Shown: positions 1 through 64,000 of the stretch, in pieces
How positions within the stretch are numbered: position 1 is the stretch's first letter
Layout: every line of letters begins with the position of its first letter
Assembly: GCA_021771635.1 (NCBI GenBank)
Contig: JAETOQ010000002.1
Span: forward strand, 1-64,000
Direction of reading: 5' to 3'
Length of the DNA: 64,000 nt
Source: Oscillospiraceae bacterium
Lineage (GTDB): Bacteria; Bacillota; Clostridia; Oscillospirales; Oscillospiraceae
The notes under the pieces: generated by a model
Told to the model about the DNA's origin: nothing
What the model saw: only the letters and a program-made list of their open reading frames with translations
Database searches by the model: none
Made by a program: the position numbers and the translations under genes

Positions 1-195
1 TCCGTCATAGCACACAAAGTCTGCTTGGTGGGCGCCAGCCCACCGGCGCATTCTTTATGCACTCTGACGAAAAAAGCCCTGCCGTGATATGCCACTTGGA
101 ATTATGCGGTGTCGCCTTAAATAATTATGCCATAAATTCTGCCAAAAATCAATGGCAGGATTCATGCCATACTATGATGGTCACGAGGTGACGAT

Positions 196-420
196 ATGAA
201 GTTGGAACGCATCCGTGCTCTGCGGGAGGACAAAGATTGGACACAGCAGGATCTGGCAAATATGCTGCATATTAACCGCCGGACCTACTCCGCATATGAA
301 AACGGTGTAAATGCGGTCCCATTGGACATTCTCATCGCCATTGCACACATCTACCATACCAGTACAGATTATCTTTTAGAACTGACAGACATCTCCACAC
401 CCTATCCCCCCAAAAAGTAA
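196..420 (+). CDS. XRE-family small HTH transcriptional regulator
   Basis: 74-aa ORF with Cro/CI-type HTH (LREDKDWTQQDLANMLHINRRTYSAYENG); GAGGTG just upstream. Confidence 0.85.
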   Translation: MKLERIRALREDKDWTQQDLANMLHINRRTYSAYENGVNAVPLDILIAIAHIYHTSTDYLLELTDISTPYPPKK

Positions 421-453
421 ACCGGCCCTTTGAAGGGCCGGTTTACCTTTTTT
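419..453. terminator. Rho-independent (bidirectional) terminator
   Basis: aaccggcccttTGAagggccggttt followed by T-rich tract between convergent genes. Confidence 0.85.
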
Positions 454-1297
454 ACGAATACCGCTTGTCCAAGATCCCAACGATGTCCGCCAGGGCGCTC
501 TCCCGGGCATCGGAGACAATGGTGGCGCCGCTCTCCCGGACCTGCGGCACGCAGTTGGCAGGGGCGAAGCCCTCCGCCGCCGCAGCCAGCATGGAGATGT
601 CGTTGGCCTCGTCCCCGGCACAGTACACGCGGTCCATGGAGATGCCCAGCCGCGCCGCCAGGCGGCGGACCATGCCGCCCTTGTTGGCGCCCCGGACCGT
701 CATCTCCAGCAGGCTCTGACCGGAGAAGATCAGCTCGTAATCTCCGCCCCATCCCTGTTCCGTCAGGAAGTCCTTGACAGCCTCCAGCGCGGCGTGCTCC
801 CCCTCAAACAGCAGCTTGCCCAGGGGCAGGGGCACATCCAGCAGAGACGGGGCCTCCGTCACGCCCACCTTGGTCAAGTGCTCGTGCTGGCGGGTGATCT
901 CATTGGGGTGCACCGCGTGGATCACGTTGTCGATGTGGTACGCCTCCACCGCCACTCCCGGGAAGTGGTCCAGCACCGCCTGCCCCCGCTGACGGGCACA
1001 GCCGTCCAGCATGGCGGTCTCCAGGTATTCGCCCTTGGCGAAGTCGTAGAGAGCCGCGCCGTTGCAGACCACGCCGGGGGCGTTCATGGGCACCATATCC
1101 GCGTATTTCATAAAAGCCGCCAGGGCCCGGCCCGTGGCGATGGCGAACCGGCCGCCCTCCGCCATGAAATACTCCAGCGCCGCCCGGTTCTTCTCCGACA
1201 GCGCCGGCACCGGCACGCCGGTGCGCAGGGCCTCTTCCGTATAGATCAGTGTATTGTCAAAGTCGCTGGCAAGCAGTACGCCGCTGAATTTTCCCAT
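452..1297 (-). CDS. HAD-superfamily (Cof-type) hydrolase
   Basis: 281 aa; DFDNTLIYTEE, GANKGGMVRRL, AGDEANDISML HAD motifs. Confidence 0.88.
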   Translation of the reverse strand: MGKFSGVLLASDFDNTLIYTEEALRTGVPVPALSEKNRAALEYFMAEGGRFAIATGRALAAFMKYADMVPMNAPGVVCNGAALYDFAKGEYLETAMLDGCARQRGQAVLDHFPGVAVEAYHIDNVIHAVHPNEITRQHEHLTKVGVTEAPSLLDVPLPLGKLLFEGEHAALEAVKDFLTEQGWGGDYELIFSGQSLLEMTVRGANKGGMVRRLAARLGISMDRVYCAGDEANDISMLAAAAEGFAPANCVPQVRESGATIVSDARESALADIVGILDKRYS

Positions 1298-1358
1298 GAT
1301 ATGCTCCTCTCCTCAAAAGAGCCGCCGCCCGCAATGCGGACGGCGGGGTGTCTTTTTC

Positions 1359-2660
1359 TTATTCGCTCTTAGGCGCGGGACCGCCTTCGCCGCCCTTGTT
1401 CCGACGGCGTCCGCCCCGGTGATGGGGCCTGCGGCGGCGCTTGGCCTCTCCGCCGTCACCGCCCTCGGCGGCTTTCGCCTCGGGCTTGGGCTGCTGGGGC
1501 TGTTTGGGCCCCTGCTGCTTGGGTGGGCGGGGCTTCTGGTTCCCCTGGCCGCTCTTGTTCTCCTCCCCGGACTTTGGCTGGGCGGCCTGTCTGCCGTCCG
1601 GCTTGACCAGATCACCGGCGGGCTTGCCGCCCCGGCGGCGTCCGCCCCGGTGACGGCGGCGGGGCTTGCCGCTCTCGCTGCCCTCCACGCCCATCTTCTC
1701 CCGGACAGGCGCGTCCTCCAAATGGGAGTCCATGTAAAAGGGCGTGGCGGTGATGACCGGCGCGATGAACTCCTCCTCCGGCTTCTCCTCCACATAGCGG
1801 GCGGGGCGCTCCGGGATCTCAATGCCCTCCCGGCTGCCCTTGCCGTTCCGCAGGACCCGGACCTCGCAGCCCCGGTAGGTCTTCAGCGGCTCGCTGGGCA
1901 GGGCGGAATCCAGGCAGACCTTCATGGTCTCCCGCAGCAGGTCCACACTCTTCACGTTGCCCGGACCGTCGGGCGTCTGGACAAAGGACTCCACCTTGGG
2001 CATGCGCTTGGCGGCGTCCTCATAGGCGTTCTGCTCGTATTTCAGGCAGCACATCAGCCGGCCGCAGGTGCCGGAGATCTTCGTGGGGTTCAGGCTCAGA
2101 TTCTGCGTCTTGGCCATCTTGATGGAGACGGGCATGAACCCGTCCAAAAACTGGGAGCAGCAGAAGGGCCGGCCGCAGATGCCCAGGCCCCCGATCATCT
2201 TGGCCTCGTCCCGGACGCCGATCTGCCGCAGCTCGATCCGGGCCCGGAACACAGCCGCCAGGTCCCGCACCAGCTCCCGGAAATCCACCCGGCCGTCGGC
2301 GGTGAAGTAAAAGATGATCTTGTTGCCGTCAAAGCTGGCGGAGACATTCACCAGCTTCATCTCCAGGCCGTGGTCCGCGATCTTCTTCTCGCAGATGTCA
2401 AAGGCCTCGCTCTCTTTCTTCTTGTTGTGCTCCACGGTGCGGCAGTCGGCCTCCGTGGCCTTCCGCAGCATGGCGCACAGGGGCTTGACGATGGCGGAAT
2501 CCTCCACCTCGTGGTTGCCCTCCGTGCAGGTGGCGAACTCCGGGCCCTGGGCGGTCTCCACGATCACCTGGTCCCCCATCTTCACCTGTGTCCCCCTGGG
2601 ATCAAAAAAATAATTTTTACATCCACCCCGAAAGCGGACGCTGATCACTTCTGTCAAAGG
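1359..2660 (-). CDS. PSP1-domain (YaaT-like) protein with long basic C-terminal tail
   Basis: MTEVISVRFRGGCKNYFFDP...GRPFCCSQFL...GTCGRLMCCLKYE Cys-rich PSP1 signature; start estimated inside the longer listed ORF (1359..2723). Confidence 0.85.
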   Translation of the reverse strand, partial: PLTEVISVRFRGGCKNYFFDPRGTQVKMGDQVIVETAQGPEFATCTEGNHEVEDSAIVKPLCAMLRKATEADCRTVEHNKKKESEAFDICEKKIADHGLEMKLVNVSASFDGNKIIFYFTADGRVDFRELVRDLAAVFRARIELRQIGVRDEAKMIGGLGICGRPFCCSQFLDGFMPVSIKMAKTQNLSLNPTKISGTCGRLMCCLKYEQNAYEDAAKRMPKVESFVQTPDGPGNVKSVDLLRETMKVCLDSALPSEPLKTYRGCEVRVLRNGKGSREGIEIPERPARYVEEKPEEEFIAPVITATPFYMDSHLEDAPVREKMGVEGSESGKPRRRHRGGRRRGGKPAGDLVKPDGRQAAQPKSGEENKSGQGNQKPRPPKQQGPKQPQQPKPEAKAAEGGDGGEAKRRRRPHHRGGRRRNKGGEGGPAPKSE

Positions 2661-3514
2661 ATACCCTCCAATTCCGCGGCGAGGGCGCCTAACACATGGC
2701 CGGGACCGACGTTGTAGGCGCATTCCCCGTGATACTTCTGTAACAGTTCTATTGTGCGCATGATTTGGTTTTTTGTCAAGTTTTTCGCAAGATATGGCGC
2801 GATCTCACGGTCATTTTCCTCCGGCTGGCCGCCATACAGCAGCAAAAGCGCCGACGCAAAGGCGGAACGGCTCCGTTCCAGCAGGGCCGACAGGTCCTCC
2901 CGGGTGGTGCGCTTTTTCTCCAGCCGGGCGGCCATCTCCGCCACAGCGCCGTGTTTCCGCTTTCCAATGGCCCGGCAAAGCTCCTCTCCCGCCTCGGACA
3001 CCTCGCCCGCCGTCTCCGCCCCCGGGCGCAGCTTCAGCTCCACGCAGCGGGAGCGCAGCGTCTGCAACACCACAGCGGAGTTCTCCGCACAGAAGAGGAA
3101 TGCCGCGTAGGGCGGCCCCTCCTCCACGATCTTCAAAAGCACGTTCTGGTCCTGCTCCGTCAGCAGGGCGCAGTCGGGAAAAATGTAGATCTTCCGTGCC
3201 CCCTCGTTGGGCCGGATATAGGCGTCCGCCCGAATTTCCCGCACCACGTCCACGGCGATGTTCTTATGCTGGTCGTCCCGCACCGTGATAACGTCTGGGT
3301 GGATCTCCCCCTGCACCTTGCGGCAGGCCGGGCACACGCCGCAGGGCCGCGCTCCCGCTCCGGCACACTCCATGGCCGCGGCGGCATAGCGGGCGGCGGC
3401 CAGCCGATCTCCGCTGCCGGTGAACAGCAGAGCGTGGGACAATGTGCCCCGGGCTGCCGCCTCCCGGATGCGGGCGGAGACGGGGTCGTTTTCAGGCTGG
3501 CCAAATGGGTTCAT
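2654..3514 (-). CDS. holB: DNA polymerase III delta' subunit
   Basis: MNPFGQPENDPVSARIREAAARGTLSHALLFTGSG..., zinc-binding Cys cluster CAGAGARPCGVCPAC, EEGPPYAAFLFCAEN. Confidence 0.8.
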   Translation of the reverse strand: MNPFGQPENDPVSARIREAAARGTLSHALLFTGSGDRLAAARYAAAAMECAGAGARPCGVCPACRKVQGEIHPDVITVRDDQHKNIAVDVVREIRADAYIRPNEGARKIYIFPDCALLTEQDQNVLLKIVEEGPPYAAFLFCAENSAVVLQTLRSRCVELKLRPGAETAGEVSEAGEELCRAIGKRKHGAVAEMAARLEKKRTTREDLSALLERSRSAFASALLLLYGGQPEENDREIAPYLAKNLTKNQIMRTIELLQKYHGECAYNVGPGHVLGALAAELEGIL

Positions 3515-3925
3515 GGCGGCGCTCCTCTCTGTGTTCTTCCAAATCTTTTGATATTTTATCATGATTTTTTAAAAAAAGGAAGCGGGAAACTGCGCCTCCT
3601 GGCAGGAAAGCGCTGCTTCGGCGGCCGCCAGCTCCGTCCGCCGGGTCCGGACGGGATCTCCGGACCGCGGCCGTTCCGGGGAGGCGTTCACTCTTTAATC
3701 GTTTTCCTGCGGGCGTCGGCTCCTCCCGGGTGTTTTCTCCGTTTTTATATAAAATTGCCATGATTTTGTTGAATTGCTTGAAATTTTAGCCATTTTCTTA
3801 TGCTATTTATGTATTGTTTTCCAGAAAGCTTCCTATTATAATATTATCGTCAATTTAGCTAATCGTTTAACCGAGGACAGCTTGGTAGGTTTATCTGCCA
3901 TCAGGCAGCGACAAAAAACGGAGGA

Positions 3926-6562
<2,637 letters not shown>

Positions 6563-6789
6563 GGGCTCCCCTTTCCTCTAGTTTCAACAAGGTCCCGGTT
6601 CTGAGAACCGGGACCTTACTTTTCTTCTGTACAGCCGGGATACCTCCGTCCCTTTTCCCGCTTTGTCGCGGTCACCGTTACCCTGTCTGCAAAAAAATTT
6701 CTGCCGGTGAAACATTTTCCTCTGTTGAGTTGTTTCACAGACAGAACCCTGCAAGGAGCGCCTTGCGGGAAAGAAAGGGATATGATACT

Positions 6790-7680
6790 TTGAAAAAACT
6801 GTTGACTGTTCTTCTGGCCCTCTCCATGATGGCCGCCATGACCGCATCGGTGCTGGCTGACAGCCCCGATGAAACCGCCGCAGACCCCTGTCTGCTCCCT
6901 CCCTGCGGCACCTATGCGCTCCAGATCAATGGCAAAGCGTTGGAGGCCACGGCCTGCGTCATGGTCCCCCTGCGTGAGACCGCCGAGGCTCTGGGATTCC
7001 AGGTCACATGGAACAATGGCACCGTGCTGGCGGATGACGGCTCCATGCACACGGAGATCGCCATCGGAGAGGACCTCTATGTTGTGACCACCAGCGTGGA
7101 GGGCCTGGTGGGAATGAGCGCCCCCTTCTCCCTTGGCGTGCCGCCCTATGTGGCAGACGGCGTAACCTATGTACCCCTGGGACTGTTTGACGCCCTGCTG
7201 GGCAGAAAGGAAGGCACCATCACCGTTGGCGGGGACAGCATCCAGATCCGGACGGAGGCATCCGCCTCCGGTGAAAGTGGCGGCGTGCGGATCCCCAACC
7301 CCTTCCAGGACTGTGCTTCCCTGTCCGACGCTGAAAAGATTGCCGGTTTCTCTCTCGCCTTTCCAGAGCGCCTCTCCGGCGGCTTTATTTCCTCTGCCAT
7401 TCAGGCAGTCTCCGAGGACATGATTCAGGTCATTTACACCAGCGGAGAGAAGGAGGTCCTGGTGCGCAAGGCCATTGGGGAGGGCGATATCAGCGGCGAC
7501 TGCCATGTCTATGAGGAGAGCAGGACCCAGTCTGTGGGGGAACGGACCGTGACCGTGCGGGGTAGCGGCGGACTGATCCATACCGCCGCCTGGTCCGAGG
7601 GCGCGTATGCCTATTCGATCTCTGCCAGCACCGGACTGGACAGTGAAACTCTGTCTGCTCTGATATCCGCCATTCACTGA
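6790..7680 (+). CDS. Secreted stalk-domain (copper amine oxidase N-terminal-like) protein with C-terminal DUF4367-like domain
   Basis: TTG start after AAAGGGA RBS, signal peptide (KKLLTVLLALSMMAAMTASVLA), MVPLRETAEALGFQVTWNNGT stalk motif. Confidence 0.7.
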   Translation: MKKLLTVLLALSMMAAMTASVLADSPDETAADPCLLPPCGTYALQINGKALEATACVMVPLRETAEALGFQVTWNNGTVLADDGSMHTEIAIGEDLYVVTTSVEGLVGMSAPFSLGVPPYVADGVTYVPLGLFDALLGRKEGTITVGGDSIQIRTEASASGESGGVRIPNPFQDCASLSDAEKIAGFSLAFPERLSGGFISSAIQAVSEDMIQVIYTSGEKEVLVRKAIGEGDISGDCHVYEESRTQSVGERTVTVRGSGGLIHTAAWSEGAYAYSISASTGLDSETLSALISAIH

Positions 7681-7702
7681 CCCCCGCGGACATCATCGAC
7701 GA

Positions 7703-8326
7703 TTGGAGGGATCATCCTTGCTATCTGTTCTGCGGCTCTGCGCCGCGGTATCGCTTCCGCAACTTCCGCTGAATTTCCTCTGGAGTTTTCTTCTCCGATC
7801 CCAGGCGGAGCCGTCCCCTCCGGAGGTCGTGCCGGCTGCTGAAGCCCGGTGGGAGCAGGCAGTGGAACTGCTGGACGCCTATGGCAACAGCATCCTTCGA
7901 CTTGCCTACTCTTATCTACACGATCCGGCGGACGCGGAGGATATCCTGCAGGACACGCTGATCCAGTTTCTCCGGCAGGGGCCCGCCTTTGAAAACGGTG
8001 GACAGGCAAAGCCCTGGCTGCTGCAGGTGGCGGCCAATCTCAGTAAAAACCGCATCCGATACAGGCGGCTCCGGGACACGGACCCGCTTCCGGAATCCCT
8101 GGCGGCGGAGCAGCGGGAGGACCTATCCTTTGTCTGGGAGGCGGTCAGATCTCTGCCTCAGCCCTACCGGGAAGTCATCCATCTTTTCTATTACGAAGGC
8201 TATCCGACCGCTGAGATCGCTGCCATTTTAGACGTCAATGAAGCCACGGTCCGCACCCATCTGCGCCGGGGCCGGGTTCGGCTGCGGAAGCTCTTGAAGG
8301 AGGCGTATGATTTTGAAGAAATATAA
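7703..8326 (+). CDS. RNA polymerase sigma-70 family (ECF-type) factor
   Basis: LRLAYSYLHDPADAEDILQDTLIQF (region 2) and LPQPYREVIHLFYYEGYPTAEIAAILDVNEATVRTHLRRGRVRLRKLL (region 4); N-terminal start uncertain. Confidence 0.9.
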   Translation: MEGSSLLSVLRLCAAVSLPQLPLNFLWSFLLRSQAEPSPPEVVPAAEARWEQAVELLDAYGNSILRLAYSYLHDPADAEDILQDTLIQFLRQGPAFENGGQAKPWLLQVAANLSKNRIRYRRLRDTDPLPESLAAEQREDLSFVWEAVRSLPQPYREVIHLFYYEGYPTAEIAAILDVNEATVRTHLRRGRVRLRKLLKEAYDFEEI

Positions 8327-8933
8327 CGAGGCCATGGACCGTATTCGGATCACGAAGGAAATGCGGGAGCGGCTGCTGGCGGGGCTCCGCGCGGCGGACC
8401 TCTCAACAGCCCCGGCCGCCCCGCCTGTCCGCTTTCCTCTACGGCGGTATCTGGCTACCGCAGCCTGTCTTGTCCTGGTTCTGGCCGGAGCCTTTCGGCT
8501 GATGCCGGCTCCGGCACCGGACGATCCCCTGACTCTGACGGTCCCGGACGTCGTGGCCTATGACTCCGCTCAGGCTCTGTCGGCGGCTGCCGGTTTCTCT
8601 GTTTCAGATGTCCCCCTTCTCCCCTTCGAACCCGAAAGCTGTGCTTATACACTCCTCTGGAAGGAGCTGGCGGAGATCTCCTACACCGGCGATGGCAAAA
8701 CCGCAGCCTTCCGAAAATCCCCGGGGAGTGGAAACAACTCCGGAGACTACACCGCCTATTCCGACGAGGACACCCTCTCCCTGGGCGGCCTCGCCGTCAC
8801 GCTGAAAGGAGATGACGGCCTGTACTCCCTGGCGCTCTGGCAGGACGCGGAGTATGGGTATTCTCTGCGGCTCTCCTCTGGGATCTCCCGGGAGTCCTGG
8901 GCCCCCATCCTCTCCGCCCTCTGCGGCACATGA
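8307..8933 (+). CDS. Putative anti-sigma factor: single TM plus extracytoplasmic DUF4367-like domain
   Basis: Overlaps the sigma-factor gene end; TM segment YLATAACLVLVLAGAFRL; C-terminal YGYSLRLSSGISRESWAPIL. Confidence 0.65.
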   Translation: MILKKYNEAMDRIRITKEMRERLLAGLRAADLSTAPAAPPVRFPLRRYLATAACLVLVLAGAFRLMPAPAPDDPLTLTVPDVVAYDSAQALSAAAGFSVSDVPLLPFEPESCAYTLLWKELAEISYTGDGKTAAFRKSPGSGNNSGDYTAYSDEDTLSLGGLAVTLKGDDGLYSLALWQDAEYGYSLRLSSGISRESWAPILSALCGT

Positions 8934-8937
8934 AACG

Positions 8938-8968
8938 CGCCCCGCTCCGGCACAGCCGGAGCGGGGCG
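8938..8968. terminator. Strong hairpin terminator
   Basis: Perfect 13-bp stem cgccccgctccgg/ccggagcggggcg with 5-nt loop. Confidence 0.75.
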
Positions 8969-8982
8969 TGCCTAAAGAAAAA

Positions 8983-9013
8983 ATCACCCGGAGAGTATCT
9001 CTCTCCGGGTGAT
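8983..9013. terminator. Second adjacent hairpin
   Basis: Perfect 13-bp stem atcacccggagag/ctctccgggtgat. Confidence 0.6.
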
Positions 9014-9084
9014 AACCGATAGGTCCTCCTTCGCGGGTTCAATTCCCGGCAGGGATAAAGGGCCGGATAGCGCCGGCCATACGC

Positions 9085-9705
9085 TTATTGCGGTTCCTCT
9101 TCTCCGCCGGACTTTTTCTTGGGCTCCACATACGCCACATCGTCCTTGATGCCCACACGCACGTAAAAGCGGTGCATAAAGCCAAAGGTGAAGCCGCCGG
9201 GGAGCATACCGTTCACAAACAGCGCAGCCAGCACGCCAATACCCGTGTCGAAGATCCGGTTGAGGGCGTAGGGGACGTAGGTCTCCACCGGGGTGTTGAA
9301 CAGGATAATGCACAGCACCACGCCGCCGGGCTGGATGCCGCCCACCCAGATATACTGGCACGCCACGATCAGGATCACCACGCCCACAAAGGTCAGCGGG
9401 ATCAGGAACCAGCGGCTGCCACCCTCCGGAAACAGCTGCACATAGAGCGCAAACAGCCCCATACCGATGAAGCCGCCCACCAGGGTGCCGAAAAAGCGGT
9501 TGCCGCCGTGGAGCTTGCTGACGCCAAGGTCGCTTCCCATGCCGAAGATCGCGCCGATGCAGGCAAAGGCGGGGCTGCGGTCAAAAAAATAATAGACCAG
9601 AGCGCACAGCGTGGCCGCGATGGCTGTTTTGATGTTCCGCATCCCGATCTTCGGCAGGCTGTGTTTGACGTTTTCTTTGGTCTCCATGGCAGATATCTCC
9701 CCCAC
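9085..9705 (-). CDS. FUSC/aromatic acid exporter-like membrane protein
   Basis: KTAIAATLCALVYYFFDRSPAFACIGAIFGMGSDLGVSKLHGGNRFFGTLVGGFIG. Confidence 0.75.
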   Translation of the reverse strand: MGEISAMETKENVKHSLPKIGMRNIKTAIAATLCALVYYFFDRSPAFACIGAIFGMGSDLGVSKLHGGNRFFGTLVGGFIGMGLFALYVQLFPEGGSRWFLIPLTFVGVVILIVACQYIWVGGIQPGGVVLCIILFNTPVETYVPYALNRIFDTGIGVLAALFVNGMLPGGFTFGFMHRFYVRVGIKDDVAYVEPKKKSGGEEEPQ

Positions 9706-9811
9706 TGTGCATATTTATACCTGGGTTCTCTAATATGTTAAAATTATATCATATTGTATCCGGCAGGGAAAGCCCCCCACGCAAATTTCTTCGCAAAATT
9801 TGCGTGTTTTT

Positions 9812-10705
9812 TCATATTGAATATGCGCAGAGCATCTGCCGCAAGGTCCGGGCGGCGGTACTGAGGGTGCTTCTGGTATCCTCCACCAGGCAGATCCGGC
9901 GTTCCGGAAGCGTTTCTTTCAGATGTATCCGCACAACGCGTCCGGCGCGTAGGGCCTCCACGGCAAATTCCTCCGGCACGAATCCCAGTCCCAAGCCGTT
10001 CTCCACCATCGGCAGGAGCAGGTCTGTGGTTGCCACCTCCACGTCCGGGTCGAACTCCAGGCCGTGTTCCATGTAAAAATCGCTGTAAAAGGCAAAGGCC
10101 GCCGTATCCCGCGCCAGGCTGATCATGGGATAGTGGTTCAGGTCCGTCAGGCACAGAGGCCGGGCGGCCAGTTCCGCGAAGATCCGCCCGCCCACCAGGA
10201 TATCCCGGAAGGGCTTCAGGTCCGTCCGTTTGAAAGGCCTCTGGAGCGGTTCCTCCGGCATGGCTACCACGGCAAAATCGATCTGGCCGCTCCGCAGGGC
10301 CTGAAGGGCCCGCAGCGCCGTATCGTTTCGGATCTTGATCCGGATGGCCGGATACTCCTGATGGAACCGGCAGAGCACATCCAGCAGCAAGCCGTGAAGC
10401 GCCGCCTCGCTGGCGCCGATATACACGCAGCCCTCCTGCGGGCCGCCGCTGCGGGTCAGCTGCTCCTCCGCCTGCCGCAAATGCTCAAACGCCACCGCCA
10501 CATGCTGATACAGCCGCTCTCCCTCCTCCGTCAGGGTGACGCCGCGGTTGGAGCGGGTGATGAGCCGGCATCCCAGCTCATATTCCAGATTGTGCATCAC
10601 CCGGGTCACGTTGGGCTGGCTGCTCATCATAGCCGAGGCGGCTTTCGTCAGATTTTTATATTTCGCCACATAGTAAAAGCAGCGGTAGTACTCATAATTG
10701 ACCGC
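9812..10705 (-). CDS. LysR-family transcriptional regulator
   Basis: MAVNYEYYRCFYYVAKYKNLTKAASAMMSSQPNVTRVMHNLEYELGCRLITRSNRGVTLTEEG. Confidence 0.9.
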   Translation of the reverse strand, partial: AVNYEYYRCFYYVAKYKNLTKAASAMMSSQPNVTRVMHNLEYELGCRLITRSNRGVTLTEEGERLYQHVAVAFEHLRQAEEQLTRSGGPQEGCVYIGASEAALHGLLLDVLCRFHQEYPAIRIKIRNDTALRALQALRSGQIDFAVVAMPEEPLQRPFKRTDLKPFRDILVGGRIFAELAARPLCLTDLNHYPMISLARDTAAFAFYSDFYMEHGLEFDPDVEVATTDLLLPMVENGLGLGFVPEEFAVEALRAGRVVRIHLKETLPERRICLVEDTRSTLSTAARTLRQMLCAYSI

Positions 10706-10857
10706 CATTTTCATCCACCCAATCATCATGATTTTATATGATAGTGATATCAACTATATATTTTTCATCTTGCCAAAACAAGCGTATACTGAATAGCCGT
10801 AAAAATCAAGTCTTTTCAAACGCAGCCTACGGCACGGAAACGAGGAGGGGATAATAC

Positions 10858-12219
10858 ATGGAAAAAGATTTGACAGTCGGCAGGCCCCAAACCGTTCTTT
10901 GGAAATTCTGCCTGCCCCTGTTCGGCAGCATCGTATTTCAGCAGCTGTACAACATCGCGGACAGCCTGGTGGCCGGCAAATTCGTGGGTGAAAATGCCCT
11001 GGCTGCCGTGGGCAACAGCTACGAGATCACACTGATCTTCATTGCGTTTGCTTTTGGATGCAATATCGGCTGTTCCGTGGTGGTGTCCCAGCTGTTCGGC
11101 GCCAAAAAGCTCGCCGATATGAAGTCGGCTGTTTACACGGCCCTGATCTCCAGCGCCGTGGTCTGTCTGGTCCTGATGGCCGTGGGCCTGGGGCTGGGCG
11201 CCGCTCTGCTTCTGGCCATCAACACACCCGAGAATGCCATGGCGGACTCTCTGCTGTACCTCAATATCTATGTTTACGGCCTGCCCTTTGTGTTCTTCTA
11301 CAACGTCTCCACCGGCATTTTCTCCGCCCTTGGAGACTCCAAAACGCCGTTCATCTTCCTGGCCTGTTCCTCCACCAGCAATATCCTAGTAGATATCCTC
11401 TTTGTCACCGCCTTTGACATGGGTGTGGCCGGCGTGGCCTGGGCCACCTTCCTGTGCCAGGGCGTCAGCTGTGTGCTGGCGGTATGGGTGGTATTCCGCC
11501 GGCTTTCCCGCATCAGCACAGATGGGCCATGTCAGGCATTTTCCTGGCCGCTGTTCAAGAAGATCGCCGTCATCGCCGTGCCCAGCATCCTGCAGCAGAG
11601 CTTTATCTCTGTGGGCAATATTCTGATCCAGAGCGTTATCAACAGCTTTGGCACCGGCGTCATGGCCGGTTACTCCGCCGCTGTCAAACTGAACAATCTG
11701 GTCATCACCTCCTTCACCACCCTGGGCAACGGGATCTCCAACTACGCGGCCCAGAACATCGGCGCAGGCAAGCTCCACCGCATCCCGGAGGGCTTCCGGG
11801 CCGGGCTGCGGATGGCCTGGACACTGTGCGTTCCGCTGATCCTGCTGTACTTCTTCGCTGGCCGCTGCCTGATCGGATTTTTTATCGACGATCCCACAGA
11901 GACCGCCGTTACCACCGGCTTTCAGTTCCTGCGGGTCCTGTCCCCCTTCTATCTTGTGATCTCCGCCAAGCTGGTGGTCGACGGTGTTCTGCGCGGTTCC
12001 AGCATGATGGGGCAGTTCATGTTCTCCACATTCAGCGATCTGATCCTGCGGGTGGTGCTGGCCTATGGGCTGTCCGGTATCCTGCGGTCCACCCTTGGCA
12101 TCTGGTGCGCCTGGCCCATCGGCTGGACCGTGGCCACCGGCCTGTCCCTCTTCTTTTACACGCACGGTCCTTGGCATCATGCGGAGCCCTCTCCCGCCGG
12201 CTCTGATCCCGATGCCTGA
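10858..12219 (+). CDS. MATE-family efflux transporter
   Basis: 453 aa polytopic; QQLYNIADSLVAGKFVGENALAAVGNSY. Confidence 0.93.
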   Translation: MEKDLTVGRPQTVLWKFCLPLFGSIVFQQLYNIADSLVAGKFVGENALAAVGNSYEITLIFIAFAFGCNIGCSVVVSQLFGAKKLADMKSAVYTALISSAVVCLVLMAVGLGLGAALLLAINTPENAMADSLLYLNIYVYGLPFVFFYNVSTGIFSALGDSKTPFIFLACSSTSNILVDILFVTAFDMGVAGVAWATFLCQGVSCVLAVWVVFRRLSRISTDGPCQAFSWPLFKKIAVIAVPSILQQSFISVGNILIQSVINSFGTGVMAGYSAAVKLNNLVITSFTTLGNGISNYAAQNIGAGKLHRIPEGFRAGLRMAWTLCVPLILLYFFAGRCLIGFFIDDPTETAVTTGFQFLRVLSPFYLVISAKLVVDGVLRGSSMMGQFMFSTFSDLILRVVLAYGLSGILRSTLGIWCAWPIGWTVATGLSLFFYTHGPWHHAEPSPAGSDPDA

Positions 12220-12372
12220 GCCGCACCTGCCCGCCGCGAAAGCCCCCACTCTCTTCCATGTCCTTTCTGCCCAACGCGCTGCCAAATAAATTTTCGTCGG
12301 TTTTATAAATTGTTGGGATCATCAACATATGATAGAATTTTATTGAAACATGCAGTCTTTGGAGGAACGGAC

Positions 12373-12915
12373 ATGAATTGGCTTGATGAAGCAGCTGCGA
12401 AACTCAAAAAAAAAAACCAGGTCCTGTTTGCTAAAAACTCCGCGTATTTGCAGGATCTGCTTGCGCTTTTTCAAGGTCAGGATCATAAGGTGATGGCTTT
12501 ATGGGCGTTTGACTTTGCGTCCGAATCGATTGCCATGCTGGAGGAAAAATATCCGGAGGAGCATCGCCCAAGAGAGGCATTGGCAGCCGCTCAGGATTGG
12601 GCGGCCGGAAACGTGAAAATGCGGTGGGCGCAGAGAAAAATTCTGGATTGCCATGCCTTTGCAAAGGAAATCGACGCGAAAGAAGATATTGCCGTCTGCC
12701 ATGCCATCGGACAGGCCTGCGCGGTCGTTCACACCGCCGGACACGCGATCGGATATCCCATATATGATTTGACGGCTGTCATATACAGGCTGGGGATCGA
12801 GAACTGTGCAGAGGCCGTTGAAAAACGAAAACAGGACTATATCGACAGATTGTTCTATTGGAGCGAGCATTGCGGCGATCATAAGGGTGAATGGGCATCC
12901 TTTATGAATAAATAG
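12373..12915 (+). CDS. Putative immunity protein (Imm-5-like)
   Basis: ATG preceded by GGAGG; ALWAFDFASESIAMLEEKYPEEHRPREALAAAQDWAAGNVKMRWAQRKILDCHAFAKE resembles the putative immunity protein family. Confidence 0.6.
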   Translation: MNWLDEAAAKLKKKNQVLFAKNSAYLQDLLALFQGQDHKVMALWAFDFASESIAMLEEKYPEEHRPREALAAAQDWAAGNVKMRWAQRKILDCHAFAKEIDAKEDIAVCHAIGQACAVVHTAGHAIGYPIYDLTAVIYRLGIENCAEAVEKRKQDYIDRLFYWSEHCGDHKGEWASFMNK

Positions 12916-13097
12916 CCTCTCATTCCAAAATGCCGGGCCGTCAAAAAGGCTCCGCCCGCAGAGCGGTTGAATGTTTTCGCTGTTCTAATAAATCTAATAA
13001 AAAAGTTGTAAGATCCGGCGTTAAAAGTGCGGAAGAAAAGAGGGCGTTTTCCATAGAAGGCTTGACAAATTCTCAAAAAGGTCTTATCATGAGAAAC

Positions 13098-13196
13098 TGA
13101 CAATAGGGGAGTCCGAGTGGACGGGCTGAGAGTCGGATATATTCCGAGACCCTTGAAACCTGATCTGGATCATGCCAGCGTAGGGAGCATACTGTT
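13098..13196 (+). promoter_or_regulatory. TPP riboswitch (THI element)
   Basis: GGGGAGTCCG...GGGCTGAGAGTC...GACCCTTGAAACCTGATCTGGATCATGCCAGCGTAGGGAGC. Confidence 0.96.
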
Positions 13197-13230
13197 TTCG
13201 TCAAACAGATGGAGAATGACGATGGAGCGC

Positions 13231-13268
13231 ATGCCCCTGCCGGGATATCCGGCGGGGGCATTTTTGAT
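13231..13268 (+). terminator. Riboswitch expression-platform terminator
   Basis: tgcccctgccgggatatccggcgggggcatttttg between riboswitch and tenA. Confidence 0.85.
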
Positions 13269-13287
13269 TTTGAAACGGGAGGAAACC

Positions 13288-13950
13288 ATGATGACCACTT
13301 CCCAGCGCCTGCATGAGGCGGCACGGCCCATTTGGGACGCCTGCCTGTCCCATCCCTTCGTCACCGGCATTGGAGACGGCACTCTGCCGGTGGAGAAGTT
13401 CCAATATTTCATGCTGCAGGATTATCTGTATCTGTTCGACTATGCCCGGGTGTTTGCCCTGGGTGTGGTCAAGGCCCGGGATCCGGAACTGATGCGGACC
13501 TTTGCCAAAAACGTGGACGCCATTCTGGGCGGTGAGATGAACATCCACCGGACTTACATGGCCCGTCTGGGCATCAGCGAGGAGCAGGTCTTTGCCGTGA
13601 AGCCCGCCCTGGACAACCTGTCCTACACCCACTACATGCTGGCCGCGGCGGAGTCCGGCGGGCCCATGGAGATCGTGGCGGCCATTCTGGCCTGCTCCTG
13701 GAGCTATGCGGAGATCGGGCAGGTCCTGGCGAAGATCCCCGGCGCGGCGGACCACCCCTTCTACGGCGAGTGGATCCGGGGCTACGCTTCTGATGACTAC
13801 GCCGCCACCAACCAGGACTTGATCGACCTGATGGACGAGTTGTCCAAAGATGCCTCCCCCGCCCAGTTGACCTGTTTGGAGGAGATCTTTGTCAACTGCA
13901 GCCGCTATGAACTGGGGTTCTGGGACATGGCCTGGGAGATGCGTCCATGA
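13288..13950 (+). CDS. tenA: TenA-family thiaminase II / aminopyrimidine hydrolase
   Basis: PFVTGIGDGTLPVEKFQYFMLQDYLYLFDYARVFALG; follows TPP riboswitch. Confidence 0.93.
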   Translation: MMTTSQRLHEAARPIWDACLSHPFVTGIGDGTLPVEKFQYFMLQDYLYLFDYARVFALGVVKARDPELMRTFAKNVDAILGGEMNIHRTYMARLGISEEQVFAVKPALDNLSYTHYMLAAAESGGPMEIVAAILACSWSYAEIGQVLAKIPGAADHPFYGEWIRGYASDDYAATNQDLIDLMDELSKDASPAQLTCLEEIFVNCSRYELGFWDMAWEMRP

Positions 13951-14708
13951 GCATTCTGGAATTCGAGCATGTCTCTTACCAGTACCCCGGGGAGGGCTTT
14001 GACATCATCGACGATCTCTCCTTCTCCGTGGAACCGGGCTCCTTCCACTGCATCATCGGCGTCAGCGGCTGCGGAAAGAGCACCATCTTCCGCATGACCA
14101 ATGGCCTGCTCCAGCCCAAGTCCGGCGTCATCCGGGTGGGGGGTAAGGCCATCGGCGAACAGAAGCACTACTGCGGCTACATGCCCCAGAAGGACCTGCT
14201 GTTCCCCTGGCGGACCGTGGGAGAAAATCTGGCCCTGCCGCTGGAGATCATGGGCGGTCATTCCAAGGCGGAGCGGCGGGAGCTGATCGACGCGGCCCTG
14301 GCGGACGTGGGCCTGGCGGGCTGTCGGGACAAAATGCCGGAGGAGCTGTCCGGCGGCATGCGCCAGCGGGCGGCCTTCGCCCGGACCATGCTGACCGGCA
14401 GCGACCTTCTGCTGCTGGACGAGCCATTCTCCGCCCTGGACTTTCTCACCCGCATCTCCATGCAGGAGTGGCTGCTGGCTCAGTGGGAGAAACACAAAAA
14501 GACCATCCTCTTCATCACCCACGACGTGGAGGAGGCCATCTTCCTCTCCGGCAGTGTGCTGGCGGTGACGGAGACGCCCATCCACACCCTGGCGGAGATC
14601 CCCGTCCCCGCCGCCTATCCCCGCACCCGTGCGTGCCTCACAAGGCCGGACATGGTGGCCCTGCGGGAGGATCTGATCGGTGTATTGAGAAGGCAGGTGC
14701 AGTCATGA
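13947..14708 (+). CDS. thiZ: ABC transporter ATP-binding protein (HMP-precursor/thiamine type)
   Basis: Walker A GVSGCGKSTIF, signature LSGGMRQRAAFARTM, Walker B LLLLDEPFSALD. Confidence 0.88.
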   Translation: MSILEFEHVSYQYPGEGFDIIDDLSFSVEPGSFHCIIGVSGCGKSTIFRMTNGLLQPKSGVIRVGGKAIGEQKHYCGYMPQKDLLFPWRTVGENLALPLEIMGGHSKAERRELIDAALADVGLAGCRDKMPEELSGGMRQRAAFARTMLTGSDLLLLDEPFSALDFLTRISMQEWLLAQWEKHKKTILFITHDVEEAIFLSGSVLAVTETPIHTLAEIPVPAAYPRTRACLTRPDMVALREDLIGVLRRQVQS

Positions 14709-15460
14709 GAAATGCAAACAAGGGCAATCTGCCCGCCCTGATCTTTCTGTTCGCCCTGCTGTTTTTGTGGCAGCTGGGGGCCATGGAGGTCAACGCCGCC
14801 TACATTCTGCCCACCCCTCTCCAAATTTTACAGCGGCTGTGGGAGCTGCGGGGACCGCTGTTCACCGTGCACCTCCCCGCCACCATGGCGGTCACCGGCA
14901 TCGGCCTGCTGATCTCCATCGGCCTGGGCCTGCTGCTGGCGGTGTCCATGGACTGGAGTCCTCTGCTGCAAAAGTGCCTGTATCCGGTGGTGGTGGCCTC
15001 CCAGACCATCCCCACCACCGCCATCGCCCCTCTGTTTGTGCTGTGGTTCGGCTACGGCATCTGGAGCAAGGTGCTGGTGACGGTGCTCATCACCTTTTTC
15101 CCCATCACCATCACCGTCTATGACGGCTTCCGCGCCGCCAAGTTGGAAATGGCCGAGCTGCTGCTGACCTACGGCGCCTCCAAGCGGGACATCTTTTTGA
15201 AGATCAAGGTCCCCTGCGCCCTGCCCTATTTCTTCTCCGCCATCAAAATGGCGATCCCCATGAGCATCATCGGCGCCGCCATCGGTGAGTGGCTGGGGTC
15301 TCAAAGCGGCCTGGGCTACTTCTCCCGCCGGATGATGACCCAGCTAGACGGCGCGGGCGTATTCGCCCCCATCGTGCTGCTGAGCGCTGTGGCTATGCTG
15401 GTGGTGGCTCTGGTGGGCCTGCTGGAAAACAAGGCCGTAAAATGGCGGGGCGAGTCCTGA
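14705..15460 (+). CDS. thiX: ABC transporter permease (HMP-precursor type)
   Basis: Starts at overlapping ATG after ATP-binding gene; SsuC/ThiX-like membrane protein. Confidence 0.85.
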   Translation: MRNANKGNLPALIFLFALLFLWQLGAMEVNAAYILPTPLQILQRLWELRGPLFTVHLPATMAVTGIGLLISIGLGLLLAVSMDWSPLLQKCLYPVVVASQTIPTTAIAPLFVLWFGYGIWSKVLVTVLITFFPITITVYDGFRAAKLEMAELLLTYGASKRDIFLKIKVPCALPYFFSAIKMAIPMSIIGAAIGEWLGSQSGLGYFSRRMMTQLDGAGVFAPIVLLSAVAMLVVALVGLLENKAVKWRGES

Positions 15461-15503
15461 CGCCTGTTCCTCTGTAAAAAAAGAAAAAACAAAAGATTGG
15501 AGA

Positions 15504-16526
15504 ATGATGATGAAAAGAATTTCCACCCTCTTCCTGACCGCCCTGCTGTGCCTGTCCCTGCTGGCGGGCTGCGGCGCCCAAACAGGTCCCACTGACAGCA
15601 GCGGCGGCTCCGCCGAATCAAAGGAGCTGGACGTGGTGCTGGACTGGTATCCCAACGCCCTCCACGCCTTTCTGTACGTTGCCATTGAAAAGGGCTACTA
15701 CGCGGAGGAGGGACTGCATGTCAACATCCGCTTCCCCTCCAACGCCAACGACGCCATCTCCCTGGTGGCCGCCGGGAAGGCGGACATCGGCCTTTATTAC
15801 CAGCAGGATGTCATCCAGGCCCGGGCCGACCAGGGCGTGCCGGTGAAATCCATCGGCGCCGTGGTCCAGGCTCCACTGAACATTGTCCTGTCCCTGAAAG
15901 ATAAAAACATCACCTCCCCCGCAGACCTTGTGGGCAAGACTGTCGGCTACGCCGGTACGGAGCTGTCCGAGGCCCTGATCCGCAGCATCATGAACTATGT
16001 GGGCGCCGATTACAGCGACGTGACCATGATCGACGTGGGCTTTGACCTGATGAGCTCCATGACCACCGGCAATGTGGACGCCACCATCGGCTGCCTGGTG
16101 AACCATGAGGTGCCCCAGATGGAGGAAGAGGGCTTTGCCGTCAGCTGGTTCGACCTGGACGACTACGGCGTGCCCACCTATTACGAGGGCGTGTTCCTGG
16201 CGAATGACGACGCCATTGAAAACGACAGCGAGACGCTGAAGGCCTTCCTGCGGGCCAGCGCCCGCGGCTTCGCCGATATGCAGGCGGACCCGGAGGAGGC
16301 TCTGCGCATCCTGCTGGACAACCAGAATGAGGAGAACTTCCCCCTGTCCGAGACGGTGGAGCGCTCCAGCATGGAGACGCTGCTGCCCCTGATGGAGACG
16401 GCGGAGGCCCAGTTCCTCTCCCAGTCCGATGCGTGCTGGCAGGAGAACATCGACTGGATGCTGGAGCAAGGCTTAATTGATTCCGCTCCGTCTCTGGATG
16501 ACGTACGTGTCAATCTGGATTTCTAA
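15504..16526 (+). CDS. thiY: ABC transporter substrate-binding lipoprotein, NMT1/THI5-like
   Basis: Lipobox LLAGCG; LDVVLDWYPNALHAFLYVAIEKGYYAEEGLHV. Confidence 0.92.
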   Translation: MMMKRISTLFLTALLCLSLLAGCGAQTGPTDSSGGSAESKELDVVLDWYPNALHAFLYVAIEKGYYAEEGLHVNIRFPSNANDAISLVAAGKADIGLYYQQDVIQARADQGVPVKSIGAVVQAPLNIVLSLKDKNITSPADLVGKTVGYAGTELSEALIRSIMNYVGADYSDVTMIDVGFDLMSSMTTGNVDATIGCLVNHEVPQMEEEGFAVSWFDLDDYGVPTYYEGVFLANDDAIENDSETLKAFLRASARGFADMQADPEEALRILLDNQNEENFPLSETVERSSMETLLPLMETAEAQFLSQSDACWQENIDWMLEQGLIDSAPSLDDVRVNLDF

Positions 16527-16547
16527 AAAACTGCATATGATTGAAAC

Positions 16548-16586
16548 AAGCCCCGGCGGAATACTCCGCCGGGGCTTGCCTTTTTT
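16548..16586 (+). terminator. Rho-independent terminator of thi operon
   Basis: aagccccggcggaatactccgccggggcttgccttttttcc. Confidence 0.9.
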
Positions 16587-16612
16587 CCAATCACTTCTTC
16601 CGGATGAGGGGA

Positions 16613-19600
16613 TCAATACTCCACTTCTCCGGTGAAAACCAGCTTGGCGTCGCCGGTGAGTGTCACGGTCTCATCGGTGTAATTCACCACCAGATCGCCG
16701 CCCCGGACCCGGACCGTGATGTCACAGCCCTTGGAACAGAGGCCGTTGGCGACCGCTGCCACCACTGCCGCACAGGCGCCGGTGCCGCAGGCCATGGTCT
16801 CGCCGCTGCCCCGCTCCCATACCCGCATCTTGATGGTGCTGGGATTCACCACCCGGATAAACTCCGTATTGATGCGTTCAGGGAAGTAGGGGGCGTGCTC
16901 GAACCTGGGGCCGATGAAGTCGATGTCCACCGCGTCCACCCGGGGGCAGAACACCACGCAGTGGGGGTTGCCCACATCCACGCAGGTGATGTTGTAGGGC
17001 CGTCCGGCGATGCGGACGGGATAGTCCACCACGGTCTTCTCCGGGATGGTAAACCGCAGAGCCGCCGTATCCAGGGTGGCTCTGCCCATGTCCACGCAGG
17101 CGGAGGTGACCTTGCCGTTGGTGGTGTAGAGCTTCACGGTCTTGACTCCCTTGCCTGTCTCGATGGTCATCTCTTCCTTCCGCACAAGCCCAAAGTCGTA
17201 GAGATACTTGCACATGCACCGCAGGGCGTTGCCCGCCATGGCCCCTTCGCTGCCGTCGCTGTTGAACATCCGCATCCTGGCGTCGGCCTGTTCCGAGCGC
17301 TCCATCAGGATGATGCCGTCGGCACCGACACCGTAGTGCCGGTCACAGAAGGAGACACACAGGGACTCGGGACAGGTGATCTCCCCACGGAAGTTCTCCA
17401 GGAAGATGTAGTCGTTGCCGCAGGTCTGCATCTTGGCGAATTTCAGCTTCTGCCGCTCCGAGCGCAGGTGGCAGATGTCGATCAGTTCTGTGTTCTGCTG
17501 GGTGTAGCGGGAGGCCAGGATATCCGTCAGCGCGTTGGCGGTGTCCAGAGAGGTCAGGCAGGGGATACCCAGCTGGACGCAGCGGTGGTTCAGGCGGATG
17601 AAGTCCCGGATGTAGTTGGGCTCCGTGGAGCCGGTGAGGATCACATAATCGATCCTGCCGTCCTCCAGCATCTGGAATACCTTGTTATCCTGGCCCAGCT
17701 TGCCCACCACTTCCACGCTGGTGCCCAGCTGCTCAATCTCATGGGCGGTGCCGTCGGTGGCATAGAGCTTGTAGCCCATCTCGTCCAGCTTCCGGGCGAT
17801 GTTGACGATCTCCGGCTGATCCCGGTGGTTGACGGAGATCAACACACCGCCTCTCTGCTCCTTCTCCACCTTGTAGCCGGCGGAGACCAGGCCCTTGAAC
17901 AGTGCCTCCTGCATGTCCTTGCCCAGGCCCAGCACCTCGCCGGTGGACTTCATTTCCGGAGACAGGGCGGCGTTTGCGTCGGTGATCTTCTCAAAGGAAA
18001 AGACAGGCACCTTGACGGCCACATAGGGGGGCTGCTTGTAAAGTCCGGTGCCATAGCCCAGGGAGGCCAGGGGCTGCCCCACCATGACCCGGGTGGCGAG
18101 GTCCACCATGGGAACGCCCGTGACCTTGGAGATGTAAGGCACCGTCCGGGAGGCCCGGGGGTTCACCTCAATGACGTAGAGGTCATTTTGATAAATGAGA
18201 TACTGGATGTTGATAAGGCCCCGGGTGCCCAGGCTCAGCGCCAGCTTTTCAGAGCAGTCCACGATGACCTTGAGCATCTTGTCGCCGATGGAGAAGGGCG
18301 GATAGACGGCAATGGAGTCGCCGGAGTGGACGCCGGTGCGCTCAATGTGCTGCATGACGCCGGGGATCAGCACGTCCTTGCCGTCGGAGATGACGTCCAC
18401 TTCCAGCTCCTTGCCCATGAGGTACTGGTCCACCAGCACGGGATTTTCGATCTTGCCGGAGAGGATGACCTCCATATAGGTCCGCACATCCTCATCGTTG
18501 TGGGCGATGACCATGTTCTGGCCGCCGATGACGTAAGAGGGGCGCAGCAGCACGGGATAGCCCAGCTCGTGGGCGGCCGCCAGCGCCTGCTCCATGCCCA
18601 GAACGCCCCGGCCCTGGGGCCGCTTGATGGAAAAGCGCTCCAGCAGCTCGTCAAACCGCTCCCGGTCCTCGGCCATATCGATGGACTCAGCGGAGGTGCC
18701 TAAGATGGGGATGCCGTGGCTGTCCAGAAATTTGGTGAGCTTGATGGCCGTCTGGCCGCCGAAGGCCACCACCACGCCCACCGGCTTTTCCACATCGATG
18801 ATGTGCATCACATCCTCGGGGAACAGCGGCTCGAAGTACAGCCGGTCGGCTGTATCGTAGTCCGTGGAGACGGTCTCCGGGTTGTTGTTGACGATGACCA
18901 CCTCGTAGCCCAGCTCCTTCAGCGTCCACACACAGTGGACGGAGGAGTAGTCAAACTCAATGCCCTGGCCGATGCGGATGGGGCCGGAGCCCAGGACCAT
19001 AATGACGGGCTTGCCGCTGCGGGGGAAGGTCCGGGACTCGCAGAACTGGTCGAAGGTGGAGTAAAAATAGGGGGTCTCGGCGTCAAACTCCGCGCCGCAG
19101 GTGTCCACCATCTTGTAGACAGCGGTCTTGGCGGGTACGGGCAGCGCGTCCGCCTGGGCCAGCCGCTTCAGCGTGTCGTCGGGGTAGCCCATGCGCTTGC
19201 CTGCCTCATAGTGCTCCGCTGTCAGGCCGTCCTTCTCCAGGGCCAGCTCGAAGTCCGCCATTTTCTTCAGCTTTGCCAGGAACCAGCGGTCGATACGGGT
19301 GATGCCGAAGATCTCGCCGATGGAGACACCGGATTTCAGCGCCTCGAACACGGTGAAAATGCGGTGGTCGTCCACCCGGCGCAGCCGCTCCCAGATGGGG
19401 GCGTGGTCGTCGGGGTCCGGCTTGCGGTTGAGGCTGTCCAGACCCACTTCCGCGCCGCGGACAGCTTTCATCAGGGCCATCTCGAAGCTGGGGGCGATGG
19501 ACATGACCTCGCCGGTGGCCTTCATCTGGGTGCCCAGCTTCCGGGAGGCATCGGCAAACTTATCAAAGGGCCACTTGGGCATCTTCACCACGATATAGTC

Positions 19601-20650
19601 CAGGGTGGGTTCAAAGCAGGCGCAGGTCTTGCCGGTGATGTCGTTTTTGATCTCGTCCAGCGTGTAGCCCAGGGCGATCTTGGTGGTGATCTTGGCGATG
19701 GGATAGCCGGTGGCCTTGGAAGCCAGGGCGGAGGAACGGGACACACGGGGATTGACCTCAATGACCGCATACTCGAAGGTGTCGGGATTCAGGGCCAGCT
19801 GGCAGTTGCAGCCGCCCACGATGCCCAGGTGGGTGATGATATCCAAAGACGCGGAGCGGAGCATCTGGAACTCCTTGTCCGCCAATGTCTGGGTGGGGGC
19901 CACCACGATAGAGTCACCGGTGTGGACGCCCACGGGGTCCAGGTTCTCCATGGAGCAGACGGCGATGACGTTGCCCACGCTGTCCCGCATGGTCTCGAAT
20001 TCGATCTCTTTCCATCCGAAAATAGCCTTCTCGATCAGGACCTGGGTGATAGGAGAGGCGTCAAGGCCCGTCTGGGCGATGACACGCAGCTCCGCCTCAT
20101 TCTGAGCCGCGCCGCCGCCGGCACCGCCCAGGGTGAAGGCGGGACGGACGATGACGGGATAGCCGATGCGGGCGGCCACTTCCAGAGCGCCCTCCACCGT
20201 CTCCGCAATGTCGGAGGCGATGACCGGCTGGCCGATCTCCGCCATGGCCTCCTTGAACAGCTCCCGGTCCTCAGCCCGGGAGATGGCACGGGCCGAGGTG
20301 CCCAGCAGGCGGACGCCCTGCTCCTCCAAAAAGCCTTCCTTGTCCAACTGCATGGCCAAGGTCAATCCGGTCTGGCCGCCCAGGCCCGCCAGGATGCTGT
20401 CGGGTCTTTCCTTTTTGATGATGCGCTTGATGGTGTCAACGGTCAGCGGTTCCAGGTAAATTTCATCCGCCATAGCCTGGTCGGTCATGATGGTGGCGGG
20501 GTTGGAGTTGCACAGCACCACATTGACACCCGCCTCCTTCAGAATGCGGCAGGCCTGGGCGCCGGCGTAGTCGAACTCAGCGGCCTGACCGATAACGATG
20601 GGGCCGGAGCCGATCACCAGAACTTTTTTGATGCTTTTATCCAGAGGCAT
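16613..20650 (-). CDS. carB: Carbamoyl-phosphate synthase large chain fused in frame to a diaminopimelate epimerase (DapF)-family domain
   Basis: 1345 aa; full CarB (MPLDKSIKKVLVIGSGPIVIGQAAEFDYAG ... NTELIDICHLRSERQ) continuing without stop into KLKFAKMQTCGNDYIFLENF ... ERGSGETMACGTGACAA. Confidence 0.93.
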   Translation of the reverse strand: MPLDKSIKKVLVIGSGPIVIGQAAEFDYAGAQACRILKEAGVNVVLCNSNPATIMTDQAMADEIYLEPLTVDTIKRIIKKERPDSILAGLGGQTGLTLAMQLDKEGFLEEQGVRLLGTSARAISRAEDRELFKEAMAEIGQPVIASDIAETVEGALEVAARIGYPVIVRPAFTLGGAGGGAAQNEAELRVIAQTGLDASPITQVLIEKAIFGWKEIEFETMRDSVGNVIAVCSMENLDPVGVHTGDSIVVAPTQTLADKEFQMLRSASLDIITHLGIVGGCNCQLALNPDTFEYAVIEVNPRVSRSSALASKATGYPIAKITTKIALGYTLDEIKNDITGKTCACFEPTLDYIVVKMPKWPFDKFADASRKLGTQMKATGEVMSIAPSFEMALMKAVRGAEVGLDSLNRKPDPDDHAPIWERLRRVDDHRIFTVFEALKSGVSIGEIFGITRIDRWFLAKLKKMADFELALEKDGLTAEHYEAGKRMGYPDDTLKRLAQADALPVPAKTAVYKMVDTCGAEFDAETPYFYSTFDQFCESRTFPRSGKPVIMVLGSGPIRIGQGIEFDYSSVHCVWTLKELGYEVVIVNNNPETVSTDYDTADRLYFEPLFPEDVMHIIDVEKPVGVVVAFGGQTAIKLTKFLDSHGIPILGTSAESIDMAEDRERFDELLERFSIKRPQGRGVLGMEQALAAAHELGYPVLLRPSYVIGGQNMVIAHNDEDVRTYMEVILSGKIENPVLVDQYLMGKELEVDVISDGKDVLIPGVMQHIERTGVHSGDSIAVYPPFSIGDKMLKVIVDCSEKLALSLGTRGLINIQYLIYQNDLYVIEVNPRASRTVPYISKVTGVPMVDLATRVMVGQPLASLGYGTGLYKQPPYVAVKVPVFSFEKITDANAALSPEMKSTGEVLGLGKDMQEALFKGLVSAGYKVEKEQRGGVLISVNHRDQPEIVNIARKLDEMGYKLYATDGTAHEIEQLGTSVEVVGKLGQDNKVFQMLEDGRIDYVILTGSTEPNYIRDFIRLNHRCVQLGIPCLTSLDTANALTDILASRYTQQNTELIDICHLRSERQKLKFAKMQTCGNDYIFLENFRGEITCPESLCVSFCDRHYGVGADGIILMERSEQADARMRMFNSDGSEGAMAGNALRCMCKYLYDFGLVRKEEMTIETGKGVKTVKLYTTNGKVTSACVDMGRATLDTAALRFTIPEKTVVDYPVRIAGRPYNITCVDVGNPHCVVFCPRVDAVDIDFIGPRFEHAPYFPERINTEFIRVVNPSTIKMRVWERGSGETMACGTGACAAVVAAVANGLCSKGCDITVRVRGGDLVVNYTDETVTLTGDAKLVFTGEVEY

Positions 20651-21714
20651 TACCGGTCACCACCTTTCATAAGCTCCACAAAGCGGTCGAAGAGGAAGGA
20701 TGTATCTTTCGGCCCCGTGCAGGCCTCCGGGTGGAACTGTACGGTAAAGGCCCTCAAATCGGGATAGTCGATGCCCTCGCAGGTGCCGTCGTTGGCGTTG
20801 GCAAAGCTGACTTTGCCCAGCTTTACGGTGTCGGAGTCCACGGCGTAGCCGTGGTTTTGGCTGGTGATATACGTACGGACGCCGTTCAAGTCCCGGACAG
20901 GCTGGTTGACGCCCCGATGGCCGTATTTCAGCTTGTAAGTGGAGCCGCCCGCCGCCAGGGCCGTCAGCTGGTGCCCCAAGCAGATGCCGAACATGGGGAC
21001 CCTGCCCAGAAGCTTCTGGATCTGCTCGATCTGGAACACATTTTCCGCCGGGTCTCCCGGGCCGTTGGAGAGCATCACACCATCGGGGGCGGCCGCCAGG
21101 ATGTCCTCCGCCGGGGTATCGGCGGGCAGGACGGTGACGGTACAGCCACGCTTTTGCAGCTCCCGGATGATGTTGTGCTTCGCGCCGTAGTCCAGCAGAG
21201 AGACACGGAACTTCTCCTCTCCCTCCGCCGGGTGGACGGAGGAGGCTTTGCAGGTGACGGCGTTCACGACACCCGCCACCGCGTAGGTCTCCACCGGTGT
21301 CAGGTCGGCGGGCACCTTGCCGCAGATGGCGGCGTTCATGACGCCGTGCTCCCGGATGATCCGGGTCAGCTCCCGGGTGTCCACGCCGTACAGCCCCGGC
21401 ACGCCCTGCTCCTTCAGGAAGGTGTCCAGGTCGCAGTCCGTACGGAAGTTGGAGGGCACGTCGCACCACTCCCGGACCACATAGCCCTTCACACAGCAGG
21501 CGCCCTCAAAATCCTCCCGGATGATGCCGTAGTTGCCGATGAGGGGATAGGTCTGCATCACGATCTGCCCCGCGTAGCTGGGGTCCGTCAGTGTCTCGAT
21601 ATACCCGCACATGCCTGTGGTGAACACCAGTTCTCCCACCGTGTCGGCCTCGGCGCCAAAGCGAATCCCCTCAAACACCCGGCCATCCTGTAACACCAAA
21701 TAGCCTTTCTCCAT
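20650..21714 (-). CDS. carA: Carbamoyl-phosphate synthase small chain
   Basis: 354 aa; GLPGV-type amidotransferase motif MFGICLGHQLTALA; TAATG overlap with carB. Confidence 0.95.
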   Translation of the reverse strand: MEKGYLVLQDGRVFEGIRFGAEADTVGELVFTTGMCGYIETLTDPSYAGQIVMQTYPLIGNYGIIREDFEGACCVKGYVVREWCDVPSNFRTDCDLDTFLKEQGVPGLYGVDTRELTRIIREHGVMNAAICGKVPADLTPVETYAVAGVVNAVTCKASSVHPAEGEEKFRVSLLDYGAKHNIIRELQKRGCTVTVLPADTPAEDILAAAPDGVMLSNGPGDPAENVFQIEQIQKLLGRVPMFGICLGHQLTALAAGGSTYKLKYGHRGVNQPVRDLNGVRTYITSQNHGYAVDSDTVKLGKVSFANANDGTCEGIDYPDLRAFTVQFHPEACTGPKDTSFLFDRFVELMKGGDR

Positions 21715-21971
21715 GCTCTCCTCCTGCTTTTGACCGCATTTCGTCTATTTTACATGATTTGATGACATTATGATGGTTTTTTTCCCAACAGTCAACGTCT
21801 CCCGGCAATTTTTGAAGTAGACTTTCCGGAAAAATAGGTACTACTTTTTGTGCACTTTTGCAAAGGTGGACCTTTTTGCCGAAAACCGTGCCGAATTGCC
21901 GCGAATAGCGTTGCAAGGATGTCTTTTTCTGCGTATAATAGAGCCATCACACAACAGGGGGAGGTTCCGCT

Positions 21972-24263
21972 GTGGCAAAGCACCTGCGTAAATTTACAAC
22001 CGCGTTTCAGCAGAGCCGCATCCCCTTTCTGCTGGCGGAGGTCATCACCGACGGACAGGGGAACATGGTGGACCTGGTCTGCCGGTTTGCCAACCGTGCC
22101 GCCGCCTCTCTTCTGCAGCTTCCGGCGGAGGACCTTCAGGGCCAGCGGTTCACCCGCCGGTGCCTCTCCCGGCGTCTGGCGGAGCTGAAACCGCTGGAAA
22201 CAGTGGCCTTCTCCGGTTCCACCGCCTCTTTTTCCTACAACACGGTCCTGGGACAGACACTTTCCGTCACCTGCTACCAGGCCATGTACGGCATGGTCGG
22301 CTGTATCCTGGAACCGGTCCGGGAGCACGGCCAGGACTCGGATGCCCTTCCGGCTGAAGCACTTCCCTGTGCCTCGGCGGTGATCGAGCTGGGGCGGGGC
22401 GGCGTCCGCTGTCTCTCCTTCAACCAGAAGCTGTGCACCCTGACCGGCTGGAACCGGACCGAGCTGCTGAACCAGTTTGCCGAGGACTTTTCCGCACTGG
22501 TAGAGCCGGAGGATTGGCCGGAACTGCTCCAGATCCTGCTGGACGCCGCCCGGGACGGCCGCCTGACAGACCACGAATTCCGGCTCCGCCGGAAGGACGC
22601 TCCCTCCCTTTGGGTCGAGCTCCGGGCGGAGATCCTGCCCCTTGGAATGGGCAGTTACAGGCTCCACGCGCTCTTCCTGGATGTCGACCGCCGCCGGCGG
22701 TCCCAGGAGCAGACCGCTGCCTCTTTCCAGCAGGTGACAACAGCACAGGACCAGCTGTCCACCCTGTTCAACAGCCTGCCCGGCGGCTACTGCCTCCTTC
22801 GCAGAGAGGCTGATGGCGCGGCCCTCTCTCCCCTTTTTGTCAGCCGCGGCCTTTCCCGGCTGTTGGGGCTTTCCGTGCCGGAGCTGACGCACCGGCTGGC
22901 ATCGGATCCGCTGTGGCTTCTGTCCTCCGGGGAGCGGGAGGCCCTGTCCGCCGCCGCGGATCAGGCCAGGACCGCCGGAGACTCCCTGCGGTATCCCTGC
23001 CAGCTGCATCTGCAAGACCGCGCCGTCTGGGCCGCTTTGGAACTCTCCTGGCAGCTCCAGGCGGATGGCTCCTGTCTGGTCTGCGCCGCCTGTTTTGACC
23101 GGACCGCCGATCTGAAATCCCACACCGAGCTGCAATTCCGTGCCCAGCTGTGCGACCTGCTGCTGGACCGCTCCCGCACCCTCAGCTTTGACTACGATCC
23201 TGTCTCGGACACCATGCGCATCGAGCGGCACAACGACACCGGCCACCGGATCACCCATGTCATTGAACAATACCGCACCTCCCTGGCTGATGCCCCATTC
23301 GTCCATCCGGAGGACCGCAAAAAGCTGTCTGCCGCTGTCAAGCGCCTTTCCAACCGTCCCGGCGCCGAAACGCTGGAATACCGGGGGGACTACGATGGGC
23401 AGGGCTGGCGGTGGTACCGCCTGTCCTGGGTCAGTCTGTTTGACGGCCGGGGCAATGTGACCCGCCTGTTGGGGAAGAGCGAGGATATCTCCCAGAGCGA
23501 GGCCGCCGCGCAGCGGTTCCGCAGCCTTATGTCCCGGCAGAAAAAACTGGCTCCCGGCGTTTTGGCCTCCGCCAGGCTGGATCTGGCGAAGGACCGCATT
23601 CTGGATGCAAAGGGCAGCAGCCGCTATCTGACACAGGTGCTGTTCGGCAACACGGCGGACGCCTGCCTGCACCATCTGCGGGACAATGTGCCCGATGATG
23701 CCCAGCGCCGGCAGTTCGACGCCCTCTTCCGCCGGGGGGCCCTGCTGGCCGCCTTCCACCAGGGCGAGACTGTTTTCTCCCTGGAGCACCGCTTCCTCAC
23801 CGGTGACGGCGTCCCTGTCTGGGCCAGCACCACCGTGGAGCTGGCGGAGGACCCGGATACCCTGCATATCACAGCGTTCTGCACAGTCTCCTGCGCTGAC
23901 GGCCAGCGCTATCAAAGCGCGGTGCTGGACGCTTTGGCCCGCCGGGGCTATGACTTTGTCCTGGCAGTCAATTCCGCCAGCGGCGTCTGCCAGATGTACG
24001 GCGGGCAGGTCTCCCTTCCCGCCGGGACCACCTACCGCTCGCTGACGGCAAAATACCTCTCGGACCAGGCTCCCTCACGCCAGCGGACGGCTATCCGCCG
24101 CGCGGTGCGCCTGGAGACGATTTTGAACGCATTGCAAAATCAGGACACGTATACGTACACCTGCGTCCTGGATACCCCGGAGGGCACCCAGTGCAGGCAG
24201 TTCACCTCCTCCTGGCTGGACCGGGAGGCCGGCGTCCTGCTGGTGACGCTGGGCAGCCAGTAA
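21972..24263 (+). CDS. Multi-PAS-domain protein without recognised output domain
   Basis: 763 aa, GTG start; repeated PAS-like segments (LTGWNRTELLNQFAEDFSALVEPEDWPELLQIL...). Confidence 0.65.
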   Translation: MAKHLRKFTTAFQQSRIPFLLAEVITDGQGNMVDLVCRFANRAAASLLQLPAEDLQGQRFTRRCLSRRLAELKPLETVAFSGSTASFSYNTVLGQTLSVTCYQAMYGMVGCILEPVREHGQDSDALPAEALPCASAVIELGRGGVRCLSFNQKLCTLTGWNRTELLNQFAEDFSALVEPEDWPELLQILLDAARDGRLTDHEFRLRRKDAPSLWVELRAEILPLGMGSYRLHALFLDVDRRRRSQEQTAASFQQVTTAQDQLSTLFNSLPGGYCLLRREADGAALSPLFVSRGLSRLLGLSVPELTHRLASDPLWLLSSGEREALSAAADQARTAGDSLRYPCQLHLQDRAVWAALELSWQLQADGSCLVCAACFDRTADLKSHTELQFRAQLCDLLLDRSRTLSFDYDPVSDTMRIERHNDTGHRITHVIEQYRTSLADAPFVHPEDRKKLSAAVKRLSNRPGAETLEYRGDYDGQGWRWYRLSWVSLFDGRGNVTRLLGKSEDISQSEAAAQRFRSLMSRQKKLAPGVLASARLDLAKDRILDAKGSSRYLTQVLFGNTADACLHHLRDNVPDDAQRRQFDALFRRGALLAAFHQGETVFSLEHRFLTGDGVPVWASTTVELAEDPDTLHITAFCTVSCADGQRYQSAVLDALARRGYDFVLAVNSASGVCQMYGGQVSLPAGTTYRSLTAKYLSDQAPSRQRTAIRRAVRLETILNALQNQDTYTYTCVLDTPEGTQCRQFTSSWLDREAGVLLVTLGSQ

Positions 24264-24300
24264 GGCAGCTCTTTCGGCGGTCTGCCATTGAGATCAAAAA

Positions 24301-24329
24301 GCCCGCGCCTGGATGATCCAGGCGCGGGC
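24301..24329. terminator. Terminator hairpin
   Basis: gcccgcgcctggatgatccaggcgcgggc. Confidence 0.75.
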
Positions 24330-24337
24330 CGTTTCAT

Positions 24338-24493
24338 TTATGTGTCCAGTTTACAAAAGAGCGCTGCGATATCCGCCGTAATGTCCTCCATGGTGCAGCC
24401 GATGCCCAGTAACTCGTTGGTATACACGCCGCCGTTCATTTCACCCGGCTGGAAGGCTTCCTCCTCCGCCTCCACGGTGCCCAGGGACCGCAT
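24338..24493 (-). other. Diverged second copy of lepA 3' end (possible 51-aa ORF with novel tail)
   Basis: MRSLGTVEAEEEAFQPGEMNGGVYTNELLGIGCTMEDITADIAALFCKLDT preceded by GGGCAAAAAGAAGATGCG, identical to lepA near its 3' end. Confidence 0.65.
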
Positions 24494-24514
24494 CTTCTTT
24501 TTGCCCGCCCCACA

Positions 24515-24656
24515 AAATCCTTGATTTTGCGGGGACCCCGTATTAGATCTGACCGGACAGGCAAAGCCCGCCCGGTCCAAGATTTTTCGCCATAGGCGAA
24601 AAATACTTGTACGCCGCTTCCGCGGCGGCTCGCTGCCGCTGGCAGAGGGCAAAAAG
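24515..24656 (-). repeat. Multi-hairpin 3'-end element (type A) after lepA
   Basis: Three successive hairpins then GGGGTCCCCGC-AAAATCAAGGATTTT-GTGGGG; homologous in order to 40430-40566. Confidence 0.7.
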
Positions 24657-26462
24657 TTATTCGTCCAGCTTGAGCACCGCCAAAAACGCCTCCGTGGGCA
24701 CCTGTACAGTACCGAGAGAACGCATCTTCTTTTTGCCCTCTTTCTGCTTTTCCAGCAGCTTCTTTTTCCGGGTGACGTCGCCGCCGTAGCACTTGGCCAG
24801 CACGTCCTTGCGCATGGCCTTGATGGTCTCCCTGGCGATGATCCGGCCGCCGATGGCCGCCTGGATGGGGATCTCAAAGAGCTGGCGGGGCACATTCTCC
24901 TTCAGCTTTTCGCACAGCCGCCGGGCACGGGGATAGGCCTTGTCCTTGTGGGCAATGAAGCTCAGGGCGTCCACCTTGTCGCCGTTTAAGAGCAGGTCCA
25001 CCTTCACCAGCTCGCTGGGCCGGTAGTCGGACAGCTCATAGTCCAGCGAGGCGTAGCCCTTGGTGTTTGCTTTTAAGGTGTCAAAGAAGTCGTAAATGAT
25101 CTCGTTCAGGGGCATCTGATAGTGCATCTCCACCAGATTCGTGTCCAGATACTGCATGTCCTTGAACTCGCCCCGGCGGTTCTGGCACAGGGGCATGATG
25201 TTGCCCACATACTCGTTGGGGGTGATGATGGAGACCTTGACGTAAGGCTCCTCCGCGTGCTCGATGACAGCCGGGTCCGGGTAGTTGTGGGGGTTGTCCA
25301 CCCGCACCTGTGAGCCATCGGTCTTGTAGACATGGTAGATGACAGAGGGCAGCGTGGTCACCAGGTCCAGGTCGAATTCCCGTTCCAGCCGCTCTTGGAT
25401 GACCTCCATGTGGAGCATTCCCAAAAAACCGCAGCGGAAACCAAAGCCCAGCGCCACGGAGGATTCCGGCTCGAAGCTCAGGGAGGCGTCGTTCAACTGC
25501 AGCTTTTCCAGGGCGTCCCGGAGATCGGGGTACTTGCTGCCGTCCTCGGTATAAATGCCGCAGTAGACCATGGGCTGCACCGGGCGGTAACCCGGCAGGG
25601 CCTCCGCCGTGGGCTCGGCGGCGTCGGTGACCGTATCGCCCACCTGGGTGTCCTTCACGTTTTTGATGGAGGCGGTGAAGTAGCCCACCTCGCCGGCCTC
25701 CAGCTGATCGCAGGGCTCCATACCCAGGGGCAGCAGATGGCCGCACTCCACCACCTGATAAACGGCGCCGGAGGCCATCAGTTTCACCGTCTGACCTGTC
25801 CGGATGGAGCCCTCCATCAGCCGCATATAGACGATGACGCCCCGGTAGCTGTCATACTGGCTGTCGAAAATCAGGGCTTTCAGGGGCGCGTTCACGTCGC
25901 CGGTAGGGGCGGGGACATTTTTCACAATGTCCTCCAGCACGGCGTCGATGTTGATGCCCATCTTGGCGGAGATCTCCGGCGCGTCCATGGCGGGCAGGCC
26001 GATGATGTCCTCCACCTCGTGCTTGGCCTTCTGGGGATCGGCGGCGGGCAGGTCGATCTTGTTGAACACCGGCAGGATCTCCAGATCGTGCTCCATGGCA
26101 AGATAGGTGTTGGCCAGGGTCTGGGCCTCCACGCCCTGGGTGGCGTCCACCACCAGCACCGCGCCCTCGCAGGCCGCCAGGGACCGTGAGACCTCATAGT
26201 TGAAGTCCACATGGCCCGGGGTGTCAATGAGGTTCAGCTCATAGATCTGTCCGTCCTGAGCTTTGTAGTTCAGGCGGACGGCCCGGGCCTTGATGGTGAT
26301 GCCCCGCTCTCTTTCCAAATCCATGTTGTCCAGCAGCTGGCTTTCCATCTGCCGCTGGCTCACCGCCTCGCACTTTTCCAGCAGGCGGTCCGCCAGTGTG
26401 GACTTGCCGTGGTCAATGTGGGCGATGATACTGAAATTTCGAATATTGTTTTGTTTTGTCAT
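24657..26462 (-). CDS. lepA: Elongation factor 4
   Basis: 601 aa; [50 protein letters not shown]-term [26 protein letters not shown]. Confidence 0.97.
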
Positions 26463-26540
26463 GACGATAAAGCCTCCTTGGGCAAGTCCACCGGGGCCCC
26501 ATCGAAGATGGGGCGCGCCGCGTATTGAAATAAAAACAGA

Positions 26541-26644
26541 GGGGGCCCCGCAAAATCAAAGATTTTGTGGGGAGAGAAGGAAGGAACACAGCGGAGCTTT
26601 CGCCGCTAGGCGGAAGCGGAGCGGGCGGAGTATCTTCCGACGAG
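26541..26644 (-). repeat. Multi-hairpin element (type B) inside truncated lepA 5' copy
   Basis: Minus strand TCGTCGGAAGATACTCCGCC...CTTCCGCCTAGCGGCGAAAG...CCCCACAAAATCTTTGATTTTGCGGGGCCCCC. Confidence 0.65.
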
Positions 26645-26733
26645 GTCGATATGGGCAATGATGCTGAAATTCCGAATGTTGCTCTGTTTTGTCATCACGA
26701 TAAAACCTCCTTGGGCAAGTCCGCGCCGCTTCG
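26645..26733 (-). pseudogene. Truncated diverged copy of lepA 5' end (leader, RBS and 17 codons)
   Basis: GGACTTGCCCAAGGAGGTTTTATCGTGATGACAAAACAGAGCAACATTCGGAATTTCAGCATCATTGCCCATATCGAC parallels the start of intact lepA. Confidence 0.8.
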
Positions 26734-26832
26734 CGCGGATGGGTGTCCAGGCGTTCCGGCTTCGCCAAAACCTTACCGCCGCTCCGTCAACCCCTCCTCA
26801 GGGCTCCAAGTTCCATATTCAGGAGGATGCTC

Positions 26833-27882
26833 CTAATTCTGGCCCTCCCAGATGCTCTCGTAGTCGTAGTTTACCACATATTCCCGGAGAGCGTCCAGTT
26901 TTGCCTCATAGTTTTCCAGTGTCAGCAGATGCTCCGTTCCGGCCATGGCCTTGGACATCTTCCAGGTCACACGGCCCGCCACGTGGATGTGGTCCGCATA
27001 GTTGTCCAGGTCCGTGATGGTGTCGATGTCCGTCAGGAAGCACTGGATCTTCACATTGTCGTATGCCAGCAGCGCCTCCGTGGCGTGCTTCAGCACGGCG
27101 AACATGGCATCCGTCCTCCCCTGGCGCTCCATCTTGTCCCAGAACAGGATGCTGTACGGCGAGTAGTAGAAGATGAACTCCGTGTTGGGGTGTTCTGTCA
27201 GCCAGGTCTCCACCACCGCCAGATTTTCATCGCAGATGTCAAAAAAGGCGTCCTCCGGCAGGACGGTATCCTCGGCCTCCGGCCGCTGATACCCGGCCAG
27301 CGCCAGCTCCTTGGAGAAAAAGACGTTCCCGTCCCACACAAAGGCGTCCTGGAGGGCCTGGGTATTGCCCGCCGCCTTTTCCCGCACCACATACAGCGCC
27401 CGCACCAGCACGTCCTTGTTCAGAAGATAGGGGCTGTCATTCCAGGGATTGGTGTCATAGAGATACGCCGGCAGCTGGTCCGGGGCCTCCTCCACGGAGC
27501 GGACCAGGATGTTGGGGTCCAGGCCGAAGATCACCCGCTTTACATCGTGTGTCTGGCAGGCGTAATCCAGGGCCTGGGAAAACTCGTGAAAGCCGCCGTT
27601 GGGAAAGGTCGCCTTTACCGTCCTGGTGTCAAAATAGGCGTCAAACCACAGCGGGCGGTAATTGGCCGCCAGAGAGGTGCCCATCAACACGGTCTCGTAG
27701 TCCTGACTGCGCAGCAGGCCCGCCGTCTGGCACCGCTGTTCAAACCAGACCTCCGCCTCCGGGTCCGGGGCGCGGTAGTGGAAGAAGGGGTCCACGGTCA
27801 CCACAACGGCGGCGCAGAGGCCCAGCATCGCGGCTATCGCCGCCAGCAGGCCCAGCGCCCATTTCCGGTATTCCTGTTTCAA
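26833..27882 (-). CDS. DHHW/AlgX-like SGNH-fold protein, partner of MBOAT acyltransferase
   Basis: N-terminal TM, VLMGTSLAANYRP motif; directly downstream of MBOAT gene. Confidence 0.65.
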   Translation of the reverse strand: MKQEYRKWALGLLAAIAAMLGLCAAVVVTVDPFFHYRAPDPEAEVWFEQRCQTAGLLRSQDYETVLMGTSLAANYRPLWFDAYFDTRTVKATFPNGGFHEFSQALDYACQTHDVKRVIFGLDPNILVRSVEEAPDQLPAYLYDTNPWNDSPYLLNKDVLVRALYVVREKAAGNTQALQDAFVWDGNVFFSKELALAGYQRPEAEDTVLPEDAFFDICDENLAVVETWLTEHPNTEFIFYYSPYSILFWDKMERQGRTDAMFAVLKHATEALLAYDNVKIQCFLTDIDTITDLDNYADHIHVAGRVTWKMSKAMAGTEHLLTLENYEAKLDALREYVVNYDYESIWEGQN

Positions 27883-27894
27883 GCCTCTCCCCCC

Positions 27895-29319
27895 TTAAAA
27901 ATTCGCATAGATGAACTGGGTAATGCCGCTGAAGGACAGCACAGACCATACCCCCAGCACCCACAGCGCCGCGCCCCGCCAGAAGGTGGGCCGGAACCGC
28001 TCCATCTGCTGGATGGTGTTCCGGGGCCACAGCGCGATGACCGATCCGGTGATGTACAGCGCCGCCGTCACCAGCAGGTTCCGCCAGGGGGCGATGAAGG
28101 GCAGCAGGATGCGGATGACCTCCTGCTCGCAGGTGAACAGTCCCTCGGACAGCCACGGCATGGGCCTGGCAAAATCAAGGGAGCAGACAGCTTTCAAAAT
28201 GTCATTGCCCGCCGCCACTGTCGGCGCCCGGAAGTAGATCCAGGCCAGATTGACAAAGGCAAAGGTCAAGGCCCACCGCAGCCAGGCGGGCAGCCTGTCC
28301 AGCCGCCGTCCCAGCAGCCGTTCCGCGATTTGCGCCAGGCCATGGAGGGCGCCCCACAGCAGGAACGTCCATCCCGCGCCGTGCCAGAAGCCGCTGACCA
28401 GGAAAATGATCAGGATGTTCAGACAGGTCCGGGCCGTGCCCCGTTTGCTGCCACCCAGTGGGAAGTACAGGCACTCCCGCAGGAACGTGGTCAGGGTGAT
28501 GTGCCACCGCTTCCAGAACTCCCCCACCGACAGGCTTCGGTAGGGTGAATCAAAGTTCACCGGCAGGCGGATGCCCAGCAGGCGGGCGCAGCCCGCCGCC
28601 ACATCGCAGTAGCCGGAAAAATCAAAATACAGCTGGAGGGTATAGCCCAGCACCACCATGGCCGCCGACACTGTGGTCAGCCGTTCCGGGTGGGCGTAAC
28701 CGTTGTTCACGATGACGCCGAAGCCCTCTGCCAGCAGCGCCTTTTTCGCCATGCCGGTGCAGATGGCATACAGGCCAGCCGCCGCGTCCTGCCAGTCGGG
28801 CCGCAGGAATTTTTCGCTCCTCAGCTGGGGAAAAAACGCGCCGGGTCTCAAAATGGGGCCGGAGGTGACCGTGGGGAAGAAAAACGTGTAAAGCGTCAGA
28901 TCGTCACCCTGGACCGGCTGGTACTGGCGGGTATAGGCCTCCTTCAGCAGCCAGAGCTGCTGGAAGGTGAAAAAGCTGAGTCCCAGCGGCGCCCAGCCGA
29001 TGGACAGCCTGCCGCCGGTAAAAAATCCGGTGTATTTGAATGCCGCCAGCACGGCGATATGCCAGCAGCACCCCAGTATGAATGCCCTGCGGCGGGAAGC
29101 CTCTTCTGCCCCGCACAGCCGCTGAAGCACTCCGGCGGTCACAGTCATGCCAACGGCCAGCACCAAAAACGCCTGCCAGCCGCCGCCCGCCACGTAGAAG
29201 AACAGGCTGGCCACCATCAGCAGCAGCCGTCCAGCCCAGGGCGCTCTCCGGCCCACGGCCAGGCAGATCGCCGTGGTGGCTGTCAGAAAAGCCAAAAATG
29301 ATAGGGATTGAAAGTTCAT
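27895..29319 (-). CDS. MBOAT-family (AlgI-like) O-acyltransferase
   Basis: 474 aa polytopic; YFDFSGYCDVAAGCARLLGIRLPVNFDSPYRSLSVGEFWKRWHITL, LVSGFWHGAGWTF. Confidence 0.93.
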   Translation of the reverse strand: MNFQSLSFLAFLTATTAICLAVGRRAPWAGRLLLMVASLFFYVAGGGWQAFLVLAVGMTVTAGVLQRLCGAEEASRRRAFILGCCWHIAVLAAFKYTGFFTGGRLSIGWAPLGLSFFTFQQLWLLKEAYTRQYQPVQGDDLTLYTFFFPTVTSGPILRPGAFFPQLRSEKFLRPDWQDAAAGLYAICTGMAKKALLAEGFGVIVNNGYAHPERLTTVSAAMVVLGYTLQLYFDFSGYCDVAAGCARLLGIRLPVNFDSPYRSLSVGEFWKRWHITLTTFLRECLYFPLGGSKRGTARTCLNILIIFLVSGFWHGAGWTFLLWGALHGLAQIAERLLGRRLDRLPAWLRWALTFAFVNLAWIYFRAPTVAAGNDILKAVCSLDFARPMPWLSEGLFTCEQEVIRILLPFIAPWRNLLVTAALYITGSVIALWPRNTIQQMERFRPTFWRGAALWVLGVWSVLSFSGITQFIYANF

Positions 29320-29323
29320 ATCA

Positions 29324-30004
29324 TCACTCCGAGAGCTTGTTCAGCCGGGTATCCGCGGTGCTCAGTACCTGTGTCAGGCTCTGGCAGCGGCCGGGATAGC
29401 TGTCGCTCAGGGCCTCTGCCGACAGGTCGGGAAATTCCGTCTTCTGGGCCGCCTGGCTCCGCAGGGCCCGGGCATACCGTGTCTCCGCCAGTTTCATATC
29501 CGCATCGGCCATGCCCATGGTGCAGGCGGCGGGGTCCAGGGCGAAATAGGCCTCGTTGGCTCCGGCGGCCCGGTACAGATGGCGGTAGAGCTGATAGACC
29601 GCGCTGCCCAGATAGGACGCCGCCGCGTTGATGGCGGTCTTGTCCCCCAGCTTGCCCAGCAGGCCAAACAGCACGCTCACCGCGCCGGAGAGCAGCTTGC
29701 TCTGGAGTGTCGCCATGACGCTCCCCTGCAGAACGTTGCCGGGTTCCGCCGCGTTCAGCACCTCCTCCGAGGTCAGCATGCTGCCCTCCCGGGACAGGGT
29801 GCGGCCCAGGATGAAGTCGGCAGAGACGTTATAGTAGTCGCAGGCCTTGACCACGAAGGAAAGACCCGGCTCCCGGACGCCGTTTTCATAGTGGGAAAGC
29901 AGTGCCTGGGAGATGCCTAGGTCGGCTGCGGCGGTGCGCTGGGACACGCCCCGCTCCCGCCGCAGCAGGGACAGGGTGCGGGAAAATTCAGAAGTGGAAG
30001 CCAT
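29324..30004 (-). CDS. XRE-family transcriptional regulator
   Basis: LSLLRRERGVSQRTAAADLGISQALLSHYENGVREPGLSFVVKACDYYNVSADFILG. Confidence 0.88.
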   Translation of the reverse strand: MASTSEFSRTLSLLRRERGVSQRTAAADLGISQALLSHYENGVREPGLSFVVKACDYYNVSADFILGRTLSREGSMLTSEEVLNAAEPGNVLQGSVMATLQSKLLSGAVSVLFGLLGKLGDKTAINAAASYLGSAVYQLYRHLYRAAGANEAYFALDPAACTMGMADADMKLAETRYARALRSQAAQKTEFPDLSAEALSDSYPGRCQSLTQVLSTADTRLNKLSE

Positions 30005-30035
30005 ATTTCTCTCTCCTTTGGGTTCTATACGAAAT

Positions 30036-30072
30036 ACACGCCGTATAGTTTAGCAGAAACTATACGGCGTGT
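30036..30072. promoter_or_regulatory. Perfect palindromic operator candidate of the XRE regulator
   Basis: acacgccgtatagttt-agcag-aaactatacggcgtgt, 16-bp perfect arms directly upstream of the XRE gene; extra half-site ctatacg at 30025. Confidence 0.75.
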
Positions 30073-30084
30073 AAAGAATTTTTC

Positions 30085-30240
30085 AGTTTTTTCTCTCCCC
30101 ATCCGGCATCCAGCCCACAATATCCTCCAACGCACAGTCCAGGACCACACAGCTTATCCAGCGTATCCGCGGTGACGTTCAGAAGATTTTCCCGAAGCCG
30201 CCGGGGAATTGAAGCGGGCCAGGCAGAAGGGCCGCCATAC
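30085..30240 (-). pseudogene. 3' fragment of a small XRE-type regulator with frameshift
   Basis: Minus strand ENLLNVTADTLDKLC then +1 shift VVLDCALEDIVGWMPDGERKN*, matching the typical C-terminus of short Cro/CI regulators. Confidence 0.5.
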
Positions 30241-30246
30241 CATCGC

Positions 30247-31128
30247 TTAAAACAGCCCCACCTGGTCAGGCAGGACATCCCCGCCAATGTTCCGCAGCTG
30301 GCGGCCATTCTCCTCCCCCAGCTGGTCCACGATGGCCATTTTGCGGATAATGTTCTTAGCCGTCAGGTCCAGAGCGGTTCCCTCGCTATAATCCGCTGGG
30401 AAGATAAAGTCCACCCGGCCCTTTGCCAGCAGGTCCTCCACGCCCTGGCGGTTGGTCTCCTGGTACACGGCGATGGCCTGGCCGCCGTAGGCCCGCATCA
30501 TCTTCATACAGGGCACATCGGAAAGGCCGTCCCCGATGTAGACCATGTTGGTGAACGGCACCCGCTTGCTGTCATCGGGCATGGAGTCGTTCAGCGTCTT
30601 GTCATCGGACACATCCAGCACGCCCTTGTTGATGCGGTAGACGAACTGTGTCTTGGCGGTGAAATTGACCGTCAGCTTGGGCCACACAGGCCGGCCTTCC
30701 CCGTCATAATAAAATTCACTGGCGTAGATCTCCTTGAATTCGCCGCTGATGGAGGAACCCTCAATGATCTCCCGGAGGCCGGAGGAGATAACGTAGTGCT
30801 CCACCTGGACGCCCTGCTCCCCGCCAAAGGCGTTGATGCGCCGGAACCACTCCTGCACGCCGGGGAACAGCACGATGTCCCGGCCCATCTCCCGCAGGCT
30901 CTCCCGGGTAAAGGGCAGGTGCCGCTTCTCCGACTCCTGGATCATGGTGTACATATAGGCCAGGATGCCGTCCATGCGGTTGGCGTGGCCGAACCCGTTG
31001 GCCAGAGCCCAGAATTCCCTGGGCGCCATGCCCAGGCTGGGGATAAAGGCATAGTCCTCCATATCGGTGGTGCAGAGCGTTTTATCAAAATCGTACAAGA
31101 ACGCCACGATGGGCTGCTGTCTCTCCAT
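30247..31128 (-). CDS. HAD-family hydrolase
   Basis: AFLYDFDKTLCTTDMEDYAF; YIGDGLSDVPCMKMM. Confidence 0.82.
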   Translation of the reverse strand: MERQQPIVAFLYDFDKTLCTTDMEDYAFIPSLGMAPREFWALANGFGHANRMDGILAYMYTMIQESEKRHLPFTRESLREMGRDIVLFPGVQEWFRRINAFGGEQGVQVEHYVISSGLREIIEGSSISGEFKEIYASEFYYDGEGRPVWPKLTVNFTAKTQFVYRINKGVLDVSDDKTLNDSMPDDSKRVPFTNMVYIGDGLSDVPCMKMMRAYGGQAIAVYQETNRQGVEDLLAKGRVDFIFPADYSEGTALDLTAKNIIRKMAIVDQLGEENGRQLRNIGGDVLPDQVGLF

Positions 31129-31148
31129 AGATATCTCCTCCGGTAAGA

Positions 31149-31176
31149 AAAAAGCGGCTCCTATGAGCCGCTTTTC
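31149..31176. terminator. Terminator hairpin
   Basis: aaaagcggctcctatgagccgctttt. Confidence 0.75.
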
Positions 31177-31179
31177 CGG

Positions 31180-31878
31180 TCAGTCCTCTCCGCTGTAATT
31201 GCGGCCGAATTTCAGATCATTCAGATTGATGCGGCGGGTGGCCTCCAGCGGCTCCTCCTTGGCAAAGGGATCGCCCTCCGGATAATCGTCTTCCGCGGGG
31301 GCCTCCGCTTCCTGGGCAGGCTCTTCGGCCGCAGCCTCGCCATCCTGGGCGGAGAACGCCGCCATGACCTTCTCCTCGATCTCCTCCACAGGCGCCTCCG
31401 CCTCCTGGGCGGGGGCAGGCATTTCCACCGGCGCCTGGGGCAGCCGCTCCAGGAGCTGCAGCTCCTGAGTGCAGATATCGCGGCTGGCGGCAATGAATTT
31501 GGCCAGTTCCAGCTGGCCCTGGCGCAGGCGCGCCTCGGCCTCCTTCAGTTCCTGATCCATCTGGGCGATCCGGTCCTGGGCGCCGGTCTCCGCCTGGGCC
31601 AGGATCTCATCCCGCTTGGCCTCCGCCTCACGGACGATGGAATCCGCCATCCGCTGGGCGGTCAGAAGTGTCGCCCGCATGGAGTCCTCCGTGGCGCGGT
31701 ATTCCTCCACCTTCTCCACCAAAACCTTCATTTTGGCCTTCAGCGCCGCGTTTTCCTTGTAAAGCGCCGTATAGTCGTCTGTCAGCTCGTCCAGAAACTC
31801 GTCTACCATGGCCATGTTATAGCCGCCCATGACCGCCTTGGTAAAGGCATGGGTGGAAACTTCCTGCGGTGTCAGCAT
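31180..31878 (-). CDS. divIVA: DivIVA-domain protein
   Basis: MLTPQEVSTHAFTKAVMGGYNMAMVDEFLDELTDDYTALYKENAALKAKM. Confidence 0.92.
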   Translation of the reverse strand: MLTPQEVSTHAFTKAVMGGYNMAMVDEFLDELTDDYTALYKENAALKAKMKVLVEKVEEYRATEDSMRATLLTAQRMADSIVREAEAKRDEILAQAETGAQDRIAQMDQELKEAEARLRQGQLELAKFIAASRDICTQELQLLERLPQAPVEMPAPAQEAEAPVEEIEEKVMAAFSAQDGEAAAEEPAQEAEAPAEDDYPEGDPFAKEEPLEATRRINLNDLKFGRNYSGED

Positions 31879-31895
31879 ACCCGTCTATCCCCCTG

Positions 31896-32336
31896 TCAGA
31901 AATACAGCCCGTTGTTTTCCAGCTCGTCAATGAGGTCGCCCTCAATGTCCACGTGATAGGGCGTGATGATATATGTATTGACGGCCACCTTCTTAATCTT
32001 GCCCTCGCCGGCATAGGCCACGCCGGACAAAAAGTCCACCAGGCGGCGGGCGATATCCTTATTGGTGGACTCCAGGTTCAGCACCACCGTCCGCTTGTCC
32101 TTCAGATGGTCGGCGATCTCGGAGGCGTTCTCAAAGCGCTCCGGCTTCACCAGCACCACCTTCAGCTGGGTGGTGGCGTGGATGTTCACCACCTTGTTGC
32201 GGCGGTCCTCGGCTTTATTCCGGCGCTCTTCAAAGGCGTCCTTCCGGGGATCTTCCTCAAAATCTTCAAATTCCTCGTCTTCATCCTCGTAAGGATGTGT
32301 CAGCTTTTTCAGCTCATCAATGATGCTCATCGGCAA
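31896..32336 (-). CDS. sepF: Cell division protein SepF
   Basis: 146 aa; ATTQLKVVLVKPERFENASEIADHLKDKRTVVLNLESTNKDIARRLVDFLSG. Confidence 0.93.
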   Translation of the reverse strand: MPMSIIDELKKLTHPYEDEDEEFEDFEEDPRKDAFEERRNKAEDRRNKVVNIHATTQLKVVLVKPERFENASEIADHLKDKRTVVLNLESTNKDIARRLVDFLSGVAYAGEGKIKKVAVNTYIITPYHVDIEGDLIDELENNGLYF

Positions 32337-32354
32337 AACCTCCTGTTGGAGCGA

Positions 32355-33074
32355 TCAATTGTAGTGGCGGGCGCCGAATATGGCGGTGCCTACCCGAACC
32401 ATGGTAGCGCCGGCACGAATGGCATCCTCATAATCACCGCTCATGCCCATGGACAGATATTTAAGTTCATTATGAAACAATTTTGTATTGATGTCAACAT
32501 AAAGTGCCCGAACTTTATCAAAATACCGCATATTGGCATCCCGGTCCGCGTCCGCGGGCGGGATCGTCATCACCCCCCGCACCCGGACATGGGCATAGGT
32601 CCCGGCGGTCTCCGCCGCCGCAAAGACTGCGTCCGGCGCGAAACCGCTCTTAGCCGCTTCCTCCCCAATATTGACCTCCAGCAGGATATCCTGGACCAGC
32701 TCCCGTGCGGCGGCCACCTTTTCGATCTCGTCCAGCAGCTCGATGGAGCCCACGGACTGGATCATGTCCACATGGCCCACCACCTGCTTGACCTTGTTGC
32801 GCTGGAGATGGCCGATAAAATGCAGCGGTGCGCCGTCATAGGCGTGCTCCGACAGCTTCTGCGTCATCTCCTGGACCCGGTTCTCTCCCAGCACGTCGAT
32901 CCCGGCGGCAATGGCCTCCCGGCATGCGGCGGCGTCATTCATCTTGCTGGCTCCCACCAGGATGATCTCGCCGGGGTCACGTCCCGCCTCCCGGGCGGCG
33001 GCGGCAATTTTCTCCCGGACCCGGGCAATATTCTCCGCAATGGACATAGGCATTCCAACTTCCCTTCTGAACAT
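32355..33074 (-). CDS. YggS-family PLP-binding protein
   Basis: IILVGASKMNDAAACREAIAAGIDVLGENRVQEM; LSMGMSGDYEDAIRAGATMVRVGTAIFG. Confidence 0.93.
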   Translation of the reverse strand: MFRREVGMPMSIAENIARVREKIAAAAREAGRDPGEIILVGASKMNDAAACREAIAAGIDVLGENRVQEMTQKLSEHAYDGAPLHFIGHLQRNKVKQVVGHVDMIQSVGSIELLDEIEKVAAARELVQDILLEVNIGEEAAKSGFAPDAVFAAAETAGTYAHVRVRGVMTIPPADADRDANMRYFDKVRALYVDINTKLFHNELKYLSMGMSGDYEDAIRAGATMVRVGTAIFGARHYN

Positions 33075-33085
33075 TTTCTATGATG

Positions 33086-34348
33086 TTATCCAAGGACTTT
33101 TCCGTCATACAGATCGACGGCCGTAATGATGACCTCATCGCCGGGGCGGAGCCTGAGCTTCTCCTTTCCCTCCGGCCCATTGGCCCGCACCAGGATAAAG
33201 CCGCTGCCATTGTACAGCACCTCCACCGGCTTGAAGACCGCCTCCTTGCCCACGACACAGTAGACACCGGTGACCTGGACCTCCTTGGCGGCGCCGTTCT
33301 CGTCTGTCTCCGTCTCCGTCCGCATGCGCAGCGCCTCTTTCGGCACCCGGATCCCCTCGACCGCTCTGGTGACCACCGTGGCGCTCTGCTGGCGCAGGAG
33401 CGTCAGCTCCGGCAGATGCGTCCGCCCCTTGAAAACCACCACAACACGGCCGTTTTCCTCTGCCCCGACGCTGTCCACCGTCACATCCAGGTCCCGCTCG
33501 ATGCTTTTGGCAAAGTGCAGGCTCAGGCTGTCGGCCTTCTCCAGTTCCCTGGCCTCCGCCGCGGACATGGCGGCGGCGTAGTACCAGCTGTCCCCCAGAA
33601 TCAGCTTGCCCAGCTCGGAACGCACCGCTCCATCTGCCTGCACGCCCGCCAGCTTTGACGGCGTCAGCCCCGGCAGGATCTCCGGTGTCAGAACGGTCTC
33701 ATATCCGTCCACCACGGCGGAGAACAGGCCCGAGGCCGGCGCGGTGATCTGCCGGACGGAGCCGGCCGCCTGTGACCGCAGCTCTCTGAGCTGGGTGTTC
33801 AGCACCTCGATCCGGGTGGAGAGGTCCTCCGTGTCGGAGTAGGTATAGTCCCGCTTCATGACCAGCGCCCGCAGTTCACCGGCCCGCTTTTCCGCCGAGT
33901 CCAGCCTGTCCTCCGCCAGAGCCTGCCGGTAACTCAGCAGGCTCTGCATGATCTGCGTGTCCAGCTTCAGGGATACTTCGGCCCCCAGCGCCGCCTCCTG
34001 CGCGTACTGGAGCTGTTCGATCTGTGCGGTCAGGGCGTTGATCTCGTTCTGGCGGTCAAAAGACGCCTGGTCCGCATAGGCCGTGGCGATCACGCCGCCG
34101 ACGGAGACCCGCTCGCCCTCCGCCTTTTGGATCTGTATCAGCCCATTGGCATCGTCGGTCAGCACCTGTTCCCTGCGCACCACATAGCCGGAGAGGTCGC
34201 TGCCCTCCTCCACCTGATAGCTGTACGCCAGCGTCGTGGTCAGCGGATCACTGAAATAGAGAAACGCCTGGACGCCGAAGTACGCAAGCGCGGCCATCAT
34301 GATCAGCGCCATCAGTATTTTCGTTCCGAGAGAGTTGTTTTTCATCAC
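33086..34348 (-). CDS. HlyD-like membrane-anchored adaptor protein
   Basis: N-terminal TM, SYQVEEGSDLSGYVVRREQVL, coiled-coil and barrel regions. Confidence 0.65.
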   Translation of the reverse strand: MMKNNSLGTKILMALIMMAALAYFGVQAFLYFSDPLTTTLAYSYQVEEGSDLSGYVVRREQVLTDDANGLIQIQKAEGERVSVGGVIATAYADQASFDRQNEINALTAQIEQLQYAQEAALGAEVSLKLDTQIMQSLLSYRQALAEDRLDSAEKRAGELRALVMKRDYTYSDTEDLSTRIEVLNTQLRELRSQAAGSVRQITAPASGLFSAVVDGYETVLTPEILPGLTPSKLAGVQADGAVRSELGKLILGDSWYYAAAMSAAEARELEKADSLSLHFAKSIERDLDVTVDSVGAEENGRVVVVFKGRTHLPELTLLRQQSATVVTRAVEGIRVPKEALRMRTETETDENGAAKEVQVTGVYCVVGKEAVFKPVEVLYNGSGFILVRANGPEGKEKLRLRPGDEVIITAVDLYDGKVLG

Positions 34349-34406
34349 ACAATTGCCTCTTATTGCCTCTTATGGTGCGCACTCCCCTCCCGGGAAACTG
34401 CGCGGT

Positions 34407-34637
34407 TCAAGAAATGTCTTCCGTCAGATCCACCGTCCGGATGGGCGCGATGGTGGAGATCGCGTGCTTGTAGATCACCTGCTGTCTGCCGTCGCTGTCC
34501 AGGATGACCACGAAGGCGTCAAAGCCGGTGATGACGCCCCGCATCTGGAAGCCGTTCATCAAAAACATGGTCACGGGCAGCTTGTCCCGTTTTGCACGGA
34601 GAAGAAAAATGTCCTGTAAATTCGCTTTTGTCTGCAT
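34407..34637 (-). CDS. hfq: RNA chaperone Hfq
   Basis: [65 protein letters not shown]. Confidence 0.96.
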
Positions 34638-34728
34638 GTCGTCCGCTCCTTTTTTCTTTGTCGGTCGGACGATCTTCTTGTATGTACCGCCCGCCTCAGG
34701 GCCTCGACAAGTTGAGAGGGCCCCAGGG

Positions 34729-35673
34729 CTAGGATACGCCCGCGGCGGCCAGGATTTTCGTCGAAACCTGTATGGCCCGCGCAAAATCCCGCTCTTTTTT
34801 CCAAAAAATCCAGTGGATGTCCCGATTCCTCCGCAGCCAGGTCAGCTGGCGCTTGGCATACTGCCGGGAGCGGAGCTTCACCTCTTCAATGGCCTCCGCC
34901 TCTGCGGCGGTGCCCTCCAGCACTCCCAGGAACTCCTTGTAGCCGATGGCCTGGAGCGCCGTCGCCTCCCGGGGCAGGCCGCTCTCCAGCAGGCGCTGCA
35001 CCTCCGCCAGCAAGCCCTCCTCCACCATCTTGTCCACCCGGCGGTCAATGAGGTCCCACATGTCCGCCCGGTCCTCAAACTGCAGTCCGATCCAGACGGC
35101 GTCATACCGGGGCGGGAGCTTCCTGGTCTCCTCATTGTGGGCCGTGATGGTCTTTCCGGTCTCCAGGTACACCTCCAGCGCCCGGAGAATGCGCTTTTCA
35201 TCCGCCGGGTGCAGCCGTTCCGCCGACGCGGGGTCCACCTGGCGCAGCTCTTCCAGAAGGGGGCCGATCCCCTCCCGCTCCAGCCGCCGCTGGAGTTCGC
35301 GCCGCACCTCTCCCCCGGCGTGTCCCGCCGCGAAGCCGTGGCCTTTCACCACAGCGTCCAGCCAAAGTCCCGTGCCGCCCACCAGAATGGGCAGCTTTCC
35401 TCTGGCCAAAATATCGTCCACGATGGCGGCGGCCTCCCGGGCGTACCGGGCGGCGGACCACTGCTCCGCCGGGTCCGCCACGGCGATCATGTGGTGGGGC
35501 ACCCCCCCCATTTCCGCCGCCGTGGGGGCGGCGGTGCCGATGGTCATGCCCCGGTAGATCTGCATGGAGTCGGCGGAGACCACCTCGCCGTTGAACCGCT
35601 TTGCCAACTGGACGCCCAGCGTCGTTTTTCCGCAGGCCGTGGGGCCGACGACGCAGACGATCTTCGGTGCCAT
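34729..35673 (-). CDS. miaA: tRNA dimethylallyltransferase
   Basis: [48 protein letters not shown]. Confidence 0.96.
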
Positions 35674-35801
35674 GGTCTCCCTCCTCTCTCAATGCTCGTG
35701 CAGATGCTGGTATTCCTCTTTCCAGACGTATTCGCTATATACCCGGCAGGCATACCGCCGTCAGCAGGATACGGTCTTCCCGTTTCATTCCCTGTCCTCT
35801 C

Positions 35802-36395
35802 TCAGAAGGTCTCTGCCAGTTTCCCCGCCAGAGCGCAGGCCGCTTCCAGCAGCTCCGGCGCTTTCGCCGGATCGATGTCCAGCCCGCCGGCAAACACATA
35901 GTCGAACTGCCCGATGCCGAACATGGCGCACAGCTGCCGCCAGTACAGCACGCCGAGGCTGTCCTCCCGCTCCACATCCCCGCCGGAGGTCAGATACGCC
36001 AGACGCTCCGCCCGGCAGTCGCCGTGACAGCCGTCCGCCTCATAGTGATACGTCAGGCCGTTGGCGGAGATGTACTCGATATAGGTCCGCAAAGCGGCGG
36101 GAAAGCTCAGGTCCCAGAAAGGTGCCGCCACGACGATGCGGTCCGCCGCCCGGAACTGCCGGGCCAGGTCAAACACCGGCGCGTCCCAGGCGCCCACGCC
36201 CGCCAAAGCGTCCCGGTCGTTCAGCATCTCCGGTCCAAAGTGTCTCAGAGTCAGAAGCGTTTCCGGTCTCACGGTCTCGATCTCCGCGCCCGGGTGCGCC
36301 GCCCGAAATGCCTCCAAAAACGCCCTTGCCAGGGACAGCGTCCGGGAGTTCTCTCCCCGCTGGCTGATGCAGCAATTCACAAATAAGAGTTTCAT
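35802..36395 (-). CDS. Flavodoxin-fold NAD(P)H oxidoreductase (azoreductase-like)
   Basis: AADRIVVAAPFWDLSFPAALRTYIEYISANGLTY. Confidence 0.82.
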   Translation of the reverse strand: MKLLFVNCCISQRGENSRTLSLARAFLEAFRAAHPGAEIETVRPETLLTLRHFGPEMLNDRDALAGVGAWDAPVFDLARQFRAADRIVVAAPFWDLSFPAALRTYIEYISANGLTYHYEADGCHGDCRAERLAYLTSGGDVEREDSLGVLYWRQLCAMFGIGQFDYVFAGGLDIDPAKAPELLEAACALAGKLAETF

Positions 36396-36398
36396 GGT

Positions 36399-36587
36399 TC
36401 ACTCCTCATCATATACCGATGTGATGACCGGCCTGCCGTCCGGGTCCAGCAGCGGCGTCAGGCCGCTGGCGTACCCGTCGGCGTGGAACAGGTAGTTCAC
36501 GCCGGTCCTTCGGTCCACCCAGATCTCCGTGATGTTTATTTTTCCCTGGCTGTATGTTTTGATAAACCGGTCTTCTGCCTTTGCCAT
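36399..36587 (-). CDS. Small DUF6440-like protein
   Basis: 62 aa; VDRRTGVNYLFHADGYASGLTPLLDPDGRPV. Confidence 0.7.
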   Translation of the reverse strand: MAKAEDRFIKTYSQGKINITEIWVDRRTGVNYLFHADGYASGLTPLLDPDGRPVITSVYDEE

Positions 36588-36607
36588 CGTCTGTATCCTC
36601 CCCGCGC

Positions 36608-38668
36608 TCAGGCGCGCTTGAACATCTTCTCCAGCTCGTATTTGGTGAGCTTCACCGCCACGGGCCGCCCGTGGGGGCAGAAGCGGACCTCGCCGCTCTG
36701 GACCTTTTCCACCAGGATCCTCAGCTCCGACACGTCACTGGTCCAGCCGCCCTTAATGGCGGCTTTGCAGGCCATGGTGTGGAGCAGGTTCTCCCGTTTT
36801 TCCGCCAGGTCCCGCCCTGTGCGCAGGTTCTCCGCAAACTCCTCCAGCGTTGCCACGGTGTCCGCCGCGTCGATGTCCGCCGGCACCTCCCGCACCAAAA
36901 TGGCGCCGTCGCCAAAGTCCTCACAGGCAAAGCCGAACTGCTCCAGAAGGGGCAGATTCTCCAGCAGCAGCGCGCCCGCCTCCCGGTCCAGCTCCGCCGC
37001 GATGGGCTGCAGCAGTGCCTGCCGCATGGGCGGCTCCTGGGCGGCCTTCATGCGGTCGAAGTTGATCCGCTCGTGGGCGGCGTGCTTGTCGATGAGCCAG
37101 ACGCAGCCGTCTTCGCTCTCACAGATGATATAGGTATGCAGCACCTCTCCGGCAATGCGCCAAGGCGCCTCCCTCACCGGCTCGATGGTCTGCTGTTCCG
37201 GCAGATCCAGCGCCTGCCGCTCCGCCGGGATGGCTGGTACAAAGGGACGCTTCGTCCCCTCCGGCCTGACCGGACACTCCTCCGCGGAAACAGCAGGCGC
37301 GGCGGGCTGTTCCGGAGGCCTTGCCGCCACTGAGGCGGGCGGCTTGCCAAGCGCGGAACCCGTCGGCCTGGCGGTGGGTTGGGCCGTCTGGTAAAACGGC
37401 TTTTCCGGCGCACTGTCCGCCACTTTCGTCTCAGGCTTCCACTCTGTATTCCACGCCCGGCGGTGAGACGCCGGTCCCTCAGCGGGCCGAACCGTCTGCT
37501 GAGGCGCGGCCATCTGCCAGCCCATGGGCCGCAGGGACGATGTCCGCGCTGCCGGCGGCGCCGTCTCCGCGGGCTTCCCTCCCTGTTCCCGGTAGGTCCT
37601 GGCGTCCATGGACTGGAAGAAATCCCGCCGGGGGGCCGCCGCCTGCTCCGCCGGCCTGGGGGCCGCCACAGGCGCGCCCTTGGCGTCCAGGCAGTCCAGC
37701 ACGGTGTGGTACACCGCGTCGAACACCTCCCGCTCCCGGGCGAATTTGATCTGTGTCTTGGCGGGATGGACATTGACGTCCACCGCCGCCGCCGGCAGCG
37801 TCACGGACAGGACGCAGCCGGGGAACTTCCCCTTCATGATCTGGTTGCGGTAGCCCTCTTCCAGAGCCGCCGTCAGGAGCTGGGATTTGATAAAGCGGCC
37901 GTTGACAAAGAACGCCTGCATGGACCGGGAGCCCCGGCCCATGAGCGGCGCCGTCACGAAACCGGAGACAGCCACATCGCCGCCCCGGCCCTCCACCGGG
38001 ATCAGGCCCCTGGCAAAATCCCGGCCCAGGGCGGCATAGACGGCGGAGTCCAGCTTCCCGTCGCCGGGGGTGTGAAGGGCCTCTGTGCCATCCTTGATAA
38101 ATTTGAAGGAGATATCCGGGTGGGACAGCGCCAAATGCTGCATCAGCCCCGCCACGGCGGCGGTCTCGGCGCTGTCCTTTTTCATAAATTTCAGCCGGGC
38201 GGGCGTGTTGTAAAAGAGGTCCCGGACCAGAATGGTGGTCCCCTCCGGGGCGCCCGCCTCCTCCACCTGGCCGGGCACGCCGCCCTCCAGATGGAGAGAC
38301 GCGCCGTTTCCATCGCCCCGCCGCCGCGTCAGGATATCCACCCGGCTGACGGCGGAGATGGCTGCCAGGGCCTCGCCCCGGAAGCCCAGGGTGCCGATCC
38401 TTCCCAAGTCCTCCGGCGTGCGCATCTTGCTGGTGGCGTGGCGGAGAAAGGCCGTAGGCAGCTCGGCGGGCGCGATGCCGCAGCCGTTGTCCGTCACACG
38501 GATGGCGCCCATGCCGCCCCGCTGGATCTCCACCACCACGGCGGAGGCTCCGGCGTCAATGGTGTTCTCCACCAGCTCCTTGACCACGCTGGCAGGCCGT
38601 TCCACCACCTCGCCGGCGGCGATCAGGTCCGCCACATGGGATTCTAATTGTTGGATATGGGGCATCAT
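36608..38668 (-). CDS. mutL: DNA mismatch repair protein MutL
   Basis: MMPHIQQLESHVADLIAAGEVVERPASVVKELVENTIDAGASAVVVEI; GFRGEALAAISAV. Confidence 0.96.
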   Translation of the reverse strand: MMPHIQQLESHVADLIAAGEVVERPASVVKELVENTIDAGASAVVVEIQRGGMGAIRVTDNGCGIAPAELPTAFLRHATSKMRTPEDLGRIGTLGFRGEALAAISAVSRVDILTRRRGDGNGASLHLEGGVPGQVEEAGAPEGTTILVRDLFYNTPARLKFMKKDSAETAAVAGLMQHLALSHPDISFKFIKDGTEALHTPGDGKLDSAVYAALGRDFARGLIPVEGRGGDVAVSGFVTAPLMGRGSRSMQAFFVNGRFIKSQLLTAALEEGYRNQIMKGKFPGCVLSVTLPAAAVDVNVHPAKTQIKFAREREVFDAVYHTVLDCLDAKGAPVAAPRPAEQAAAPRRDFFQSMDARTYREQGGKPAETAPPAARTSSLRPMGWQMAAPQQTVRPAEGPASHRRAWNTEWKPETKVADSAPEKPFYQTAQPTARPTGSALGKPPASVAARPPEQPAAPAVSAEECPVRPEGTKRPFVPAIPAERQALDLPEQQTIEPVREAPWRIAGEVLHTYIICESEDGCVWLIDKHAAHERINFDRMKAAQEPPMRQALLQPIAAELDREAGALLLENLPLLEQFGFACEDFGDGAILVREVPADIDAADTVATLEEFAENLRTGRDLAEKRENLLHTMACKAAIKGGWTSDVSELRILVEKVQSGEVRFCPHGRPVAVKLTKYELEKMFKRA

Positions 38669-38688
38669 TCCGCACCTCCGGGCATCAT

Positions 38689-39600
38689 TTACAGTAGCAG
38701 CATCGCCACAAGGGGGATGGTGACGATGGACATCAGCGTGGACAGGAATGTGATCTGGGCCATGGCCTCGGTATCGCCGCCGTATTCCAGGCACAGCATA
38801 GAGCCGTTGATCGCCACAGGCATGGCCATTTCGACGATGGCGATCCCCTGTACAATGGGATCAACGCCCATCTGCCGCAGGATCAGCCACAGCAGCACCG
38901 GCAGTCCCAGCAGCCGGACGGCCGAAAGCGCCCAAAGCCGGACGGAGGAGAACACCTGCATAACGGGCAGCCCCGCCAGCAGAGAGCCCACCACCAGCAA
39001 AGACAGCGGCACCGTGATATCCCCTATGAAGCTCAGCATCTCCCCGATCTGCGCCGGGACCTGAATATGCGCTAGGGCGATCACCAGAGCAAGCATGGCG
39101 GCGATGATGCAGGGGGACAGCAGCTGCTTCCAGCGAAAACGCTTGGCACCCGTCAGCATCAGCGGTCCCAGGGTATAGGACAGCATGTTAAAGGGCAGCT
39201 GCAGGATCACCGCATAAAACAGCTTATCCGCCCCGAACAGATCGATGACCACGGGATAGCCGATAAAAGCCAGGTTGGAAAACGCCAGGGCATAGCGCCA
39301 AACACCTTTCTGTTCCGGCGTGCCGCCCAGGAAGCGGGGCACCACACATACAATCAGCAGCTCAAGGCCGTAAAATACCACCGCCACTTTCAGCGTGGAG
39401 AGGATCTCCGCCGTGCCGGGGAACGTGTCCCCCGACACCACGGAGCTGACGATGGTGGCGGGCATGGTGATGTTCAGGATCAGCTTTGACAGCTTGGCGT
39501 CCGCTTCCCCGCCCAGATAGCCCAGGCGGTTCGCCAGATAGCCTACCGCCATGGCGAAGAGGATGACCAGCATTTCGGAAAACGTATCAAAAAAACTCAT
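38689..39600 (-). CDS. AEC-family transporter
   Basis: 303 aa polytopic; AMAVGYLANRLGYLGGEADAKLSKLILNITMPATIVSSV. Confidence 0.85.
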   Translation of the reverse strand: MSFFDTFSEMLVILFAMAVGYLANRLGYLGGEADAKLSKLILNITMPATIVSSVVSGDTFPGTAEILSTLKVAVVFYGLELLIVCVVPRFLGGTPEQKGVWRYALAFSNLAFIGYPVVIDLFGADKLFYAVILQLPFNMLSYTLGPLMLTGAKRFRWKQLLSPCIIAAMLALVIALAHIQVPAQIGEMLSFIGDITVPLSLLVVGSLLAGLPVMQVFSSVRLWALSAVRLLGLPVLLWLILRQMGVDPIVQGIAIVEMAMPVAINGSMLCLEYGGDTEAMAQITFLSTLMSIVTIPLVAMLLL

Positions 39601-39631
39601 GGGGTTTCTCTTTCTCTTTTTTAGTTAGATA

Positions 39632-40342
39632 TTATCGCATTCCGGTCCACACGCTCAGGGCATTGGCCACGGCGTGGAGGCCGATGGCGGTCCACAGCGT
39701 CCCGCTGTGCTCATAGGCCCAGGCCAGCATCAGGCCCGGCACCAGATACTGGATCATCAGGAGGAAGTAGGTGATATCCTGATTCACCACGGCGAACTGC
39801 CACACGTGCAGCAGAGCAAACAGCAGGCAGCTTACAAGATACGCCACCGCCCGGCTCTTGTTTTTCAGGTTGCCGAACACCAGTCCGCGAAACAGCACCT
39901 CCTCCACAAAGGGCGCCAGGAAAATGACGATGAGCAGCGTCATGTGGGGCGCGTCGTCGATCTGGGCGGAGATGGTGGTGTCGTTCAGGTTGGTGCGGTT
40001 GGTAAAGATCAGGTTCGTCAGCCGGTAGACCAGCTCGTTGAGGCCGTACAGCCCGATCAGGCCGATGACCAGCGTCTTGCAGGCGCCGCCCAGGTTGTCG
40101 GCGAACTGGCGGGAGGTCCGGCCCAAAAATCCGTGGAAGATGATGATGGTCACGGCAAACAGCACGTAATAGTAGATCACGTTTTGCAGGGCGCCGGAGA
40201 TCGTCACCCTCAGCAGCCTCCCCGCCAGGCGAAATGCCGGCGCGGTGGCAAAGGGCAGCACCAGCAGGTAGATGACGAAGAACACCACCCCGGCGATCTG
40301 CTCCCCCGCCGTCATATAAGTCGCTGCTTTGCGTTTAGCCAT
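39632..40342 (-). CDS. CPBP-family intramembrane metalloprotease
   Basis: APFVEEVLFRGLVFG; LFALLHVWQF; HAVANALSV. Confidence 0.88.
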   Translation of the reverse strand: MAKRKAATYMTAGEQIAGVVFFVIYLLVLPFATAPAFRLAGRLLRVTISGALQNVIYYYVLFAVTIIIFHGFLGRTSRQFADNLGGACKTLVIGLIGLYGLNELVYRLTNLIFTNRTNLNDTTISAQIDDAPHMTLLIVIFLAPFVEEVLFRGLVFGNLKNKSRAVAYLVSCLLFALLHVWQFAVVNQDITYFLLMIQYLVPGLMLAWAYEHSGTLWTAIGLHAVANALSVWTGMR

Positions 40343-40359
40343 ATGTCGATCCCTCCGCC

Positions 40360-40429
40360 TTACTGTAATTTCTTCTTCAGCTCATACAGCAGACTCATGG
40401 CCTCGATGGGCGTCAGCGTGTCCGGCTGG
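40360..40429 (-). other. Second, diverged copy of the mutS 3' end
   Basis: Encodes QPDTLTPIEAMSLLYELKKKLQ*; about 60/70 identical to mutS 3' end at 40567-40636; normal spacing to downstream CPBP gene RBS. Confidence 0.85.
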
Positions 40430-40566
40430 CGCACCCCACCGCGCGGGGCGCGGCGGGGACCCCGCATTTGACTCAAATGGCCGGGCAAAGCCCGTCCATT
40501 TCAAGGTTTTGCCTTTGGCAAAACGCTTGGCGCGCCTTCCGGCGCGAACCGCCGCTGCCAGCTTGC
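40430..40566 (-). repeat. Multi-hairpin 3'-end element (type A) after mutS
   Basis: GCGCGCC... GGAA-loop hairpin, GTTTTGCCAAAGGCAAAAC hairpin, AAATGGACGGGCTTTGCCCGGCCATTT hairpin, GCGGGGTCCCCGC palindrome. Confidence 0.75.
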
Positions 40567-43173
40567 TTACTGTAATTTCTGCTTCAGTTCGTATAAAAGC
40601 GTCATGGCCTCAATAGGCGTCAGCGTGTCCGGCTGGCAGCGGCGGATGGCGTCCAGCACCTCGCCCTCCCCGATGGCGCCCAGGGACACCTGGTCCGCCT
40701 CCCGGCGGGGCGCGGTGTAGGAGACGCCGTTCTCCTCCTCCAGCTCTCTGAGGACTGCCTTTGCCCGCTGGACCACCTTGTCCGGCAAGCCCGCCAGCTT
40801 GGCCACTTCAATACCATAGCTGCGGTCCGCGCCGCCGGGGATGATCTTGCGCAGGAAAATGATGTCCTCTCCCCGAGTCTTGACGGCGATGTTGTAGTTC
40901 ACGGTGCCGGGAAGGGTGTTCTCCAGCTCCGTCAGCTCGTGGTAGTGGGTGGCGAAGAGCGTCTTGGCCCCCAGCAGCTTCTTGTCCGCGCAGTACTCCA
41001 GCACCGCCCGGGCGATGGACATGCCGTCAAAGGTGGAAGTGCCCCGGCCGATCTCGTCCAGGATCAGCAGAGAGTTTTTCGTGGCGTGGTGCAGGATGTC
41101 CGACACCTCCGTCATCTCCACCATAAAGGTGGACTGGCCGGCGGAGAGGTCATCGCTGGCGCCGATCCGGGTGAAGATGCGGTCCACCACGCCGATATGG
41201 GCGTGGGCCGCCGGGACAAAGCTGCCCATCTGGGCCATGAGGACGATCAGCGCCACCTGGCGCATGTAAGTCGATTTGCCCGCCATGTTGGGGCCGGTGA
41301 TGATGGCCACCCGGTCCTCTTTTTCGCCCATAAAGGTGTCGTTGGGGACGAAAAGCGTATCTTTGAGCACCTTTTCCACCACCGGGTGGCGGCCCTCGCG
41401 GATCTCGATGACGCCGGACTCGTCCACATCCGGGCGGCAGTAGTGATTGCGCACGGCCACGGCGGCAAAGGACGCCAGCGCGTCCACCTCCGCCACCGCC
41501 GCGGCGGTTTTCTGGATGCGGGGGGCCGTGTCGGAGATCTCCTGGCGCAGCTTCGTGAACAGCTCGTATTCCAGAGCCACCACCCGCTCGGAGGCCGTCA
41601 GGATCTCGTGCTCCAGGTCCTTCAGCTCCTGGGTGATGAACCGTTCGCCGTTCACCAGTGTCTGCTTGCGGATGTATGTATCCGGCACCTGGTCCTTAAA
41701 GGAGTTGCTGACTTCAATGTAATAGCCGAACACCTTGTTGTAGCCGATCTTCAGGGTGCGGATGCCGGTGGCCTCTTTCTCCTTGGCCTCCATCTCCGCG
41801 ATGACGCCCTTGCCGCTTTTCAGGATGTGCCGCAGGCGGTCCACCTCTTCGTCAAAGCCGTCCCGGATGAAGCCGCCCTCCCGGACGGAGAACGGCGGCT
41901 CGTCACAGATGGCGGCGGCGATGCGCTCGCCGATATCGTCCAGAGTGTCCAGCTCCGCCGTCAGCTCGCTCAGGCGGCGGTCGGAAAGGGCGGTCAGCTG
42001 CTCCTTCACAGCGGGCAGCTTTTCGATGGCCGCCCGGAGGGAGGCCATGTCCCGCCCGCCGGCGGTGCCATAGACGATGCGGCCGATAAGCCGCTCCATG
42101 TCCCCCAGGCCCGTCATGGCGGCGATCAGCTCCTCCCGGGCGATGGTGTTGTCCACCAGGGTGCTGACGGCGGAGTTCCTCTTGCAGATGGCGGTGACGC
42201 TGAGCAGGGGCCGCTCCAGCCAGGACCGGAGGCACCGGGCGCCCATGGGCGTTTTGGTCTTGTCCAGCACCCAGAGAAGACTCCCCTTTTTCTCCTTGTT
42301 CCGCAGGGTCTCCGTCAGCTCCAGGTTCCGGCGGGCCGTCAGGTCCAGCTCCATAAACCGGCCCTGCTCGTAGTAGTCCAGGTCGTTGATATGGGAGAGG
42401 TCCGTTTTCTGTGTCTCGTACAGATAATTCAGCAGACCGCCCAGGGCCATGGCCGCCGCCGGATTTCCGGCGGGCAGGCTCTTCAGGGCGTCCTCCCCGA
42501 ACTGCCGGCGGATGTTCTTCTCCGCCTCGTTCAGCAGGAAGCGGCGCTCGCCGCCGTTTTCGGTGCGGCAGTGGAATTTGTCCGTCAGAGCGTTAGTCAG
42601 GGCCTTTTCCGCGTATGCGCCGTCGTTCAGGATGGCCTCCGCCGGGGAGAAGCGGCCCAGCTCATTGATGACGTGCTCCACCCGGTCTTTTCCGGCAAAG
42701 GCCGTCAGGTGGGCCTTGCCGGTGGTAATGTCGCAGAAGGCGGCTCCGGCGGAGCGGGAGTCGATATAAATACCGCAGATGAAGTTGCTGGCCTTGTCAT
42801 CCAGGCAGGCGGCGTCGATGACGGTGCCGGGCGTGACCACCCGGATAATATCCCGCTTGACAAGGCCCTTTGCCGTGGCCGGGTCCTCCATCTGCTCGCA
42901 GATGGCCACCTTGTAGCCCTTGGCGATGAGCCGGGCGATGTAGGCCTCGCTGGCGTGGTAGGGGATGCCGCACATGGGGATCTGCTCCTCCGCCGGCTTG
43001 GCGTGCTTGCCGTGGTCTCGGGAGGTCAATGTCAGGTCCAGTTCCCTGGACGCAAGGCGGGCATCGTCGTCGAACATCTCGTAAAAATCGCCCAGCCGGA
43101 AGAACAGGATGGAATCCGGATTGTCCTTTTTGATCTCCAGGTACTGCTTCATCATGGGGGTCAATTCCGCCAT
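40567..43173 (-). CDS. mutS: DNA mismatch repair protein MutS
   Basis: 868 aa; TPMMKQYLEIKKDNPDSILFFRLGDFYEMF; ITGPNMAGKSTYMRQVALIVLMAQ. Confidence 0.97.
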   Translation of the reverse strand: MAELTPMMKQYLEIKKDNPDSILFFRLGDFYEMFDDDARLASRELDLTLTSRDHGKHAKPAEEQIPMCGIPYHASEAYIARLIAKGYKVAICEQMEDPATAKGLVKRDIIRVVTPGTVIDAACLDDKASNFICGIYIDSRSAGAAFCDITTGKAHLTAFAGKDRVEHVINELGRFSPAEAILNDGAYAEKALTNALTDKFHCRTENGGERRFLLNEAEKNIRRQFGEDALKSLPAGNPAAAMALGGLLNYLYETQKTDLSHINDLDYYEQGRFMELDLTARRNLELTETLRNKEKKGSLLWVLDKTKTPMGARCLRSWLERPLLSVTAICKRNSAVSTLVDNTIAREELIAAMTGLGDMERLIGRIVYGTAGGRDMASLRAAIEKLPAVKEQLTALSDRRLSELTAELDTLDDIGERIAAAICDEPPFSVREGGFIRDGFDEEVDRLRHILKSGKGVIAEMEAKEKEATGIRTLKIGYNKVFGYYIEVSNSFKDQVPDTYIRKQTLVNGERFITQELKDLEHEILTASERVVALEYELFTKLRQEISDTAPRIQKTAAAVAEVDALASFAAVAVRNHYCRPDVDESGVIEIREGRHPVVEKVLKDTLFVPNDTFMGEKEDRVAIITGPNMAGKSTYMRQVALIVLMAQMGSFVPAAHAHIGVVDRIFTRIGASDDLSAGQSTFMVEMTEVSDILHHATKNSLLILDEIGRGTSTFDGMSIARAVLEYCADKKLLGAKTLFATHYHELTELENTLPGTVNYNIAVKTRGEDIIFLRKIIPGGADRSYGIEVAKLAGLPDKVVQRAKAVLRELEEENGVSYTAPRREADQVSLGAIGEGEVLDAIRRCQPDTLTPIEAMTLLYELKQKLQ

Positions 43174-43276
43174 GAACTCACCTCGTTATCTTTCTCTCTA
43201 TCGTAAATTTACACTAATAAGACGGGGGTGTCCGGCCGCGGGCCGGGGACGGGGGATTGCACGGCTTTGCCGTGCT

Positions 43277-43843
43277 GGGAATGAACCCCCATTTTCTTTT
43301 CGTCTTGCCGAAAAGAAAACGGCCGTTCACGGTCAAAAGAAAAGGCGCTTGGAGCAAAACCGGCGCTAAAAGCGCCTTATTTGCTTAAAACGCAGAGTCC
43401 CAGAAAGGAACTGCGCAGAAAACTTCCGGCCGAAGCGTTGGGCGCGGTCCCGGTCTTGCGAAGTCTTTTGGCCTTCAGCCCCGCGAATTGGAATTGCAAG
43501 GACGGGCAAAAATCGCAAGGACCAGCGTCTCTTTTCGCTGCCGCTCCCGCTACCTTCCGGTAGCGCGTAGCGAAGCGGAACGCGCGGGGCTAATGGTCAA
43601 GTCCTTCCGTTGACCGCCTCGGTCTTGCACTCACGCCCGCAAATGCGGGGGCGCAGTTCTAAGATCGTACCCTGTCCAGCGCACCCGGTACAAGCCCGCA
43701 AGTTTCCGCCGCACCGACTCGCTCGACCCCCGTATTTTAAGCAAAAAAGGCGCAACGCGCCGTTTTGCGCCTTAGCGGTTTTCTTTTGACCGGGCGCGGC
43801 CATTTTCTTTTGTCAAGACAAAAGAAAATGGGGGCGCATTCCC
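43277..43843. mobile_element. MITE-like element with ~110-bp imperfect terminal inverted repeats, no ORF
   Basis: Left arm 43277-43388 (gggaatgaacccccattttcttttcgtcttgcc...ttgcttaa) is inverted at 43737-43843 (ttaagcaaaaaaggcgc...gggggcgcattccc). Confidence 0.75.
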
Positions 43844-43865
43844 TGTGGAAAGTCCGCGGAAAGCG

Positions 43866-44072
43866 TTACGGTTTCCGCTCCCGGCAAACCAATTCATCTA
43901 ACGACAAATCGTAAAAGTCCGCCAAGGCCACCAATATAGACAGCTTTGGCTCTCTCAAATTCAATTCATAATTCTGATAGCCTCGCCAGCTGATGCCGAC
44001 TCCCGCCGCCACTTCCGGCTGCGTCAAGCCTCGTTCCTTCCGCAGTTGAAGCAGATGTTCAGAAAAAGTCAT
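43866..44072 (-). CDS. Small XRE-family regulator
   Basis: MTFSEHLLQLRKERGLTQPEVAAGVGISWRGYQNYELNLREPKLSILVALADFYDLSLDELV. Confidence 0.88.
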   Translation of the reverse strand: MTFSEHLLQLRKERGLTQPEVAAGVGISWRGYQNYELNLREPKLSILVALADFYDLSLDELVCRERKP

Positions 44073-44163
44073 TTTTCCCTCTTTCTATTGACACGCACAA
44101 CCGAGTGTGATAATATAATCACACTCAATTATTCATGTCAATTCTTTTTTCAGGAGAATGTTT

Positions 44164-44409
44164 ATGGAAGATTATATCGACGCTCTGCTGGAATACCTCA
44201 GTGACCGCCGGGAAGCCGCCATGCCTTTTTCCTCCGCCGCCCAGCTGGCCCGTGAGGAGAAGGCCTTTGAAGCCCTCTCCCGCACGTTCACGGAGGAACA
44301 GCGCAGGCTGTTTCACGCCTACGACAACGCCCGGACCTCCTATGCCGCCGCCTGTGAGGACGCCTATGCCCGGCAGGTGTTTCTGCTGGCAAGGGAGATC
44401 TATCGTTAG
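44164..44409 (+). CDS. Small protein, DUF6809-like
   Basis: MEDYIDALLEYLSDRREAAMPFSSAAQLAREEKAFEALSRTFTEEQRRLF; divergent from XRE gene. Confidence 0.65.
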   Translation: MEDYIDALLEYLSDRREAAMPFSSAAQLAREEKAFEALSRTFTEEQRRLFHAYDNARTSYAAACEDAYARQVFLLAREIYR

Positions 44410-45818
44410 ACCGGCTCGCCGTACAGCGCCCAGGTATTGCTGTCTGTGATCCTCACGTCGATGAACCGACCGATCAGCTCCTTGTCCCCCTTCAAACGCA
44501 CCAGGCGGTTGCCCTCCGTCCGGGAGGCCAGGGGGAAGTCGGCGTCGTCGCTCTCGCCGTCCACCAGCACCCGCACGGTCTTTCCGATATAACCGGCATG
44601 GAGCCTGGCCGACATGCCGTTCTGGACCTCCAGGAGCTTGTCGAACCACTTCTGCTTCTCCTGCCGGCTGGCCGGGTCCGGCATCTCCGCCGCTTTCGTG
44701 CCGGGGCGGGGGCTGTAAATAAAGGTGAACAGGGCGTCAAAGCCCACCTCCTCCACCAGAGACACGGTGTCCATGGCCTCCTCCTCGGTCTCCCCGGGGA
44801 AGCCGATGATGACGTCGCTGGTCAGCACCAGGCCGGGCATGACGGACTTGGCGTAGTTCACCAGCTCCAGATACTGCTCCCGGGTGTACCGCCGGTTCAT
44901 CTCCTTCAAAACCCGGTCGTTGCCGGACTGGAAGGGAAGGTGGAGCTGCTTTGCCACGTGACCGCACCGGGCCATGGTGTCAAAGAGCTTTTTGGTGGCG
45001 TCCTTGGGGTGGCTGGACATGAAGCGGATCAGATACTCGCCGGGGATTTGGTCAATGTCCGAGAGCAGGTCCGCGAAGTCATAGCCCAGTCCCAGGTCGT
45101 TTCCGTAGGAGTTCACGTTCTGGCCAAGGAGGGTAATGTCCTTGTACCCCGCCTCCACCAGCTCCCGGACCTCCGCCAGAACGGCCTGGGGGGCCCGGCT
45201 CCGCTCCCGGCCCCGGACGTAGGGCACAATGCAGTAGGAGCAGAAATTGTTGCACCCGTACATGATGGAGACCCAGGCTTTCACGCCCTTCTCCCGCACC
45301 ACGGGGATGCCCTCGGCAATGGTGCCGTGCTCGTCATCCACGGCGAACACCCTCTTGCGCTTCTCATAGACCTGCCAGAGAAGCTCCGGGAACCTCCACA
45401 GGGCATGGGGGCCGAACACCAGGTCCACATGGCGGTAGGACTCTTTCACCCGGCGGCTCACCCGCTCCTCCTGGGCCATGCAGCCGCAGAGGCAGATGAC
45501 CTGCTCCGGGTTTTCCTTTTTGGTGTGGGTCAGGGCGCCCAGGTTGCCGAACACCCGCTGCTCCGCGTGCTCCCGGACAGCGCAGGTGTTCAGGATCACC
45601 AGGTCCGCCTCCCCGGGCTCCTCCGTAAAGGTGAAGCCGCAGTCCCGCAGCATCCCCATCAGCTTCTGGCCGTCCGCCACGTTCTGCTGGCAGCCAAAGG
45701 TGTCCACACAGGCCACGGGATGGGCCTGACGGTCCGCGAACATGGCTCTGATCCTCGCCTCAAAGTCCCGCTGGCGGGCAAGGTCCGCCTCTGGGACCAG
45801 TACGTTTTTGCGTTCCAA
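44406..45818 (-). CDS. miaB: tRNA-2-methylthio-N6-dimethylallyladenosine synthase
   Basis: DTFGCQQNVADGQKLMG; IMYGCNNFCSYCIVPYVRGRERSR; TTG start with CGGAGG RBS inferred. Confidence 0.93.
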   Translation of the reverse strand: MERKNVLVPEADLARQRDFEARIRAMFADRQAHPVACVDTFGCQQNVADGQKLMGMLRDCGFTFTEEPGEADLVILNTCAVREHAEQRVFGNLGALTHTKKENPEQVICLCGCMAQEERVSRRVKESYRHVDLVFGPHALWRFPELLWQVYEKRKRVFAVDDEHGTIAEGIPVVREKGVKAWVSIMYGCNNFCSYCIVPYVRGRERSRAPQAVLAEVRELVEAGYKDITLLGQNVNSYGNDLGLGYDFADLLSDIDQIPGEYLIRFMSSHPKDATKKLFDTMARCGHVAKQLHLPFQSGNDRVLKEMNRRYTREQYLELVNYAKSVMPGLVLTSDVIIGFPGETEEEAMDTVSLVEEVGFDALFTFIYSPRPGTKAAEMPDPASRQEKQKWFDKLLEVQNGMSARLHAGYIGKTVRVLVDGESDDADFPLASRTEGNRLVRLKGDKELIGRFIDVRITDSNTWALYGEPV

Positions 45819-45933
45819 AGCAGTTCCTCCGAATACAGATACTTTAACTGAAGTATCATACCATGAAACCGGGAAAAGCACAACAAAAAAGTGAAAAGCG
45901 GCGCCATGCGGCGCCGCTCTTCCTTTCGGGCTC

Positions 45934-46155
45934 TTATTTCATTTTAGAAACCAGCTTGCCGAAAGAGATGGGATTCACATCATCCTCGGCAACCACGTGG
46001 GCCTTCTTGCCCACCAGCGCCAGCAGCCCCAGCAAAGACCGCGCGTCCAGCATCACGGTGTCGGTGCTTACCCAGACCTCGTAGGGCGCCTCACAGGCCA
46101 GCTGGTTGATCTTCTCCGCCTGCTCCTTGCTCTTAATATCGATCTCTCGAACCAT
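45934..46155 (-). CDS. HPr-like protein
   Basis: 73 aa; MVREIDIKSKEQAEKINQLACEAPYEVWVSTDTVMLDARSLLGLLALVGKKAHVVAED; HPr fold pattern, lacks GLHARPA. Confidence 0.7.
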   Translation of the reverse strand: MVREIDIKSKEQAEKINQLACEAPYEVWVSTDTVMLDARSLLGLLALVGKKAHVVAEDDVNPISFGKLVSKMK

Positions 46156-46355
46156 GCTCGGTTCCTCCTTACTACAAAGATTTTGGAGTCCCGCCCCTCG
46201 CGGGATCGTCAACATATTAACAGCCTCTTTCGGCATCGTCAACAATATAAATTGCCATATTTGTGTTAAGTAATCGATTGCTTTATGTGTATTTTGCACA
46301 TTTTAAACGCTTTCATTTCTGGCGATGTCAAAAAAGGGAGAGCCTTGGCTCTCCC

Positions 46356-47273
46356 TCAGCGTCGGTTCGACAGCTTTTGAAGCTGTGCCTGAAATTCCTC
46401 CGGCAGTCCGCAGCGCAGTTCCACCACCTCCCCGGTGCGGGGGTGGAGGAACCGCAGTCCCACCGCGTGGAGACACTGGCCCCGCAGGCCGGGGACAGGC
46501 TTTTTGGCACCGTAGACGGTATCTCCCAGGATGGGGTGGCCGATGTGGGCCATGTGGACACGAATCTGGTGGGTGCGGCCGGTCTCCAGGCGGCACTGCA
46601 CATGGGTGAAGCCGGGAAACCGGGCCAGGACGGTCCAGTGGGTGACGGCGGACCGGCCGCCGGACACCACCGCCATCCGCTTCCGGTCCGTCGGATGGCG
46701 GCCGATGGGGGCGTCCACGGTGCCGGAGTCCTCCCGCAGGTTCCCCACCACGATGCACTCATAGACACGGGCCAGGGTGTGGTCCTGGAGCTGGGCCGCC
46801 AGACGCTGGTGGGCGAAGTCGTTCTTCGCCGCGATGATGAGGCCGGAGGTGTCCCGGTCGATGCGGTGGACGATGCCGGGCCGCAGCTCCCCGCCGATGC
46901 CGGAGAGAGAGCTGCCGCAGTGATACAGCAGGGCGTTCACCAGGGTGCCGTCCGGATGGCCGGGGGCCGGGTGGACCACCAGCCCCTTGGGCTTGTTCAC
47001 CACGATCACGTCATCGTCCTCATACACCACATCCAGGGGAATATCCTGGGGCGCCACATCCACCGGCTCCGGGTCCGGCAGACAGACCTCCAGCGTCTCG
47101 TCTCCCGCCAGCTTGTAATTCTTTGCCAGGGCCTTTCCGGCGCAGGTGATCCGCCCCTCCTCCAGCAGGCGCGCCGCGGCGGAGCGGGTAAGGTCCTCCA
47201 GGTTCGCCGCCAGCCAGGCGTCCACCCGGGCACCGGCGTCCTCCTTATTCGGTTGGAGCGTCAGGATCTCCAT
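46356..47273 (-). CDS. RluA/RluD-family pseudouridine synthase
   Basis: PGIVHRIDRDTSGLIIAAKND; LETGRTHQIRVHMAHIGHPILGDTVYG. Confidence 0.95.
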   Translation of the reverse strand: MEILTLQPNKEDAGARVDAWLAANLEDLTRSAAARLLEEGRITCAGKALAKNYKLAGDETLEVCLPDPEPVDVAPQDIPLDVVYEDDDVIVVNKPKGLVVHPAPGHPDGTLVNALLYHCGSSLSGIGGELRPGIVHRIDRDTSGLIIAAKNDFAHQRLAAQLQDHTLARVYECIVVGNLREDSGTVDAPIGRHPTDRKRMAVVSGGRSAVTHWTVLARFPGFTHVQCRLETGRTHQIRVHMAHIGHPILGDTVYGAKKPVPGLRGQCLHAVGLRFLHPRTGEVVELRCGLPEEFQAQLQKLSNRR

Positions 47274-47745
47274 GATCTTTTCCCCTTTTGTCGTACTTTT
47301 CATAGAGGAACAGGTAGTAGACCGCCCCCAGCACACAGCCGCAGACCACGCAGATGTCCGCCACATTGAACACGGGATAGTTCATAAACTGAAAGTCGAA
47401 CATGTCCACCACATAGCCCAGGCGGGCCCGGTCAATGATGTTGCCCAGGCCGCCGGAGAGGATCAGGAAGCAGGCGCAGAGGCCCAGGGGATGGCGGACG
47501 ATCCGCCGGACCAGGACGAACAGCACCGCCAGGACGATGCAGCCGGTGACGGCCAGCAGCAGCCACCGCATCCCGGAAAAGCTGGACCATGCGGCGCCGT
47601 AGTTGTGGACGGTCCGCAGCTGGACCAGGCCCGGCAGGAGGGGCATGGTCTCCCCCAGAGGCAGATGGACGGTGATCCAGTGCTTGACCCACTGGTCCAA
47701 TGTCAGCAATATCAGGGCCAGGGCGGTAAAAATGGCATACAGCAT
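47245..47745 (-). CDS. lspA: Signal peptidase II
   Basis: LILSGGLGNIIDRARLGYVVDMFDFQFMNYPVFNVADICVVCG. Confidence 0.94.
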   Translation of the reverse strand: MLYAIFTALALILLTLDQWVKHWITVHLPLGETMPLLPGLVQLRTVHNYGAAWSSFSGMRWLLLAVTGCIVLAVLFVLVRRIVRHPLGLCACFLILSGGLGNIIDRARLGYVVDMFDFQFMNYPVFNVADICVVCGCVLGAVYYLFLYEKYDKRGKDHGDPDAPTE

Positions 47746-47928
47746 GGGCGGCTCTCCTCAAATTCCGATTTCCTGACCAGTTTACACGCTTTGCCCGGGA
47801 ATTGCAACAGAAGATCAGCCTGGAATCCGCCCGCGCTGACGCTTATTTCATTTCAGGCGGCGGACACTGTCCCTACCCCGGCTGAAGCTCCGGTGGGGAC
47901 GCACCCCCGCCTGCCCGAATTACGAAGG

Positions 47929-47959
47929 AAAGCCCGAAAGCTGACGCTTCCGGGCTTTT
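47929..47959. repeat. Direct repeat copy 1 (palindromic)
   Basis: aaagcccgaaagctgacgcttccgggctttt. Confidence 0.85.
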
Positions 47960-48079
47960 CAGAACTTTTTAAAAGTTCTGAAATCTGTTGATTTGAATGG
48001 CGCAGGGCACCCTTCCTGGGTTCCCCGCGCACACCCCTCCTTCCCGTTTTCCTGCTTTTCCGAGTTTATCGACAGCCTG

Positions 48080-48110
48080 AAAGCCCGAAAGCTGACGCTT
48101 CCGGGCTTTT
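48080..48110. repeat. Direct repeat copy 2 (palindromic)
   Basis: Same 31-nt sequence as 47929-47959. Confidence 0.85.
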
Positions 48111-48160
48111 GCGCGTTTTTTCAGATTCTCAGAATTCGGGCAATGTTGCTCTGCTGGGGC

Positions 48161-48268
48161 CCCCGCGCGAACCCAGCGAAGCGGATCGCGTGGGGAAGCG
48201 GCAGAGCAAGGGAGCGGAATGAGGAATACCCATCAGGGTGTTCCGAGTGAAGCGGACTTTGCGATGAC
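48161..48268 (-). repeat. Multi-hairpin element (type B) overlapping ileS 3' end
   Basis: Minus strand TCGCAAAGTCCGCT, CGCTCCCTTGCTC and CCGCTTCGCTGGG blocks shared exactly with 57088-57194. Confidence 0.8.
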
Positions 48269-50995
48269 GCTGGCGCAGCGGGGGCACAGGTCGTCCTTGC
48301 CGGACTGGGTGCTGTGCTTCCAGCAGCGGGGGCACTTGGCGCCGGCGGCGTTCTCCACGGAGACGGAGAGCTCGCCGCCCACCGTCAGCTCCACCTGGGA
48401 GACGATCAGAATGTCCGCCAGGGCATCGGCGTCCATCTCCGACAGGAAAGCATCCTCCGCGGGGACGGTCAGCCGGACCTTGGCCTCCAGGGCTTTGCCG
48501 ATCTTCTTCTCGGCACGGGCGGCCTCCAGCACGCCGTTGACAGTATCCCGCACAGCGATGATCCGGTCCCATTTTGCCATGGCGGCATCATCCAGGGCAT
48601 AGCTGGCAAAGGGCTTGTTCATCTCGTTGAACACCACGTTCCGGGCGTCGTCGCGGTCGCGGTGGGGCATGGCCAGCCAGATCTCGTCGCAGGTGAAGCA
48701 CAGGATGGGGGCCATGATCTTGGTCATGGTGTCCAGGATCAGGAACAGGGCGGTCTGGGCGCTGCGGCGCTTGGCGCCGTCCTTCTCCTCGCAGTACAGG
48801 CGGTCCTTGATGATGTCTAGATAGAAGTTGGACAGCTCCACCACGCAGAAGTCGTTGACCGCGTGGGTGACAGCGTTGAACTCATAGTCATTGTACGCCT
48901 GCTCGCACTTTTCGATGAGGGCGTTCAGGCGGGTGACGGCCCAGAGGTCCAGCTCCTCCATCTGGTCGGCGGGCACCAGATGGTCGGCGTCGAAGCCGTC
49001 CAGGTTGCCCAGGCAGTACCGGGCGGTGTTGCGGAACTTCAGGTAGTTCTGGGAGAGCTGCTTGAAGATGGCGTCGGAGCAGCGCATGTCGGCGTGGTAG
49101 TCGGCGCTGGCGGCCCACAGGCGCAGCAGGTCCGCACCGTACTTGTTGAAGACCTCGTAGGGGTCCACGCCGTTGCCCAAGGACTTGTGCATGGCCTTGC
49201 CCTCGCCGTCCACGGTCCAGCCGTGGGTGATGCACTCCTTGAAGGGGGCGCCGTTGCCGAAGGCGCCCACGGCGGTCAGCAGAGAGGACTGGAACCAGCC
49301 GCGATACTGGTCCAGGCCCTCCATATACACGGTGGCGGGCCAGAAGCCCTGATCCCGCTTCATGGAGGCGAAGTGGGTGGAGCCGGAGTCGAACCAGCCG
49401 TCCAGGGTGTCCTCCTCCTTGGTAAAGCCGTGGCTCGCGCCGCAGTGGGGGCAGGTAAAGCCGGCGGGCAGGATCTCCTCCGCCTCCTTGGCGAACCAGG
49501 CGTTGGAACCCTCCGCCTCAAACAGGGCGGAGATGGCGGAGATGGTCTCATCGGTGACGACGGGCTTGCCGCAGTCCTTGCAGTACACCACGGGGATGGG
49601 CAGGCCCCAGCGGCGCTGGCGGCTGATGCACCAGTCGGTGCGCTCCCGGATCATGGACTTCATGCGGTCGATGCCCCAGCCGGGCACCCAGCGCACGTCG
49701 TCACAGGCGGCGCAGGCCTCGTCCTTAAAAGCGTCCACGGAGCAGAACCACTGGGGAGTGGCCCGGAAGATGATGGGATTCTTGCAGCGCCAGCAGTGGG
49801 GATAGCTGTGGACGATGTCCTCGGAGGCGAACAGGGCGCCGCTCTCCTTCATGTCCGCCAGGATGACGGGGTTACTCTCATCGGTCTTCATGCCGGCGTA
49901 CTTGCCGGCGTAATCGGTGTGGCGGCCCTGGTCATCCACGGGCACCACCATGTCCATGCCGTAGCGCTTGCAGGTCTGGTAGTCGTCCGCGCCGAAGCCG
50001 GGGGCGGTGTGGACGCAGCCAGTACCGGAGTCCATGGTGACGTAGTCCGCCAGCACCAGACGGGAGGTCTTGGGCAGGAAGGGATGGTCCGCCAGCATGT
50101 TCTCGAAGAAGGAGCCGGGATGGGTCTCCACGATCTCATAGCTCTCAAAGCCGCCGATGCCCATGACCTTCTCCGTCAGGGCCTCCGCCATGATATAGAC
50201 CTCGCCGTTGGGGGCCTTTACCAGAGCGTAGGACTCGTCGGGATGCAGGGCGATAGCCAGGTTGCCGGGCAGAGTCCAGATGGTGGTGGTCCAGATCACG
50301 AAGAAGAGCTTGCTGTGGTCAAATGCCGCCAGCTTGCCCTGGTCATCGTGCATGGGGAACTTCACATAGACAGTGGTGCAGGGGTCATCCTGGTACTCGA
50401 TCTCGGCCTCGGCCAGGGCGGTCTCGTCGTGAGGGCACCAGTACACGGGCTTGAGGCCCTTGTAGATATAGCCCTTCTTGTACATCTCGCCGAACACCTT
50501 GACCTCCTCGGCCTCAAAGCCGGGGTTCATGGTCAGGTAGGGGTGCTCCCAGTCGCCGATGACGCCCATCCGCTGGAAGCCCTCGCTCTGGACATCCACA
50601 TAGTGCTGGGCGAACTCATGGCAGGCGGAGCGGAAATCGGGCACGCTCATCTCCTTGCGGTTGAGCTTGTTCTGCTTGATGATGGCGGACTCGATGGGCA
50701 TGCCGTGGTTGTCCCAGCCGGGGATATAGGGGGTGTAGTAGCCCCGCATGGCATAGGACCGGGTGATGAAGTCCTTGATGGACTTGTTCAGGGCGTGGCC
50801 CATGTGCAGCGCGCCGTTGGAGAACGGAGGGCCGTCGTGGAGATTGAACAGGGGCTTGCCCTCGTTCTTCTTCAGCAGCTCGTGGTAGACGTCGATCTTC
50901 TTCCACCGCTCCAGCATCTCCGGCTCCCGCTTGGGCAGGCCCGCCCGCATGGGGAAGTCGGTCTTCGGCAGATTGATGGTTTTGTTGTAGTCCAT
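48233..50995 (-). CDS. ileS: Isoleucyl-tRNA synthetase
   Basis: 920 aa; DGPPFSNGALHMGHALNKSIKDF; MHKSLGNGVDPYEV (KMSKS-type); C-terminal zinc ribbon. Confidence 0.97.
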   Translation of the reverse strand: MDYNKTINLPKTDFPMRAGLPKREPEMLERWKKIDVYHELLKKNEGKPLFNLHDGPPFSNGALHMGHALNKSIKDFITRSYAMRGYYTPYIPGWDNHGMPIESAIIKQNKLNRKEMSVPDFRSACHEFAQHYVDVQSEGFQRMGVIGDWEHPYLTMNPGFEAEEVKVFGEMYKKGYIYKGLKPVYWCPHDETALAEAEIEYQDDPCTTVYVKFPMHDDQGKLAAFDHSKLFFVIWTTTIWTLPGNLAIALHPDESYALVKAPNGEVYIMAEALTEKVMGIGGFESYEIVETHPGSFFENMLADHPFLPKTSRLVLADYVTMDSGTGCVHTAPGFGADDYQTCKRYGMDMVVPVDDQGRHTDYAGKYAGMKTDESNPVILADMKESGALFASEDIVHSYPHCWRCKNPIIFRATPQWFCSVDAFKDEACAACDDVRWVPGWGIDRMKSMIRERTDWCISRQRRWGLPIPVVYCKDCGKPVVTDETISAISALFEAEGSNAWFAKEAEEILPAGFTCPHCGASHGFTKEEDTLDGWFDSGSTHFASMKRDQGFWPATVYMEGLDQYRGWFQSSLLTAVGAFGNGAPFKECITHGWTVDGEGKAMHKSLGNGVDPYEVFNKYGADLLRLWAASADYHADMRCSDAIFKQLSQNYLKFRNTARYCLGNLDGFDADHLVPADQMEELDLWAVTRLNALIEKCEQAYNDYEFNAVTHAVNDFCVVELSNFYLDIIKDRLYCEEKDGAKRRSAQTALFLILDTMTKIMAPILCFTCDEIWLAMPHRDRDDARNVVFNEMNKPFASYALDDAAMAKWDRIIAVRDTVNGVLEAARAEKKIGKALEAKVRLTVPAEDAFLSEMDADALADILIVSQVELTVGGELSVSVENAAGAKCPRCWKHSTQSGKDDLCPRCASVIAKSASLGTP

Positions 50996-51022
50996 GTCTA
51001 ACTCTCCTTTATGATATTTCGA

Positions 51023-51226
51023 TCACTTAATGATGGTTTGGCAGTCCCGGCAGAGGTATGCCGCAGTCTGATTTTTCCTTGTGAGCATTGCGGCAGGTTG
51101 CAGCAAAACGTCCTGGCTGGCGGGAATCGCCGTAAAACTTCGCTGTTCCGTTGTCCATAAAACCGGCCTGCCACCGGCTGTCAGCCAACCAGCTTCCATC
51201 TCTTTTCCACAATTGGGGCACTTCAT
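51023..51226 (-). CDS. Small zinc-ribbon protein (PF20097-like)
   Basis: 67 aa; MKCPNCGKEMEAGWLTAGGRPVLWT ... YLCRDCQTIIK. Confidence 0.75.
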   Translation of the reverse strand: MKCPNCGKEMEAGWLTAGGRPVLWTTEQRSFTAIPASQDVLLQPAAMLTRKNQTAAYLCRDCQTIIK

Positions 51227-51244
51227 GCGGCAACCTCCTCGCAA

Positions 51245-51650
51245 AGAAAAAACGCCCTGTCTCCTGTTCAAGAGACAAAGCGTTTGGTAAAACACTCTGC
51301 GATACCACTCTCGGTTGCCGTGGCCTCACGGACACGACCGCTCACCGCCTGCTGTCACAGGCCGACGGAATAACGCCCGTCACACGTCCACGCTTACTGA
51401 TACGCATACTTTCTGAAAATAAAATGTTTTCAGAAAGGCCGCCGCGCTTCACGCGTCGGCGCGTCTCACAAGAATCCAAGGCGCCGTTAGCGCTAGAAAA
51501 TCAGACACAGCCTGATTTTCATGGATTCTAATGTCGCGTCGTCTTTCAGCAGGAAGCTCCAAGGTGATTTTCATCCTCCACCCCTCTCCGCCTCGCACCA
51601 AACGGCGGCTCTCTTTGCAGGGATTAAAAGGTTACTCGTCCTTATCCACG
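51245..51650 (-). promoter_or_regulatory. T-box leader (probable Ile specifier)
   Basis: Minus strand GGACGAGTA...AGAGAG Stem I features, GAGAGTGGTATCGCAG T-box motif, terminator cgctttgtctcttgaacaggagacagggcgttttttc; precedes ileS unit. Confidence 0.85.
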
Positions 51651-51751
51651 CCAAAATGTTCAATTACCGAATCATCATATCACGTTTTAGCGGTTTGTCA
51701 ACCGGTTTTGATGAAATTTTCCCCGGAGCCGCCGGGCCCCCGCTCCCGCTG

Positions 51752-51931
51752 TCACTGATAGCGATACCGCTGGGCCGTGTACCGGTCGATGCAGGATTGA
51801 AACAGCTCATAGCTGCGGAATTCCATCAGCTGCCCGCCCTCCACCTCGTGGAAGGAGACCACGCGGCGCTCCGTGTCCACCCAGATCCGCCAGACCGGCT
51901 CCTGCTTTTGCTGCGCCACCGCTGATCACCC
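51752..51931 (-). CDS. Small conserved-type protein (paralogue of 52299-52469)
   Basis: ...GEPVWRIWVDTERRVVSFHEVEGGQLMEFRSYELFQSCIDRYTAQRYRYQ*; start uncertain. Confidence 0.6.
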
Positions 51932-52042
51932 CCCGCTCTCCGGCTGTCTTTTCTCCCCATTTTATGCGATTACCGCATAAAATGCAATATGCATTTTTTG
52001 CATATCCTAGAATAACAGCGTAATCGGCAACGGAAGGAGCGG

Positions 52043-52264
52043 ATGGCCATGTATCAGCGTCTGCGGGACCTGCGTGAGGACCGGGACCTGCCCCAGCGGC
52101 TGCTGGCGGAGCTGCTCCACGTCTCCCAGGCCACTTATTCCCGATATGAGAGCGGCTCGCTGGACATCCCCAGCGCGGCGCTGATCGCCCTGGCCCGGTT
52201 TTATGAGACCCGCATCGACTACCTGCTGGGCCTGACCGATGACCCGACTCCCTACCGCAGATAA
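52043..52264 (+). CDS. Small XRE-family regulator
   Basis: LRDLREDRDLPQRLLAELLHVSQATYSRYESGSLDIPSAALIALARFYETRIDYLLGLTDDPTPYRR. Confidence 0.87.
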   Translation: MAMYQRLRDLREDRDLPQRLLAELLHVSQATYSRYESGSLDIPSAALIALARFYETRIDYLLGLTDDPTPYRR

Positions 52265-52291
52265 AAAGGACCGCCGTCGGCGGTCCTTTTT
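52263..52291. terminator. Terminator hairpin
   Basis: aaaaaggaccgccgtcggcggtccttttt. Confidence 0.85.
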
Positions 52292-52298
52292 CGTGCTT

Positions 52299-52469
52299 TT
52301 ATTGATACCGGTACTGCATCCCCGTGTACTGGTCCACACAGCTCAGAAACAGCTCCCGGCTGCGGAACTCCAGTAATTGACAGCCCTCCTCTTCATGGAA
52401 GGACACAATGCGCCGGCGGGTATCCACCCACACGCGCCACAGATCTTCGTTCACTCTTGTTTTCTCCAC
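52299..52469 (-). CDS. Small conserved-type protein (paralogue of 51752-51931)
   Basis: GTG start with AGGAG; MEKTRVNEDLWRVWVDTRRRIVSFHEEEGCQLLEFRSRELFLSCVDQYTGMQYRYQ*. Confidence 0.65.
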   Translation of the reverse strand: MEKTRVNEDLWRVWVDTRRRIVSFHEEEGCQLLEFRSRELFLSCVDQYTGMQYRYQ

Positions 52470-52572
52470 AGAGAACGGCTCCTTTCACACAGCTTTTGAT
52501 AATAAGACGATCGACGGGGGCGTTTTGTTTCACTTTTTTTGAAAATTTTTTAAAAATTTTTCCATACGGCCG

Positions 52573-53244
52573 TCAGCCCACCTCTTCCGCAGCCTCCTGG
52601 GCCTCCATTTCAGCCGCCACATCTCCCCGGAACGCATCCCAGGCATCCGGGTTTTCCACATAGTATTTGGGGCAGACCTTGCCCGTCACGTCATAGTGGC
52701 GGATGACCTCCGTCTCCGGGTCCAGCCGGAACGTCCGGCACAGCCAGGCAGTCAGTTCCACCAAACGGTCATAGGTGACCGGGGCAAACGCCCCTGTTTC
52801 GTCGGGGTGGCAGACCTCGATGGACACCGTGTCGCCGTTCCGCTCATTGGAGGCATAGGATATCTCCGTCAGGGGAATGCACTGGATGACCTCCCCCTCC
52901 AAGCCCACCACAAAGTGGGAGCTGGCGTAGACGCCCTCCGCGCCGGAGGACAGGGACTCAAAATAGTTCCGGTTGGCCTGGGCGGTGGTGTTGGGGTTGC
53001 CCACGTAGTGGATGACCACGCCCCGGATCTTCTCCAGCTCCGTGCCGGGGCGGGACCACTCGTTTACCGTCAGATAGTCTTTCTGGACGTAATCCGGGAC
53101 CTCCACGTCCTTCGCTGAAGGGCCCCGTTTTGCCAGGACTGTCCCCACAACGGCGAACACCAGCACCAGCAGGACCGCCGCCAGGCAGCCGTTTTTCAAC
53201 CGGGGGTCCATACGCCGCCGGCGTCTTCTTCTGCGGGTAGGCAC
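52573..53244 (-). CDS. N-acetylmuramoyl-L-alanine amidase (amidase_2 type), membrane anchored
   Basis: GVVIHYVGNPNTTAQANRNYFESL; SSHFVVGLEGEVIQCIPLTEISYASNERN; HYDVTGKVCP. Confidence 0.9.
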   Translation of the reverse strand: MPTRRRRRRRRMDPRLKNGCLAAVLLVLVFAVVGTVLAKRGPSAKDVEVPDYVQKDYLTVNEWSRPGTELEKIRGVVIHYVGNPNTTAQANRNYFESLSSGAEGVYASSHFVVGLEGEVIQCIPLTEISYASNERNGDTVSIEVCHPDETGAFAPVTYDRLVELTAWLCRTFRLDPETEVIRHYDVTGKVCPKYYVENPDAWDAFRGDVAAEMEAQEAAEEVG

Positions 53245-53250
53245 AGATCG

Positions 53251-55245
53251 TCACCCCACCGTCACAGCGGCCGCGCCGGCCGGGAGATCGACGGCCCTTT
53301 CCGGGTCATAGAATACATAGGCCTCCGGGTCCACCCACTCCAGTTCCGCGTCGTTATAATTCTCCGGATTCAGTTCCCCGTAAGTCACCAGGTCCTCGTC
53401 CGTGATCAGTCCCAGGTCCTTCAGGCAGCTCACGGTGCTGTCCATGCCGGGGCGGACAGTGATGGTGATCCCGTCGTAAGCAATGCCGTCGCCATATTCG
53501 CTGGGATAGGTGAATCTCAGTTCCAGATTCATGGCATAATCGCCGCCGTTGCCGGAGCCGAACCAGTCATAGGTGCCCCAGGTGCCTGCGGCGGCATCTC
53601 TGCCGACAGCCTCCAGAACGGCGGCCGCCTCCCGGCTGTTCAGGTCCAGGCTCTCATTCCGTTTGTCCAAATACAGGTAACCGCTGTTCACTGTATAGCG
53701 GCTGTCATTCACATGGATGCGCTTGGCTTTCATGGCGTCGCTGTTCACCAGCTGGTCCAGCAGATGGTCATAGGTGCCCTCCTGGGCCATGCGGTCCCGG
53801 GCCATGGGCAGGAGATAATTCCGGCTTACCGTAAGGCCATTGGACAGCGTGTAGGTCACATGGAATGACGTTGTCCCCATGCCTCTGGAATACCAGTTGC
53901 AGGTGTTTTGTTCCTGGATGATGTAGTCCGCGTCCGCCGCGATGGCCTGATGGACCTGGCGGACCTGCTCCAGCAGTTCGTCCTCCTCGCCGGGGTAGAA
54001 TTCATAGGAGTTGTCAGCCGTATACAGGCTTACCTGCCGCACTTCGCTGATCTCCGGCACCCGGGCGGAGACGCCCAGGACATCAAAGTGCAGGACACCG
54101 CACAGGACGGCGCAGCCCACGGCCACCAGGGCCACGCCCTTCCAGCTGCCCCGGAACACCCGCAGGGCCTTGGCCAGCAGCATGGAGGCGATGTAATAGC
54201 CGATCACGCCCGCCACGATCATGCACACCAGCATGGGCAGGGTTCCGTAATACCATCCGCTCTGGAACTGCTCCCAGAACAGGGTGTACAGCAGCTGTCC
54301 GCCCAGCAGAGCCGCAAGGCCCGCCAGCCCAAAGCGGAACACGGGCTTCATCCACATAACGGCCACCACATCGCCGGCGGACTCACTTCTGCGGCGGCGG
54401 TACAGGGCATAGGCCAGGGCCAGCAGCACCACGCCCGCCAGGGCGTAGACACCGATGAGCCAGACATTTTCCAGACGGACAGCGGACAAAACGCTGTCGG
54501 TGTATCCGCCGTACACGGAACCCGCATCCCGGACAAACACCTCTTCATACGTCCGGTCCACGTCCACCTGATTGATAAGGTACACCGTGGGGGACAGCCA
54601 CTCCACGGCGCCGGAATAGCTGCCGGACAGGCCGAAGAGGAACCCCGTCGCAAAGGTGGACACCAGCCAGTCCAGCAGCACCGCCAGGAAGTGCAGCAGG
54701 AAATAGAACGCGGGCAGGGCAAAGATGTTTCCGGTGACAAAGGCCGCCAGGGTGGCGCTGGAGAAGTAGAAGAGGCTCTCCCCCAGCACGCCCAAGATGG
54801 TCACCAGCAGGCCCACCGGTTCCAAGCAGCCGCAGGCCAGGGAGACCAGAACGCACAGGGTTCCCACGACGGCATAGGGGATCAGCTGCATCGCCATGCC
54901 GGAGAGGAAGTTGGTGATGAACAGCCCCTCCCGCCGGATGGGCAGGGCGTGCATCAATCCCACGCTCCGGGCATTGTACAGATAGCTCCACACCACCATG
55001 GCGCAGAGGATGGCGTACAGCAGAGAGACGATAGGCACCACCTGGGACAGGATGATGTAATACGCCTCCGTGAACTCCATGGGATTTCTGCCAACAGCCG
55101 ATATCTCGCCGTACCGCATCAGCTGCAGCAGCATCGCCAGGGGAAACAGGCTCCCCAGGAAGCTGGCGCCGCCCCACAGGGGCCAGAACCGCGTCAGGTT
55201 CTTGCGGAACAGCGTCCCGTTAAAGAACGATGTCTTTGACCGCAT
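53251..55245 (-). CDS. ABC transporter permease
   Basis: Large polytopic protein directly downstream of ABC ATPase; start MRSKTSFFNGTLFRKNL. Confidence 0.82.
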   Translation of the reverse strand: MRSKTSFFNGTLFRKNLTRFWPLWGGASFLGSLFPLAMLLQLMRYGEISAVGRNPMEFTEAYYIILSQVVPIVSLLYAILCAMVVWSYLYNARSVGLMHALPIRREGLFITNFLSGMAMQLIPYAVVGTLCVLVSLACGCLEPVGLLVTILGVLGESLFYFSSATLAAFVTGNIFALPAFYFLLHFLAVLLDWLVSTFATGFLFGLSGSYSGAVEWLSPTVYLINQVDVDRTYEEVFVRDAGSVYGGYTDSVLSAVRLENVWLIGVYALAGVVLLALAYALYRRRRSESAGDVVAVMWMKPVFRFGLAGLAALLGGQLLYTLFWEQFQSGWYYGTLPMLVCMIVAGVIGYYIASMLLAKALRVFRGSWKGVALVAVGCAVLCGVLHFDVLGVSARVPEISEVRQVSLYTADNSYEFYPGEEDELLEQVRQVHQAIAADADYIIQEQNTCNWYSRGMGTTSFHVTYTLSNGLTVSRNYLLPMARDRMAQEGTYDHLLDQLVNSDAMKAKRIHVNDSRYTVNSGYLYLDKRNESLDLNSREAAAVLEAVGRDAAAGTWGTYDWFGSGNGGDYAMNLELRFTYPSEYGDGIAYDGITITVRPGMDSTVSCLKDLGLITDEDLVTYGELNPENYNDAELEWVDPEAYVFYDPERAVDLPAGAAAVTVG

Positions 55246-56116
55246 AGTCCGCACCTCCCAATTCATAGATAAAGATCTCCTCCAATGTCAGAGGCACCGC
55301 GTCCACCAGAAGAGGACTGTACGTTGAAAGCTTCGCCGTGGCCTCCTCGGCGTTCATCCGCATAATCAGGGTGTGGATGCGGCCGGTCCTGGACGCATGG
55401 AGCACCGGCAGCTCCGCCGGGACCTCCGTCACACCGTCCTGAAACACCACCTGGAGCTTCACCATATTGTCTTGGAGCTGGGCGAGGCTCCGCTCCAGCA
55501 GGACCTTGCCGTGGTCCATGATGCCCACGTGGTCGCAGACGTCCTCCAGCTCCCGCAGGTTGTGGGAGCTGACCAGCACGGTGGTGCCCCGCTGGGCCAC
55601 GTCGCCCATCACCAGGGACCACACCTGCCGCCGCATCACCGGGTCCAGGCCATCCACCGGCTCGTCCAAAATCAGATAGTCCGGCATGCAGGAGAGGGCC
55701 AGCCAGAAGGCCACCTGCTTCTGCATGCCCTTGGACAGGCGGCGGATGGTCTTTTTCTCGTCGATGTTGAAAACTTCCTTCAGCTTTTCATAGCGCTCCA
55801 TGGAGAACGATGGATAAAAACCCCTGTAAAAGCGCATCATATCCCGGACGGTGGCCTGCAAAAAATAGTACCAATCGTCGGGGATGGCGGCCACCCGGGC
55901 TTTCAGCCCCGCGTTTTCCCACACATCCTCGCCGCCGATGCGGACGGTGCCCCCATCCTGGCGGTAGATGCCCGTCAGGCAGCGGATAACAGTGGACTTG
56001 CCCGCGCCGTTGGGGCCTACCAAACCGTATACGCTCCCCGCCGGAACGGACAGCGAGGCCCCGTCCAGGGCCGCGAAGCCGTCAAACTTCTTGACGGCGT
56101 CCTTGACTTCGATCAT
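55220..56116 (-). CDS. ABC transporter ATP-binding protein
   Basis: GLVGPNGAGKSTVIRCLTG; LSKGMQKQVAFWLALSCMPDYLILDEPVDGLDP. Confidence 0.94.
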   Translation of the reverse strand: MIEVKDAVKKFDGFAALDGASLSVPAGSVYGLVGPNGAGKSTVIRCLTGIYRQDGGTVRIGGEDVWENAGLKARVAAIPDDWYYFLQATVRDMMRFYRGFYPSFSMERYEKLKEVFNIDEKKTIRRLSKGMQKQVAFWLALSCMPDYLILDEPVDGLDPVMRRQVWSLVMGDVAQRGTTVLVSSHNLRELEDVCDHVGIMDHGKVLLERSLAQLQDNMVKLQVVFQDGVTEVPAELPVLHASRTGRIHTLIMRMNAEEATAKLSTYSPLLVDAVPLTLEEIFIYELGGADYAVKDIVL

Positions 56117-56508
56117 GGCTTTTCCTCCTTTACCATCCCGCTTCGGGACACACCCGGCGCCTCCGTGACCAACTCCAGCAGTTCCTGGTCGCTGACGCCC
56201 AGATACCGCAGTTCCGCCAGCAGTTCCCGCACCTTAGCCAGCAGGTCCTGCTTCCGCGCCGCGTCCGCGTCCACGTTGCCTGTGGCAAAGCTGCCCTTGC
56301 CGGGAACGGAGTAGATGTACCCCTCCCCCTCCAGTTCGTTGTAGGCCCGCTGGATGGTGTTGGGATTGATGGACAGCTGCGTGGCCAGTGCCCGGACGGA
56401 CGGCAGTTTCTCGTCCGGCGCCATGGCTCCGGTGACGATCAGCTTCCGCAGGCCATCCTTGATCTGCTCATAGATGGGCCGGGAATCCCGGTAATTCAGG
56501 CTGATCAT
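56113..56508 (-). CDS. GntR-family (YtrA-like) transcriptional regulator
   Basis: SRPIYEQIKDGLRKLIVTGAMAPDEKLPSVRALATQLSINPNTIQRAYNELEGEGY. Confidence 0.93.
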   Translation of the reverse strand: MISLNYRDSRPIYEQIKDGLRKLIVTGAMAPDEKLPSVRALATQLSINPNTIQRAYNELEGEGYIYSVPGKGSFATGNVDADAARKQDLLAKVRELLAELRYLGVSDQELLELVTEAPGVSRSGMVKEEKP

Positions 56509-56820
56509 CGCTTCACCTTCCCTTCTGCGGCGCGCTCCGCCGCAAACTGTATTAACTGTACTAGTACGGTTAACATATCATATGGTCCTTCCGTTGTCAA
56601 GCGCCTTCTGAGACAAAACGCGGAATTTCCCGGAAAAATATCGGCCTTTTTCACATATATAATAAAAATCCTCGATTTTTCTCTTTACAAGCGGCATCCG
56701 GTGTGGTATATTTCTAAAGCACGCGATTGTGCAAATCATGCCCCAGAGCTTCGTTTCGCGGACTTTCACCGATCCCGGAACGCAGTCCTGCGGGGAATTA
56801 TTTGAAAGGTGGAAATCACT

Positions 56821-57087
56821 ATGCTGCGCAAAGAGCAAAAGACTGCTGTTATCGACGCCAACCGCACCCATCCCACTGACACGGGTTCTCCCGAGGTCCA
56901 GATCGCCATTCTGACCGAGCGGATCAATGTGCTGACCGAGCACATGCGCAAGAACCCCCAGGACAAGCACTCCAACCGGGGCCTGCTGAAGATGGTCGGT
57001 AAGCGCCGCAGCCTGCTGGACTATCTGCAGAAGAAGGACATCGAGCGCTATCGTGCTCTGATCGCCAAGCTGGGTATCCGGAAGTGA
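56821..57087 (+). CDS. rpsO: 30S ribosomal protein S15
   Basis: [54 protein letters not shown]. Confidence 0.97.
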
Positions 57088-57194
57088 GTCGTCGCAAAGT
57101 CCGCTAAGCTCCATTTCCCGCTTTGCGGAAAACTTCGCACGCTCCCTTGCTCCTCCTCTTCCCACCGAACCCGCTTCGCTGGGCTTCGGCGGGA
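57088..57194 (+). repeat. Multi-hairpin element (type B) immediately after rpsO stop codon
   Basis: GTCGTCGCAAAGTCCGCT...CGCTCCCTTGCTC...CCGCTTCGCTGGG; matches minus strand of 48161-48268. Confidence 0.8.
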
Positions 57195-57213
57195 CATATG
57201 GACGAGAAGAAAC

Positions 57214-57246
57214 AAAGAGCGGCGCGGAACTCCGCGCCGCTCTTTT
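57214..57246 (+). terminator. rpsO terminator
   Basis: aaagagcggcgcggaactccgcgccgctctttt. Confidence 0.88.
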
Positions 57247-57392
57247 AAAAATTAAAATTAAAAACTAAAATCAAAATCATTCCGCCGGGAGCCGCTGTCT
57301 TTTTGTGTTTGAAACTGTGCCCGAAATCTTCGGACATGCTTTCAAATACGAAAAGAGCCGCTCCCGAGTATCAAACGTAAAGGAGCAACAAC

Positions 57393-59543
57393 ATGTCAAC
57401 CATCATCACCCGCAGACAGTTCCCCGGCTACCACAAGTATGAGATGGAGCTGGCCGGCCGTCCCCTGACTCTGGAGGTAGGCAAGCTGGCAGAGCTGGCC
57501 AACGCCGCCGTCATGGTGGGCTACGGCGACACCCGCGTGCTGGTGTGCGCCACCGCCTCCGCCCGTCCCCGGGACGGCATCGACTTCTTCCCCCTGAGCG
57601 TGGACTTTGAGGAGAAGATGTACTCCGTGGGCCGTATTCCCGGCAGCTTCAACCGCCGGGAGGGCCGCCCCGGTGAGAAGGGCATTCTCACCAGCCGTGT
57701 CATCGACCGGCCCATCCGCCCCCTGTTCCCCTATGACTTCCGCAATGACGTGTCCATCATGGCCACCGTCATGAGCGTGGACCACGACTGCTCTCCCGAG
57801 ATCGCCGCCCTCATCGGCACCTCCGCCGCCCTGGCCATCTCCGACATCCCCTGGAACGGCCCTGTTGGCGCCCTGAAGGTGGGCCTGGTGGACGGCAAGC
57901 TGGTCATCAACCCCACCAGCGAGCAGCGGAAGGTCTCTGACCTGGACGTCACCGTGGTCTCCACCGGCAAGAAGGTGGTCATGATCGAGGCCGGCGCCAA
58001 CGAGGTCCCCAACGATGTCATGTTCGAGGCCATTCAAAAGGCCCACGAGGAGAACCAGAAGCAGATCGCCCTTATCAACCAGATGGTCGCTGAAATCGGC
58101 AAGCCCAAGTTCGACTATCCCCACGCCGCCTTCGACCAGGAGCTGTTTGACGATATTGTTGCCAACTTCATAGACGAGGCCAAGGCCGCCATGGACACCG
58201 ATGACAAGAACGTCCGGGAGCAGCGCTGGAACGCCATGATCGAGAAGTGGCACGAGAAGTATCTGGAATCTCACCCCGACATGGACCAGTATCTGGAGGA
58301 GATCACCTACAAGTTCCAGAAGAAGATCGTCAAGGCCTGGCTGCTGGAGGGCCACCGTGTGGACGGCCGTGCCAAGAACGAGATCCGTCCCCTGGACGCC
58401 GAAGTGGGCGTGCTGCCCCGGACCCACGGCTCCGGCCTGTTCACCCGGGGCCAGACCCAGGTGCTGTCCGTTTGCACCCTGGATACCCTCTCCGCCAACC
58501 AGAAGCTGGACACCATCTGGGAAGAGACGGAAAAGCGCTATATGCACCACTACAACTTCCCCGGCTACTCTGTGGGTGAGGCCAAGCCCGCCCGCAGCCC
58601 CGGCCGCCGGGAGATCGGTCACGGCGCTCTCGCCGAGCGTGCCCTGCTTCCCGTGATCCCCTCTGTGGAGGAGTTCCCCTACGCCATCCGGGTGGTATCC
58701 GAGGTCGTTTCTTCCAACGGCTCCACCTCTCAGGGCTCCATCTGCGGCTCTACCCTGGCCTTGATGGACGCCGGCGTGCCCATCAAGGCCCCTGTGGCCG
58801 GCATTTCCTGCGGCCTCATTCAGGACGATGACGGCTCCTTCACCACCTTCATCGACATCCAGGGCGTGGAGGACTTCCACGGCGAGATGGACTTCAAGGT
58901 GGCCGGCACCAAGAAGGGCATCACCGCCATCCAGATGGACCTGAAAAACGATGGCCTGACCATGGAGATCATTCGCAATGCCCTGGACATCACCTACGAT
59001 GCCCGGGTGCAGATCCTGGACCAGATCATGCTGCCCTGCATCGCTGAGCCCCGCAAGGAGGTCAGTAAGTATGCCCCCAAGATGATCACCATGCACATCG
59101 ATCCCGACAAGATCCGGGACGTCATCGGCAAGGGCGGCTCCGTCATCCAGAAGATCGTGGCCGACACCGGCGCCAAGATCGACATCAACGACGATGGTTC
59201 CGTGTTCATCTCCGCCCCCAACCCCGACAGCTGCGACGCCGCCAAGAAGTGCATTGACGACATCGTGTTCGTTCCCGAGGTGGGCTCTTTGTACTACGGC
59301 CGCGTGGTGCGCCTGATGACCTTCGGTGCCTTCGTGGAGCTGGCCCCCGGCAAGGACGGCCTGGTCCACATCTCCAAGCTGGCCGACCACCGCATCGAGA
59401 AGGTGGAGGACGCCTGCAAGATCGGCGACATGATGTGGGTGAAGGTCACCGACATCGATGAAAAGGGCCGGGTGAACCTGAGCCACAAGGATGCCGTGAA
59501 GGAGATCGCCGCCAAGGAAGCCGCCGGCGAGCGCATTAAGTAA
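57393..59543 (+). CDS. pnp: Polyribonucleotide nucleotidyltransferase
   Basis: 716 aa; PNPase core, KH ([24 protein letters not shown]) and S1 domains. Confidence 0.97.
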
Positions 59544-59568
59544 AAACCTCCTATCCGCAAAAATCAGA

Positions 59569-59599
59569 GGGACGGGCTGACAGCCCGTCCCCCTTTTGT
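59569..59599. terminator. pnp terminator 1
   Basis: gggacgggctgacagcccgtcccccttttg. Confidence 0.85.
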
Positions 59600-59604
59600 A
59601 AAAA

Positions 59605-59640
59605 AACATGGACGTCTGTCAGACGTCCATGTTTTTTGTC
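59605..59640. terminator. Terminator 2
   Basis: aacatggacgtctgtcagacgtccatgttttttg. Confidence 0.85.
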
Positions 59641-59695
59641 TTGCATGCTTCAGATTTGAGCCGCCCGGAAAGCCGTTTCTAAGGGGCCCAGTGCG

Positions 59696-59860
59696 TTAAC
59701 GATCTGTCTTTTCCCGCTCCCGCAGATAATTGCGAAGGACAAGATTGATATAGGAAGAAAGTTGCCGGTCATCCTCTTCCGCCAGAACCCGGAGCTTCTT
59801 CACGATCTCCTCGTCCAGAGAAAGGCTGACCTTCACCTTCAGCGGCTTTGCAGTTTCCAT
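59696..59860 (-). CDS. Ribbon-helix-helix (CopG-like) small protein
   Basis: METAKPLKVKVSLSLDEEIVKKLRVLAEEDDRQLSSYINLVLRNYLREREKTDR. Confidence 0.75.
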   Translation of the reverse strand: METAKPLKVKVSLSLDEEIVKKLRVLAEEDDRQLSSYINLVLRNYLREREKTDR

Positions 59861-59961
59861 CCATATCACCTCTGAAACCGAAGATACCATTTTTTCCTAT
59901 CGAATATTGACACATCCTACTAAGTAGGATAAATTCTTACCATGAAAGGGTGGTATGATAC

Positions 59962-60156
59962 ATGGATGACATTGATATTCTGCGTCAGATGTACGCCACG
60001 CTCTGCGGCGGCATGGACGATGCGCTGACCTTGCTGGAGAGCGGCAACGTCTGGGAAGCCAGAAAGGCCCTCCAGAGCGCTCTGACCCTGGCCGAGGAGC
60101 TGTACATTGCCGGGGAACAGACCGTCGACGAGCTGACAGAATACAGAAGGAGCTGA
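59962..60156 (+). CDS. Small hypothetical protein upstream of mnmE
   Basis: 64 aa ORF, short spacing to mnmE. Confidence 0.55.
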   Translation: MDDIDILRQMYATLCGGMDDALTLLESGNVWEARKALQSALTLAEELYIAGEQTVDELTEYRRS

Positions 60157-60161
60157 GCTGA

Positions 60162-61538
60162 ATGGACATCATTGCCGCCATCGCAACAGGCGGAAATCCC
60201 ACCGCCATCGGCATCGTCCGCCTTTCCGGCGAGGGCTGCTTCGCCCTCTGTGACCGGGTGTTCCGCGCCGCGAACGGCAAGCCATTCGCGGAACAGGATG
60301 CCCGAAAAATGGTCTTTGGAGAAATGCTGGACAGCCAGGGCCGTGTCATCGACCGGGGGCTGGCGGTCCGGTTCCCCGGGCCCCGCAGCTACACCGGCGA
60401 GGATTCCGCCGAATTCCACTGCCACGGATCCCCCGTGGTGCTGCGGGAGCTTTTGGAGGCCCTGTTCGCCGCTGGCGCCCGGCAGGCAAAGGCCGGAGAG
60501 TTTACGAAGCGGGCTTTCCTCAACGGCCGGCTGGACCTGACCCAGGCGGAGGCCGTGGTGGACCTCATCGACGCGGAGACCGCCGCCGCCGCCCGGAACG
60601 CCGCCGCTCAGCTGGACGGCGGCCTGCGGCGGACATTGGAGCCCATCCAGGACGCCCTGCTGGACATCACCTCCCGGTTTTACGCCGTGGTGGACTACCC
60701 CGATGAGGACATCGAGGACGTTCAGCCCGAACAGGTGGCGGCGGCTTTGAAAACCGCCGATGAATCCCTGACCCGCCTGCTTGCCACCTGCCAGCGGGGA
60801 AAGGTGCTCAAATCCGGCGTGCGCACCGCCATCGTGGGCCGTCCCAACGCCGGAAAATCCTCTCTGCTCAACGCCCTGGCGGGCTATGAGCGGGCCATCG
60901 TCACCGACATCCCCGGCACCACCCGGGATACGGTGGAGGAATCCGTCCTCTGCGGCGGCGTGCTTCTGCGGCTCATCGACACCGCTGGCATCCGGGACAC
61001 GGAGGATGTGGTGGAGCAAAAGGGCGTGGAGCGGTCACGGCGGGCTATCCAGACGGCCGATCTGGTCATCGTCCTGCTGGACGGCACGTCGGAGATCACT
61101 CAGGAGGACCAGGACACCCTGGCTCTGGCCCAGAACAGCCCCCGGCTCATCCTCGCCACAAGCAAAAGCGACCTGCTGCCCGCCGGCTCCGGTCCCATTT
61201 TCAAGTTCCGCGGTCGAAAACCGGATGCCGCCGTCATGCTCAGCTCCGTGGCCCCCGGCGGGCTGCGCTGCCTGGAAAAAGCCATCGCAGAGCTCTTCCC
61301 CGCCGGGGATCCGAGGGAGGTCGGCTCCTTTCTGACCGACCAGCGGCAGGAGGACGCCGCCCGCCGGGCCCGGGACGCCGTCCGCCGGGCGGCGGAGGCG
61401 CTGGAGAGCGGCCTTACCCCGGATGCCGTCCTCACCGACGCGGAAGAGGCCCTGGACGCCCTGGGCGAGCTGACGGGCCGCACCGCCAAGGAGGAGATCG
61501 TCAGCCGCATTTTCTCCCGGTTCTGTGTCGGGAAATGA
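60162..61538 (+). CDS. mnmE: tRNA uridine-5-carboxymethylaminomethyl modification GTPase
   Basis: VGRPNAGKSSLLNALAGYERAIVTDIPGTTRDTVEE; C-terminal FCVGK. Confidence 0.97.
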   Translation: MDIIAAIATGGNPTAIGIVRLSGEGCFALCDRVFRAANGKPFAEQDARKMVFGEMLDSQGRVIDRGLAVRFPGPRSYTGEDSAEFHCHGSPVVLRELLEALFAAGARQAKAGEFTKRAFLNGRLDLTQAEAVVDLIDAETAAAARNAAAQLDGGLRRTLEPIQDALLDITSRFYAVVDYPDEDIEDVQPEQVAAALKTADESLTRLLATCQRGKVLKSGVRTAIVGRPNAGKSSLLNALAGYERAIVTDIPGTTRDTVEESVLCGGVLLRLIDTAGIRDTEDVVEQKGVERSRRAIQTADLVIVLLDGTSEITQEDQDTLALAQNSPRLILATSKSDLLPAGSGPIFKFRGRKPDAAVMLSSVAPGGLRCLEKAIAELFPAGDPREVGSFLTDQRQEDAARRARDAVRRAAEALESGLTPDAVLTDAEEALDALGELTGRTAKEEIVSRIFSRFCVGK

Positions 61539-61652
61539 CAAAAATGCGATTCTCATTCCCTTAAAACATAGTTTACAAAATCACATTGCGGTGGTACAAT
61601 CCTCCTGTATCAGCTTTTGAAGCTTTTTATCAGGTTTTCGTATGATTTCTAA

Positions 61653-62234
61653 ATGAAGGAGGACTCTGCCGTGTCTGATTTGACAGAACTGCGGGAGCGC
61701 CTGCAAACCCAGCGGCCCGTAGGCTGGGACCAGCTTCCGGACTTTGCGCTGTATATGGACCAGGTGCTGTCCTATATGGACCGCCAGTTCATCCGTTTCG
61801 GAGACGATGACGTCTTGACCGCCGCCATGGTGAACAATTACACCAAAAGCGGCCTGGTCCCCCGGGCCGAGGGAAAGAAGTACAGCCGGGAACACCTGGC
61901 CTATCTCACTGTCATCTGTATTTTAAAACGGGTCATGTCCACCAGGGACATGGACCTGCTGATCCAGGAGGAACTGCGGGGACAGCGGCCCGTGGAGGAT
62001 GGGTACGCCGCCTTCTGCGCCAGCCTGGACAAGGCCCTGAACATCACCGCCGATGAGATGGCCGGCCGCACGGATGCGGATGGCCTGGCGGACGCCGCCA
62101 TCCACTTTGCCCTGCTGAGCTACGCCGCGGGCGTGGCAAGCAGCCGGTATGTCTCTCTGCTGCGCCAGCAAAAAGAGCAGGCCGGAGAGCTTCCCGCCAA
62201 ATCCAAATCCAAAAAAGAAAAGGAGCATGACTGA
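61653..62234 (+). CDS. DUF1836 domain protein
   Basis: 193 aa; MVNNYTKSGLVPRAEGKKYSREHLAYLTVICILKRVMSTRDMDLLI. Confidence 0.85.
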   Translation: MKEDSAVSDLTELRERLQTQRPVGWDQLPDFALYMDQVLSYMDRQFIRFGDDDVLTAAMVNNYTKSGLVPRAEGKKYSREHLAYLTVICILKRVMSTRDMDLLIQEELRGQRPVEDGYAAFCASLDKALNITADEMAGRTDADGLADAAIHFALLSYAAGVASSRYVSLLRQQKEQAGELPAKSKSKKEKEHD

Positions 62235-62235
62235 T

Positions 62236-63108
62236 ATGCGTGATTTCGTGATCTTAACAGACAGCTGCTGCGATATGACCGCACAGATGGCGGAGGAGCT
62301 GGGTCTGGTGGTCCTGCCCCTGAGCCTGGAGATGAGCGGCAGGACATACCGCAACTGGCTGGACGGCAGAGACATCGCCTTCCAGGATTTCTACGCCCGC
62401 ATCCGCGGCGGCGAGACCGCCACCACCGCCGCCGCCAATGTCAGCCAGTTTGACGAGGCCATGCGGAAGATCCTGGCGGAGGGAAAGGATATTTTGTGCA
62501 TCAGCTTCTCCTCCGCCCTCTCCACCACCTACCAGTCCGCCTCCATTGCCGCCGAGGAGCTGCGGGGCGAATTTCCGGAGGCGAAGATCTTCGTGGTGGA
62601 CTCCCTGTGCGCCTCTCTGGGCCAGGGCCTGCTGGTGTACCTCTGTGCCCAGGAGCGGCGGAAGGGCCGCACCGCGGAGGAGGTCCGGGATTTTGCCGAG
62701 GCCACCAAGGGCAAGGTCTGCCACTGGTTCACCGTGGATGACCTGAACCATTTGAAGCGGGGCGGGCGCATCAGCGCCGCCACGGCGCTGTTCGGCACCA
62801 TGCTGTCCATCAAGCCTGTGATGCATGTGGATGACGGCGGCCGCCTGACGCCCGTCGCCAAGGCCCGGGGCCGGAAGGCCTCCCTGCTGGCTCTGGTGGA
62901 CCATATGGAGCAGACGGCCATTGATCCCCAGCACCAGACCATCTTTATCAGCCATGGCGACTGCGCGGAGGATGCCCGCTTCGTGGCGGACGAGGTCACA
63001 CGCCGTTTTGGCATCACGGATATCCATATCAACTATGTGGGGCCCGTCATCGGCAACCACTCCGGCCCCGGCACCATGGCGCTGTTTTTCGTTGGATCTC
63101 CCCGCTGA
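62236..63108 (+). CDS. DegV-family protein
   Basis: FVILTDSCCDMTAQMAEELGLVVLPLSLEMSG; ISFSSALSTTYQSA; WFTVDDLNHLKRGGRIS. Confidence 0.94.
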   Translation: MRDFVILTDSCCDMTAQMAEELGLVVLPLSLEMSGRTYRNWLDGRDIAFQDFYARIRGGETATTAAANVSQFDEAMRKILAEGKDILCISFSSALSTTYQSASIAAEELRGEFPEAKIFVVDSLCASLGQGLLVYLCAQERRKGRTAEEVRDFAEATKGKVCHWFTVDDLNHLKRGGRISAATALFGTMLSIKPVMHVDDGGRLTPVAKARGRKASLLALVDHMEQTAIDPQHQTIFISHGDCAEDARFVADEVTRRFGITDIHINYVGPVIGNHSGPGTMALFFVGSPR

Positions 63109-63256
63109 AAAACAGCGCAGATAGAAGAACGAAGCGTGGAGCGTGAAGATTTTGCCTCCAGCTCCGCCGGATCATGAAAATCGTTCCGCCAAAGGCGGAA
63201 TACCGCGCCTTCTCGCTTCCATCTCAGCTTTTCACTCTTTTTTGAAAGGAGCCGCT

Positions 63257-64000
63257 ATGAACTGGCTGGAACTGCATATCGACACCACCCACGCCGGCCT
63301 GGAACCGCTGGAGACCATGCTCTCCGCCCTGGGCATCGACGGTGTGGTCATTGACGATGAAACGGAATTTCAGGACTTCCTGGAAAATAACCATCAATAC
63401 TGGGACTACGTGGACGAGGATCTGGAAAAGCAGATGCAGGGAAAGTCCCGCCTCACCTTCTATCTCCAGGCGGATGAGGAGGGCTTTGCCAAGCTGGGCG
63501 AGGTCCGCATCGCCCTCCAGGAGCTGAAAAAGACCGCCCCAAACTGCGGCACGCTGCTGATGACGCTGAACAACATGCAGGACGCCGACTGGGAGAATAA
63601 CTGGAAGCAGTACTATAAGCCCATGGAGATCGGGCAGCGGCTGCTGGTCATCCCCCAGTGGGAGCAGAACGATCCCAAGGTCCAAAAGGCGCTGGCAGGC
63701 GGCCGGGTGCCGCTGATCCTGGAGCCGGGCCTGACCTTCGGCACCGGCAGCCACGCCACCACAAGGCTCTGCCTGACGGCCCTTGAAAAGGCTGTGCAGG
63801 GCGGCGAAAAGGTCCTGGACCTGGGGTGCGGCAGCGGCATTTTATCCATCGCGGCCCTGAAGCTGGGCGCCGCCTCCGCCCTAGCGGTGGATATCGACGA
63901 CAAGTGCCTGGACGTGGCCTATGAAAACGCCGCCATGAACGGCATCGGCAAGGATACCTACACCGTTTTGGCCGGCGATATCTTGACGAATGATGTTTTG
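63257..64000 (+). CDS. prmA: Ribosomal protein L11 methyltransferase (truncated by window end)
   Basis: LEPGLTFGTGSHATTRLCLTALEKAV...VLDLGCGSGILSIAALKLGA. Confidence 0.95.
   Translation, partial: MNWLELHIDTTHAGLEPLETMLSALGIDGVVIDDETEFQDFLENNHQYWDYVDEDLEKQMQGKSRLTFYLQADEEGFAKLGEVRIALQELKKTAPNCGTLLMTLNNMQDADWENNWKQYYKPMEIGQRLLVIPQWEQNDPKVQKALAGGRVPLILEPGLTFGTGSHATTRLCLTALEKAVQGGEKVLDLGCGSGILSIAALKLGAASALAVDIDDKCLDVAYENAAMNGIGKDTYTVLAGDILTNDVL

Follow-up and report, generated by a model that had tools for sequence, protein, structure and literature searches.

In this study, we analyzed a window of 64,000 nucleotides (the whole stretch of DNA examined) from an Oscillospiraceae bacterium, and found that the two hairpin-rich blocks following its lepA and mutS genes belong to one previously undescribed family of elements of about 120-150 bases from gut Oscillospiraceae. 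The unit starts at a junction (J) inside the gene and consists of a gene end of about 80 nt with its stop codon, a guide of 12-14 nt, three hairpins (H1, H2 and H3) and a palindrome; it ends about 3 nt past the palindrome, beyond which the gene end occurs a second time. The gene-end duplication and the complement of the insertion site were both absent from the original prediction for this DNA, and proved to be its most informative features. The anatomy and the base-pairing rule are observed, whereas mobility and the choice of an empty site by the guide are inferred from empty sites, the common scaffold, the tracking of targets by guides and the precision of the junctions. Our interpretation of the family as non-autonomous, base-pair-guided homing elements is a tentative one, with doubt slightly outweighing confidence.

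Both elements in the window lie on the minus strand and, read in gene sense, have the same order of stop codon, H1, H2, H3 and GGGGTCCCCGC palindrome, just as had been predicted. The sequence between stop codon and H1 contains the reverse complement of the gene across J. In lepA, tail copy A (J to stop codon; 24657-24738) provides the functional 3' end within a 601-aa ORF (24657-26462), and its target across J, AGAGGGCAAAAAG (24729-24741), is complementary at 13/13 positions to the guide CTTTTTGCCCTCT right after the stop codon (24644-24656). An optional extra small hairpin (24628-24643) is followed by H1 (24612-24629; core GCCGC-GGAA-GCGGC), H2 (24578-24609), H3 (24551-24577; CGGGCTTTGCCTG core) and the right-end palindrome GGGGTCCCCGC-stem-GTGGGG (24508-24539). 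Beyond it lies tail copy B (24469-24506), a degenerating second 3' end with 82% identity to copy A over 38 nt. In mutS, copy A (40567-40637) is again the functional 3' end from J to the stop codon. The target CCGCCGCTGCCAGC (40632-40645) is complementary at 14/14 positions to the guide GCTGGCAGCGGCGG (40549-40562), after which come H1 (40531-40546; CGCGCC-GGAA-GGCGCG), H2 (40502-40529), H3 (40475-40501; CGGGCTTTGCCCG core) and the palindrome of the same GGGGTCCCCGC-stem-GTGGGG form (40434-40463). Copy B starts 3 nt later as an intact second 3' end with a stop codon (40360-40430) and is followed by the native downstream gene. Identity between the two gene ends was 82-86% at the window loci. Compared with dinucleotide shuffles, the folding z was -6.3 for the lepA block and -3.3 for the mutS block.

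Some details of the predicted structure had to be revised. The GGAA loop of H1 holds for both window copies but is not a feature of the family, in which GAGT, AAGT, GGAA and GAAA are all common. Similarly, the H3 core described as conserved, GGGCTTTGCC, is the commonest H3 form, but it is not the only one. A second subfamily (L017, L018, L045, L046 and L199) has an GGAATTCACTTCC-type core in its place. H2 is present, with an outer CAAG/CTTG stem that closes it, and the palindrome is found at both loci within amended limits (the lepA stem reaches 24508, and the mutS stem occupies 40434-40458).

Across 109 distinct copies, 96.6% of the cells at 24 pairs were paired, and changes on both sides of a pair were observed in 332 cells versus 74 expected, a value reached by none of 500 shuffles; slid controls gave only 21-41 such changes. 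H1 was present in 157 of 169 distinct copies (32 expected) with 38 different stems, and the palindrome in 165 of 169 (63 expected) with 125 different stems. Thus, the suggestion that selection acts on structure, either as RNA or as single-stranded DNA, is supported by strong covariation, and none of the outcomes that would have refuted it (no covariation, random hairpin order, inconsistent boundaries) occurred, order and boundaries being constant. G-U cells outnumbered A-C cells in both alignments examined (39 versus 11, with one dominant G-U pair excluded, and 33 versus 2), which indicates that the gene-sense strand is the folding strand. This high G-U tolerance could favor RNA; whether the guided strand is single-stranded DNA, following an IS608-like logic, or RNA remains unresolved.

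No Rfam family exceeded its gathering threshold at the element loci, the sub-threshold hits being chance matches only, and no published description of the family was found in a limited literature search of incomplete coverage. The window also contains a TPP riboswitch on the plus strand (13095-13204; 65.1 bits, above the Rfam gathering score), which overlaps the start of the ORF listed from 13117.

Analysis of occurrence revealed 15 copies in the window's own genome (covariance model, E < 1e-4). A first model built on H2, H3 and the right end detected copies in 17 of 60 related genomes, every one in the same genus, and a refined model extended the family to 73 of 301 genomes, covering 37 of the 106 sampled genera of the host family. 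Copies occur across the Oscillibacter/Dysosmobacter genus, and the named hosts are Oscillibacter, Dysosmobacter and other Oscillospiraceae. Tandem arrays of units are common. One scaffold is common to elements in unrelated genes, and the elements must therefore have spread at some time. Viral contigs yielded no exact pattern match to the element, and matches in plasmids were at chance level only. An unverified faecal phage fragment (L361; MT839134.1:60-156) carries the element H1 and a CAAG-H2-CTTG hairpin together with a different H3, and is regarded as a related subfamily on putative phage sequence, subject to that lack of verification.

Several other hairpin-rich sequences were encountered. 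In the window's own genome, a rubrerythrin-tail copy (L003/L015; C58:9493-9800) carries a nested insert of about 150-190 nt, rich in hairpins and with TACTAA...TTAGTA ends, in the interval from H3 to the palindrome. The same intergenic hairpin-rich locus, CCCCCCATTC...GGATGGGGGG, was matched in several species (L011, L057, L072, L236, L263 and L279); it resembles the 3' end of a small RNA that has not been annotated, and the two loci searched against Rfam (L011 and L072) gave no match above threshold. Another genome repeat, TTTGCTTAAAATACGGGGGCCC..., has similar GC palindromes and is unrelated to the element (L357 and L358, in G000 C65 and C109).

We then considered the gene-end duplication. 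A direct repeat of the gene end was found in 94 of about 108 testable copies of the first set, nearly all from the genus. Copy A completes the host gene, copy B runs on into native downstream sequence, and in most copies copy B starts 1-4 nt past the palindrome stem. The targets, whose names were read off C-terminal motifs in the loci without database searches, include mutS (two sites about 10 nt apart), lepA, guaB, glmS, valS, rsmH, era, infB, alr, rubrerythrin and a phage gene. Within the genus, the element is missing from most mutS orthologues, in which a single uninterrupted tail leads directly to the same downstream gene. At the window's mutS site in another genome (G012; L303), the duplicated tail encloses an insert that has decayed or folds differently, pointing to use of the same site by other scaffold families. 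Reversed copies at gene starts (L068, L065, L109, L096 and L201) repeat the start codon and leader, and one copy repeats an entire tRNA-Leu. The antisense copies at gene starts retain the guide, and read-through from the host gene is therefore not a requirement.

The complementarity between guide and junction was not restricted to the window. An ungapped match spanning J with a score of at least 9 was present in 71 of 127 distinct copies, versus 1.8% of swapped controls in which guides were compared with the junctions of other loci; about 44% of the copies had no convincing match. The footprint extended from -6 to +7, with identity of at least 85% from -3 to +5, and a GGA-like motif precedes J. 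The spacing between J and the guide complement was 75-100 nt in 60 of the 71 copies, with a minor class at 47-58 nt. It is kept nearly constant by a trade-off between the length of the repeated segment and that of the filler before the guide (rho -0.90). Guides also follow the synonymous changes of their own gene: for orthologous insertions with differing targets, the guide fitted its own target better in 43 cases and the target of the other species better in 11 (p 1.4e-5; pairs not independent). No significant wobble excess was observed in guide:target pairs (17 versus 14). The possibility that the guide is merely a by-product of insertion is disfavored by the fixed footprint and the target tracking, which argue for a function.

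With regard to inheritance, elements that occupy one gene in different genomes had a higher likeness (0.80) than those that occupy different genes within a genome (0.70), and lineages are therefore gene-locked. No recent jump from gene to gene was visible among the elements compared, so present activity is unproven. Tails A and B within a genome had a likeness of 0.95, versus 0.82 for tail A between genomes, and the within-genome value was the higher on both sides in 33 of 41 pairs. Identity between the copies peaks near J and drops toward the stop codon; the stop-proximal end, the filler and the guide are shared within an element lineage. Two syntenic genomes of about 93-96% identity (G024 and G061) differ at one site, with the element and duplication in G024 and a single uninterrupted copy in G061, and their lepA arrays have two units versus one; gain and loss cannot be distinguished from this comparison alone.

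These data fit repeated homing into the same gene, and concerted evolution of tandem units could also be a source of the A/B likeness. The latter belongs to the main rival of guided homing, namely that the insertions are old and vertically inherited, with tails kept alike by unequal crossing-over between tandem units. Patchiness would reflect precise loss through recombination between the tails, and guide:target pairing would have a local role, such as in mRNA 3'-end structure. The abundance of tandem arrays, the different array sizes in G024 and G061, the gene-locked lineages and the lack of a recent inter-gene jump are all in line with such a history, and recombination between tails would be an easy route of loss. 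However, element and host-gene divergence were uncorrelated (171 pairs, rho 0.10), some guides match the target of another species better than their own, and the scaffold common to unrelated genes implies spread at some time. We consider this rival unlikely.

Under guided homing, the element would act in a single-stranded form whose guide pairs across J and whose hairpins draw the right end up to J, and an as yet unidentified trans-acting enzyme would cut and join at both points. Excision would rejoin the gene to copy B, and insertion would place the unit at J of an empty allele recognized through guide pairing; it would be nearly harmless because the unit's own gene end regenerates the host gene. 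By analogy, our leading guess for the guided strand is single-stranded DNA processed much as in IS608, with the guide just 5' of the hairpin foot, although we give it a little less credence than would be needed to favor it outright. Target recognition by IS608 relies on pairing to a guide 5' of the hairpin base and can be engineered to 12-17-nt targets (PMC5934647). Likenesses to this member of IS200/IS605 include the single-stranded element, its subterminal hairpins, a guide immediately 5' of the hairpin foot that pairs at the left cleavage site with the target flanking the left end, and excision able to restore the site precisely (PMC5934647). On the other hand, the pairing of IS608 covers 4 nt, the element carries TnpA and no duplication arises (PMC5934647), whereas the present elements pair over 12-14 nt across the junction, repeat about 80 nt of the gene end and have no tracking Y1 enzyme. 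Nor do their gene-specific targets and frequent duplication (94 of about 108 copies) resemble IS608-like insertion 3' of a short fixed target. Further points against this reading are the length of the repeated segment and the absence of a Y1 enzyme from one genome (G008), and the paste of a foreign tail does not predict that tails A and B should be more alike within a genome than tail A is between genomes.

RNA-guided copy-in is ranked second to IS608-like single-stranded DNA for the guided strand. Here, the 5' guide of an element RNA would pair with the coding strand at J, and a nick at J in the opposite strand would supply the 3' end that primes copying of the RNA, starting at the palindrome and working backwards. 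Annealing of the new strand to the resident gene end would then produce the gene-end duplication; in nature, this would parallel target-primed reverse transcription or prime editing. Such a process would account for a copy A that is resident-like near J and lineage-specific in its stop-proximal end, filler and guide, and also for the long duplication and the sense-strand G-U tolerance; yet no reverse transcriptase (PF00078) was detected in five of nine element-rich genomes (G004, G018, G024, G028 and G029), which have many copies, no 5'-truncated copies were recognized among 44 right-end matches, and antisense copies would require a promoter of their own. We regard copy-in as improbable, though still a serious possibility. 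The broader proposal, that gut bacteria harbor a new class of RNA-guided copy-in elements, in which a structured RNA with a 13-nt guide and a re-encoded gene end writes itself into the matching gene by nick-primed synthesis while the gene stays functional, is more speculative and appears rather improbable.

The original prediction had also envisaged a helper recombinase or transposase with matching ends, which was looked for and not found. In a presence/absence analysis of 41 congeneric genomes, none of Y1_Tnp, RVT_1, RAYT, RRXRR/IscB, IS110 and TnpB tracked the element well. A Y1 transposase was present or decayed in several element-rich genomes and absent from G008, which has 23 copies, with the caveat that these are draft MAGs. 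The best, yet weak, correlate was IS110, with strong matches in seven of nine rich genomes and also in several element-free ones; the bridge-RNA guides of IS110/IS1111 are split over two strands, and the present guide is one contiguous complement of one strand. No autonomous copy with an ORF between the ends was seen in more than 170 copies, and no homing endonuclease ORF was found, only about 120-150 nt of hairpins lying between the tails. RAYT-like Y1 proteins occur beside gyrase/topoisomerase- and uvrB-like genes in several congeners (L129, L130 and L133). Two cmsearch matches near Y1 or reverse transcriptase genes (L125 and L137) proved on inspection to be hairpins unrelated to the family.

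Homing by an RNA-guided, IscB-like nuclease was also considered, in which empty alleles would be cut and repair would copy the element in. A guide 5' of a structured scaffold and the gene-locked, homing-like pattern would suit this mechanism, but copy A retains the full target, and the nuclease would thus also cut the allele that carries the element. In addition, the IscB family (PF14239) was found in only two of the 41 genomes, TnpB did not track the element, and inspection by eye revealed no common adjacent motif in the flanks of four early copies. We consider this explanation very improbable.

Other known systems share parts of this design. The mORFs of fungal mitochondria (for example in Allomyces and Glomus atp6) insert in a gene end and duplicate the C-terminus, the carried tail keeping the host gene functional and the native tail being left downstream (PMC3630166). 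They encode a homing endonuclease and carry a clearly foreign tail with 64-81% identity to the native one (PMC3630166), whereas the present elements have no ORF, mostly similar tails (about 95%), a guide and an RNA-like scaffold. REP/RAYT and REPIN sequences are likewise small non-autonomous hairpin elements of bacterial chromosomes (e.g. PMC3116915). In contrast to that system, RAYT genes are missing from most element-rich genomes. To our knowledge, REPs have neither a site-specific guide nor a gene-end duplication. In group I introns, the internal guide sequence (P1/P10) pairs with both sides of the rejoined junction. The likeness is one of topology only, in that the guide aligns both sides of a junction; no group I ribozyme core was found in the scaffold of simple hairpins (about 120-150 nt), no Rfam match was obtained at the loci, and the unit ends in hairpins only. 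These failed membership tests weaken identity with IS608- or mORF-type elements, not the idea that the family works along similar lines.

The element accounts for the partial gene duplications that recur at gene ends in genomes of Oscillospiraceae, and the search for its enzyme becomes directly testable. If the guided-homing reading is confirmed, these elements would find their site by base pairing, enter conserved housekeeping genes such as mutS, lepA, valS, infB and era, and remain harmless through the repeated gene end. They would then represent a new logic of programmable insertion beside the IS608 and CRISPR-type examples, and might offer a tool for writing into gene ends without disruption.

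What the first reader, a model, noticed from the sequence alone, without database searches (positions are those of the whole stretch)
57088..57194. A ~105-bp type-B element sits exactly at gene 3' ends (rpsO, ileS) and in the lepA remnant
rpsO plus strand starts right after its stop: GTCGTCGCAAAGTCCGCT-[hairpin TTTCCCGCTTTGCGGAAA]-CGCTCCCTTGCTC-...CTTCCCACC-[CGAACCCGCTTCGCTGGGCTTCG]-GCGGG. ileS minus strand has GTCATCGCAAAGTCCGCT-[GGAACACCCTGATGGGTATTCC]-CGCTCCCTTGCTC-...CTTCCCCAC-...CCGCTTCGCTGGG...GCGGGGGCCCC. The lepA remnant has CTCGTCGGAAGATACTCCGCC-[CTTCCGCCTAGCGGCGAAAG]-...-CTCCCCAC-stem-GCGGGGCCCC. Three copies share block order and terminal motif with different stem sequences. The terminal hairpin is the inverse of the one ending the type-A elements, so A and B may be the two ends of one system.
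Basis: partly seen in the sequence, partly recalled or inferred. Interest (0 to 1): 0.75.

Follow-up and report, generated by a model that had tools for sequence, protein, structure and literature searches.

The report
Mobile RNA-like repeats rebuilding gene ends
In gut Oscillospiraceae, two families of ~105-120 bp structured, non-coding repeats insert at the ends of housekeeping genes; the gene stays whole because its end is duplicated, and often a 12-14 bp antisense copy of the exact insertion site lies beside the repeat, an insertion signature I could not match to any known mobile element.

Summary
The rpsO, ileS and lepA-remnant copies are one ~105-bp repeat family (B): 48 matches in the host genome and more than 119 exact-pattern loci in other Oscillospirales. 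It folds into covarying hairpins. A second family (A, 18 host copies) ends in the same kind of hairpin. Nearly all A copies and about a quarter of B copies sit inside a gene end with a fixed layout: cut-off gene end D | element | t* | intact gene end D' | gene. D stops exactly at the insertion point J. D' usually begins at the stop codon (or start codon). In half of 46 such loci t* is an inverted copy of the target from about -7 to +6 around J (chance 2.6%). D and D' differ almost only synonymously (114:22 codons), so both were recently functional gene ends. rpsO and ileS are different: simple insertions without duplication. The best reading is non-autonomous mobile elements acting as a structured RNA, with t* as a guide-like target copy. 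The mechanism is inferred and no partner enzyme was found.

The parts
57088..57194 (+). B element directly after the rpsO stop codon; plain insertion, no duplicated gene end
   Evidence: same position in congeners G005, G008, G018, absent in G013 and G007
48158..48270 (-). B element inserted a few codons before the native end of ileS; the gene now ends inside the element
   Evidence: empty site in G013, native end resumes after the element in G007
26541..26646 (-). B-variant element between a remnant of the lepA 5' end and the intact lepA 5' end
26641..26722 (.). D: remnant of a lepA 5' end (start codon plus ~54 coding nt), 87% identical to the intact copy 26408-26489
   Evidence: D3; 7 of 8 changed codons synonymous by reading
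26481..26491 (.). t*: GGCAAGTCCAC, inverted copy of lepA coding target GTGGACTTGCC at 26398-26408 next to J
24657..26462 (-). intact lepA lying between B (5' side) and A (3' side)
   Evidence: NCBIfam TIGR01393 E=5.7e-300
24505..24627 (+). A element downstream of lepA, hairpin CCCCACAAAATC..GATTTTGCGGGGACCCC at its outer end
   Evidence: E=1.8e-18
24645..24656 (.). t*: GAGGGCAAAAAG, inverted copy of the lepA target CTTTTTGCCCTC at 24729-24740, next to the stop codon
24338..24507 (-). D: old lepA 3' end remnant (24469-24506 is 82% identical to lepA 24701-24738), then a different in-frame tail
   Evidence: (D5)
40431..40546 (+). A element downstream of mutS
   Evidence: E=2.4e-21
40359..40430 (-). 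D: cut-off mutS 3' end, 86% identical to the intact end 40566-40637
   Evidence: (D4)
40549..40562 (.). t*: CCGCCGCTGCCAGC, inverted copy of the mutS target GCTGGCAGCGGCGG (40632-40645) spanning J at 40637/40638
40567..43173 (-). intact mutS
   Evidence: NCBIfam PRK05399, TIGR01070

Best explanation
Families A (~115 nt) and B (~105 nt) are non-autonomous mobile elements of Oscillospirales that work as structured RNAs or RNA-like templates. In the working orientation the order is 5' target copy t - element - 3' outer end. SHOWN: the outer end (...CGACGACG for B, hairpin ...GTGGGG for A) is joined to a gene end at a precise point J, usually just after CC. On the other side the element is joined, often through a 12-14 nt antisense copy of the target centred on J, to an intact copy of the same gene end running to its stop (or start) codon, so the gene stays whole. 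INFERRED: the antisense copy acts as a guide or splint that places the break at J; a trans-acting enzyme, possibly a reverse transcriptase priming on the broken strand, installs the element; only events in which the gene end is rebuilt survive in needed genes; element-bearing gene ends then spread between strains and species by homologous recombination or homing, which refreshes D and D' as different functional alleles.
For: Structure: A, 97.6% of cells paired and 79 double changes against 21 in shuffles; B, 12 of 19 pairs with double changes. In B pairs G.U falls on the strand read toward the outer end (83 cells against 19 on the other; 23 against 8 in A), which fits an RNA of that polarity. 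Anatomy: D ends exactly at the element edge in dozens of loci. Of host A copies with usable flanks 11 of 14 have the duplication, and about 10 of 39 B copies; 17 of 1000 random points have anything similar. t*: 23 of 46 loci against 2.6% for swapped pairs; match profile -7 to +6 centred on J. Two J positions in mutS each have their own t*, and t* changes together with the local target (G023 GATGGC/GCCATC, G018 GAGGGC/GCCCTC). Mobility: B fills the ileS site that is empty in G013 and the rpsO site that is empty in G013 and G007; a few copies lie on viral contigs, phages and one plasmid. D against D': 114 synonymous, 22 non-synonymous codons. In mutS the elements of G000 and G013 differ at about 4 positions while the gene around them is ~85-88% identical.
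Against: No enzyme was found. RVT_1, TnpB, Y1 and IS110 transposase genes do not track the elements, although many of these genomes are incomplete. t* is absent or diverged in half of the loci, including leuS, the pnp leader and tRNA-Leu. Many B copies are plain insertions with neither D' nor t*. D and D' are nearly identical in some genomes (lepA in G044, mutS in G004) although the insertions look old, so gene conversion or array expansion (lepA in G064 and G024) must also act. The t*/target covariation could come from quasi-palindrome correction during replication rather than from a guide function.
Confidence: 0.4

Rival explanations
1. Ordinary REP/MITE-like palindromic repeats. They insert plainly; the gene-end duplications come from slippage or unequal exchange afterwards, and t* is made or perfected by replication template switching at the quasi-palindrome.
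For: Plain B insertions at ileS and rpsO. B begins with an unpaired CGTC tag like CGTC-REPs (PMC3733652). Arrays with identical repeated units exist (lepA in G064).
Against: A copies almost always have the duplication. D ends at J and D' at the stop codon across unrelated genes. Decay of a dead copy would give mostly non-synonymous changes; the opposite is seen (114:22). t* is centred on J at 23 of 46 loci.
Confidence: 0.25
2. Scars of gene replacement: incoming gene copies carry A or B at their ends and are joined to the remnant of the resident gene; the elements are import junctions.
For: lepA and uvrB have an element and a remnant at both ends. Mostly synonymous D/D' differences mean different functional alleles met.
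Against: lepA ranks its relatives much as pnp does, so no distant origin. D and D' are identical in several genomes. Most sites have a single junction. Plain insertions exist.
Confidence: 0.2
3. Degenerate intron-like ribozymes: t* is the remaining internal guide pairing with both exons around J, and the unit D'-t*-element is an intron whose removal would join the gene to D.
For: A contiguous guide spanning the junction is the layout of a group I internal guide sequence, and of EBS1 plus delta in group IIA (own knowledge). D stays codon-intact in frame with the gene.
Against: No Rfam family matches, including intron families. Elements of 105-120 nt are far smaller than catalytic introns. At 5' ends the element is antisense to the gene, yet the D/D' pattern is the same (L203, L311, lepA).
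Confidence: 0.07
4. Non-mobile 3'-UTR elements (terminators or stabilisers) kept by selection at particular genes.
For: Stable hairpins directly after stop codons; the rpsO copy is shared by G005, G008 and G018.
Against: Empty sites in sister species, insertions inside coding sequence, at 5' ends and in a tRNA gene, and multi-copy spread.
Confidence: 0.05

Closest known systems
CGTC-tagged REPs, including Neisseria dRS3 and Rickettsia RPE-4/RPE-6 (PMC3733652)
   Same: Small palindromic repeats with an unpaired CGTC at one end, many copies, often downstream of genes, no dedicated transposase known.
   Different: Those are single hairpins with 8-9 bp stems, mostly in alphaproteobacteria and not reported from Firmicutes in that survey. 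B is ~105 nt with three helices. No gene-end duplication or antisense target copy came up in the passages I read.
MITEs
   Same: Short, non-coding, non-autonomous, multi-copy, near genes.
   Different: MITEs have terminal inverted repeats and short target duplications. Here the two ends differ, plain insertions show no target duplication, and gene-end copies are ~25-90 bp.
Integrative elements that target gene or tRNA 3' ends and restore them (tyrosine integrases)
   Same: The element carries or leaves a copy of the target gene end so that the gene stays intact and a remnant lies on the far side; one copy sits at tRNA-Leu.
   Different: No integrase, ~100-200 bp only, many different target genes, and an inverted copy of the site beside the element.
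RNA-guided mobile elements: group II introns, IS110 bridge RNA, IS200/IS605 guide RNAs
   Same: A structured RNA next to a short sequence complementary to the insertion site.
   Different: No Rfam match, no linked enzyme, the antisense stretch is contiguous and centred on J, and the intact gene still carries the matching site.

Membership tests
CGTC-REP | unpaired CGTC tag at one end | tested here: met
   CGTCGTCG at the B outer end, invariant or nearly so
CGTC-REP | single short hairpin, 20-40 bp | tested here: not met
   B ~105 nt with three helices; A ~115 nt with four
REP/RAYT system | RAYT/Y1 transposase in the genome flanked by the repeats | tested here: not met
   only a broken Y1 match in G000 and none in B- and A-rich G008; flanks of Y1 genes not examined
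MITE | terminal inverted repeats plus short target-site duplication | tested here: not met
   ends unlike each other; no duplication at ileS by comparison with the empty site
Group I/II intron or other known RNA | Rfam covariance match | tested here: not met
   no relevant match at gathering threshold in the window or at E<=5 in five loci holding A and B
Integrative element at gene ends | gene end duplicated so that the gene stays intact | tested here: met
Integrative element at gene ends | own integrase | tested here: not met
   elements of 105-150 bp hold no gene
RNA-guided insertion | insertion site chosen by base pairing with the adjacent guide | not testable with these tools
   t* statistics are consistent but causality needs an experiment
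Target-primed retroelement | reverse transcriptase linked to the element | tested here: inconclusive
   RVT_1 present in G000, G006, G007, G008, G013 but not in G015, G018, G024, which carry elements; no B next to the RT genes examined

The most novel reading that the evidence does not exclude
A new class of bacterial mobile element: ~100-nt structured RNAs with a self-renewing 12-14 nt guide to their own insertion site, which home into the ends of conserved housekeeping genes and rebuild the gene end as they insert, in some cases framing and moving a whole essential gene (lepA, uvrB).
Probability: 0.25. Interest if true: 0.92.

Novelty: new variant of a known kind. Interest (0 to 1): 0.72.

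Why it matters
If the guide reading holds, gut Oscillospiraceae carry a compact programmable insertion system that keeps essential genes alive while inserting into them. That would bear on how small REP-like repeats move, on how core genes exchange between species, and on new DNA-writing tools. Even without the guide, the elements are a widespread source of mis-annotated gene ends and partial core-gene duplicates, and A and B look like two structured RNA families missing from Rfam.

Tried and rejected
Simple target-site duplication followed by decay: rejected as sole explanation, because D/D' changes are mostly synonymous and plain insertions show no duplication. Distant gene replacement of lepA: not supported. 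A and B as obligatory left and right ends of one element: rejected for most copies, and no A-hairpin-B composite was found. Reverse transcriptase, TnpB, Y1 and IS110 transposases as partner: no consistent correlation. Known RNA family: none. Splicing as the reason D stays intact: set aside because 5'-end insertions, where the element is antisense to the gene, show the same pattern. Literature searches gave only the CGTC-REP survey as a close relative. The generic ORF-based placement tally is weak because GC-rich DNA yields spurious ORFs.

Full report
THE OBSERVATION. The rpsO, ileS and lepA-remnant copies exist as described. A few copies lie on viral contigs, two phage records and one Subdoligranulum plasmid. 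A covariance model finds 48 B-like places in the host genome; the lepA 5' copy, not used in building it, scores E=2e-6. The 'type A' repeat next to lepA and mutS is a second family of ~115 nt with 18 host places, also repeated many times in congeners.

STRUCTURE. A: 97.6% of cells form standard pairs, 15 of 36 pairs show changes on both sides, 79 double-changed cells against 21 in shuffles. B: 12 of 19 pairs have double changes. In B, A.C mismatches on the printed strand (G.U on the other strand) outnumber G.T by 83 to 19; in A by 23 to 8. So, if RNA, the working molecule is the strand read from the gene side towards the outer end (towards CGACGACG in B). Neither family matches Rfam.

INSERTION ANATOMY. 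Comparing the two flanks shows a fixed layout at many loci: D | element | t* | D' | gene. D is a cut-off gene end that stops at the element edge (J). D' is the intact end of the same gene. NCBIfam names for ten of these genes, including the three in the window: lepA, mutS, ileS, uvrB, prfB, glmS, fabK, truB, tpiA and hypoxanthine phosphoribosyltransferase (ileS is a plain insertion). By reading the peptides, leuS, eno, alaS, pgk and rsfS also occur, and one A copy sits between two copies of tRNA-Leu(CAG). In the host genome 11 of 14 A copies with usable flanks and about 10 of 39 B copies show it; random points give 17 of 1000. D' usually begins within a few nt of the stop codon, or at the start codon for 5' insertions (truB and fabK). 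J follows CC in 23 of 46 loci.

THE ANTISENSE SITE COPY. In 23 of 46 loci the stretch between element and D' holds an inverted copy of the target. The match profile is centred on J and falls off beyond -7 and +6; swapped pairs give 2.6%. In mutS, two insertion points 13 nt apart each have their own t*, and t* varies with the local target between species. The same holds for lepA. This is either a guide-like function or correction between short inverted repeats; the data do not decide.

ORIGIN OF D AND D'. Across the gene-end pairs, 114 changed codons are synonymous and 22 non-synonymous. A dead copy would show the opposite. So D and D' were both functional ends until recently, which fits transfer of element-bearing gene ends between alleles or species. 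In some genomes D equals D' (lepA in G044, mutS in G004), and arrays of two elements and three gene ends occur (lepA in G064 and G024), so array expansion or gene conversion also acts. lepA itself shows no distant origin: G013, G007, G064 and G044 are among its nearest relatives for both lepA and pnp.

rpsO AND ileS. These B copies are plain insertions. G013 has the uninterrupted ileS end CPRCAAVVAKLPQL*. In G007 the native tail AKLPEF* resumes after the element, and the element itself supplies the new last codons. The rpsO copy starts at the stop codon and is absent from G013 and G007. So B can insert without duplicating anything, and the duplication seen in other genes may be coupled to, or selected with, insertion in a needed gene.

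ARE A AND B TWO ENDS? Two genes carry A on one side and B on the other with remnants of the gene outside: lepA in the window and uvrB on contig C1. In both the A-to-B distance is 2.1-2.3 kb and the elements are oriented the same way relative to each other. This is a real hint, but most copies stand alone and no A-hairpin-B composite was seen.

MECHANISM. Best guess, marked as inference: the element RNA (or its DNA equivalent) carries t at its gene-side end, pairs across J, its outer end is joined to the broken strand at D, and copying continues through t* into the gene end, which restores the gene. Spread between strains would then use ordinary homologous recombination. I put this at about 40%, with plain REP/MITE behaviour plus later rearrangement as the main rival. 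No partner enzyme was found: reverse transcriptases, TnpB, Y1 and IS110 transposases do not track the elements.

KNOWN RELATIVES. The nearest published thing found is the CGTC-tagged REP superfamily, which also lacks a known transposase (PMC3733652). It shares the CGTC tag but not size, fold or host group, and the passages read there mention no insertion anatomy of this kind. I therefore file this as a new variant of small non-autonomous mobile repeats, with an unexcluded possibility of a new class.

Noticed in passing
window 24338-24507 (- strand): The lepA 3' remnant is homologous to lepA only for ~11 codons and then continues in frame as a different tail (..GTVEAEEEAFQPGEMNGGVYTNELLGIGCTMEDITADIAALFCKLDT*), unlike lepA ends in congeners.
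   Followed up: no
window 43277-43843: A further long inverted-repeat element (AAAAGAAAATGGGGG arms) lies upstream of mutS; related repeats in Oscillibacter contain B elements inserted in them without duplication (L048, L069, L153, L156).
   Followed up: partly
window 57280-57380 upstream of pnp: Conserved long hairpin leader before pnp (CGGGAGC..TTTTTGTGTTTGAAACTGTG..CAAATACGAAAA..GCTCCCG) shared by several congeners; in G065 an A element is tandemly inserted in it with duplicated leader (L354).
   Followed up: no
L150 (Flavonifractor sp. An10, tpiA): Two B elements in a row at the same tpiA site, identical except for the base before CGTCG (T against native A), suggesting repeated insertion at one J; an older degenerate B lies further out.
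   Followed up: partly
several loci (L066, L068, L084, L292): t* often carries an A where the target has C two bases before J, a recurrent mismatch.
   Followed up: partly
L228, L262, L268, window 26541-26646: A B variant starting CGTCGGAAGAAATTCCGC with GCTCCATTCCTTCCTC instead of CGCTCCCTTGCTC is itself multi-copy.
   Followed up: no
window 13095-13204 (+): TPP riboswitch, 65 bits.
   Followed up: no
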